From: a virus
Direction: 5' to 3' (one strand)
Length of the DNA: 36,207 nucleotides
IMG/VR virus record: IMGVR_UViG_3300020153_000060
Coordinates: 1-36,207 of that record
In this document: in pieces, positions 1-36,207 of the stretch
Position numbering within the stretch: position 1 is the first letter of the stretch
How the letters are laid out: every line of letters starts with the position of its first letter
Position numbers and translations under genes: made by a program
Notes under the pieces: model-generated
Databases searched by the model: none
The model's input: only the letters and a program-made list of their open reading frames with translations
Told to the model about the DNA's origin: nothing

Positions 1-942
1 GACGTCCTCGACTTCGCAGTCGTCGCTTCCGAGTGTGGCGGACCTTGCGGTTCCCGTGTCGACTCCGGTCAGATCGCATACGCGGTAGTCGATGCATCGG
101 CTCCGTATTACGTGAGCGTCTATCGCACTGCGAATGGCGGAGCGACGTGGACCGCGGTCTCTCCGCCTTTCGCTGACGCGGCTGCTACGTCGATCGCACT
201 CGTTCCACACTCTACCGGCTATCGTCTGGTGGTCGGTCGCGATACGGTTTCGGGTGAGCCCGCTGCCGTCGCGATAAGCGATGACGAGGGCGACTCGTGG
301 AGCGAGATCGAAGTGGGTAACGTCGCGGATCAGTCGGTCAGACGGATCACCATGGATAGCATCGGACGGTTGTGGGCGGTGTGCACCAACGGTTACATCT
401 ATCGCTCGGCGGATCGCGGTGAGTCCTGGGTTGTCGTCGAGGCCGGCGTTGCCACGACCGAAACGCTACGCGACATCGCAATGGCTTCGGACACCGTGGG
501 CTACGCAGTGGGGGACGCCGGTGTGGTGCTGTATACTGTCGACGGCAACTCTTGGGCGACGTTGACGCCACCCGCAGTGGGTGTCGATTACGCTACCGCC
601 GCCGTAAGCGCTGAGGGCGCTGTGTTCGTCGGCGGCAACGACGGGACGGTGTATGGGTGGTACAACGGAAGTTGGAATACCATGCACACCGTCACTGGTG
701 CGTTCGTGAACATGATTCGATTCGACCCCGACCACCGTTTCTTCGGTTACGCCGTGCTCACGACTGGAGCGGGAGCTGGCATAATTCTGCGCACCGAGGA
801 CGGTGGTGCGACGTGGTACAGATTGCCTACCGACTACGTACCCACTAACACCGGCCTTCGCGCGATCGCACCCTACTCGCCGAATGAGGGTTACGTTGGT
901 GGTAACGATGCGTTCGTCGCTAAAATCGGGAGGCGCGCATGA
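1..942 (+). CDS. Beta-propeller (BNR/Ycf48-like) tail protein, 5'-truncated
   Basis: The frame is open from base 1, so the N terminus lies outside the window and 313 residues are visible. The product repeats short blocks of the type 'YRSADRGESWVVVE', 'RTEDGGATWYRL' and 'SDDEGDSWSEIE'. These S/T-x-D-x-G-x-(S/T)-W cores are the Asp-box signature of BNR or Ycf48-like beta-propellers, separated by 'VGYAVGDAGVVLYT'-like strands. The gene ends with a four-base ATGA overlap with the next gene. It sits directly before the tail chaperones, the usual place of the major tail tube gene, so it may be a propeller-decorated tube or a separate tail decoration; this placement is inference. Propellers often bind carbohydrate or protein ligands. 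The propeller call is good; the exact role is unknown. Confidence 0.7.
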   Translation, partial: DVLDFAVVASECGGPCGSRVDSGQIAYAVVDASAPYYVSVYRTANGGATWTAVSPPFADAAATSIALVPHSTGYRLVVGRDTVSGEPAAVAISDDEGDSWSEIEVGNVADQSVRRITMDSIGRLWAVCTNGYIYRSADRGESWVVVEAGVATTETLRDIAMASDTVGYAVGDAGVVLYTVDGNSWATLTPPAVGVDYATAAVSAEGAVFVGGNDGTVYGWYNGSWNTMHTVTGAFVNMIRFDPDHRFFGYAVLTTGAGAGIILRTEDGGATWYRLPTDYVPTNTGLRAIAPYSPNEGYVGGNDAFVAKIGRRA

Positions 943-1436
943 TCATTACGCTCAAGTCGGGTACGAAGTTGCGCGTTCGCCGCGTTCCCCCATTCGCTGT
1001 GCTGCAGATAACGGGCAGGAGCACACCCCCACCCGTCCCTGTGGTGGAGATTGAAACGGCGGCTGGGCGTGAACGCGTTCGCGCGCAGCCTGGCACTCCC
1101 GAATGGGAGCGCTACGTCGAGGAGGTCGAGCGTTACAACCGCGAGACGAATGCGGCTGTGCAAGCGTTCGTGAGCGACTACGGAGTAGAGGCGTGGCAAT
1201 ACCCGAACGATTCACCCGATGTGTGGCATACCGAGCCACCCGATGACTGGACCGTACCCGAAGTGTTGCATAGGCATGGGTTGGCGAGTTCGGGTATTCG
1301 ACGCGTCGACTACATCAACTACGAATTGCTTGCCGACGCTGCCGATTACGTTGCGTTTATGGCTGCGGCATTAGGTGAAACGGCACCGCTGGCACCAGAG
1401 GAGGTGGAAGCGGCACTCCGCGGGTTTCGCGGTTGA
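939..1436 (+). CDS. Tail assembly chaperone, G-like (unshifted product)
   Basis: A 165-residue acidic, mostly helical protein. Its ATG overlaps the stop of the preceding gene as ATGA. It is called a G-type tail assembly chaperone by position: it lies just before a tape measure gene and is overlapped near its 3' end by a second frame that continues into a T-like segment. This G/G-T layout is conserved in long-tailed phages, where the two proteins hold the tape measure while the tube assembles. No sequence motif alone proves the family, because G proteins are very diverse. An AGCACACCCCC element is present at 1020-1030. The stop codon lies two codons after the proposed slip site GGG TTT CGC. 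Confidence 0.7.
   Translation: MIITLKSGTKLRVRRVPPFAVLQITGRSTPPPVPVVEIETAAGRERVRAQPGTPEWERYVEEVERYNRETNAAVQAFVSDYGVEAWQYPNDSPDVWHTEPPDDWTVPEVLHRHGLASSGIRRVDYINYELLADAADYVAFMAAALGETAPLAPEEVEAALRGFRG
1422..1430 (+). other. Probable +1 ribosomal frameshift site (GGG_TTT_CGC)
   Basis: In the G frame the codons are GGG TTT CGC GGT TGA. A tRNA-Phe reading TTT at 1425-1427 can re-pair with TTC at 1426-1428, moving the ribosome +1 into the frame that runs to 1656. The UUU_CGN arrangement resembles the UCC_UUU_CGU site used for influenza PA-X. The downstream frame is in +1 (equivalent to -2) relative to G, so the common -1 slip cannot join them. A -2 slip, as known for phage Mu, is the alternative. 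Confidence 0.6.
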
Positions 1437-1656
1437 AGTCGACGGCGAACCTCTTCACGAAATCGCGGAGCGGTTGCGACGTCGCAGTCGCACTGGTGTC
1501 GTGACTGCGAATACGCTGTTCGAGGAGGCGGCGGCGATGAAGGCGTGGTCCGTGCGACCGTCCAAGTGGTTCGAGATGTCGCGTGCGGAGCGCGCCTTCA
1601 TCGTTGCTTACGAGCGCGCGCAACGCGTGCTCACCGAGTTGCTAATGGAGCGTTGA
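1429..1656 (+). CDS. T segment of tail chaperone G-T fusion (reached by frameshift)
   Basis: This is the 75-residue extension added to the first 163 residues of G if the ribosome shifts at TTT_C, giving a G-T protein of about 238 residues. The junction reads smoothly from 'RGF' into 'AVEVDGEPLHEIAERLRRR'. The segment contains 'PSKWFEMSRAERAFIVAYE', which resembles the conserved (W/P)xxxMSxxERAxxxAY region of T domains. The frame has a possible GTG at 1375 but no ribosome binding site in front of it, so independent initiation is less likely. The stop at 1654-1656 is one base before the tape measure ATG. In known phages the T domain binds the tape measure protein and G binds the tube subunit. 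Confidence 0.65.
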   Translation, partial: AVEVDGEPLHEIAERLRRRSRTGVVTANTLFEEAAAMKAWSVRPSKWFEMSRAERAFIVAYERAQRVLTELLMER

Positions 1657-1657
1657 C

Positions 1658-4132
1658 ATGCCGTACGCGTACGAGGAAATATTTCGATTCAAGTTTCAGC
1701 CAACGTTTGACTGGCGGATAGACGCTGGGGTGCCCGCATCCGAGATCGCGAAGTTGGACGCGATCACCAAGATGTTCAACAACACGGTGAACGCCGCGCT
1801 GTACGTCTGGCTGAAGTACGGTATGCAACTCCAGACCGTTAGCGTCGCGCAGATCCCTCAGTTCGTCAGCGCGTTGGTTCAGTCTGACAAGCATCTACGC
1901 GAGTACTCGCAGGCTCTGGGTGTGTACTCGACCATCATCCAACAGGCTGGCAAAGCGACTGCGGGGTTCGGGATGGACATTGATGCGACAGGCGCAGCGC
2001 AGATGTCGTTTATGAAGCGCCTGTTCATGATTCGTTGGGAGTTGTTCACACTCATGTTCTTAGTGGGTGTGGCGGGTAAGACGATTACGTCGGTTTTCAG
2101 AAGCATGGAGGAAGCGGCGAGGCTAAAGGGGGCCGTCGAGGCAGCGCATAACCTCGCCGAGGCGTATGGCGTGGACTTACCGAAGGTCGTAGAGGGTCTG
2201 CGTGAAGCATCGTATGGTACGTTGACGCAGGCCCAGATCATGAGTTTGGCGTCGCGAGCGCTCGTCTCGGGTGCGGCTTCGTTTGCCGAGAGACTACCCG
2301 AGATATACGCGATCGCGAGGGCCGTCGCTGTGGCTACAGGGCGTGACGTCGAAGACGTCTTTCTCACACTCGTGCGGGGTATATCACGTGCGGAGCCTCG
2401 TATCATCAAGTCCGCCGACGTCTACATCGATGGCGCGCGGGCGCTCGAGCAATACGCAGTCGCACACGGCAAAGCGGTAACCGAGTTGACGCTTCACGAC
2501 AAGCAGGCAGCGTATCTCAACGCAACGCTCGAGTACGGAAGCAAGATCATGCGGGCGGTCGGCGAGGATGCAGTGCAGGCGACTGCCCCCTTCGAACGCC
2601 TGAAAGTGACGTGGAAGAGTTTGGGGGCGGTAATCAATGAGGAACTCCGACCCATTGGTGAGTGGCTCTCCAATGTGTTGAACACCGCACTGCAGACGCT
2701 CATGCGCTTGTACGTGATGTTCCAGACTGCTCGATCGGGGTTCATAGGTTTCTTCGAGGGGCTCGGCGAGGTCGTATTACAGTGGCGACTGTTTACGCAC
2801 CCACCGCTTTTCGAATACATCGCACAGCGGTGGGATACGGTCATGGGGCGATCGGTTGAGCGTGCTAAGGAAACGTTCTGGAGATACTCCGAGTCTGCAG
2901 GTCTCGCAACTCGATCGACCGAAAGGGCAACCGCTGCGATCGGCGAACTCGGTGAGGAAGTGGAGGACGCAGCATCGGATGTCGACAGACTCGTCGATCG
3001 ACTCGTTTCGTTGGCGATGTCTGCCGACGAAGCCAGAGTCGAGCACATCAAGGCACTCCAGCAGATCCGCGAAGCCTACTCGGAGCGCACCGCGGAGGCG
3101 GCACGCAAATACGTCGACGCCGTGAAGAAAGCGGAGGCCGACGCCGCTAAGGCGCGTGAGAAGGCGTACGAAGACTATCGGAAGCGGCTACGCGACCTAC
3201 AGAGACGTGCGCAGCAGGACGAGCGCAATGACGAAGCGCGGCACCAATTAGAAATCGAGTTCATGTATCGCCGCCACTGGCTGGCGCTGTTGCAATCGCA
3301 GCGTCTGTACGAGTACGAGCGTGCGCAGTTGGTCGCTCGAGGCGACGTATTGGCCATTGAAGACCTCGACGCGCGTCACGAGATGGAGCGACAGGCCGCC
3401 GAAGAGAATTTCCAATTGCAACTGGAATACCAACAGCGCTTGTGGGCGCTGCAGCGCGAGCAACAACGTGCTGCGCTCCAGGAACAACTGCGCGACCTGC
3501 GAGAAGCGCTTGCGGAACAGTTGCGCGAGATCGATGAGCGCAAACGCGAACAGATTCAACAGGCTCGCGAGCGGTACGACGAGGAAATGCTCGACGCCGA
3601 ATCCTACAGACTCAAGCGTCAGATCGAGGAAGAGGCTGACCATAGAGAACGCATGCGCAAGCAGGCTGAGCGGTGGGCCGAGTTCTTGCAACAGGAGGGC
3701 GTGGGCTACGACAAGGCGCTCAAACTCGTACACGAGTACTTCGGACCCGACGGCGAAGTTGACCAGGTGTTCACGGATTTCTGGAATCGTCAGATGCGCT
3801 ACGCCGAAATGTTTAGACGGGTACTCACGCAGGCGGTTACGTCGCTACCGCGACCTACTTGGAGTGACGTTGGTACGTGGAGAGTACGTCCGCGGCAGTT
3901 CGGCGGCGACGAGATTGTGAGCCGTCCGACGTTGTTCTTGGCCGGCGAGCGAGGTCCGGAGCGCGTGACGATTCGCCCACTCACTGTACCCTCCACCGTT
4001 AGACTGGCGTGGACGGGAGGACCCATTCCCGTTATGGGGACAGGGGGGCTCCAAGGCCTCGACTTCTCGCGCCTCGCTGACGCGGTTGCCGAACGAGTTA
4101 TCGCTGTATTCGCAGACGCCCTGCAAGCCTAG
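1658..4132 (+). CDS. Tail tape measure protein
   Basis: An 824-residue protein that sets tail length and is threaded through the tail tube into the cell envelope during infection. Residues about 122-146 are hydrophobic ('MIRWELFTLMFLVGVAG'). Residues about 450-690 form a long charged coiled coil rich in Q, R, E and A. Near the C terminus 'LFLAGERGPERVTI' matches the 'GExGPExV' motif that recurs at the ends of tape measure proteins. At roughly 1.5 angstrom per residue the tail would be about 120 nm, as a family-based estimate. It starts one base after the T-segment stop. The adjacent chaperone pair and the following tip genes support the call strongly. Confidence 0.9.
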   Translation: MPYAYEEIFRFKFQPTFDWRIDAGVPASEIAKLDAITKMFNNTVNAALYVWLKYGMQLQTVSVAQIPQFVSALVQSDKHLREYSQALGVYSTIIQQAGKATAGFGMDIDATGAAQMSFMKRLFMIRWELFTLMFLVGVAGKTITSVFRSMEEAARLKGAVEAAHNLAEAYGVDLPKVVEGLREASYGTLTQAQIMSLASRALVSGAASFAERLPEIYAIARAVAVATGRDVEDVFLTLVRGISRAEPRIIKSADVYIDGARALEQYAVAHGKAVTELTLHDKQAAYLNATLEYGSKIMRAVGEDAVQATAPFERLKVTWKSLGAVINEELRPIGEWLSNVLNTALQTLMRLYVMFQTARSGFIGFFEGLGEVVLQWRLFTHPPLFEYIAQRWDTVMGRSVERAKETFWRYSESAGLATRSTERATAAIGELGEEVEDAASDVDRLVDRLVSLAMSADEARVEHIKALQQIREAYSERTAEAARKYVDAVKKAEADAAKAREKAYEDYRKRLRDLQRRAQQDERNDEARHQLEIEFMYRRHWLALLQSQRLYEYERAQLVARGDVLAIEDLDARHEMERQAAEENFQLQLEYQQRLWALQREQQRAALQEQLRDLREALAEQLREIDERKREQIQQARERYDEEMLDAESYRLKRQIEEEADHRERMRKQAERWAEFLQQEGVGYDKALKLVHEYFGPDGEVDQVFTDFWNRQMRYAEMFRRVLTQAVTSLPRPTWSDVGTWRVRPRQFGGDEIVSRPTLFLAGERGPERVTIRPLTVPSTVRLAWTGGPIPVMGTGGLQGLDFSRLADAVAERVIAVFADALQA

Positions 4133-4141
4133 GAGGTGTGC

Positions 4142-4453
4142 ATGTACGCGATAAACGAGCGCAGTGTCGTGGCTCCTGATGTCGAACAATGGGAGGCGTA
4201 CGAACTGGGTGTCGATCATACAGGACGTATTCGTCGCAGTCCCTACATGCGTTTGACCTGGACGAAGAGGGTTGACGACGGTTGCGTTGACTGGCGCAAC
4301 TACGAAGGGCAAGCGGTTCGTCTAACGACTCGCGCGCCGGGTAGGTCGAATGAGTTCGCTACGTACGACGCGGTGTGCCAGCGTGTCGTGGCTGTGCAAC
4401 AGCGCTCGTTGCTCACGGACGTCGTTGCGACATTCCTCGTCCACGTGGGGTGA
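4142..4453 (+). CDS. Tail protein of unknown function
   Basis: A 103-residue protein immediately after the tape measure. The ATG at 4142 is chosen because AGGAGG at 4131-4136 sits five bases upstream; the in-frame GTG at 4136 lies within that ribosome binding site. The sequence looks like a small beta-rich domain with alternating charged and hydrophobic residues ('YMRLTWTKRVDDGCVDW'). I do not recognise a family. Its place between the tape measure and the tip or fibre genes suggests a small distal tail or tail-completion protein, which is inference from synteny only. Confidence 0.65.
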   Translation: MYAINERSVVAPDVEQWEAYELGVDHTGRIRRSPYMRLTWTKRVDDGCVDWRNYEGQAVRLTTRAPGRSNEFATYDAVCQRVVAVQQRSLLTDVVATFLVHVG

Positions 4454-4456
4454 GTT

Positions 4457-4909
4457 ATGGCGGACAGACTTCTCGAAGCGATGAGAGGGGCGGCGGTTGG
4501 ACTCCGCCTCGACGTTTACGTTGGACCTCCGGTGACTCCCAACTTTCACTGCTGTATCAGCGGAACGACTGTGGGTGTCACCAAGGACCCCGTTGCGATA
4601 CTAGAACTCATCCCACCCATTCAGTTCGTCGGCCAACCGGTCGACGCGGACTACAGTCGATCGTACTCGGCGACGAGCACTCTTGAGTATTGGGAAATCG
4701 ATTGGGGAGACGGTAACATGTCAAACGGAACGTGGCCAGGTACAGGGAGGGTCTCGCACCCGATGGGCGGGTACGCCGAGGTCGGACGTTACAAGGTCGT
4801 CCTACTTGTTCGCGACATACTGGGTGCCGAAGGTCGAGCGCGAGAATGGGAAATCGTCGTACCACCCGAGTTCACAGCGTACGTGGGAGTCTACGGGTAC
4901 GAGGGGTGA
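4457..4909 (+). CDS. PKD-domain tail protein
   Basis: A 150-residue protein. Residues about 75-137 fit a PKD (Ig-like) domain: 'WEIDWGDGNMSNGTW' carries the WxxDWGDG signature, followed by the expected 'H..GGYAEVGRYKVVLLVRD' strands and a closing 'REWEIVVPP'. PKD domains are beta-sandwiches found on surface and phage tail proteins, often helping adhesion. The N terminus contains a possible 'CC' pair at 'NFHCCISG'. The gene starts three bases after the preceding stop and is followed at a six-base gap by a large propeller-like protein, so the two may form a tail-tip assembly. No signal peptide is seen. Confidence 0.7.
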   Translation: MADRLLEAMRGAAVGLRLDVYVGPPVTPNFHCCISGTTVGVTKDPVAILELIPPIQFVGQPVDADYSRSYSATSTLEYWEIDWGDGNMSNGTWPGTGRVSHPMGGYAEVGRYKVVLLVRDILGAEGRAREWEIVVPPEFTAYVGVYGYEG

Positions 4910-4915
4910 TGGACT

Positions 4916-7177
4916 ATGGGTACCGGAGTATGGTTTACGTGCCTCGGAGAAAGTTGGGATCGCGTGCACAACGTCAATGCGCGCGATCTCGACCGCCGTG
5001 GTGACGTCCAACCGTGTTTCGATTGCGTGCTCCCGATGTGCGACGTCTCGCAGGTCGAACTTCTGGACGCGGAACCGAAGGGAGTCGACTACGCGCCCGA
5101 CGGAGGTGCCTTATGGAGTCGTCGCGCACCTTCCGCGAACCTCGATGCGCATGCCGTACTGCTTTCGGTGGTAGCCGGTGAGGAATACTGGGGGATCTTC
5201 GACTACGGGGTCGGTGGGTGGCGCATTGCGCGCTTCGTTATGCGCGAAGGCGAGCCACCGGATTTCGCTCTGACGCCAGCGCTCCCCATAGTCGGAGGGC
5301 CCGCGGGGGTGTGCTGTCACCCGGAGGAGTGGGAAGTCGTTCGATCAGCCGATTACCCGGTGAATCCCACGCAACCGTCTTCGAAAGGACCGGCTTTCGA
5401 TTACGTGCAGTGCCCGTTTCTCGCAGCGGTCGACGGACGCCTTCTCACGGCTGCATTGTGGAATCGAGATTGGGGTGGAGGATTCTGCGACGTCACGATC
5501 AGGTATCTCGTCTTGGACCCAGTGACGCTCGCCGTCGACTCCGAATTGGTTGAGGTAACGCGACAGTGTGCTAATCTGTTGGATTCGTTCCCCGCTCTCA
5601 CTCCGTACGGCGCTGTAGACATTGGGCTCGAGACTGCGGGTTCGCTTGTGCGCGCAGTCGCGACGATCTACCCACTGAACGGTGGGTCGTTCGCGGTGCG
5701 TACGGATTGGATGTCCACCAGTGGTACACCGATTGGACTTTCTGGTCGCGTGTACTGGCCGGGGTGGGGGGTTCGGTTCCCTTCCACCTCCGCATTCTGT
5801 GCGTGGTCTCCGTGGGTTTCGGCGGATGGACGATACGTCGCGCAGCCGATGCGTGTGAAGGTGTACGCTGGTGAGGAGGTTGTGTCCCAATTGTGGGGTA
5901 CCGTATTGGTCGACGTCTTGACGCCGTCGATTCAGTGGCAGCCCGTAACATTCGGACCAGGGGGTCCCGACGAGGAACGCTACTTTTGGTACCCCGTTGG
6001 CGTCAACAACCTTGGCGAGATCGTCGCGACGACGCTGCCTCCTGCGGCTTCGTCGTGGGCCTACGTGATCGCAAATCTCGACAACACGATTCGGCGCACG
6101 GGCATTCGCTATTCCGATCTCCCGTCGAACACCTCACCCGTCTACAGCACGATGTTGGAGTGGAGTGGGAAGTTGTACAACCTCATTTGGGTGGTGGACG
6201 AGGACGGGGATCCTATCATACCTCTGTACATTCGTTGGAACGGACTCGCTCCGGACTACGAATTGATCGCATCTGGTCTCGCGGATGCGACTGCAGGTAT
6301 CAGGACGTCACCGATTTGGAAGTTGTATGCGTGGTCGGGGACTCACGGTTACGACTCCTCGCACCGACTGTGGTACCGTGAGGTCACTGGGCGAGCACAG
6401 CCCTCGTACGTGACGTTTACGACGTGGAACGAGCCGTTTCGTAGGCTTCCGGGATATGAGGACGACGGGTGGTTCGCTGTGCACGGGTGGTGCCCCGAGT
6501 CGGAGTCGGGCCGTTGTCCGGAAACGTCGGAGTGGCCAGACCTCACGGATGTACACTGGACAATATACGCGGAGCGTCGAACGTCCGATGCGCATCCGTC
6601 GACGTATCTGCGACGCGTGCGATTGTACCAATCGGTAGGCGCCGACTACGTATTCCTAACGTTGGATTGCGAAGTCCAAAATGCGGTGTACAGAGCGCCA
6701 TGGGATTGCAGTGCGTTAGTAGAAGTGTGGTACTCGGAGGGGCAGTACCTCGCGTTCTGCCCGGATTACTTCCGCGGACGTAGACTCTACCTAGGCGACA
6801 GCCTCCACCCACTTATGTACTCTGACGACCTAGGTGATACGTGGCACGAGTTCCCTGGATGGCCTGAGCCGTACACCGTCGCGTGCATGCTCTCGATCCC
6901 GGAAGGTGTCCTAGTCTTCACATACGGTTCGGAGACGTTCCTGATCGTGGACGGTGCGCAGGTCGTTAGGTGGGGTGCGACGCCGAGTCCGGCAGTCGAC
7001 GACGCGTCGTACGATCCGACGGAGCCGCACCGCATATTGGCGTGCGCTGGACGGTATTTGTACTTGTCAGTCGACAGCGGTAGGACGTGGAGGGCGGTGA
7101 CGTCGCCGGCCGAGGCTGGCGAGGACATTCGTAGGACACATTTACTGTCGAGGCTGGGGTGGTTATGGAGCCGATGA
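4916..7177 (+). CDS. Large tail protein with beta-propeller (BNR-like) repeats
   Basis: A 753-residue, Trp- and Tyr-rich protein. Asp-box-like blocks are seen at 'MYSDDLGDTWHEFPGW' and 'LYLSVDSGRTWRAVT' near the C terminus, and many 'DGRYVAQ', 'DGRLLTA' strand repeats precede them, as in multi-bladed propellers. It is the second propeller protein in the tail region. It probably contributes to the tail tip or receptor binding; no enzymatic residues can be assigned. The start at ATG 4916 is the first in-frame ATG after the PKD gene. A GGGGGTGTGC element occurs at 5305-5314. The gene overlaps the next one at its stop. Confidence 0.65.
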   Translation: MGTGVWFTCLGESWDRVHNVNARDLDRRGDVQPCFDCVLPMCDVSQVELLDAEPKGVDYAPDGGALWSRRAPSANLDAHAVLLSVVAGEEYWGIFDYGVGGWRIARFVMREGEPPDFALTPALPIVGGPAGVCCHPEEWEVVRSADYPVNPTQPSSKGPAFDYVQCPFLAAVDGRLLTAALWNRDWGGGFCDVTIRYLVLDPVTLAVDSELVEVTRQCANLLDSFPALTPYGAVDIGLETAGSLVRAVATIYPLNGGSFAVRTDWMSTSGTPIGLSGRVYWPGWGVRFPSTSAFCAWSPWVSADGRYVAQPMRVKVYAGEEVVSQLWGTVLVDVLTPSIQWQPVTFGPGGPDEERYFWYPVGVNNLGEIVATTLPPAASSWAYVIANLDNTIRRTGIRYSDLPSNTSPVYSTMLEWSGKLYNLIWVVDEDGDPIIPLYIRWNGLAPDYELIASGLADATAGIRTSPIWKLYAWSGTHGYDSSHRLWYREVTGRAQPSYVTFTTWNEPFRRLPGYEDDGWFAVHGWCPESESGRCPETSEWPDLTDVHWTIYAERRTSDAHPSTYLRRVRLYQSVGADYVFLTLDCEVQNAVYRAPWDCSALVEVWYSEGQYLAFCPDYFRGRRLYLGDSLHPLMYSDDLGDTWHEFPGWPEPYTVACMLSIPEGVLVFTYGSETFLIVDGAQVVRWGATPSPAVDDASYDPTEPHRILACAGRYLYLSVDSGRTWRAVTSPAEAGEDIRRTHLLSRLGWLWSR

Positions 7178-8289
7178 CACTCACGCGACATGTGATAGTC
7201 GAGCGCATCGCGGGAAGCACGAGCAATGGTGGTTGGGAGTGCTCCGGTACGGTACTTCGTGACACCAACTTGTTGAGCCAGTGGTCCGCCATGAGAGTAC
7301 ACGCCACTGCGGTAGTCGGTCGCTCGGTAGCGTTCCCGCGCATCGCGTTCACGGGGTACGTATACCGCCTCACCGACGCGATCGACGTAACGGCCGCTCG
7401 AACGCGCTTCGAAGCCGCAACGAGTCACGCAATTCTGGAGCGTGGTTGGTTGCAGGGTATCGGATTCGTAGACGTCGAACAGTTTGGACGACTCCGCGAG
7501 CACTACCACCAGTTCGACGTGCGCGACCGCATGACCCTCGGCAAGATCGTGAGGCACATCCTCGGCTACTGGGATACAGTTGGTCAGCCGCCCTCTACCA
7601 ACCCTGACTGGGTCGCGCATTGCAATCTCGTCTACGACCACGAACACAACCCGTCTGGTTGGATTCGTACGGACATAGATACGGAGGGCAGCGCGGAGGT
7701 CTCACGCTACATCGTCCGTGAGTCCACGAATTTGTGGCGGACGCTACGCGACATTGCTGCGAACGAGTTCTACGACTGTTACTTTGATCGTAACGACGTA
7801 TTCCACTACCGTCCACATCCGTACTTCTACACCGCACCCAATCCCGAACTCACGCTGGATCGAACGCTGCTGTTGGGTACCTTGGAGGTCGAAGCGCGTG
7901 AGTCGAAGGTCCGACAAGTACTGCTCCACGCTGTGACGGATGCGGAGACCACGATGCACGCCGAGTACCCACCGTCGCCTACGCACGTCTACGGTGAGGT
8001 CGTCGAGAAGACGGGCATACGATGCAATAGCCAGGCGTTGCTCAATCAGTGGGCGCAGAGGTTGTACCGGTGGGAAAATCGCCCGTACACGATAACCTGG
8101 ACGGCACCCGGTCCAATCGGTCTGTACGTCGACCTCAATCAACCCGTCTACATCGATTGGTCGGGTACTGCAGTCGACGGCGCGCATTACTCGTGGCACA
8201 ACGAAGTCGCGTGGGTGAGCGCAATCGAAATCACGATTAGCGAAGGTCACGTGGCGCATGCGAGGCTCACGTTGGAGGTGATAGAATGA
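7174..8289 (+). CDS. Tail hub / distal tail protein (gp27-like fold suspected)
   Basis: About 372 residues. The region 'LWRTLRDIAANEFYDCYFD' followed by 'NDVFHYRPHPYF' matches a pattern seen in tail hub proteins, where a helix is followed by 'YFDRxGxFxFxP'. The first 130 residues are beta-rich and the C terminus is a compact 'VSAIEITISEGHVAHARLTLEV' strand pair. It lies between a tip protein and the long fibre, as hubs do. The ATG at 7174 gives an ATGA overlap with the upstream stop; in-frame ATG 7165 and GTG 7159 are alternatives with no clearly better ribosome binding site. Hub identity is inferred from pattern and position. Confidence 0.55.
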   Translation: MTLTRHVIVERIAGSTSNGGWECSGTVLRDTNLLSQWSAMRVHATAVVGRSVAFPRIAFTGYVYRLTDAIDVTAARTRFEAATSHAILERGWLQGIGFVDVEQFGRLREHYHQFDVRDRMTLGKIVRHILGYWDTVGQPPSTNPDWVAHCNLVYDHEHNPSGWIRTDIDTEGSAEVSRYIVRESTNLWRTLRDIAANEFYDCYFDRNDVFHYRPHPYFYTAPNPELTLDRTLLLGTLEVEARESKVRQVLLHAVTDAETTMHAEYPPSPTHVYGEVVEKTGIRCNSQALLNQWAQRLYRWENRPYTITWTAPGPIGLYVDLNQPVYIDWSGTAVDGAHYSWHNEVAWVSAIEITISEGHVAHARLTLEVIE

Positions 8290-11200
8290 CATCACGCGAG
8301 GAGACGATTCGACGGGCTCGCGAGGCACTTCACAGGAGATTGAGAAGAGACACGCATATACCCGGCTGCGTAGTCGTCCACGTGGATCCCTATGATGTCG
8401 GCACCGACGTCGTCCCTCGCTACGTTCGTGTTGCGCTGCGCGGTCGCGAACACGTTGACGTCTTGTACCGAGGCTTCCCACCTAACCTCCAGGAAGGCCA
8501 GCAGGTTACCGTCTTGCATATAGTAGAAGGCGACCTCTACGAGGTGTTCGGACCGAGTGGCACTGACGAGAGCGGTGCGATTGTGTACCCGGATCCGGCT
8601 TTCCTGCTCACAAAGTTCCTCGTAGTCCGCGACGTCTGGAGCGCCGAGTCCGCCGGAGTAGAGGCGTTCGATACCTTCCTCGAGGCGCTCACCGCAAGCA
8701 CCAACATCGACGTCATACTCGTCCCCCCTGGGTGGCACGAATACGAGTTGACAGAACCTCTCACGATCGACAATAGAATGATCGCCGGAACTACCGAGGC
8801 GAGGCGCGCCACGTGGATCTACTTCTACAGTTCGGTACCAGTGTCGACTGCGCTGGTGTCTCTCACGTTCTCCGATGTGTGGGACGTCGCCCTCGAAGTC
8901 GATCGGTACGACACGGAGGCCGCACCGTGCCTCTCAGTCGCGAACACGACGATGATCCGGTGCGAGGTCGCTGCTTGGAGAGACTCCGGTCCGTCGCTCG
9001 AACTCGTCGGAGATACGGTGCTCACGAACTGTCACTTGTGGGTCGGGGGCTCGACGTCGATCGCACCCGGACACCGTATGCGCTTCGAGTCTACAACATT
9101 CGAACTCGAAGACGTGTCTGTCGACGGATACTATCCTGGCTATGCGACGTTCGCATGGTGCACGATCGCTGGAGACTTCGTAGTCGCGGCCAACCAGACA
9201 CTTACGTTGTACAACTGCGTACTGGACGGTTCCGCACTTGGCGATGGCGCCGTCGAAACGTATGACTCGCGGATCACTGGCGACTCGACTGGAACCCACC
9301 ACTCCACGCTAATTGACCGCGCCTCGACATTCGACTACACGATCGCGGTAAGAGGCACACCCCCACTCACAGTCTCTTCCACCGAACTCGTCACCAACCT
9401 AAACGCCGACCTGCTGGACGGGTATCACGCCGCTGACCTGCTTGCCGCAGCGGAATTCCGTTGGCCTACGAAGCCGTACCGAGTGGTGGACAGAAAGCCC
9501 GTCGAGTACGAGACCATCCAGTCGGCGATCGATGCGAGTTCCTGGGGAGACACGATCTACATACCTCCGGGTGTGTACACAGAGAACCTAATGGTCGACC
9601 GCGGAGTGCGAATCGTTGCGGTGTCTCCCGAGGCGGCTTGGCTGTACGGGACGCTCACAGCGACGCATCCGTGGGTAACGGTCGAGAACCTTCGCATACA
9701 TGTTAGTGCCTCTGCCGGTTCGACGTCCACAATCATCACCGTAGACGCACCCGGCTCTCTCTTCCTCCGCAACTGCACGGTGACGTACACAGCCGCGGGT
9801 CCGGCGGCGTACACGCTCGCACACGTCACCGAAGGAGCGGTGCTCTCCGCAACCAACGCCTACATTGCAGCACTCGTCTCCGACACGGAAGGCGTATCGG
9901 GAGTCGGTGTGAAGGTCGAAGCCACCGCGACTTGTGATCTAGTATACAGTACCGTCGAGGCTTTTGGTGTCGATGGTGGAGTCGGAGTGCGTGTCGCGAG
10001 CGGCGGAATCTGTCGCGTACGACATAGCACAATACGCGGATCAACAGTGGGTGTGGATAGCGAAGGCGAGACCACTCTCACGTCCTCTTATGTGGACCCC
10101 CCGCTGAGCGATGTCGACGATGACGTTAGCGTCGAACTCGTACCTTACGTACCCACAGTAGATTCTCTCTACGTTTACGAAGCCGCGACCGCACAATGGA
10201 AACCCATGCCCCTAGACGATATAGAATTGCCGCCGGCGAATCACGCTGCTTCGCATACGGAAGGTGGCAGTGATTCGTTTCAGACGACAGACGTGATCGC
10301 AGCCGCAGTACGACGTGCGGTATTCGGAACCGCTACGTACGAGTTCGGTGATGTGGTTGCATCGCAACCACTCACACTATCCGGAGGGCTCGTCAAGAGC
10401 GATGCGGAGATCCACATAGATGCGATACACCCGAGTCCCAACTTGAGCATATCACCCACCAACATTACTGGCGCGGGTTGGGGTGTAGAACTGCGATCCA
10501 ACGATTCTGGAAAATACACGGGCATCACGTGGGGGCGAACCAGTCAGGAAGGTTCGCTGGGTGTCGCAGCGAGTACGAATCAGTGGCTGAATACCTCAGT
10601 TGCAGGCGACACTGTTCTGCGGGCTTCGACAGGGAACCTGCTGCTGGGGACATTCGCTACCGGCCAGGATATCCGATTCATCACCGGAGGAGCGACAGGA
10701 GTAGAGAGGTTGCGAGTCAGTGCTTCGGGAAATGTTGGGATAGGCAACTTCCTGGGTAGGAATCCGCAGTATACGCTGACTCTACACCGCGACGCGATGT
10801 TCGCAATCGAACTTCCTACTCCTTCGGGGGCGACTGCGACACCCACCTCCGGCGGAAGCCTCGCTGCGGGTACATACTATATACGTGTCGTCGCAAGCGG
10901 TGTTGGAGGCACGACTCTCGGGTCGACACAAGTTTCCGCTGCCGTAGACGGGAGCACAACCAACGCAATTCAAGTGTCGTGGTCTTACCTGCCTGGGGCT
11001 ATCAACTTTCGTGTGTACGTGGGGACAACAAGCGGCGGTCAGGACCGCTACTGGACCGTAACGTCGCTGTCGTACAAAATCGTTGCTTACGGACCAGGAG
11101 ACGGTTCTACTCCCGGTACAGTACCGACGGAGTGTACCGCCAGAACAGTTGGGCTGGGAAGTTCGACGCAGCGCCTGTACGGAGACATCTACATCGGCGA

Positions 11201-11639
11201 TCCTTGTCCTGGGAGAACGTCTCCCAAGACAGCCCTCCACATCGTTGGACCGAATGCACCCACAGGTGCCAGCAGTGCGCTGGATATCCAGTGGGAGTTC
11301 AGCGCGGCAGGAAACGCAGCGGTTCGTGCGTACCGAGGAGGCTCGTACGACACGTACCTACAATTCCTGACGTCGCCCACCGGAAGCAGTACACCCATAG
11401 TTCGTGCATCGATCGACGCTTCCGGAAACGTCGCTCTTGGATCCTCGTCGCTCCCAGACGTTAGCGGTGCCACGGGGAGCGTCGACATCGGGGGCGACAC
11501 TCTCCGTCTGCGCACATCCAGAACTCCTGCATCTTCAGGAAGCACAGGCAAGGTGGGCGAAATCTGTTGGGACGCAGACTACATCTACGTCTGCGTCGCA
11601 ACGAATACGTGGAAGCGAGTTGCGATCTCAACATGGTGA
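8286..11639 (+). CDS. Tail fibre / spike with beta-helix domains
   Basis: An 1117-residue protein. Residues about 20-95 resemble an OB-like tail attachment domain ('VVPRYVRVALRGREHVDVLY'). Residues about 130-340 and 405-600 are right-handed beta-helix or pectin-lyase-like segments; the second opens with 'YETIQSAIDASSWGDTIYI' and 'PPGVYTENL', a very common beta-helix cap. Between them 'LVTNLNADLLDGYHAADLL' is the classic tail-fibre LNADLLDGxHA motif. The last 300 residues have repeated 'RVSASGNVGIG'/'SIDASGNVALG' units typical of fibre shafts and a C-terminal 'GEICWDADYIYVCVATNTWK' tip. It probably binds or degrades surface polysaccharide; catalytic residues are not assigned. It starts with an ATGA overlap. 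Confidence 0.85.
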   Translation: MTSREETIRRAREALHRRLRRDTHIPGCVVVHVDPYDVGTDVVPRYVRVALRGREHVDVLYRGFPPNLQEGQQVTVLHIVEGDLYEVFGPSGTDESGAIVYPDPAFLLTKFLVVRDVWSAESAGVEAFDTFLEALTASTNIDVILVPPGWHEYELTEPLTIDNRMIAGTTEARRATWIYFYSSVPVSTALVSLTFSDVWDVALEVDRYDTEAAPCLSVANTTMIRCEVAAWRDSGPSLELVGDTVLTNCHLWVGGSTSIAPGHRMRFESTTFELEDVSVDGYYPGYATFAWCTIAGDFVVAANQTLTLYNCVLDGSALGDGAVETYDSRITGDSTGTHHSTLIDRASTFDYTIAVRGTPPLTVSSTELVTNLNADLLDGYHAADLLAAAEFRWPTKPYRVVDRKPVEYETIQSAIDASSWGDTIYIPPGVYTENLMVDRGVRIVAVSPEAAWLYGTLTATHPWVTVENLRIHVSASAGSTSTIITVDAPGSLFLRNCTVTYTAAGPAAYTLAHVTEGAVLSATNAYIAALVSDTEGVSGVGVKVEATATCDLVYSTVEAFGVDGGVGVRVASGGICRVRHSTIRGSTVGVDSEGETTLTSSYVDPPLSDVDDDVSVELVPYVPTVDSLYVYEAATAQWKPMPLDDIELPPANHAASHTEGGSDSFQTTDVIAAAVRRAVFGTATYEFGDVVASQPLTLSGGLVKSDAEIHIDAIHPSPNLSISPTNITGAGWGVELRSNDSGKYTGITWGRTSQEGSLGVAASTNQWLNTSVAGDTVLRASTGNLLLGTFATGQDIRFITGGATGVERLRVSASGNVGIGNFLGRNPQYTLTLHRDAMFAIELPTPSGATATPTSGGSLAAGTYYIRVVASGVGGTTLGSTQVSAAVDGSTTNAIQVSWSYLPGAINFRVYVGTTSGGQDRYWTVTSLSYKIVAYGPGDGSTPGTVPTECTARTVGLGSSTQRLYGDIYIGDPCPGRTSPKTALHIVGPNAPTGASSALDIQWEFSAAGNAAVRAYRGGSYDTYLQFLTSPTGSSTPIVRASIDASGNVALGSSSLPDVSGATGSVDIGGDTLRLRTSRTPASSGSTGKVGEICWDADYIYVCVATNTWKRVAISTW

Positions 11640-11650
11640 GGGGGTGTGCC

Positions 11651-11812
11651 TTGACCGCGATAGTGGCGTTTACGGATGCCGGAGACGTAGCGACGACCAA
11701 CGTTACTCGCGAGAACGCGCTTGCGCTCGCGATGATCGCATTGGAGATAGCGCGACAGTTGATCGCACTCTCACAAGCGAAGGGCGACGATGAGGCCAAC
11801 GGAAACGGATAA
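11651..11812 (+). CDS. Small hypothetical protein
   Basis: A 53-residue protein, helical in the middle ('ENALALAMIALEIARQLIALS') and ending in a charged tail. The TTG at 11651 is preferred because the leader GTGAGGGGGTGTGCC-TTG matches almost base for base the leader of the ATG at 13870 on the other strand. An ATG at 11633 is an alternative that lacks a good ribosome binding site. The 3' end overlaps the next gene by 23 bases. No family is recognised. The position just after the fibre gene and before two membrane proteins suggests a late or lysis-associated role, which is inference. Confidence 0.5.
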   Translation: MTAIVAFTDAGDVATTNVTRENALALAMIALEIARQLIALSQAKGDDEANGNG

Positions 11813-11993
11813 GAAACTCGGCACGCTGCTATTTGGATGCGTAGGCCCACTGACAGCGGGCTTCACGCTCGCGTGGGTCGCGTATGCGTTGGGGTTCGAG
11901 CACTTAGTTTGCTGGGGTTCGGTGCTCGCACTCACCGCGCTCGGTACGTCTTTCTACGTACTATTCGGTGGACTACTCGAAACCGGAGGTTGA
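11790..11993 (+). CDS. Small membrane protein, two TM segments (holin-like candidate)
   Basis: A 67-residue protein with two hydrophobic stretches, about residues 12-34 ('LLFGCVGPLTAGFTLAWVAY') and 39-61. A charged N terminus ('MRPTETDKK') precedes them and only a few residues follow. The size and two-TM topology suit a class II holin or a holin partner. It lies between the tail fibre and an XhlA-like protein, a common lysis arrangement, but no endolysin is seen next to it. It overlaps the previous gene and its stop is one base before the next GTG start. Holin function is inferred from topology and position. Confidence 0.55.
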   Translation: MRPTETDKKLGTLLFGCVGPLTAGFTLAWVAYALGFEHLVCWGSVLALTALGTSFYVLFGGLLETGG

Positions 11994-11994
11994 C

Positions 11995-12339
11995 GTGACT
12001 GATAGAACGACGAATCGCGAACTCGCAGAGAGACTCGAAGTGCTACAAGGCACCGTAACGAGCATCCAACAACAAGTATGCGCTCTGCAAGAGCAGTTGC
12101 GCGAGGTGCGCTCGGCGCTCGAGCGCACACAACTGATTCTGTGTGGTGACGGTTTGCAGGGCCTGACCGACCGCGTCGGTACGCTGGAGGAGCAGATATG
12201 GCGAAACGACCCGAGCATACTGTCGCGACTCCAGGCGTTGGAGCAACACATCGATCGCTTCAACAAGGTTGCGTGGGCGCTGCTCGCACTCGTCGCATCG
12301 CAACTCACATTGGCGGTGCTAAGGTTGATCGGAATATGA
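11995..12339 (+). CDS. Coiled-coil, C-terminal TM protein (XhlA-like)
   Basis: A 114-residue protein starting at GTG 11995, with GGAGG at 11985-11989 giving good spacing. Residues about 5-85 form a coiled coil with Leu/Val heptads ('LEVLQGTVTSIQQQVCALQ'), and residues about 90-111 form a single transmembrane helix ('VAWALLALVASQLTLAVL'). This architecture matches haemolysin XhlA-type phage proteins, which work with a holin in lysis. The two-TM protein just upstream would be the partner. The family call rests on architecture, not on a diagnostic motif; an anchored tail or structural helper is possible. Confidence 0.55.
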   Translation: MTDRTTNRELAERLEVLQGTVTSIQQQVCALQEQLREVRSALERTQLILCGDGLQGLTDRVGTLEEQIWRNDPSILSRLQALEQHIDRFNKVAWALLALVASQLTLAVLRLIGI

Positions 12340-12533
12340 GGGGTGCGGTGAATAACGGGACGGCGAGCGTGGGGGCGGCTCGTCTCGACCTCCCACCGCG
12401 TGTGGCAGGGGAGGACTGCGGTCCCGTCGGCGGCCCCTGCACACCCCTCTACGCGTCGTGGCTGCACGTCTGGTACGCGATGCGACTTCGACTCTCGTAC
12501 AACTCCGATTCCCGATGCAGGAGGGACCGATGA
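12336..12533 (+). CDS. Possible small hypothetical protein
   Basis: A 65-codon frame that begins with an ATG overlapping the previous stop (ATGA) and ends with a TGA overlapping the ATG of the acetyltransferase gene. The stop-start coupling at both ends is the main argument that it is translated. The protein is Arg- and Pro-rich with no recognised domain, and there is no clear ribosome binding site, so it may be only the leader of the next gene. It contains GCACACCCC at 12439-12447. Confidence 0.3.
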   Translation: MRGAVNNGTASVGAARLDLPPRVAGEDCGPVGGPCTPLYASWLHVWYAMRLRLSYNSDSRCRRDR

Positions 12534-12961
12534 TCGCGATTCGCAGAGCGCATTCGTGGGAGTGTGACGCGATCAGCTCTATCGCACACGCAAATAGGCA
12601 GGCGCTTGGCTTCATACCACGCTCATGGCTTGCGGAGGCAGTGCGAAAGCGTGAGGTCATCGTGGCAGTCGATAGCGAATCGGTTGTCGGCTTCGCGCGA
12701 TTCCACATCACTCGAAAAGGTCAGTGCACGCTATACGAAATCGCGGTACGCGATGACGCGCGTGGTAAAGGCGTAGGGCGCGCGTTGATCGAAGAACTCG
12801 CACGCATCGCAAGCGCGCACGGAGCGTCGCACATACTCGCCAAGTGCCCCGAAGGTCTGCCCGCGAATGGATTCTATGTACACCTGGGTTTCGAGCGCCA
12901 GGCGACGGAACGCAGAAAGAAGAGAACACTGCTCGTATGGGTCAGAAAACTATCAGACTGA
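12530..12961 (+). CDS. GNAT family N-acetyltransferase
   Basis: A 143-residue protein with the GNAT fold, which moves an acetyl group from acetyl-CoA to an amine. Motif A is clear at 'IAVRDDARGKGVGRALIEEL' (R/Q-x-x-G-x-G/A pyrophosphate loop), and the C-terminal 'GFYVHLGFERQ' is the usual motif B. ATG 12530 is chosen because CAGGAGGG at 12518-12525 precedes it; longer upstream starts lack this. The last 25 bases overlap the next gene, a TGT-like protein, so the two are translationally coupled. The substrate is unknown: a protein, an antibiotic or a modified base are all possible, and a link with DNA modification is speculative. Confidence 0.85.
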   Translation: MIAIRRAHSWECDAISSIAHANRQALGFIPRSWLAEAVRKREVIVAVDSESVVGFARFHITRKGQCTLYEIAVRDDARGKGVGRALIEELARIASAHGASHILAKCPEGLPANGFYVHLGFERQATERRKKRTLLVWVRKLSD

Positions 12962-13629
12962 TATGCTGTGCGAAGCGCGAAGTACTCTACGACATCGCCC
13001 GCGAGGAAGGGTTGCTACCCGGTGCGCAGCTCCCGCAGAAATACGTCCCTCCCGACCTATTCTTCGCGGATCAGAACTGGAAGCGTCCCAACCGCCAACG
13101 TTACATGGAAGCGCTTGCGACTCACCGTCCATACATGGCCACCGTTATCGACATCGAGACACCCGAAATGTTCGACGAGGCAATTTCCTGGGCCGAGGAG
13201 GCTGCGCAATTCGTCCACGAAGTCGTACTGATACCGAAGGTGCATGGCATCATCGAACGCATACCCGAGCGAATTGGTCAGGTGCCCGTCGTACTCGGTT
13301 ACTCGGTGCCGACGAAGTTTGGTGCGTCGGAGTTGATTCTCTGGGAGTTCGGAAGGCGACCTGTGCACCTTCTCGGCGGTGCACCCCACCAACAACTCGA
13401 ACTCGCACGCTACCTCAACGTGATATCGCTCGACGGCAACGCGATAACCAAAGGAGCCACCACGTACCTCTCGGCGTGGTCGCCAAATGGGTGGTACAAG
13501 CCTTACGAGAAAGGTGCCAACCCACCTAATGCGTACCTCGATGTGTTCCGACGCTCCGCACGCGCTCTCGTCGAAGCATGGCGAGCGAGAGGTTATCACA
13601 TCGTCACACCCAACGACGTTCGCGATTGA
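12937..13629 (+). CDS. TGT/DpdA-like TIM-barrel protein (DUF6610-like)
   Basis: A 230-residue protein with alternating strands and helices that suit a TIM barrel. Notable motifs are 'FFADQNW' (D45), 'ATVIDIE' (D72), 'VVLGYSVPTKFGASE' (119-132), 'PVHLLGGAPHQQLELARYL' (142-160) and 'ISLDGN' (D166). I recall this set, with FADQxW, HLLGGxPHxQ and SxDGN, from phage proteins labelled DUF6610 that are distantly related to tRNA-guanine transglycosylases. No search was run. The window also has a full preQ0 pathway and a second, clearer DpdA-like gene, so a role in 7-deazaguanine DNA modification is likely. ATG 12937 overlaps the GNAT gene by 25 bases. It is the last gene before the terminator. Confidence 0.6.
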   Translation: MGQKTIRLICCAKREVLYDIAREEGLLPGAQLPQKYVPPDLFFADQNWKRPNRQRYMEALATHRPYMATVIDIETPEMFDEAISWAEEAAQFVHEVVLIPKVHGIIERIPERIGQVPVVLGYSVPTKFGASELILWEFGRRPVHLLGGAPHQQLELARYLNVISLDGNAITKGATTYLSAWSPNGWYKPYEKGANPPNAYLDVFRRSARALVEAWRARGYHIVTPNDVRD

Positions 13630-13657
13630 TCGCACAACGCATTCGACCCAGACGAAA

Positions 13658-13697
13658 AAGAAAGCCGGTTGCCCTCACGAGGGCAACCGGCTTTCTT
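13658..13697. terminator. Strong bidirectional intrinsic terminator
   Basis: A perfect 18-bp stem, arms 13658-13675 and 13680-13697, closes a 4-base loop. The stem begins with A-rich DNA on the left and ends in T-rich DNA on the right, so it can stop RNA polymerase from both directions. It separates the plus-strand late genes from the convergent minus-strand operon. Confidence 0.95.
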
Positions 13698-13720
13698 CTT
13701 CGCTCACGCGCCGCAACCGA

Positions 13721-13870
13721 CTACGATGCGTCTCTGTGCGGACACCGTTGGCACCAATCACGCCAGGCCTGACTGTAGCCCTTGTCGAGACCGAGCCAGT
13801 AGGCCGCGCCACCGTAGGCTACCAACAGTAGCACAAGCACTGCGACTTGTGTCGTCACCTCCCAATTCAT
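13721..13870 (-). CDS. Small single-TM protein
   Basis: A 49-residue protein starting at the ATG whose complement is 13868-13870, with GAGGGG upstream. Residues about 7-27 ('TQVAVLVLLLVAYGGAAYWLG') form a membrane helix, followed by a polar tail with 'WCQRCPH' carrying two cysteines. A much longer upstream start is possible but lacks this ribosome binding site. It is the last gene of the minus-strand operon, after two other small membrane proteins. This could be a spanin- or holin-accessory-type protein, but no lipobox is present. No family is recognised. Confidence 0.6.
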   Translation of the reverse strand: MNWEVTTQVAVLVLLLVAYGGAAYWLGLDKGYSQAWRDWCQRCPHRDAS

Positions 13871-13881
13871 AGCACACCCCC

Positions 13882-14145
13882 TCACACTCCAGAACTCCGC
13901 CCGGACAATCGGTGGATCATCGCTGTGGCGACCGCGTACAATCCCGCAACCGTCAACCCCAATCGCAGCCCCGCCAGGAACGACTCCCACGATACACCAT
14001 GAGAGCCGAACGTCAATCCTACTGCGAAGCAGATCGAGGCAACGACCCACCAAACGTCAGGCGTATCAGGTACGTATGCTCTGATGAGACGCTTCACGAG
14101 TTCGACGAGGGCCACGGTGAGCAAACCCGCCTCTGTCGCTGACAT
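13882..14145 (-). CDS. Small membrane protein, holin-like
   Basis: An 87-residue protein with two clear membrane helices at about residues 31-49 ('VWWVVASICFAVGLTFG') and 55-77, and a weaker helix at the N terminus ('EAGLLTVALVELVKRL'). The size and topology fit phage holins that pierce the inner membrane. The start is supported by GGAGGTGAG just upstream. It is followed by the 49-residue single-TM protein and preceded by a 32-residue membrane peptide, so the three form a small-membrane-protein cluster opposite the candidate lysis genes on the plus strand. Holin function is inference. Confidence 0.6.
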   Translation of the reverse strand: MSATEAGLLTVALVELVKRLIRAYVPDTPDVWWVVASICFAVGLTFGSHGVSWESFLAGLRLGLTVAGLYAVATAMIHRLSGRSSGV

Positions 14146-14148
14146 ATC

Positions 14149-14247
14149 TCACCTCCGTGGCGTTGTCGCGAGGAGATACAACGCGTACGCGATCCCGATC
14201 ACTGCGAGTCCGAGTGCGACACCATACGCTACAGCGAACACATCCAT
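14149..14247 (-). CDS. Membrane micropeptide (32 aa)
   Basis: ATG complement at 14245-14247 with GGAGG seven bases upstream. The 32 residues are mostly one hydrophobic helix ('VFAVAYGVALGLAVIGIAY') followed by 'LLATTPRR'. Its last codons contain the ribosome binding site of the next gene and the two are separated by only three bases, which suggests coupling. No family is recognised. It is too short for confident functional assignment. Confidence 0.5.
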   Translation of the reverse strand: MDVFAVAYGVALGLAVIGIAYALYLLATTPRR

Positions 14248-14256
14248 AGCAGCCTC

Positions 14257-14925
14257 CTACGGTATGCGAAGTACGACATTGAACACGCGAATGCACCCGC
14301 GTTCCGCAAGTCGCCGACGTAGACTCTTGCAGACATCGTAGTAGGCAGTGAGCAGAATGGGCGGCTCGTCGAGGGTCGGTTCCTTGACAAATGCGGCGGC
14401 GCAGAGTTGGCCCTCCTCATCGCATACGACGAACACATAGCAGTTGCAGTGTCCGAGGCTCGGGTTCGCGGGGCACCAGTACGTCTCGAGCTGTACCCCC
14501 AACTTAACCGCCAGTTTCACGGCCAACCAAGCTGTGACGTGCGCGCGATCCTTCAACAGATGCGTTAGCCGCGTGCTCGACTGCGCCTCCAACTCCACCG
14601 CCGCCTGATACAGCTGGTGATACAGACGTTGGTGCGCGAGGTCCAGAGCCTCGACCGTCAGGCCGTTACCGGCGGCGAGAGCCTTCGCGGTAACGTCGAG
14701 CCACCGATTGTAGATCGTGTCTTGCGCGACCGCCTCCGAAGTGAGAGTGAGGTTCACGAGGTCGGGATACTCACCCCACTTTCCGATCGGCGCTGGAGGC
14801 GGGGGGACCTTAGCCTGTGTAAGACCGGCGCCGACCCCTACCATCGCCAGAATGAACATCGCCACCACGACGACGAGTAGCAAGGACAACGCATACTCGG
14901 TAGCACCTTGTCCACGCTCGTTCAT
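14257..14925 (-). CDS. Protein with Flp/TadE pilin-like N terminus
   Basis: A 222-residue protein. The first residues, 'MNERGQGATEYALSLLL', carry the class III (Flp-type) prepilin pattern G/XXXXEY: G5, then Q-G-A-T-E10-Y11, followed by a 20-residue hydrophobic helix ('VVVVAMFILAMVGVGAG'). A prepilin peptidase of the TadV type would cut after G5. The rest is a soluble domain of about 185 residues with several cysteines ('YWCPANPSLGHCNCYVFVVC'). ATG 14925 is chosen because GGAGGTG precedes it and the ATGA overlap with the previous gene fits. Longer upstream starts are rejected. Pilin-like phage proteins are unusual; function is unknown. Confidence 0.65.
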   Translation of the reverse strand: MNERGQGATEYALSLLLVVVVAMFILAMVGVGAGLTQAKVPPPPAPIGKWGEYPDLVNLTLTSEAVAQDTIYNRWLDVTAKALAAGNGLTVEALDLAHQRLYHQLYQAAVELEAQSSTRLTHLLKDRAHVTAWLAVKLAVKLGVQLETYWCPANPSLGHCNCYVFVVCDEEGQLCAAAFVKEPTLDEPPILLTAYYDVCKSLRRRLAERGCIRVFNVVLRIP

Positions 14926-15437
14926 CTTCGCACCTCCGCAACCAAGTTGTTGAGCGCATTTATGGCCAGCAGCGCCACGGACGCTACGACCTCCTTGGCG
15001 AGGTCGACGTCGTCGTACACAGCAGCACCCTGCAACATACGCGCTACCGTATACAGTTCGTCGTACCACGAGCGGATACGTTCCGACGGAGTCTCGCCAT
15101 CCGGTTCGGCTACCTCTACGGCAACGACATCGAGAGGCGTATCGCGCTCGTCGTCCATCCACGCAGAGGGAGGTGGGGGTGTGCTGACCAAAGGCAGCAG
15201 CAGGGTAATACACGCATCGGCGGCGCGCGCTAGGTCCGGCTGCTCGGGCGCAACCGCCTCGATCCCTTCACCATCCCACGCGTACCCACCCGAAGGTGTG
15301 ATTCGCAGTCCGGTGACGACGACCTGTGCATTCTTCAGAATAGCCAGAGCGCGAATGCAGCGCGCGACAGGCGAGTTGCCTTCGGGTGCTACCACGAAAA
15401 CCGAGGACACGACCTCCAGAGGCAGAGTCGTAGGCAT
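14922..15437 (-). CDS. Hypothetical protein
   Basis: A 171-residue acidic protein starting at the ATG whose complement ends at 15437, with a near-perfect AAAGGAGGTGA upstream. Its stop overlaps the next start as ATGA. The N-terminal half is beta-rich ('LEVVSSVFVVAP', 'NAQVVVTGLRITP'). A Pro-rich break follows ('VSTPPPPS'), then a helical C-terminal region ('KEVVASVALLAINALNN'). I do not recognise a family. Its coupling to the pilin-like gene suggests that the two act together. It contains GGGGGTGTGC at 15175-15184. Confidence 0.6.
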   Translation of the reverse strand: MPTTLPLEVVSSVFVVAPEGNSPVARCIRALAILKNAQVVVTGLRITPSGGYAWDGEGIEAVAPEQPDLARAADACITLLLPLVSTPPPPSAWMDDERDTPLDVVAVEVAEPDGETPSERIRSWYDELYTVARMLQGAAVYDDVDLAKEVVASVALLAINALNNLVAEVRR

Positions 15438-15440
15438 GTG

Positions 15441-15848
15441 TCACCTCCTTTGACTCAACTGCACGAGGATCTGCTCTTTATACTCTGGCACCACACGTAC
15501 GAGCACGAACGCGAGCGCTTTCTCGATGTTCGTGAGTCGGGATACGATACCCGTAACCGTGCTCATGAGAGCATCGGGATCGTAAGGCTTCACGTCGTGC
15601 TCGTCTATATGGCGCTCTAGAGTAGTGCGCAGCGCATCGACCGCCTCGAATAAGGCGTTGGCGCTGCGCATCAGTAGCGCGCCCTCGCGGTTGCCAGCGA
15701 ATTCGTAGCCGGCCCACACAGATGCTGCAGCGGCAAAGACGACGAACAGGAGAGCAGCCTGGTTGCGCATGACGTCGAAGACGACCACACATTCCACCAG
15801 CGTTAACGCGAGGGCAACGAACAGAGAAATCGCCTGTCTCTTCGTCAT
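15441..15848 (-). CDS. Membrane protein with two TM helices and helical tail
   Basis: A 135-residue protein. Two membrane helices lie at about residues 7-27 ('ISLFVALALTLVECVVVFDV') and 31-50 ('ALLFVVFAAAASVWAGYEFA'). A long amphipathic helical domain follows (about 58-130) with heptad-like Leu/Val spacing. The gene starts with an ATGA overlap at the end of the UDG-polymerase gene. No family is recognised. Its place between the replication operon and the pilin-like and holin-like genes makes it the first of a series of small membrane-associated proteins. Confidence 0.6.
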   Translation of the reverse strand: MTKRQAISLFVALALTLVECVVVFDVMRNQAALLFVVFAAAASVWAGYEFAGNREGALLMRSANALFEAVDALRTTLERHIDEHDVKPYDPDALMSTVTGIVSRLTNIEKALAFVLVRVVPEYKEQILVQLSQRR

Positions 15849-18286
15849 ATCTCGACCTCCTCAAGATGACCCCAATCGGGACCTACGGATATATCGACCT
15901 TCCACGGCACCTCCGGAACCAAATCGGTTGCTGCCTTGATCATCACATCTCTTAGTAGGCACGCCACATCTCTCCAGCGTTCACGATTCGCAACGTCGAC
16001 GATAAGCGAGTCGTGAACGGTGATGATCGGACGCGCCCATTCCCACCACCCCCTTTCTTTCAGTTGTCGATCCAGTTCTATTAGCGCCGCGAGCGTTATG
16101 TCGCTCGCGAGTGACTGTACAGGCATATTGACGGACGCCTTGCGTGCGTCTTCTAGGTTCGTCTCGGTGATGAGCGGGAAGCGCCGTCGTCTACCCGTAC
16201 GCGTCTCCACGTACCCGTGCTCGCGCATTAGTCTGAATTGCTCCTCGCGCCACGCGGCGAGTCGTTTCATGACTTGGTTGTAGCGCCTGACGAACGCACG
16301 CGCAGTCTCGATCGGCAGGTTCGCCGACTCCGCAAACGAATACTCAGTGCCACCGTATAAGTACGAAAAGTTGAACATCTTGCACAACATACGCTGCTCT
16401 TTTGTAAATTGCGGTCCGAACATAGCAATCGCGACTTCGCTGTGCAAGTCACGGTCGTGTCTATAGGCCTCCAACAGAAACTCCTCGCCGCTCAACGCCG
16501 CAGCGACTCGAAGCTCCGCTTGGCTGTAGTCCGCGGCGACCAGCACACCCCCTTCAGATGCTATGAACACACCACGAATAAACTTCCCCCACGGAATGCC
16601 ACCGATCTCAGCCGTCCCGGGCCTCGGTATCGTCTGAATTGCGGGATCGCGAGCGGATAGTCGCCCCGTCTCGGAGCCGTAGACAAGAAAGTCCGGGTGG
16701 GCCCTACCGTCGCCTCCCTCCTTGAATACGAGTTGCGCCAGGTTGTCGACGTACGACGAGCGCAACTTGTCCAGCGACTTATACTCGCTGTACACCTGCA
16801 ACCACTCCCGTACGTGTTCCGGCAGCGTCGACCGAATGCGATCCAAGGCAGCGCGAGCGACCTTCGAAGTCGATCGCGGCTTTACACCGCGAGCCTTCGG
16901 AGGCTGCGGGCACCCCAAGACGTCGTAGAGCACATGCGAAACTTGGTGTGGCGCATTCGGATTGAATTGCATGCCCGCGATTTCGAATAGCCGTGCCAAT
17001 CGCTTCCGCGACTCGATGTCGAGGGCTCGCTCCAATCGCTCGATTGCATCCCGCGATACGGCTACACCGCGCAGTTCCATTTGTAGAAGAACAGGTTGCG
17101 AGGCCATAAGAGGCCACAGGAATGGTCGCTCGAATAAGCCCTCGTCGCGCAAGCGACGCTCCAACTCGAACCACAGTCGCAGCGTAAGCGTCGCATCCAA
17201 CGCAACGTACGTGTACAGATACTTGCGGGGTACCTTCGAATACCTATCGTTACGACTGCGTAGGAAGCGTTGCACCAACTCGCGTTCGTAGTCCGTGTAG
17301 CCAAAAAACTCGTAGAGCAAAGTCTTGAGCGCATGTGGCGAATTCTCGTCGAGTGCGTAGTGCGCTATCAGCGTATCGTAATCTACGTGTACGTTGTGCA
17401 CGCCTACCTGGTGTGCCAGGAAATGCATGTCGAACTTGGCGTTATGACCGACCCACTTGACATCGGTTCTGTCGAACTGTCGAATCAGCATACTCGCACA
17501 GTCGGGTGTGTACAACAGCGAATCCGGAATGATAATGCACTCATCAGTAGCAGTCGCGATACACATACACAGAATGCGGTCGCGCTGCCAGTCGATTTGG
17601 TCGGTCTCCAAGTCGAACGCCCACACGCCGCTGCGCGCAGACAGGAATTCGTCGGCCTCATCCGTCGACTTAGCGACCACCGCACGAGGAAGCGGGGGTG
17701 TGCCTTCCCCCGGCTCCTCACCGCGAACGACCCGCGCGAACTTCTCCAGATCACCGCGGAATTCGGTGTCGCGCGAAGGCGCCCGCAGCACGTACGCAGG
17801 ATGCCACGTAGGAAGGCACACCCCTTTCAGCCACCGCCCGCGGAGCGCTGTCATTGTGAGAGACGCCCCTTGAGGATACAACGCTACCGTAGCCGTCTGA
17901 CCCAACGCGAGTACGTACAGACGTCCACACACTTCGCTGATGCGCCTGATTTCCGCAGCGAGTCCAGGCAGACAACAACGCGCCGCCTCCGGTGGTAAGA
18001 CGTTGTTCGGTGGCCTGCAGGACGCGACGTTCAGCACGGCTGCCTCGTCGAACGACAGGCCCACGACTTCGAGCCTGGACTGCAACAACTTGCCTGCGCG
18101 TCCTACGAACGGCCGGCCCTGGACGACCTCATCAGCGCCAGGCGCTTCACCGACAATGATGAACGTTGGGTGCTCCGGTATGTGACTCGGCACGTAGGGC
18201 GCTGCGCGCAGCGGACACGCGTCACACTTGGCACCCTCGCGCTTTACAGGTGTGTCCGAATGTAGTCCAGGTTCTGCTGAAGGCAT
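15845..18286 (-). CDS. Uracil-DNA glycosylase (family 4) fused to DNA polymerase A
   Basis: An 813-residue fusion starting at the ATG with complement 18284-18286 and upstream GAGGTGG. Residues 20-190 are a family 4 UDG: 'GEAPGADEVVQGRPFVGRAG' (46-65), 'WHPAYVLR' (161-168), and Fe-S cysteines C21, C24, C90 and C104 or C105. Residues 220-375 are a 3'-5' exonuclease with intact ExoI D225-x-E227, ExoII N282xxxD286 and ExoIII Y360xxxD364. Residues 400-813 are a family A polymerase: motif A 'DYSQAELR' (D586), motif B R632-K636-F640-Y644-G, motif C 'VHDS' (D759). Phe640 should disfavour dideoxynucleotides. There is no 5'-nuclease domain. It overlaps the DpdA-like gene by 43 bases. Confidence 0.93.
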   Translation of the reverse strand: MPSAEPGLHSDTPVKREGAKCDACPLRAAPYVPSHIPEHPTFIIVGEAPGADEVVQGRPFVGRAGKLLQSRLEVVGLSFDEAAVLNVASCRPPNNVLPPEAARCCLPGLAAEIRRISEVCGRLYVLALGQTATVALYPQGASLTMTALRGRWLKGVCLPTWHPAYVLRAPSRDTEFRGDLEKFARVVRGEEPGEGTPPLPRAVVAKSTDEADEFLSARSGVWAFDLETDQIDWQRDRILCMCIATATDECIIIPDSLLYTPDCASMLIRQFDRTDVKWVGHNAKFDMHFLAHQVGVHNVHVDYDTLIAHYALDENSPHALKTLLYEFFGYTDYERELVQRFLRSRNDRYSKVPRKYLYTYVALDATLTLRLWFELERRLRDEGLFERPFLWPLMASQPVLLQMELRGVAVSRDAIERLERALDIESRKRLARLFEIAGMQFNPNAPHQVSHVLYDVLGCPQPPKARGVKPRSTSKVARAALDRIRSTLPEHVREWLQVYSEYKSLDKLRSSYVDNLAQLVFKEGGDGRAHPDFLVYGSETGRLSARDPAIQTIPRPGTAEIGGIPWGKFIRGVFIASEGGVLVAADYSQAELRVAAALSGEEFLLEAYRHDRDLHSEVAIAMFGPQFTKEQRMLCKMFNFSYLYGGTEYSFAESANLPIETARAFVRRYNQVMKRLAAWREEQFRLMREHGYVETRTGRRRRFPLITETNLEDARKASVNMPVQSLASDITLAALIELDRQLKERGWWEWARPIITVHDSLIVDVANRERWRDVACLLRDVMIKAATDLVPEVPWKVDISVGPDWGHLEEVEI

Positions 18287-19005
18287 TCTGCCACCTCGTC
18301 TTCCGAAGGTACTCGCGTCCAATCGCTCTCGTCGAGCGAGGCCTTGGGAGCATCGAGGCTCGTAAGTCTTCGCTTCCTGTAAGCGAGCGCGGTCGGTAGC
18401 GACGTGTCGAATGACGCGACGGTCGGAAACTCGTCGGCAATCACAGCGATCTCTGTCAACGATTGCCATGTTCCCAGTAGATGCGTCCTCGTCAGATCCC
18501 AGTTACGGCTGAGCCACGCTACCGCAGCGCGCCTCGCACCGAGTCGCTCGAGGTACTTCGGCACACCGACGACGACGCGCACATCGCCAAGACGCTTGGT
18601 CGCGAGGTTGATCGCCTGCTCGGCACACATACACCACTCAGCGATGTTCCGCCCATGTGGTACGACCATCACGCACTGCGCAACGCTCGCGCAAGCCCCA
18701 ACGTAGTCGACCAGAGCACCGAGCGTTCGCTCGGAGTCTCCCATGTAATCCGGACAGACGATGACATCCGGGTAGACGTGAGCGGCCACGCGAAGAGCGT
18801 CGACAATCGAAGGCACCCCATCGTTCTCCGGCGCACCGTTATCGACGATCACTGCGCACCGACGCCTCGACACCGAGAACGCATCCACGGTCGAAGGCGC
18901 AGACGCGAGCGCCACGGGTGCGACCAACAACGTATCGTACGTTCGCAGCCACTGGTAGCGTGGATCCGTCAGTAATACCGGCGGGTACACAGCGTAGAAT
19001 CTCAT
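18244..19005 (-). CDS. dpdA: DpdA-like DNA 7-deazaguanine transglycosylase (TGT superfamily)
   Basis: A 253-residue TIM-barrel protein that should exchange guanine in DNA for preQ0. Three regions line up with tRNA-guanine transglycosylase. 'VIVDNGAPE' (D55) matches the TDSGGFQ base-recognition loop. 'PDVIVCPDYMGD' (D86) matches the second substrate Asp. 'SFDTSLPTALAYR' (D200) matches the nucleophile segment FDCVxPTRxGR. The C-terminal zinc and tRNA-binding part of TGT is missing, as expected for a DNA-acting member. The gene is in one overlapping operon with queC, queD, queE and folE, directly before the DNA polymerase. The start has AGGAGCAGGCC upstream. Confidence 0.85.
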   Translation of the reverse strand: MRFYAVYPPVLLTDPRYQWLRTYDTLLVAPVALASAPSTVDAFSVSRRRCAVIVDNGAPENDGVPSIVDALRVAAHVYPDVIVCPDYMGDSERTLGALVDYVGACASVAQCVMVVPHGRNIAEWCMCAEQAINLATKRLGDVRVVVGVPKYLERLGARRAAVAWLSRNWDLTRTHLLGTWQSLTEIAVIADEFPTVASFDTSLPTALAYRKRRLTSLDAPKASLDESDWTRVPSEDEVAECLQQNLDYIRTHL

Positions 19006-19014
19006 GGCCTGCTC

Positions 19015-19371
19015 CTATTCACCGTCATCGACGTGGGCACCTTCGCGCCGACGATGCAACATGAGGACGATCGCGGCGAGGAACCTCGCGTAGTTCACGA
19101 TGTCGATTAGTTCCTCGAGCACGACATCCCACTTGACATCGTCGTCGTTCTCCTCGGCGGAACGGTACAGCTGCTCAACACGACCACTCTTCTTACTGAT
19201 TTCGTGGAGAAACCCCCACGGGTACGACAGCCGATGCCACACAGGCTTGACGACATCGTACTGGCGGGCACGCTCGCTAACGACAACGTTCGCCCGCGTC
19301 GTCACCTCGTTGACCGCGTCGTACCACTCGACGAGGAGTCGCTCAATGAGTTCGCGCTCTTCAGGAAACAC
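19015..19371 (-). CDS. Nmad1/DUF1599-like helical protein (MazG-like)
   Basis: A 118-residue all-helical protein. The pattern 'RQYDVVKPVWHRLSYPWGF' followed by 'KSGRVEQLYR' and 'VLEELIDIVNYARFLAAIV' agrees with nucleotide modification associated domain 1 (DUF1599). This family is distantly MazG-like and is frequent in phages with modified DNA. A role in trimming or sensing nucleotide pools is plausible; it is not proven for the family. GTG 19371 is used because GGAGGTGCACC lies in front, and it overlaps the folE stop by 11 bases. It sits between folE and the DpdA-like gene, which supports a modification role. Confidence 0.7.
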   Translation of the reverse strand: MFPEERELIERLLVEWYDAVNEVTTRANVVVSERARQYDVVKPVWHRLSYPWGFLHEISKKSGRVEQLYRSAEENDDDVKWDVVLEELIDIVNYARFLAAIVLMLHRRREGAHVDDGE

Positions 19372-19948
19372 GGTGCACCTCCTTTAGGAATTCTTCACGC
19401 GCCAGGGGGTTCGCGAGGAACACCCCTTTCAGTGCGGTCGTACACAGTGGTGGCACATCCGCTCCACCGCTAACCATCTCGCACGTATGGACGGCACGAA
19501 TGTGGACCCCCACGCCAAGTGGCTGGAGGTTCTCTACGAACCACTCAGCCACCTGCTCTGTAAGCACTTCCTGCACCACGGGCCACGATGCGATCCAGCG
19601 CACGATCTGTGCGACCTTCGACTTACCGATTATGAATCTGCTCGGCAGGTAGCCAACGATCGCGACACCGTGATACGGAAGCAAGTGGTGAGGGCACGGC
19701 GCCCAGAACCTGATGTTCCGCACAACGACCATTTGGTCAACACGTGGGTCATCGTTTTCGAAGAGCGTCACCCGCGGTTCGGGCAGACCAGTTGCGATGC
19801 GCACGAGGTATCGAGCGACCCGCCTCGGCGTCTCGCGCATGTGCGGACTCTCGAGGTCGAACCTCAGCAGTCGCAACAGTTCGGCGACCCGACTCTCGAT
19901 GTCGACATCAGCGCAAGCCTGCGAGGACGTGTATCTGTGGTCGGACAT
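19361..19948 (-). CDS. folE: GTP cyclohydrolase I (FolE)
   Basis: A 195-residue enzyme that turns GTP into 7,8-dihydroneopterin triphosphate, the first step of both folate and 7-deazaguanine synthesis. Zinc ligands are C85 and H88 in 'FWAPCPHHLLPYHG' and C156 in 'VHTCEMVSGGAD'. The 'FIIGKSKVAQIVRW' segment (105-118) is the conserved GLSK..R region. The usual CEHH is CPHH here. ATG 19948 is chosen over an upstream start because GGGGGTGC precedes it. It overlaps the queE gene by 41 bases and the next gene by 11. The operon context makes it the source of the preQ0 precursor. Confidence 0.93.
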   Translation of the reverse strand: MSDHRYTSSQACADVDIESRVAELLRLLRFDLESPHMRETPRRVARYLVRIATGLPEPRVTLFENDDPRVDQMVVVRNIRFWAPCPHHLLPYHGVAIVGYLPSRFIIGKSKVAQIVRWIASWPVVQEVLTEQVAEWFVENLQPLGVGVHIRAVHTCEMVSGGADVPPLCTTALKGVFLANPLAREEFLKEVHRVS

Positions 19949-20630
19949 AGAGCACCCCCATGAACTCGCTCGCACACCGAGACGCGATCTCGACGATCTT
20001 CGCGTAGCGAAGCCAGTAGCTCCTCATCACATTCCCCCACTCGCGCTCTGGTACTGCCTTGTGCGCGAGTGGGTTCGCGGGTTGCAGGATCAGCGTCCTC
20101 GAGATCTCGGAAGGCCTGGCCGCGTCTGCGAACGCAATCGCGCCCACCACGTCCTTCTTGTACGGGCGGACAACGACCTTGAGGTACCCGACAGGGAAGG
20201 CGCGCAACGCGAACTCCGCCGCGTAGCCTTTACCGAGAAACCACGGGAGTTTAGGCGACACACTCCACGTGACCTCGAGTTGTTGCAGGTCGATCGATGG
20301 CGGATACGTACCATTCGTCTCGACCGTCACACGCATGGATCGGAGGCGCGCAGCGCTCGCAAGTCGGTAGACGTGCTCCTGCCAGAGAAGCGGTTCGCCA
20401 CCCGTGATGACGAGGGCCCCCAACTCCGACGTTCGCACGGCGGCAAGCGCCTCCTCGAATTCGACGGCACCAGGGAACGCGTCTCCACGACGCAACCACG
20501 CATACTTGGTATCGCAGTGCTCGCACTTGAGGTTGCACCCGGTGAACCGAACGAACAAACTCGGTTCACCGAGATGCAAGCCCTCACCCTGGACCGACGT
20601 AAATACGTAGACCCGGGGTTCCTCAGCCAT
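19908..20630 (-). CDS. queE: 7-carboxy-7-deazaguanine synthase (QueE)
   Basis: A 240-residue radical SAM enzyme that contracts 6-carboxytetrahydropterin to 7-carboxy-7-deazaguanine. The cluster motif is CxxxCxxC at 'GCNLKCEHCD' (C32, C36, C39). 'TSVQGEGLHLGEPSLFVR' (11-28) is the QueE substrate-binding entry, and 'LVITGGEPLLW' is the SAM-binding GGE motif. The ATG at 20630 follows GGAGGAG; a longer start lacks this. It overlaps queD by eight bases. With FolE, QueD and QueC it completes the route to preQ0. Confidence 0.95.
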   Translation of the reverse strand: MAEEPRVYVFTSVQGEGLHLGEPSLFVRFTGCNLKCEHCDTKYAWLRRGDAFPGAVEFEEALAAVRTSELGALVITGGEPLLWQEHVYRLASAARLRSMRVTVETNGTYPPSIDLQQLEVTWSVSPKLPWFLGKGYAAEFALRAFPVGYLKVVVRPYKKDVVGAIAFADAARPSEISRTLILQPANPLAHKAVPEREWGNVMRSYWLRYAKIVEIASRCASEFMGVLYVRPQIHVLAGLR

Positions 20631-20991
20631 CGAACTCCTCCATGGGCCGATACGTGACACCGTGATTCGGAGACTCGTAGACGGTCACCGTAGCCACCGG
20701 CCACAATTCGTTCGCGAGTCGCTCGTAGATCCACTTGGCGATCATCTCGGCCGTTGGCAGTTCGACGATGTCGTTCAGCAGGGTATGGTCGAGCACCCCA
20801 ACGATGCGCCGCACCGCGTCGTCGAGGTCACCGAAGTCCACGGCCATGCCTACCTCGTCGAGATCGCTCTCGTCGTAACCGAATGTGGCGACTACGGTCC
20901 ACGTGTGACCGTGGAGCAACGCGCACTTCCCTTTGTAACCGGGCAGGTGGTGCGCCGCGTCGAACGTAGTTCTGACTTCGTATGTGTACAT
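20623..20991 (-). CDS. queD: 6-carboxy-5,6,7,8-tetrahydropterin synthase (QueD)
   Basis: A 122-residue enzyme that converts dihydroneopterin triphosphate to 6-carboxytetrahydropterin. Zinc histidines are H15 in 'FDAAHHLPG' and H27/H29 in 'CALLHGHTW', where C23 is the catalytic cysteine (CxxxHGH, as in QueD rather than PTPS). D68-H69 in 'VLDHTLLND' and E106 complete the active site. A longer frame starts upstream, but ATG 20991 has AGGAG at proper spacing and gives the usual family length. It begins one base after the queC stop. Confidence 0.95.
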   Translation of the reverse strand: MYTYEVRTTFDAAHHLPGYKGKCALLHGHTWTVVATFGYDESDLDEVGMAVDFGDLDDAVRRIVGVLDHTLLNDIVELPTAEMIAKWIYERLANELWPVATVTVYESPNHGVTYRPMEEFDG

Positions 20992-20992
20992 T

Positions 20993-21694
20993 TCAGGCTC
21001 CTTTCGAACGACCGGATTTGGTTTTGACCAGCGGATCTTCGATGCCCACCGCCGCAAACGCTTCAGCGCGCTTGATACAGGATCCGCACTTGCCGCAGGG
21101 ACTACGTCGTGCATCGTAACACGACCGCGTCAGCTCCCACGGAACACCCAACTCGGTCCCCCACTTGACGATCTCCGCCTTCGTCATGTACAGCAGCGGC
21201 GTCCACAGTTCCAAGGGACGACCGTGAACGCGATCGACAACCCGCGCCAACGCCTCGACGAACTCGGGGTGCGTATCGGGATAGTCGCTCGCATCGTCGT
21301 GGTGTACACCGATCGCGACCACATCGGCATCGCGCTCGAATGCCACTATGCTCGCGATTGAGACGAGTACCAAGTTGCGCGCGGGCACGACCGTGGCCGC
21401 CAACCCCTTGCGCTTCGCCATGGAATCGAGTGCTGCGCTCGTGTCAAGGAGCGCCGACGCGGCACAGAGCGACCGAATCAGATCGGTCTGTACGAACAGC
21501 GCCTCGACATGGTCGCGACCGAATCGCGCAGCAGCGGCCTCCACGAGGTCACGTACAGCCTCGGACTCGTACCGCATACCGCGCTGACCGTACCGCACGT
21601 TCACGGCAACCACGCGGTCGCCCCTGGACAGCGCCGCCCACAGCACGGTCGCGCTGTCCATCCCACCTGATACCAGACATACTGTTGTTCGCAT
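20993..21694 (-). CDS. queC: 7-cyano-7-deazaguanine (preQ0) synthase (QueC)
   Basis: A 233-residue PP-loop ATPase that converts 7-carboxy-7-deazaguanine to preQ0 with ATP and ammonia. The ATP-binding PP-loop is 'SGGMDS' (9-14). 'VPARN' (103-107) and 'DDASDYPD' (133-140) are QueC signatures. Four zinc cysteines are present: C192, C200, C203 and C206 in 'SCYDARRSPCGKCGSC'. ATG 21694 follows TAGGAGGTG. It is the first gene of the deazaguanine block, directly downstream of the primase-polymerase gene. No QueF is seen, so preQ0 is the likely end product. Confidence 0.96.
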   Translation of the reverse strand: MRTTVCLVSGGMDSATVLWAALSRGDRVVAVNVRYGQRGMRYESEAVRDLVEAAAARFGRDHVEALFVQTDLIRSLCAASALLDTSAALDSMAKRKGLAATVVPARNLVLVSIASIVAFERDADVVAIGVHHDDASDYPDTHPEFVEALARVVDRVHGRPLELWTPLLYMTKAEIVKWGTELGVPWELTRSCYDARRSPCGKCGSCIKRAEAFAAVGIEDPLVKTKSGRSKGA

Positions 21695-21704
21695 GCGACA
21701 CCTC

Positions 21705-24278
21705 CTATAGCGTTATCGTGAGTTGCTTGGATACGAAGGTCTTCGGTACATCGAGCCCCGCCGCATGCGCTTGTTCGAGGTGAACGCCATACGCGAGAAT
21801 CGTTCGACCTCTCACGTTGCGCAGCTCGGGACCCAAGCTGAATGGCTGCGCCGCAACCTGCTCCCGAATGGCACTGCGACCGAGAACAGAGCGACGCATG
21901 CGCGCGCGACTGGTGGCGTACGCGTCGTACGCCGACGCGTAGTGGTACCAAAGCACACCCCCTTCCATTACCCAAGGGAAAGCGCTGGTACCTCGAGCAG
22001 CGGCGTTAACAACGAACTCGACGAAGTCGTCGCCCGCCGTGGGTGTGCGACCGAGCCTCACCGAGTAGACACAGTCGATCGACGGCCTGAGCACAGCCGG
22101 ATCGAGCTCAGGTACCCGCGTTCTGTGATGCAGCGCGAACGCGTGGAGCAACCTGATTCCGAACCACACCACCGTGTAGTTCTGACGGACACGAGGCGAG
22201 AGACCTTCCAGGACGTCCTCGCAGTCGGCCTCCGCCGCGTCCAGCAATTCCGCGAGCGGAGCCTGCAGGGTCCACAAGTACCATGGATACGCCCAATCCG
22301 TGAGACTCGTGGACAGGAGAGCCTCACACGAGTCCCACGCCGTCGTGCCGATGGCAACGTCCTCCGGACGAAGGTTCACACCAACCGAACGCTCCAACAC
22401 AGCCGGGTCGTCGATCTTGTCCTCCCCGTCGATCGTCAGTGGCGCACGCAATGGATACGTCACCACTGTCTGATCGCTCCTACCCCGTGCATCCATACCC
22501 GTATCGTACGTCAGCAGTATCATACGTACCACATCGGGTCGTACCAGCGCCTCGCGGTATTCGCCGAACGATACGGGTACGCTGGACGAGGAAGACACGA
22601 GGGACAGCATGACAAACTTTGTTGTGTTCGCGTCATACACCCTCGGTTCCAACCCCAACATTGGCTGGATGATGCGCGCTATCGTAGTCGTCTTGCCACT
22701 ACCGCGCATGCCGTACAGCATGAGCGTAGGCATCCTGTAGCCAACGCTGATCAGGTACGGTCGCACCGTAGCGGCAGCCACCCAACCCAATATGGGGTAC
22801 ACAACGTCGGGGCGGTTGATATCCCAAATTCGATCCATGATAAAGCGTACGGTCGATGGGTCGCCTTCCAGGAAGCGCGGCTGAAACGGCGGCGGAAACC
22901 TGGCAACGCACACCGGCACGTCCGAAGCGAGTTCCTCTTCGAGTCTGTGGATCGTACCCTGGTCGTCCAGGGTGCATCCCGGGAAGACGTAGTACCGCCT
23001 GCCCTGCCAGATCGTGAAGCCCGCGTAAGGCACTCCACAAACAGTCGGAGCACCCCTCTCGATGAGCCTATCGTACAACCACGCACGTAGCAGTCGGACC
23101 GTGGTATCGCTACCGAACCACGTCCACTGTGGTGGGAGATGCTTCAGCAGTGAGAGCGTCGTTGTGAGCGCCGAGAGTGGTATCGGTACGTTTCGTGCGA
23201 CATCGCCTGTCACAGGCTGGATAACGTCGCACAAAATCATGTCGCCGACTTCATCACGGTAGTCAGGCGGCGCCTGAACGAGCGCCACCGGCATCGGAAT
23301 GAACGTCGAGATGCGCTTCTCTCCTTCGTACATCCCATCGGAACCCGCTTCCAGCGTCAGCCTGCGACCACGCTTGTGCTTGGGTTCGCGTTCGCGCTCG
23401 CGTTCACGTTCGCGTTCGACCACCACCGGTACGAGGCGCGTCTCCGTCTCCACACCTGCCAGATCGGGTATACTGGACTCGTATGTGGGTACAGGTTCGA
23501 GGTCGAGGTCGCGCACATCGAGCACCGGCAGACTTTTCGCCTCGCGTGCGCGAGTGAGTGTGTGTTCGAGATACCGTGGATCTTCCGCAGCCTTGTCTCC
23601 ACATGGCCACCGCGAGAAGAGCAACCGAATGGCATCATCCGAAGCGCCCAAGCGCACAAGTGAACGCACGACATACCAATCTCGCTCGCTACGCGAGCGA
23701 AAACCTTTCGTGCTACCCGCCGCCGCTCTCCTGAACGTCTCGTCTCGCATCGCGAGCAGCACCGCCGCGAGATCCCTCGGATCGTATACGTTCTCGTCGA
23801 TTCTAACGACCTCGACCAGCTTGCCACGCCGTTCGTTGTAGGACCCAGGTACACGCAGCAACCTATCCGCGTTCCACGCCGCGACGTCGGCACCAGGAAT
23901 CGCTTGCACGGCGAGCCGGTTGACCAACTCCAGGCGCTGTGTATCCAAGAACTTCGTTAACGCCCAGTAAATGTGCAACCCCGCACCTGACGAGACAACT
24001 ACGGTCGGTGGCACGAGCGCTTCAGGCAGAACGGCCGGCTTGTCGACATCGATCCACGCGACACCGGCTCCGAGCACCGCCGCCTTACCCATTCTCGGCT
24101 CTCTTCGCACTGCGGGTGCGAAGTACACCTCGCGGGTACCAACGGCTTCCTCGAACACACGACTCACTCGCTCCACTTCTATCCACCTTCGATGGGATTG
24201 TGTTAGGCCTCCAATCGACAGTTCTACTAGGCTCGACGGCGGAGCAAGTCTGAAGATGATGTTCACGAAGGCGTCCAC
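21705..24278 (-). CDS. Primase-polymerase (AEP) fused to helicase-type ATPase
   Basis: An 857-residue protein. The N-terminal part is an archaeo-eukaryotic primase/PrimPol domain: DxD at 'WIDVD' (D77, D79), SxH at 'SSGAGLHIYW' (H102), and the basic 'RLLRVPGSYNERR' (R142). A charged linker with an (E-R)n run spans about 287-299. The C-terminal part is a P-loop ATPase with Walker A 'GMRGSGKTT' (523-531), probably a replicative helicase of the primase-linked type. The start is a GTG, complement 24276-24278, with GGAGGG upstream. The start and its ribosome binding site lie in a 60-bp tandem duplication. It should prime and unwind DNA during phage replication, upstream of polymerase A. Confidence 0.85.
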   Translation of the reverse strand: MDAFVNIIFRLAPPSSLVELSIGGLTQSHRRWIEVERVSRVFEEAVGTREVYFAPAVRREPRMGKAAVLGAGVAWIDVDKPAVLPEALVPPTVVVSSGAGLHIYWALTKFLDTQRLELVNRLAVQAIPGADVAAWNADRLLRVPGSYNERRGKLVEVVRIDENVYDPRDLAAVLLAMRDETFRRAAAGSTKGFRSRSERDWYVVRSLVRLGASDDAIRLLFSRWPCGDKAAEDPRYLEHTLTRAREAKSLPVLDVRDLDLEPVPTYESSIPDLAGVETETRLVPVVVEREREREREREPKHKRGRRLTLEAGSDGMYEGEKRISTFIPMPVALVQAPPDYRDEVGDMILCDVIQPVTGDVARNVPIPLSALTTTLSLLKHLPPQWTWFGSDTTVRLLRAWLYDRLIERGAPTVCGVPYAGFTIWQGRRYYVFPGCTLDDQGTIHRLEEELASDVPVCVARFPPPFQPRFLEGDPSTVRFIMDRIWDINRPDVVYPILGWVAAATVRPYLISVGYRMPTLMLYGMRGSGKTTTIARIIQPMLGLEPRVYDANTTKFVMLSLVSSSSSVPVSFGEYREALVRPDVVRMILLTYDTGMDARGRSDQTVVTYPLRAPLTIDGEDKIDDPAVLERSVGVNLRPEDVAIGTTAWDSCEALLSTSLTDWAYPWYLWTLQAPLAELLDAAEADCEDVLEGLSPRVRQNYTVVWFGIRLLHAFALHHRTRVPELDPAVLRPSIDCVYSVRLGRTPTAGDDFVEFVVNAAARGTSAFPWVMEGGVLWYHYASAYDAYATSRARMRRSVLGRSAIREQVAAQPFSLGPELRNVRGRTILAYGVHLEQAHAAGLDVPKTFVSKQLTITL
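23385..23418. repeat. Hexanucleotide microsatellite (TTCGCG/TTCGCT-like)
   Basis: About 34 bases made of TTCGCG and one-base variants. On the coding (minus) strand they encode alternating Glu-Arg in the linker of the primase-polymerase between the primase and ATPase domains. Slippage in this tract would change the length of a charged linker in steps of two residues without breaking the frame. Confidence 0.8.
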
Positions 24279-24390
24279 TTAGGCCCTCCTCGCTGGCGAG
24301 GTATGGGGTGCAGGAGGCTGGGGGTGTGCAGCGTCCACTTAGGCCCTCCTCGCTGGCGAGGTATGGGGTGCAGGAGGCTGGGGGTGTGCA
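24271..24390. repeat. Perfect 60-bp tandem duplication over primase-polymerase start
   Basis: Bases 24271-24330 and 24331-24390 are identical over all 60 positions. Each copy carries a GGAGGG ribosome binding site and a GTG on the minus strand. The upstream GTG (24338) opens a 19-residue frame that ends in TAA directly before the true GTG at 24278. The repeat also contains GGGGGTGTGC at 24320 and 24380. The identity of the copies suggests a recent event or active maintenance. Confidence 0.97.
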
Positions 24391-24409
24391 CCCCCTGCAC
24401 CTCTGCCTG

Positions 24410-24859
24410 TCAGACGCCGAGATCGAAGTCGATCTCTTCCAGACCTGCGATCTCCAGTTCGGCACCTTCGATTGGTGCGTACCGAGAGATCGTAGCGCGC
24501 ACACTGCCGTCGCCACCAGCTTCCTCGGCCCAGACTCGATGCGTGACCAGCACCTTCAACTGGGCGCCGATCAGTTCATCGGTGTCGAGCGTTCCCTGCT
24601 CGGGCACGTCACCGATCATGGCGCGGAGCGCCGAACGAGTGCGCCCGAGTCCCAGCGGGTGCCCCGCCAGCGGCAGGTCGTCGGTCAGCCTACGACCCTC
24701 GAAGTCGGGCGGATCGATCACGCGATACCGCACAGTCAGTTTGGGCTGACCCGCACGAGACTGTCCCGGCTGGGCGTCGGTGACCTCGACGGTGTACCAC
24801 CCTCTCGGCAGCGGCTCGAACTCCTGCGCTTGAGTGAAGTCTACGTGAATTACCGGCAT
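24410..24859 (-). CDS. DUF669-like protein, candidate ssDNA-binding protein
   Basis: A 149-residue acidic protein with a beta-rich core. The N terminus 'PLPRGWYTVEVTDAQPGQS', then 'LTVRYRVIDPPDFEGRRLTDDLPL', follows the DUF669 pattern (G-Y-x-V, a short strand, then F-x-x-R-x-L-x-D). DUF669 proteins often sit with a RecA-like ATPase and nuclease in phage genomes and are suspected ssDNA-binding proteins; an acidic C-terminal tail, here 'EEIDFDLGV', is typical of SSBs. The start follows AAGGAGAACC. It lies between the RecA-like ATPase and the primase-polymerase, which supports a replication role. Confidence 0.7.
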   Translation of the reverse strand: MPVIHVDFTQAQEFEPLPRGWYTVEVTDAQPGQSRAGQPKLTVRYRVIDPPDFEGRRLTDDLPLAGHPLGLGRTRSALRAMIGDVPEQGTLDTDELIGAQLKVLVTHRVWAEEAGGDGSVRATISRYAPIEGAELEIAGLEEIDFDLGV

Positions 24860-24906
24860 GGTTCTCCTTTCGTATGTGGTGTACGGACTCGAACCTGGCG
24901 CAGCGC

Positions 24907-25734
24907 TTAGGAAGGCGCACCCCCTCCACCACCCTTCAGCACTGTGACCAGCTTAGCCATGGTAGGCGCGGCGATCACGTGTGGCGGGTTCCTGACCCCC
25001 TGCCACTTCGCGACGTGCGACCTACCACCCCTCGTGAGTAGCAAGTTGAACGTGTCGGTACCCTTCAGAGCCTCGACCTTAGCACCGAGCACTTCTCGAA
25101 CCACGGGCGACTCAACCGGTACCAAGTACCCAACGAGTTCCGCGTACGAGGGCACCTCAACACTCGACTGACCCCACATAAAGGGTGTGATCATAGTGAT
25201 GCCGTACGTTGGCAACTCGTCCCTTCGCGCTAACGCCGTCATCACCACATTCATTTGCAACGAATAGAATGCGTCAGCGATGTTCGTCATGATAGCCAGA
25301 ATCTTGCCCCATTCGCCGTACGACATCGAAGTGGGCGGATCGACAATCGATCCACCTCCTGTCAACACGGCCTTCTGCGCCAAGCGCTGGACGTACGTCA
25401 GCGAGTCGATCGCCACGGTACGGAACCTGCGCTCCACGGACTCGGTTTCGTACTTCGCGTAGTACAGTTCGAGGTACTTCGCGAGCACAGGTGTCGGCGC
25501 CTTGTCCAACGGCTGACCCGCCGCCAACCATTCGTAGACGCGAGAGAGTACCTGCAAGTCAACAGGCAGAACGCAAGGCATTGGGGAGAAAAGCCTCAAC
25601 GTAATCGGTTGACCCTTCGCGTCCAACACCAACACGGGGCGGGTTTCGGGGCACTCCATAGCGGTGCCAATAAGATATGTCTTACCGGCACCAGGATCCC
25701 CGTATATCAAGGCTTTCAAGAGCGGTCCGTTCAT
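24907..25734 (-). CDS. RecA-like ATPase (Sak4-like, phage recombination)
   Basis: A 275-residue P-loop ATPase. Walker A is 'GDPGAGKT' (12-19), Walker B is in 'RTVAIDSLTYV', and 'VLVLDAKGQPITLRL' follows the first beta strand. The domain size and the partner genes (DUF669-like, Cas4-like nuclease) resemble the Sak4 group of phage single-strand annealing ATPases. ATG 25734 is chosen because GAGGAGGG precedes it and it overlaps the previous stop as ATGA. The longer frame starting at 25860 has no ribosome binding site. The C terminus is Gly-rich ('KGGGGGAPS'). Confidence 0.75.
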   Translation of the reverse strand: MNGPLLKALIYGDPGAGKTYLIGTAMECPETRPVLVLDAKGQPITLRLFSPMPCVLPVDLQVLSRVYEWLAAGQPLDKAPTPVLAKYLELYYAKYETESVERRFRTVAIDSLTYVQRLAQKAVLTGGGSIVDPPTSMSYGEWGKILAIMTNIADAFYSLQMNVVMTALARRDELPTYGITMITPFMWGQSSVEVPSYAELVGYLVPVESPVVREVLGAKVEALKGTDTFNLLLTRGGRSHVAKWQGVRNPPHVIAAPTMAKLVTVLKGGGGGAPS

Positions 25735-26777
25735 CCCTCCTCCTCTTCCCAATATGACCTTGGAGCATACTCCGCCCGAAGCAACGCTTCGGCCTCGGCG
25801 TACATACCCCGTACGAACAAGTCGCATGGATCCCTGAACGCACACCACTGACACGCCCACGAGGGCGTTGCCACAATCGGAACGTCAGGGTCAAGCATCT
25901 GTCTACCGATCACACGTACCGCATTCAATACGCTGCGATACCGAAACGGATCGTACCTAATCAGGTGCTGCGTTAAGTACGGCTCATCAGTCAGCGCGCC
26001 AACGTAAGGCCGAAGCGCCTCCGCAACGGCCTCGAGGGGTACACCCGCTGAACGCGCATACGCACGTGCGCGGGCCAGAACCCAGGACCTAGTCGTCTTG
26101 CCTGTTATGTCCACGCGCACCTTACCGTCGGCGTCAACGCTGAAGCGCGGATCCGCGGGTCGCTTCTTCGAAATGAATCGGAACACGACCCCTTCGACCT
26201 CACCGTGCATCAGACTCGCCGCGTAAGCGTACAGAACTGGCTGGAGCGATCGCATCACCCACTGTGCGTTGGCGGGCTGTGACGTGGTCTTGTACTCCAA
26301 GACGAACACGAGCCCAGTCGTCGACGCTTTAGCGACGCCGTCGAACCGTCCCGCAACCCTGAGCCCATCGAGTTCGAACTCGAACTTGACCTCGGGCTCG
26401 ATGGTTAAAAACGGTCTATCCACCCGCGCCGCCCACGCTGCGTAGTGCACCAACATCCACGCGGTCTGTCCGTACTGTTCTGCAAGCGACTGGCGCTCCT
26501 CGGGCCACAGACGCTCATCGCTGACGTGCTTGAACATCGCACCCAGCGCATCGAGCGCAGCCTCAAGGTTCCGACCACTCCCATAATACGCAGCCACACC
26601 GCGGTGGAACGCCTGACCAACCAGCAGCGGTGGCGCGAGGGTAACACGCTGCAAGCCGCGTCGAAGCGGGCTGCTCCACGCCCACTTCAGACGGCATTGC
26701 ATGAATGTGATTAGGTCGGTGATGTGGATGTCCTGCCTGTCGCTACGACCACCTATCACGTCTTCAGGGTGTACCAT
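25731..26777 (-). CDS. PD-(D/E)XK nuclease, Cas4/AddB-like with Fe-S cluster
   Basis: A 348-residue nuclease. The catalytic core is H58 in 'VGQAFHRGV', D146 in 'GRFDGVAK' and E161-x-K163 in 'VFVLEYKTTSQ', followed by a Gln-rich helix that is typical of RecB-family folds. Cysteines C28 in 'MQCRLKW' and C309, C312, C318 in 'CQWCAFRDPC' would bind a 4Fe-4S cluster as in Cas4 and AddB. It probably resects DNA ends for the annealing ATPase encoded just downstream. The start follows AAGGAGCAACGGCA. It is in the same operon as the helicase and the RuvC-like gene. Confidence 0.9.
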   Translation of the reverse strand: MVHPEDVIGGRSDRQDIHITDLITFMQCRLKWAWSSPLRRGLQRVTLAPPLLVGQAFHRGVAAYYGSGRNLEAALDALGAMFKHVSDERLWPEERQSLAEQYGQTAWMLVHYAAWAARVDRPFLTIEPEVKFEFELDGLRVAGRFDGVAKASTTGLVFVLEYKTTSQPANAQWVMRSLQPVLYAYAASLMHGEVEGVVFRFISKKRPADPRFSVDADGKVRVDITGKTTRSWVLARARAYARSAGVPLEAVAEALRPYVGALTDEPYLTQHLIRYDPFRYRSVLNAVRVIGRQMLDPDVPIVATPSWACQWCAFRDPCDLFVRGMYAEAEALLRAEYAPRSYWEEEEG

Positions 26778-28566
26778 TGCCGTTGCTCCTTATGAACTCG
26801 ACGAACTCCATTGCTAACCGCGCAGCCCTCCACTTATTGGAAACCGCCTGTTGGACGAGCACATTCGTTGTGCGCTCGACAATCGGTACGAGCACGAGCA
26901 CCGGATGGTCCGATGTTATCCTGTGACAGCGGTGGAGTGCCTGTTCGAACTTCATCGACGACCACGGTAGATCGTAAAGGACCAGCGTGTGCGCCCGCTC
27001 AAGCGACACACCCGTGCCTATTGCGTCCAGTGTACCCACGAGGTACTGCACTTGCCCCTGCTTCCAGGCCTCGATGCGACTATCGCGAACTGCGAGGGAG
27101 ACGTCCCCCGTAACCACCGCGGCCCGCGCAAGTACCTCTGCGATTCGATGAGCAGACGCTTTGAATGCCGTCAACACCACCGCCGGATCGGTGTTACCCT
27201 CGCTCCACTCGCGCAGCCATTCCAACTTCACGCCCCTCACTGGTGCGTAGAACGTCCACGGGTGCGACGTTACCTGCTCCAACCGCACCAACCTCGCCAA
27301 CGTGTTACGAATGATCAACGCGCTGCGGGGTGCATACGTCTCGTAGCCCTCCGCCCCCGCAGTAGTAAGCACACCCCCACCTTCATCTTCACCCTCGCCT
27401 GCGGACACACTTGCCGTTGCGGATTCGGTGGCCGCTTTGGCGACCTCGGCTGCTGCCGCAGCCTCGAGACCTACGCGAAACGCGGGCACCAGGAAGTTGT
27501 TGAGATCGACCTCGACCTGGTGCTTAATCGCATCGTACAGCGCTTGCTGGGCCGCGTCGTCCTCGAGCGATAGCGGTATGGTAGAGATGACCAGCGGTGG
27601 TAACTGTGGTGCGACCGCACGCTTTGAGCGTCTGATCCCAACCTTGGCCATTAGCCTGGCCAGTTTGTCGGGGTTGCGCACACCGAGAATCCTACGATAC
27701 GTCACACCACTCACGGTGGTCTCCACTTGGTAGACGGTGAACGCATCGTAGAACCTCCAATACGAACGCAGTGCGGGGTTATCTGGAAACATCCACTTCA
27801 ACTGCGCCCACAGTTCGGGCGGCTTGTCGAACGGCGTCGCCGTGAGCCCAATCTTAAACGCACCGGGCCCGATGCGCCACACCGCCTTCGTTCGCAGAGC
27901 GTCCTTACTTTTAATATAATGGCACTCGTCGGCGATGACCACCGACCAAGGTACGGACGCGAATGCATCCGTGCGAATCCGCACACCTTCATAATGCACG
28001 ACGACCCACTGCGGCCATCGTTGTTTGCCAGATTGTGCGTCCTCGATTGACCAGTACTTGAACTTACCACCTACACCCGCAACTACTACGTGGTCGTTCG
28101 GGTATATCGCTTGTATTTCCCGACGCCACCAGTTTCTCAGTTGCGCGGGTGTGATCACCAAAATCGGGAACGGGGTGGGCACCACTTCGGCCAGTTTGGC
28201 CGCTTTGGCTGCGACGATTGCGACTGTCGTCTTACCCAACCCCGGCTCATCCCAGACAAATCCTCCGTGACGCGAGACCAGGAAGTCTACGGCCGCCAAC
28301 TGATAGGGGTACAGCGCTCGCCGCGCGAGTGCGAGCGCACGGTCGATCGCATCGCGTTGGTTCGGCGTCAACGTAGGTGCGGGTACCGTGGCAGCGACTG
28401 TCGCAGCGACGACGTCCCCAGTTATCGTGTGTGCGTCTGCGTTTGCCGTAGCATCGTTTTGGGGTGCGGTCGTCGTGGCGTGGGATGCAGATGCCGCGTC
28501 GCCAGGCGCTTCGACGCACTCGGGGCGTTGTGGTCTGAATTGCTCGACGCGCGTTAGGAGGTTCAT
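26764..28566 (-). CDS. SF2 (SNF2-like) DNA helicase
   Basis: A 600-residue helicase. Walker A is 'WDEPGLGKTT' (105-114), the DEAD-type box is 'DECH' (213-216), motif III is 'GLTATPFD' (240-247), and motifs V and VI are 'GTGVSLERAHTLVLYD' and 'QALHRCHR'. Low-complexity Ala/Thr-rich stretches at residues 22-66 and an acidic Gly insert ('GEGEDEGGG') lie outside the core. It should unwind or remodel DNA in replication or recombination. ATG 28566 overlaps the previous stop as ATGA; GAGAGG lies eight bases upstream. The upstream frame from 28635 is rejected. Confidence 0.9.
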   Translation of the reverse strand: MNLLTRVEQFRPQRPECVEAPGDAASASHATTTAPQNDATANADAHTITGDVVAATVAATVPAPTLTPNQRDAIDRALALARRALYPYQLAAVDFLVSRHGGFVWDEPGLGKTTVAIVAAKAAKLAEVVPTPFPILVITPAQLRNWWRREIQAIYPNDHVVVAGVGGKFKYWSIEDAQSGKQRWPQWVVVHYEGVRIRTDAFASVPWSVVIADECHYIKSKDALRTKAVWRIGPGAFKIGLTATPFDKPPELWAQLKWMFPDNPALRSYWRFYDAFTVYQVETTVSGVTYRRILGVRNPDKLARLMAKVGIRRSKRAVAPQLPPLVISTIPLSLEDDAAQQALYDAIKHQVEVDLNNFLVPAFRVGLEAAAAAEVAKAATESATASVSAGEGEDEGGGVLTTAGAEGYETYAPRSALIIRNTLARLVRLEQVTSHPWTFYAPVRGVKLEWLREWSEGNTDPAVVLTAFKASAHRIAEVLARAAVVTGDVSLAVRDSRIEAWKQGQVQYLVGTLDAIGTGVSLERAHTLVLYDLPWSSMKFEQALHRCHRITSDHPVLVLVPIVERTTNVLVQQAVSNKWRAARLAMEFVEFIRSNGNGTP

Positions 28567-29189
28567 GAGGTGATCCTCTCGAGGTACGTCAGAACGTGGC
28601 GAAGCGCGTCGACCACGTGTGGGCTGTATGCACACACTTCGTACGCACGAGGGAAGTGCTTGCGAATTCTATGGTTCGGCCACGCTTCCGAGGCGGTCGA
28701 CGCCTGTTGTAGCACTAACACCACGTCACCCGCATACATATGCGCGAGCAACTCGACCGCGCCCTGCACACGAGCGGCAACGAGCGAAGGAGCGGGGTGC
28801 GCGTCCTTCCGCAAGATGAACTGTTCGACAACGACTACGTGCACCCCTTGCCAGAACTGCGGGTCAACCAGGTTCAACGTCTTCGCCCCGCTAGCGTCGG
28901 TGCGCTCTACAAGCACCGCTTGCGCTCCTTGCGCGATCAGGTTGAGCGGTAAGGGGGGCTGGTGGAAGGTCGGGCGGCTGGTACCGAGTTCAACGGTTTG
29001 GACGTGAGGGCGCAGAGGCGTAAGCGGTTCCACGAGGCCCTTCACTCCTTCTCGGTAGAGCGCCGTGCCGCCAACCTTTATACTCATCGTTCCCTTGACC
29101 GCCTCGAGTAGCGCATCGACGAGCACCACCCCCGTGCTCTCACCTGGGTCGATTCCGGCTAATCGGATGTGTACCTCGGTCGTATTCAT
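28563..29189 (-). CDS. RuvC-like nuclease (Holliday junction resolvase candidate)
   Basis: A 208-residue RNase H-fold protein. Catalytic acids are D14 in 'LAGIDPGESTG', E122 in 'VVVVEQFIL' and D194 in 'SPHVVDALRH', matching the RuvC D-E-(H/D)xxD layout. In phages these enzymes cut branched DNA before packaging. ATG 29189 has AGGGGTG nine bases away; the longer start (29297) lies inside an upstream hairpin and is unlikely. It is coupled to the helicase gene by an ATGA overlap, and is preceded by a 12-bp hairpin that separates it from the helix-turn-helix gene. Confidence 0.8.
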   Translation of the reverse strand: MNTTEVHIRLAGIDPGESTGVVLVDALLEAVKGTMSIKVGGTALYREGVKGLVEPLTPLRPHVQTVELGTSRPTFHQPPLPLNLIAQGAQAVLVERTDASGAKTLNLVDPQFWQGVHVVVVEQFILRKDAHPAPSLVAARVQGAVELLAHMYAGDVVLVLQQASTASEAWPNHRIRKHFPRAYEVCAYSPHVVDALRHVLTYLERITS

Positions 29190-29267
29190 GTGTACTGTCA
29201 CCCCTGGGCAGAGTTCTTTGTTCGTGTGTGCCTTCGTTGCAACGTTTGGCCCCGTTTGCGGCTTAGA

Positions 29268-29298
29268 AATGCCACTGCGTGCGAAGCGCAGTGGCATT
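29268..29298 (-). terminator. 12-bp hairpin between HTH gene and operon
   Basis: Arms 29268-29279 and 29287-29298 pair perfectly over 12 bp with a 7-base loop. On the minus strand the hairpin is followed by TTTCTAAG, a weak U-run, so it may be a partial terminator or attenuator that lowers expression of the replication genes relative to the helix-turn-helix gene. Confidence 0.65.
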
Positions 29299-29307
29299 CC
29301 GTGGGGG

Positions 29308-29631
29308 TTACTGCAGCATGCTCAGGATGTCGTCGGCAGCCTCACCACCCAGGTCGAGAGGCTCCAGCGCCAAACCGGTCCCGTTGGGGATCGCGGAGGC
29401 ACCGACCTGCCGCTTCTGGATGTAGGCCACGAGGTCGTCGTGAGTCACAACGATGCTCCCGGTCGCCGGGTTCTTGAAGGCCTTCAGCGTTCCGCGCTTA
29501 ATGGCCTGGTAGACGCTGGGCCCGCCCACACCGAGAATCTCGGCGACCTTCTGCAGGCTGTAGAACTTGGCGCCAGGGATCGTCTTGACCCACTCGTTCC
29601 GTTCGGGGTCGTACTGCGCGATGTTCGCCAT
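29308..29631 (-). CDS. Helix-turn-helix DNA-binding protein (excisionase-type fold)
   Basis: A 107-residue protein. Residues about 22-60 ('FYSLQKVAEILGVGGPSVYQ', then 'AIKRGTLKAFKNPATGSIVV', 'THDDLVAYIQKR') show the helix-turn-helix and wing pattern of MerR/excisionase-like (HTH_17) domains. The C-terminal 30 residues are acidic and flexible. It is the first gene after promoter P1 and has a strong ribosome binding site (AAAGGAGGTGAAC). It is probably a regulator or replication-associated DNA binder of the following operon. It could also be a recombination directionality factor, but no integrase is seen. Confidence 0.75.
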   Translation of the reverse strand: MANIAQYDPERNEWVKTIPGAKFYSLQKVAEILGVGGPSVYQAIKRGTLKAFKNPATGSIVVTHDDLVAYIQKRQVGASAIPNGTGLALEPLDLGGEAADDILSMLQ

Positions 29632-29664
29632 GTCTGTTCACCTCCTTTCTTGCGCAGGATTCGC

Positions 29665-29691
29665 ACGCGTACGCGCGCACTTCGTACGCGT
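29665..29691 (-). promoter_or_regulatory. Leader hairpin of HTH gene
   Basis: Inverted repeats ACGCGTACG (29665-29673) and CGTACGCGT (29683-29691) form a perfect 9-bp stem with a 9-base loop in the leader between promoter P1 and the ribosome binding site at about 29640. It may bind a regulator or stabilise the leader RNA. Confidence 0.5.
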
Positions 29692-29739
29692 GGGCGCGGT
29701 CGAGTTGCTTGCGCCGCGCTTTGTTCTGATTCTGCTTTT

Positions 29740-29778
29740 ATTATACTGTACACTTTTTGAAAAAGCAAGCACGGGCAC
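29740..29778 (-). promoter_or_regulatory. Promoter P1 (shared promoter family)
   Basis: On the minus strand: GTGCCCGTGC upstream element (29769-29778), -35 TTGCTT (29763-29768), a 17-base spacer containing TTTTTCAAAAA-type dyad DNA, and -10 TATAAT (29740-29745). The arrangement is a near-consensus sigma70 promoter. It would drive the helix-turn-helix gene and the replication and modification operon. It is one of four close copies in the window. Confidence 0.9.
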
Positions 29779-29848
29779 AAAATTGCGGCAACGGGTTCTC
29801 TTTTTGTCAATGTGTGGCGCGCTTTAACCTGTTGCATGCGTGAGAAGA

Positions 29849-29941
29849 GGGGTGTGCCCACCGCGCTACTTCGGTTTCCACCGCGGCCCCATGCGCTTCC
29901 CGACCTCGCCCGTCGCGTTCGCGCGGTAAGTAGCACACCCC
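29849..29941. other. 93-nt inverted-repeat structure, possible ncRNA
   Basis: Part of a gene-free stretch (29632-29977). GGGGTGTGC at 29849-29857 pairs with GCACACCCC at 29933-29941. Inside it, ACCGCGC at 29860-29866 pairs with GCGCGGT at 29921-29927. The result is a two-stage stem around about 54 nt of GC-rich DNA with smaller possible stems. It lies 36 bases beyond the stop of the minus-strand gene at 29978. It may be the 3' end of that transcript, a small RNA, or simply a pair of the dispersed decamer elements. Confidence 0.4.
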
Positions 29942-29977
29942 CCATCCTTGCCTTGGGTGTTAGTGGCGTGAGCGCGC

Positions 29978-30604
29978 TCAACCCAGTTCCCGCACGTCGA
30001 GCGACAGCGCAGGGACAGAACGGCGAAGTGGCACGCCTCGCCGCTTCAGCACACCGTAAACCGATGTGACACCGCGGCCAGTCCAGTGCACAATCGCTTG
30101 GATTTTGAAGCCGGCCAGGTAGAGCGCCACAATCAGCCGCTCGTCTTCTGGTGTCATCGGTCTTCGCTCTACAGCGGGTCGCACACCATGCTTGCGTAGT
30201 ATGAAGTAAATGTACGGTACGGACAGACCTGTTTGTGCCGCAAGTTCGCGTACGGTCGCACCCTGCTTGTAACCGTCGGTGACAAGTTCGTGTAACTTTT
30301 CGCGTTGCGACCGTGCAAGCGGTGCGACCCACTGGCGTACGACTGTTTCTGCGACACCCAGTACCGCCGCGATATTTCGTATGTCAGTCTCGCCCTCCGC
30401 GTACGCATGCAGTGCGAGCTCACGCAAGTTCGCAAGCGTGCGAACCTGCTCATCACGTTGCTGCAAGCGTTCAGCGTCCACCATACCCCACGGTTCTGGC
30501 TCTGGTCCAAGTAAGGTCTCCAACCCGTCGGCTCGCGTTGCCTCCGGGTCTGACTCGACCTCGTTGGCCCTGCTGGCTCCGTTGATCGCTGGGAGTGCGC
30601 ACAT
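29978..30604 (-). CDS. Multi-HTH DNA-binding regulator candidate
   Basis: A 208-residue protein with three helix-turn-helix-like units: 'DIRNIAAVLGVAETVVRQWV' (about 74-93), 'TVRELAAQTGLSVPYIYFIL' (about 116-135) and 'KIQAIVHWTGRGVTSVYGVL' (about 166-185). The repeated form 'A..(T/V)G(L/V)....V' resembles transposase- or sigma-region-4-like HTH arrays. The first 60 residues are acidic and look disordered. It is expressed from its own promoter P2 with a short leader and GAGGTGAG ribosome binding site. Its place next to the four shared promoters makes it a good candidate for the protein that binds their dyads; this is inference. Confidence 0.65.
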   Translation of the reverse strand: MCALPAINGASRANEVESDPEATRADGLETLLGPEPEPWGMVDAERLQQRDEQVRTLANLRELALHAYAEGETDIRNIAAVLGVAETVVRQWVAPLARSQREKLHELVTDGYKQGATVRELAAQTGLSVPYIYFILRKHGVRPAVERRPMTPEDERLIVALYLAGFKIQAIVHWTGRGVTSVYGVLKRRGVPLRRSVPALSLDVRELG

Positions 30605-30627
30605 CTCTCACCTCGCTGTTGCTTCTT

Positions 30628-30666
30628 ATTATACTGGACGATTTTTGAAAAATCAACTCGGGGCAC
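30628..30666 (-). promoter_or_regulatory. Promoter P2 (shared promoter family)
   Basis: On the minus strand: GTGCCCCGAG upstream element (30657-30666), -35 TTGATT (30651-30656), 17-base spacer, and -10 TATAAT (30628-30633). The -35 and spacer include the perfect dyad GATTTTTCAAAAATC. It drives the multi-HTH gene with a leader of only about 15-20 bases. Confidence 0.9.
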
Positions 30667-30724
30667 TGAATTGAGGCCACGATTCTCTCTTGGGTGTGTG
30701 TATGCGTTGCACGTGTGTATGCGT

Positions 30725-30798
30725 TGCACGTGTGTGCATGCGTGCACACGTGCGTGCGTGTACGTGTGTATGCGTGTACGTGTGTATGCGTGTGCGTG
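30725..30798. repeat. 74-bp alternating pyrimidine-purine tract
   Basis: An unbroken run in which every step alternates pyrimidine and purine (TG, CA, CG and TA dinucleotides), with repeated TATGCGTGTACGTGTG units. Two more imperfect units extend it to about 30690. Such DNA can form left-handed Z-DNA and is easily deformed. It borders the AT-rich candidate origin and lies behind promoter P2. Confidence 0.9.
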
Positions 30799-30810
30799 AG
30801 TAGAGGACGC

Positions 30811-30830
30811 TGTACCTTGATCAAGGTACA
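30811..30830. promoter_or_regulatory. 20-bp perfect palindrome
   Basis: TGTACCTTGATCAAGGTACA reads the same on both strands. It lies between the alternating tract and the AT-rich stretch. A dimeric DNA-binding protein is the simplest reader; an origin-binding protein or repressor is possible. Confidence 0.85.
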
Positions 30831-31129
30831 AAATCGTATATCAGTAGCACTTAAAAAAGTTTGAATTTTTATATTGTACAGTGTATTATGTATTTTGTTA
30901 TGGATCTTTATGAACATATATGTGTATTTACATTGTACATTGTACGTACTCAAAAAAATTTTTGTGTAAGCGGATGTTTTTGAAATTTCCTCAATTTCCT
31001 CAAGGGAAAACGTCGCGAACGTCAGCGACTTCCGTGACGTTCGTGACGACCGGACGTCCCGGGACCCCCTATATATACAGATTTTGTACCTTCGCTCACT
31101 CATGGGAAAACCACGTATGGGGAAACGAA
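30831..31129. other. AT-rich repeat region, candidate replication origin
   Basis: A 300-bp non-coding stretch that is clearly AT-rich in a GC-rich genome. It contains ATTGTACA-like repeats (about 30873, 30931 and 30938), a CAAAAA/TTTTTG dyad at 30951-30964, TTTCCTCAA twice (about 30986-31003), a 9-bp inverted repeat CGAACGTCA/TGACGTTCG (31016-31024 and 31035-31043) and a TATATATA stretch near 31071. A TTGAAT-N17-TATTAT promoter-like pair starts at 30861 on the plus strand. No gene is seen in it. Iterons plus an unwinding-prone region suggest a replication origin. Confidence 0.5.
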
Positions 31130-31158
31130 AAAGGCGCACCCGTTGTGAGTGCGCCTTT
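31130..31158 (-). terminator. Intrinsic terminator for the two unknown genes
   Basis: Arms AAAGGCGCAC (31130-31139) and GTGCGCCTTT (31149-31158) make a 10-bp stem with a 9-base loop. Read on the minus strand, the stem is followed by a T5 run, as expected for transcripts of the gene ending at 31205. Confidence 0.85.
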
Positions 31159-31204
31159 CCGTCGCAACTCGCCCCACTCCCCATAGGGTGGGGGGTGTGC
31201 TATG

Positions 31205-31945
31205 TTACCGGATGCGGACCCCCTGCTCTTCGAGGCTCTCGCGGAGCAGCGTACAGATGTTCGCGGCTCTGTACTGCCATGGCGCGTTGCCGTCGACGGG
31301 GTGGCCCGCTTCGTACATCAGTGCGACTGCGGTTCGGATGTCGAGGGGTAGCCAGTAGCGCGGTACCGTTACGGTGTTGCGTAGGTCTTGCGGTGCACCG
31401 TGTTCGTTGATGCGCAGACTGTTGACGCCGATGTCGACGATGTCTTCGACGTTGAACACCACGGGCATCACGACGGTGCTGTACATGTATAGGTACCCGC
31501 CCGTGGAGAGGTCGTACGATAGCGGTTTCGTGCACGGTGCGATGTGCGCGAATGTGATCCGTTTGCACTGTATGTACGATGGTTGCCATGGGTGCGTAGG
31601 CGAGTACAACGCAAGCAAGCGTTCCTGTACGCTGGCTGTGGCCAATATCAACGCGAACGCACCCCTGCCTCCACACGGCACCACGGGCGCTCGTTGGTTC
31701 GCGGTTAGCACGAGTCTGCTGGGAACAGCAGGTCTGTCGATGTGGACGGGCTCGTCGTCGTCGTCGAGCGGTTGCAGCCACGGTCTCGGGCTTTCGGATT
31801 CGGTGATTGGGTCGATGTACGACTTCAGTCCGATCCACATGTTCAGCGGACCGGATTGCGAGCCCTCCCAGCCAACGGCACCCAACTCACGATGCGCCCA
31901 CGTGGGGGCTGGTGCGAAACCACGGACAGACTGCGTTAAGCACAT
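31205..31945 (-). CDS. Hypothetical protein
   Basis: A 246-residue protein starting at the ATG with complement 31943-31945 and AAGGAGGTGCAGC upstream. The middle is rich in beta strands ('YLYMYSTVVMPVVFNVEDIV') and the C terminus is helical ('DIRTAVALMYEAGH', 'AANICTLLRESLEEQ'). I do not recognise a family. It is the second gene of a two-gene unit behind promoter P3 and ends at a terminator. The C-terminal layout loosely resembles that of the gene before it, so the two may be distant paralogues. Early expression suggests host takeover or anti-defence, but this is speculation. Confidence 0.7.
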   Translation of the reverse strand: MCLTQSVRGFAPAPTWAHRELGAVGWEGSQSGPLNMWIGLKSYIDPITESESPRPWLQPLDDDDEPVHIDRPAVPSRLVLTANQRAPVVPCGGRGAFALILATASVQERLLALYSPTHPWQPSYIQCKRITFAHIAPCTKPLSYDLSTGGYLYMYSTVVMPVVFNVEDIVDIGVNSLRINEHGAPQDLRNTVTVPRYWLPLDIRTAVALMYEAGHPVDGNAPWQYRAANICTLLRESLEEQGVRIR

Positions 31946-31999
31946 GCTGCACCTCCTTGTGTGTGGATTAGATTGTTAATGTACGGTCGTGCGTCTTGA

Positions 32000-32563
32000 C
32001 TATCGAGTGCGGTTGCTGGTGGTGGCTACCAAGGCGGTGGTGACGCGGTCAACGAGTTCGCGCCACTCGTTCGGAACGCGTTGGGCGAGTGAGGGGTCGT
32101 TGAACGCGGACGCGAGTAGTTCGGCAGCCACGCTGGCGTTGGTGGGGACGAAACATTTCTGGGCGGAGACCGCGATGTGTATGGCGGTGCAGAACCCGAG
32201 GTTAGGCGTGAGAGCGCAGCGTGACGTTGGTGCGATGACTGGGATCAGCACGCGGTTGCCGAGGTATAGTGTGTCGAGGTACTCCTCGTCGATGGGGCGG
32301 AGGAGTGCGTAGATGCGCCCCACGTGCGTTTCCGTATCGTAGAATCGGCGGAGCGTTGTGTACGGACCGGGCTTCTCTGACATCAGGATGTGGGACCCGA
32401 CGATTGCGTACACCGACCGCAGTGGTAGCCGCTTCACGTTGAATAGGCGCATCCCGATGATGCTGTCCTCGATGTTGAAGTGGTCGGATAGGCGTTCGTT
32501 CGCGCGGCGGATGGGCTCGGTGTCCTCGAGGTTTGTGCGTGGGTAGCCCGTTATTGTATGCAT
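32000..32563 (-). CDS. Hypothetical early protein
   Basis: A 187-residue protein with a strong ribosome binding site (AAAGGGGGTGAAC). It has a basic N-terminal region with 'RRANERLSDHFNIEDSIIG', a beta-rich middle ('NRVLIPVIAPTSRC') and a helical C terminus ('SVAAELLASAFNDPSLAQR'). No family is recognised. It is the first gene behind promoter P3, transcribed away from the GRWExW family. A 54-base gap separates it from the next gene, so the two are probably one transcript. Confidence 0.7.
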   Translation of the reverse strand: MHTITGYPRTNLEDTEPIRRANERLSDHFNIEDSIIGMRLFNVKRLPLRSVYAIVGSHILMSEKPGPYTTLRRFYDTETHVGRIYALLRPIDEEYLDTLYLGNRVLIPVIAPTSRCALTPNLGFCTAIHIAVSAQKCFVPTNASVAAELLASAFNDPSLAQRVPNEWRELVDRVTTALVATTSNRTR

Positions 32564-32582
32564 TTCAGTTCACCCCCTTTCA

Positions 32583-32624
32583 GAGGCAAGATTGCCGGTG
32601 ACGTACACATTTTTCCGGCGCCTC
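32583..32624 (-). promoter_or_regulatory. Structured leader behind promoter P3
   Basis: In the leader RNA, GAGGC pairs with GCCTC (32620-32624 with 32583-32587) and GCCGG pairs with CCGGC (32615-32619 with 32594-32598), giving two stacked 5-bp stems with a 6-base bulge and a 16-base loop. It ends 20 bases before the start codon and may modulate translation or stability. Confidence 0.4.
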
Positions 32625-32632
32625 TACTTATT

Positions 32633-32671
32633 ATTATACCGTACACTTTTTGAAAAATCAAGCACCGGCAC
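32633..32671 (-). promoter_or_regulatory. Promoter P3 (shared promoter family)
   Basis: On the minus strand: GTGCCGGTGC (32662-32671), -35 TTGATT (32656-32661), 17-base spacer with TTTTTCAAAAA, and -10 TATAAT (32633-32638). It drives the two unknown minus-strand genes. Confidence 0.9.
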
Positions 32672-33002
32672 AGAGTTGTGTGATCGTTGCGCTCTTTGCG
32701 CTACCCTGTGCGGGCTCTTTGTGTGGTGCATGCGGGTTTAGGTTGTGCTGGCTACGTCGACAGAGCCGTGTGCGTGGCGGTCGCTGTTGCGTGGTTGTGA
32801 GGGTTTGCGTGTATGCGTGTGCGAAGTGATGCTGGTGGTGTAGGTGTTGCACAGTCGAGGTGGTCGTCGCCTCACATGTGAGTGGCTGTGTGGTGAGTGT
32901 GTCTTCGTAGAAGAGGCGACGGTTGGCAAAAGTCTGTTCCATTATATTTATATAAATGCGGGGTCAGTTTGTGTACTTTTTTGTACGAGGTGATTCAAAT
33001 TA
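32672..33002. other. G/T-skewed intergenic region between divergent promoters
   Basis: This gap of about 330 bp holds no gene I can support. The plus strand is rich in G and T with TGTG and TGCG runs like those near 30,700. A short AT-rich patch lies at 32941-32960. Short frames here have no ribosome binding sites. It separates the divergent promoters P3 and P4 and may carry regulator sites. Confidence 0.5.
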
Positions 33003-33041
33003 GTGCCGGTGCTTGCTTTTTCAAAAATCGGATAGGATAAT
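33003..33041 (+). promoter_or_regulatory. Promoter P4 (shared promoter family)
   Basis: On the plus strand: GTGCCGGTGC (33003-33012), -35 TTGCTT (33013-33018), 17-base spacer with TTTTTCAAAAA, and -10 GATAAT (33036-33041). It drives the GRWExW gene family and is the only member of the set that points rightwards. Confidence 0.88.
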
Positions 33042-33093
33042 AAAATTAGAATGAACAGAACACAACCCACCAGTAACCGTGAAAGGAGGTACC

Positions 33094-33495
33094 ATGAAAG
33101 CGCAGCATCTTAAACCTGGAGAAGTCGCGATCTACGAGAAGCACACTGGACGCTGGGAAATCTGGGTTGACGACACGGGAACTCGGTACGCGGATTACTA
33201 TTGCAACCATTCCGGGTTCGTGATGCCTGTTCCCGACCAGGAACCGGAAGAGACGAACAGTTTCTGCGATCTCGAAGTCGTCACGGAAGAGTGCAAGCGC
33301 TGCCCGTTCTTCCCGCTCCCGGACCTCGAGAACCCGAACTGGTTGATTCTGACCCACGAGGAAGCGGTACGTCAGTACTGGGACCTCTTGGAAGATGAAG
33401 GCGAGGGAGAGTACCTGAACTACATCGAGATTGTGTACCAGGACACGGGGAACAAGGTACGCCGGGGTGCCATGCTGCGACACGTGTTGTCGTAG
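33094..33495 (+). CDS. GRWExW-family early protein 1
   Basis: A 133-residue acidic protein, first gene behind promoter P4, with AAAGGAGGTACC upstream. It starts with a beta-hairpin-like 'EVAIYEKHTGRWEIW' (GRWEIW at 19-24). Four cysteines follow at C37, C58, C67 and C70 in a C-x20-C-x8-C-x2-C layout that could bind zinc. 'LTHEEAVRQYW' and 'YQDTGNKV' are shared with the next genes. I know no family with this set. A small zinc-bound early protein that targets a host factor is a reasonable guess. Confidence 0.75.
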   Translation: MKAQHLKPGEVAIYEKHTGRWEIWVDDTGTRYADYYCNHSGFVMPVPDQEPEETNSFCDLEVVTEECKRCPFFPLPDLENPNWLILTHEEAVRQYWDLLEDEGEGEYLNYIEIVYQDTGNKVRRGAMLRHVLS

Positions 33496-33596
33496 TAGCA
33501 GACCGAGATGACAACGGAATGGAGGTGCAAGGCTACGGTAACAATGGGGCTGGCGACCCCGTCTGTGTATCGAATATTCACGATGAAAGGAGAGAC

Positions 33597-34043
33597 ATGA
33601 AACAGAAGCAGTATATGCAATTGGGGGCCGATGAAGTGGCCTACTACGATGTGCCGATGGGTCGCTGGGAAATCTGGCCCGCCGGCGACGGTGAGCAATG
33701 GATTGACTTCATCTGCAAGAAGGACAACACGCCGTATCGCTGGTGGGACCTGCCCCAGGGCTTCACGGCCTCGGACATCGGTTGCAGTGGGAAGGAGGAA
33801 GGGAGCAGCGAGTTGTGCGACTTCTGTCTCCTGAAGCACGGGTTGCCTGACCCGGATGCCTATGGTTGGATCGTCAAGTCCCCCCTGGATGTGGCCATGA
33901 GGTTCTGGGACAAGGGGAACATGTGGATCGACCAGTGGGAAGCGTTCAACAACGCGATTTACCAGGACACCGGTAACACGGCCCGCTGGTTGATGGTCCG
34001 GGTCTTGATTCTGGCACGCGTGCTGGGTTGGTACGTGAAGTGA
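33597..34043 (+). CDS. GRWExW-family early protein 2
   Basis: A 148-residue protein with ATG 33597 behind AAAGGAGAGAC. 'EVAYYDVPMGRWEIW' (GRWEIW 22-27) is followed by 'QWIDFIC' and cysteines C40, C63, C74 and C77. It also has 'GLPDPDAYGW', 'KSPLDVAMRFW' and 'YQDTGNTAR', all aligned with its neighbours. A frame that begins further upstream is rejected because it has no ribosome binding site. It is closest to the fourth member, which shares 'FTxxDIGCxG' and 'HGxPDPxxxGW'. Function is unknown. Confidence 0.78.
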   Translation: MKQKQYMQLGADEVAYYDVPMGRWEIWPAGDGEQWIDFICKKDNTPYRWWDLPQGFTASDIGCSGKEEGSSELCDFCLLKHGLPDPDAYGWIVKSPLDVAMRFWDKGNMWIDQWEAFNNAIYQDTGNTARWLMVRVLILARVLGWYVK

Positions 34044-34123
34044 GCACGCAGTAGGTAGTAGGCAGCAGATGTCACAGGGTGGGTGGGTGGGGCTTGAATG
34101 CTATCTGTAGAAAGGAGGCGACC

Positions 34124-34804
34124 GTGAACGTGCAAGTTAGGGTCTGCGAACGCAGTCGTGGGCGATGGGAAGAGTGGCGCAGTGGAGACAGGGTGGAGGT
34201 CCTGTTCTACTGCAATCACGCCGATCGCGCCTTTGGCATGCAGTACGATACCAGGAAACCTGATTGCAGGGCGTACTGCACGATCGATTGTGGTGAGGTG
34301 GCTCCCGAGGGAGACGACGACGGAGCCTGGGTGAATTTGACCCCGTGGAGGGCCTATTGGCGCTACTGGAAACCGCAAGGTGATGACCCCTGGCCGTTCT
34401 GGTTTGATTGGATGGCCGAGGTGCGCTTCCACACGGGTTGTCGCCTGCTCTACGAGTACGCGATGTCGAGGGTCCTCCCGAAAGTGCGCGCGCCATATGT
34501 GGCGGTGTATCACATATGGCGATGGCGCTGGGAGGTCTGGGCTAGTGACGACGGCCTGTACTACGTAGACTTGGTACACGAGGAGCGGCCCATCGATCGT
34601 CCGATGAGGTGGGAGACAGAGAGGGCGACGGAAGGGCTCGGTCTGTGGCCCCCGTTCCCGAAGCGCGGCGACAAGCGTTGGTTGTTGATGACACGGGAGC
34701 AGGCGTTGGCGCGCTATTGGTCGGTGTGGAAGGACCGACCTCGCGTCGTGTTGAGCTTGACGTGCAATCAAGTCCGATACCAAGCGATGAAAGGAGCAAC
34801 ATGA
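34124..34804 (+). CDS. GRWExW-family early protein 3, two-repeat form
   Basis: A 226-residue protein starting at GTG 34124 behind AAAGGAGGCGACC. It seems to be two family units joined. The first has 'GRWEEW' (13-18), cysteines C30, C48, C52, C56 and 'LTPWRAYWRYW'. The second has 'WRWEVW' (134-139), 'YYVDLVHEERP' and 'MTREQALARYW' but has lost the cysteines. It ends with an ATGA overlap with the next gene. The internal duplication suggests gene fusion within a family that was already tandem. Function is unknown. Confidence 0.75.
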   Translation: MNVQVRVCERSRGRWEEWRSGDRVEVLFYCNHADRAFGMQYDTRKPDCRAYCTIDCGEVAPEGDDDGAWVNLTPWRAYWRYWKPQGDDPWPFWFDWMAEVRFHTGCRLLYEYAMSRVLPKVRAPYVAVYHIWRWRWEVWASDDGLYYVDLVHEERPIDRPMRWETERATEGLGLWPPFPKRGDKRWLLMTREQALARYWSVWKDRPRVVLSLTCNQVRYQAMKGAT

Positions 34805-35337
34805 AGGTGAAACACATGAATTTGGAACCCGGCACGGTGGCGGTTTGTGCGGGAGTGGTTGGTCGGTGGGAGGTCTGGCAAGGGGAAGGTGACGAACAGT
34901 ACGTGGACTTCATCTGTCTGCGCGAGTCTGCGTTCTGCAACTTCGACCTGCCCCCCGACTTCACGGTCGCCGACATCGGGTGCACCGGCACCTTGGACAC
35001 CAACGAGATCTGCTGGGACTGCCCGCTCCGACACGGAATCCCCGACCCCGAGTACTGGGGGTGGGAGGTTCTGACCCACGAGGAAGCGGTTCGGTCGTTC
35101 TGGGAGCCTACGGACGAAGAGACCGTGGGGGAGTGGGCAGACTTCATCGATTCGGTTTACCGGGAAACCGAAAACAGGGTGCGCTACGACGCTTGCTACA
35201 GGGTGGTGGCGCATCGCGTTACGGAGGAATTCGACCTGGACAACCTGGTGGATCGCACCCCGTCCCGCGAATATCGCATCACCTTCGTTAGGGACCTGTT
35301 CGATCGGGACTGGGTTTTCGTGGAACGTACCTATTAG
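34801..35337 (+). CDS. GRWExW-family early protein 4
   Basis: A 178-residue protein whose ATG overlaps the previous stop (ATGA), behind AAAGGAGCAAC. 'TVAVCAGVVGRWEVW' (GRWEVW 21-26) is followed by 'QYVDFIC' and cysteines C39, C61, C71, C74. 'HGIPDPEYWGW', 'LTHEEAVRSFW' and 'YRETENRVR' align with members 1 and 2. It carries about 40 extra residues at the C terminus ('REYRITFVRDLFDRDWVFVE'). A longer upstream frame is rejected. Function is unknown. Confidence 0.78.
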   Translation: MKVKHMNLEPGTVAVCAGVVGRWEVWQGEGDEQYVDFICLRESAFCNFDLPPDFTVADIGCTGTLDTNEICWDCPLRHGIPDPEYWGWEVLTHEEAVRSFWEPTDEETVGEWADFIDSVYRETENRVRYDACYRVVAHRVTEEFDLDNLVDRTPSREYRITFVRDLFDRDWVFVERTY

Positions 35338-35348
35338 AAAGGAGCAAC

Positions 35349-35438
35349 ATGATCGAGGTGTTGGCATTCCTGTTCATTGTGGTGGTGGTCATCGCGGGCT
35401 GTTTGCTGATTGAATACATGCTTCGCCGCCCGTGGTAG
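35349..35438 (+). CDS. Membrane micropeptide (29 aa)
   Basis: ATG 35349 lies behind the same GAAAGGAGCAACATGA leader used by the preceding gene. The 29 residues are a single hydrophobic helix ('VLAFLFIVVVVIAGCLLI') followed by 'EYMLRRPW'. The identical leader and tight spacing argue that it is translated. It may anchor or inhibit a membrane partner. No family is recognised. Confidence 0.55.
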   Translation: MIEVLAFLFIVVVVIAGCLLIEYMLRRPW

Positions 35439-35554
35439 GTGGGGCGTGTACGCATGGGAGGTGAGTGGCGTGTGTGTTGTTGCTGGATAAGTCTTGCGCG
35501 TGGGAGGTTCGCCACCTGACCTGCGTGCATCTGTAGACTCGAGGAGGTGCGAAA

Positions 35555-36142
35555 ATGTCACTGCCCAAACCGTCTGAGTTGCGAATGGACGAGGTGATCG
35601 TGGGCATCTCGCCGTCGAATCAGCGTCGAATCGAGGTCTGGTCCACGAGCCGTGGCGACGGCTACTGGTTCGAAACGTACTCGATGCTCCAGTGCGCGAA
35701 GAACATGTGCTTGGAGCGTCGGTTCGTGAGCGCGGTGGAAGCGGATGACGAATTCGCGCGAATCGTGTCGCGGCGCATGAAGTGGTGGTGGGTTAAGGTC
35801 GATGAGGCCAAGACCCAGGTGTGGCAGAAATTGCTGCGCAGGGGACAGCGCGAGACGTTGTGGGAGGTCGCGTGGCGAATCCGTCGTTGCCATGAGGGCC
35901 TCCCGCAGCCCGACCAGGGCTACAGGTTCGTTGCAGCCATGGAGAGTGTCGCGCTTATGCTTCCCGAGGTGGACGAGTGCGCGTTCACACACCAGAGGTT
36001 GCCGGCGGACCTCGTTGCGACGCTATGGGATCGTGTGGGTGACCTGTACCACGCAACCTTGGCCGCGCGCGTCGAGTTCGTGCGCATCGCTCCGTGTGAC
36101 GAGGCGCCGTCGCGCGTCTGGTTTCGCGTTGCGGTGAAGTAG
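35555..36142 (+). CDS. GRWExW-related early protein 5 (divergent)
   Basis: A 195-residue protein with GAGGAGGTGCGAAA upstream. The N-terminal unit 'VIVGISPSNQRRIEVWSTS' resembles the family hairpin with GRWExW changed to RRIEVW, then 'GYWFETYSMLQC' in place of the DFIC strand. 'WWWVKVDEAKTQVWQKL' takes the place of the '(T/S)xxEAxxxYW' helix. The C-terminal 90 residues are unlike the other members and are helical. Relatedness is suggestive only. It is the last gene before a terminator, so it closes the early plus-strand unit. Confidence 0.65.
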   Translation: MSLPKPSELRMDEVIVGISPSNQRRIEVWSTSRGDGYWFETYSMLQCAKNMCLERRFVSAVEADDEFARIVSRRMKWWWVKVDEAKTQVWQKLLRRGQRETLWEVAWRIRRCHEGLPQPDQGYRFVAAMESVALMLPEVDECAFTHQRLPADLVATLWDRVGDLYHATLAARVEFVRIAPCDEAPSRVWFRVAVK

Positions 36143-36157
36143 GCTACGAGTCGTTGG

Positions 36158-36190
36158 AAGCGCCAGCATGTACTGCGCGTGCTGGCGCTT
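36158..36190 (+). terminator. Intrinsic terminator of the GRWExW operon
   Basis: Arms AAGCGCCAGCA (36158-36168) and TGCTGGCGCTT (36180-36190) form an 11-bp stem with an 11-base loop, followed by TCTGTT. It ends the plus-strand unit that begins at promoter P4. Confidence 0.85.
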
Positions 36191-36207
36191 TCTGTTGCGT
36201 ACGTCCC

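Follow-up and report, generated by a model that had tools for sequence, protein, structure and literature searches.

What are the neighbouring genes at the right end of this virus record, and what do their products do? The window, the whole stretch of DNA analysed here, is the entire record IMGVR_UViG_3300020153_000060 (36,207 bases, 59% GC), which is probably a genome fragment. Its source is an uncultivated, tailed-phage-like bacterial virus. Tail-type genes lie in the left arm on the + strand (0.1-12 kb), and the minus strand between 15.4 and 29 kb encodes DNA polymerase, a primase/helicase-like protein, QueC, an exonuclease and a helicase. A tRNA search of the window found none, and an Rfam search gave no match. 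Searches with the polymerase and the primase led to a few related contigs of uncultivated viruses, 30-39% identical. No close relative of the record was found in these searches, and no host emerged when genomes were searched for relatives of the primase.

Several features of the minus-strand region were observed besides. The DNA polymerase (15845-18469, - strand) belongs to family A; a uracil-DNA glycosylase domain at its N-terminus (PF03167, E = 1e-21, residues 85-226) is fused to the exonuclease and polymerase domains. GTP cyclohydrolase I, a radical-SAM protein (QueE-like), 6-pyruvoyl tetrahydropterin synthase (QueD-like) and QueC are encoded in one cluster at 19361-21694 (- strand). This cluster is the 7-deazaguanine (preQ0) pathway, possibly with a role in viral DNA modification. 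At 24271-24390, a 60-bp unit is exactly duplicated in tandem at the start of the primase gene and just upstream, and the duplication takes in the region of the primase ribosome-binding site.

As the databases searched held no relative of it, the array at the right end looks like a new gene family, specific to the virus and probably directed at the host cell. It consists of the following features.

33094-33495, + strand: gene A, 133 aa, pI 4.6, a four-Cys unit (C37, C58, C67, C70)
33597-34043, + strand: gene B, 148 aa, pI 4.7, a four-Cys unit (C40, C63, C74, C77)
34124-34804, + strand: gene C, GTG start, 226 aa, pI 8.4, two fused units
Gene C, about residues 1-118: unit 1, with rearranged cysteines
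Gene C, about residues 119-226: unit 2, without the finger cysteines and without the finger loop
34801-35337, + strand: gene D, 178 aa, pI 4.4, a four-Cys unit (C39, C61, C71, C74)
35349-35438, + strand: small gene between D and E, 29 aa, hydrophobic (MIEVLAFLFIVVVVIAGCLLIEYMLRRPW)
35555-36142, + strand: gene E, 195 aa, in the same operon as A-D

Genes A to D are real genes. They are consecutive on the + strand with good ribosome-binding sites (GAAAGGAG), their GC3 is 0.73-0.82, and dN is lower than dS between copies. Gene D starts inside the end of C, the two sharing ATGA, and extends 35-40 aa at the C-terminus beyond its four-Cys unit. The gene for the 29-aa membrane peptide, absent from the initial annotation, has a ribosome-binding site identical to that of gene D.

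Homology was examined unit by unit, with local alignment z-scores against 300 shuffles. Nearly all pairs of units from A to D show z-scores between 5 and 35: B-D 34.7, A-D 31.5, A-C2 20.8, A-B 16.4, A-C1 9.5, D-C1 8.9 and C1-C2 4.9, the lowest pair being B-C1 with 2.7. Pairwise BLAST of the ORFs gave E-values of 6e-27 for B-D, 1e-18 for A-D, 5e-8 for A-C and 1e-7 for A-B. An independent search with D as the query recovers A and B in the record. By these comparisons, the four genes A-D are homologues, with a likeness well above what chance would give; A, B and D are 27-39% identical to each other. The four neighbouring genes with shared blocks in the initial annotation are thus borne out, including the motifs GRWE[IVE]W, D[FY][IY]C, ExCxxC, LTxEEA...[YF]W and Y.[DE]T.N. 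Because the copies are homologous and diverged with dN below dS, all of them appear to be maintained.

Gene E had been taken for a probable fifth, divergent member, and this is rejected, as every homology test failed. Its z-scores are below 2 against every unit, hhalign against the family gives a probability of 0.2%, and hmmsearch --max against the family does not list it at an E-value of 10. The N-terminus of E scores 3.1 bits, and many of 2000 self-shuffles score higher. The sole remaining likeness to A-D is the short RRIEVW. The genes at 32000-32563 and 31205-31945 were also tried as relatives of A-D and were rejected by the shuffle-alignment test.

The spacing C-x20-22-C-x8-10-C-x2-C is common to A, B and D. 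Two units are fused in gene C, as proposed. Its unit 1 also has four cysteines, but spaced C-x17-C-x3-C-x3-C, and its unit 2 has lost all four finger cysteines together with the loop; one unrelated Cys remains in unit 2. With four potential metal ligands at constant spacing, the Cys4 set in the loop of A, B and D is most likely the site of a structural zinc ion. Structural Cys4 zinc domains in general likewise have four constantly spaced cysteines with CxxC last. Unlike them, the array proteins match no zinc-finger family above the cut-off (best zf-piccolo, E = 0.11), and their models have no trusted fold match in PDB.

AlphaFold2 models were built from five sequences of the window, all from one genome. 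The model of gene B has a pLDDT of 77.6 and a pTM of 0.77; that of gene D has a pLDDT of 66.6 and a pTM of 0.67, with low confidence in the C-terminal extension. The two models share the order of elements: three strands, with GRWE[IV]W in strand 2 and the first Cys ending strand 3, then strand 4 at the second Cys, the CxxC loop, a short strand and three helices. The unit is thus predicted to be one compact alpha/beta domain of ~130 residues, with a three- to five-stranded sheet, a Cys-bearing loop and three C-terminal helices. No trustworthy match for these five-sequence models came from VIA-align (Z of at most 4.3) or from Foldseek searches of PDB and viral models (E of at least 0.59). The best PDB matches, Sac1, Fig4, galectin-3, SSB and sliding clamps, are all below the trust level. 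For models of this kind, the missing PDB match does not prove a new fold.

No relatives of A-D were found in Pfam, PHROGs, NCBIfam, PADLOC or PDB sequences. The best E-values of family profiles were 0.068-0.65, under the cut-offs and scattered across unrelated families. The PADLOC scan of the array gave no match in a library that covers defence, not anti-defence. With tblastn, only chance matches were obtained, both for A-D among 50,697 phages and for D among 72,556 plasmids. A Klebsiella phage match to A (E = 0.2) is considered to be by chance because it is antisense to annotated genes in both records examined, and a Novosphingobium plasmid match (E = 7) is also by chance. Peptide-pattern scans of IMG/VR and GTDB genomes, which catch mainly close relatives, found no relatives. 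Together with the fold libraries of PDB and viral models, these searches uphold the view that the family is not a described one. A literature search on tandem early paralogues found nothing relevant.

Among the virus relatives, whole-record profile searches of 40 polymerase-related records and 9 primase-related contigs found no family member, and hmmsearch --max on ORFs of related contigs gave nothing significant. None of eight related virus contigs that have polymerase and primase in common with this virus yielded a member of the family. The family may exist elsewhere unseen, because the pattern scans find mainly close relatives, some very near records may lie outside their coverage, and most of the related records are fragments. 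One candidate of relative G001, located in its early region (L072:7417-7821, WCWVDADGNKY), scored 6-8 bits, within the range of shuffles, and was rejected. In G001 and another relative, G002, the small ORFs beside the HTH gene differ (L072:6514-6822, L072:7864-8154 and L071:6685-7083), and two small ORFs of G001 are weakly alike (30%, 3e-5). The stretch beside the HTH gene may be a variable accessory locus of this virus group.

The transcription signals of the right arm are as follows.

29738-29778, - strand: promoter cassette, 41 bp
30626-30666, - strand: promoter cassette, 41 bp
32631-32671, - strand: promoter cassette, 41 bp
33003-33043, + strand: promoter cassette of the array, 41 bp, with the upstream box GTGCCGGTGC, -35 TTGCTT, a 17-nt spacer and -10 GATAAT
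36156-36195, + strand: terminator-like hairpin after E, with a 16-bp stem, a 5-nt loop and then a T-rich tail

A profile scan of the window found four cassettes at 62-69 bits and scored 0.9 bits at the next best place; since the profile was derived from the four sites themselves, the gap to the fifth-best place is the informative figure. The cassettes are invariant at 28 of 41 positions, and their pattern is GTGCCsGTGC-TTGmTT-TTTCAAAAA...-kATAATAA. Each shows the sigma-70 pattern of bacteria, in which a 17-nt spacer separates -35 TTGmTT from -10 kATAAT. The 11-nt palindrome TTTTTCAAAAA spans the boundary between the -35 and the spacer, so that the spacer of the array promoter contains most of it, and a GTGCC box lies upstream. 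TTTTTCAAAA alone, with one mismatch or less, occurs 8 times against 0.4 expected, corresponding to both strands of the four sites. The palindrome could be a place where a repressor binds. No match to the cassette was found in a scan of IMG/VR.

One cassette faces each of four units: the A-E array, the divergent pair at 31.2-32.6 kb, the HTH gene, and the operon that leads to the helicase, primase and polymerase. The cassettes thereby precede all right-arm units, and two of them form a divergent pair. Such an arrangement suggests that the four cassettes constitute one early regulon. The HTH protein (about 29978-30604), whose own gene has a cassette, is perhaps a regulator of the cassettes and a candidate for a repressor at the palindrome. 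A low-complexity GTGTGTATGCGTGCAC repeat is observed at 30694-30793, upstream of the cassette of the HTH gene. As the cassette is common to the replication operon, expression of the array would be early or middle, which strengthens the proposed placement in an early region. The cassette would mark early expression, not anti-defence, since the replication genes are also driven by it. The hairpin at 36156-36195 folds with -34.6 kcal/mol (z = -3.6), and no shuffle is equally stable; it is unlisted in a pattern-based terminator scan. The proposal of one promoter before the array and a terminator at its end thus agrees with the cassette and with the terminator-like hairpin.

The reading that we prefer, at a probability of roughly 45%, is a lineage-specific accessory family, duplicated in tandem and expressed early, with Cys4 zinc in A, B and D, whose members bind host proteins for takeover or anti-defence. 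One ~130-residue domain would have been duplicated repeatedly to give the array, and zinc in the loop would have a structural role in A, B and D. The fusion of two units in gene C suggests that the domain works in pairs. Produced early from the promoter type of the replication operon, the proteins, which are all Trp-rich and acidic in A, B and D, would most likely bind host proteins. Each copy may have a different target or target variant, and the binding would disarm a defence or redirect host machinery. The absence of the family from related contigs with the same replication module fits an accessory host-interaction role, and takeover or anti-defence is plausible. No known anti-defence, defence or takeover protein resembling the family was found, which counts against the proposed role.

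A narrower form of this explanation is counter-defence specifically, in which the proteins inhibit CRISPR, restriction or abortive systems, each copy for a variant of one defence protein. Tandem, diverged, lineage-restricted paralogues with a promoter of early type are reminiscent of how AcrID1 is expanded in SIRV viruses (PMC11065993), but no sequence or fold similarity to known inhibitors was found, and the operon has no Aca-like regulator, the HTH gene being about 2.5 kb off in its own unit. We regard this as possible, though doubtful. The array could even be a new fold-level class of viral counter-defence proteins, diversified by tandem duplication, with each copy, including the fused copy, against a different variant of a host defence; it would then belong to a regulon equivalent, in bacterial viruses, to the early anti-defence regulon of archaeal ones. 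This is quite improbable.

It is unlikely that the products are instead small regulatory or DNA/RNA-binding zinc proteins, accessory factors of viral transcription or replication not directed at the host. The Cys4 set in A, B and D, the promoter cassette held in common with the replication operon and the slightly basic C (pI 8.4) are consistent with such factors. Nevertheless, the pI of A, B and D is acidic (4.4-4.7), no zinc-ribbon or nucleic-acid-binding family matched the array proteins, and the family was not found in the relatives sharing the replication module. Late or virion-associated structural proteins, located in this arm by happenstance, are very improbable: virion proteins can be small, W-rich and Cys-containing, and the record may be a fragment that does not cover the rightward gene context, but the cassette is present only at the four replication-side operons of the window and never in the structural arm, including before the + strand tail genes (0.1-12 kb), and no tail or capsid family matched the array proteins above chance.

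Returning to host-directed accessory proteins, the array is, pending a shown function, one more orphan phage family among many. It is a compact testable set, with five units, a predicted common fold, one natural Cys-free variant as to the finger, and a defined promoter. Arrays of diverged orphan paralogues under an early viral promoter are a good hunting ground for new host-takeover or counter-defence proteins, and two known systems are comparable.

Bacillus phage SPP1 has the early units PE1 and PE4, whose short ORFs are dispensable and have no known function; they lie next to replication-driving units (PMC6316719). As in the array, short-ORF early units of a lytic phage adjoin DNA-replication units. 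In the passages drawn on here, the SPP1 ORFs are not described as one tandem paralogous family, and tblastn showed no sequence similarity to the array family in the phage collection.

SIRV2-type archaeal viruses have a single conserved regulatory sequence common to early genes, among them acrID1, which is itself expanded in a few viruses (PMC11065993). Their promoters are archaeal TATA/BRE, whereas the array promoter is a bacterial -35/-10, and the cassette of the array, unlike the SIRV2-type regulon, serves the replication operon too. No similarity was found between SIRV2-type proteins and the array proteins, and the anti-defence role of the array is putative. The likeness lies in organization. 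As in Icerudivirus SIRV2 and its relatives, small genes without database relatives are present in several diverged copies close together (PMC11065993), and a conserved regulatory sequence is repeated before several early units of one virus, here as four cassettes with 28 of 41 positions invariant.
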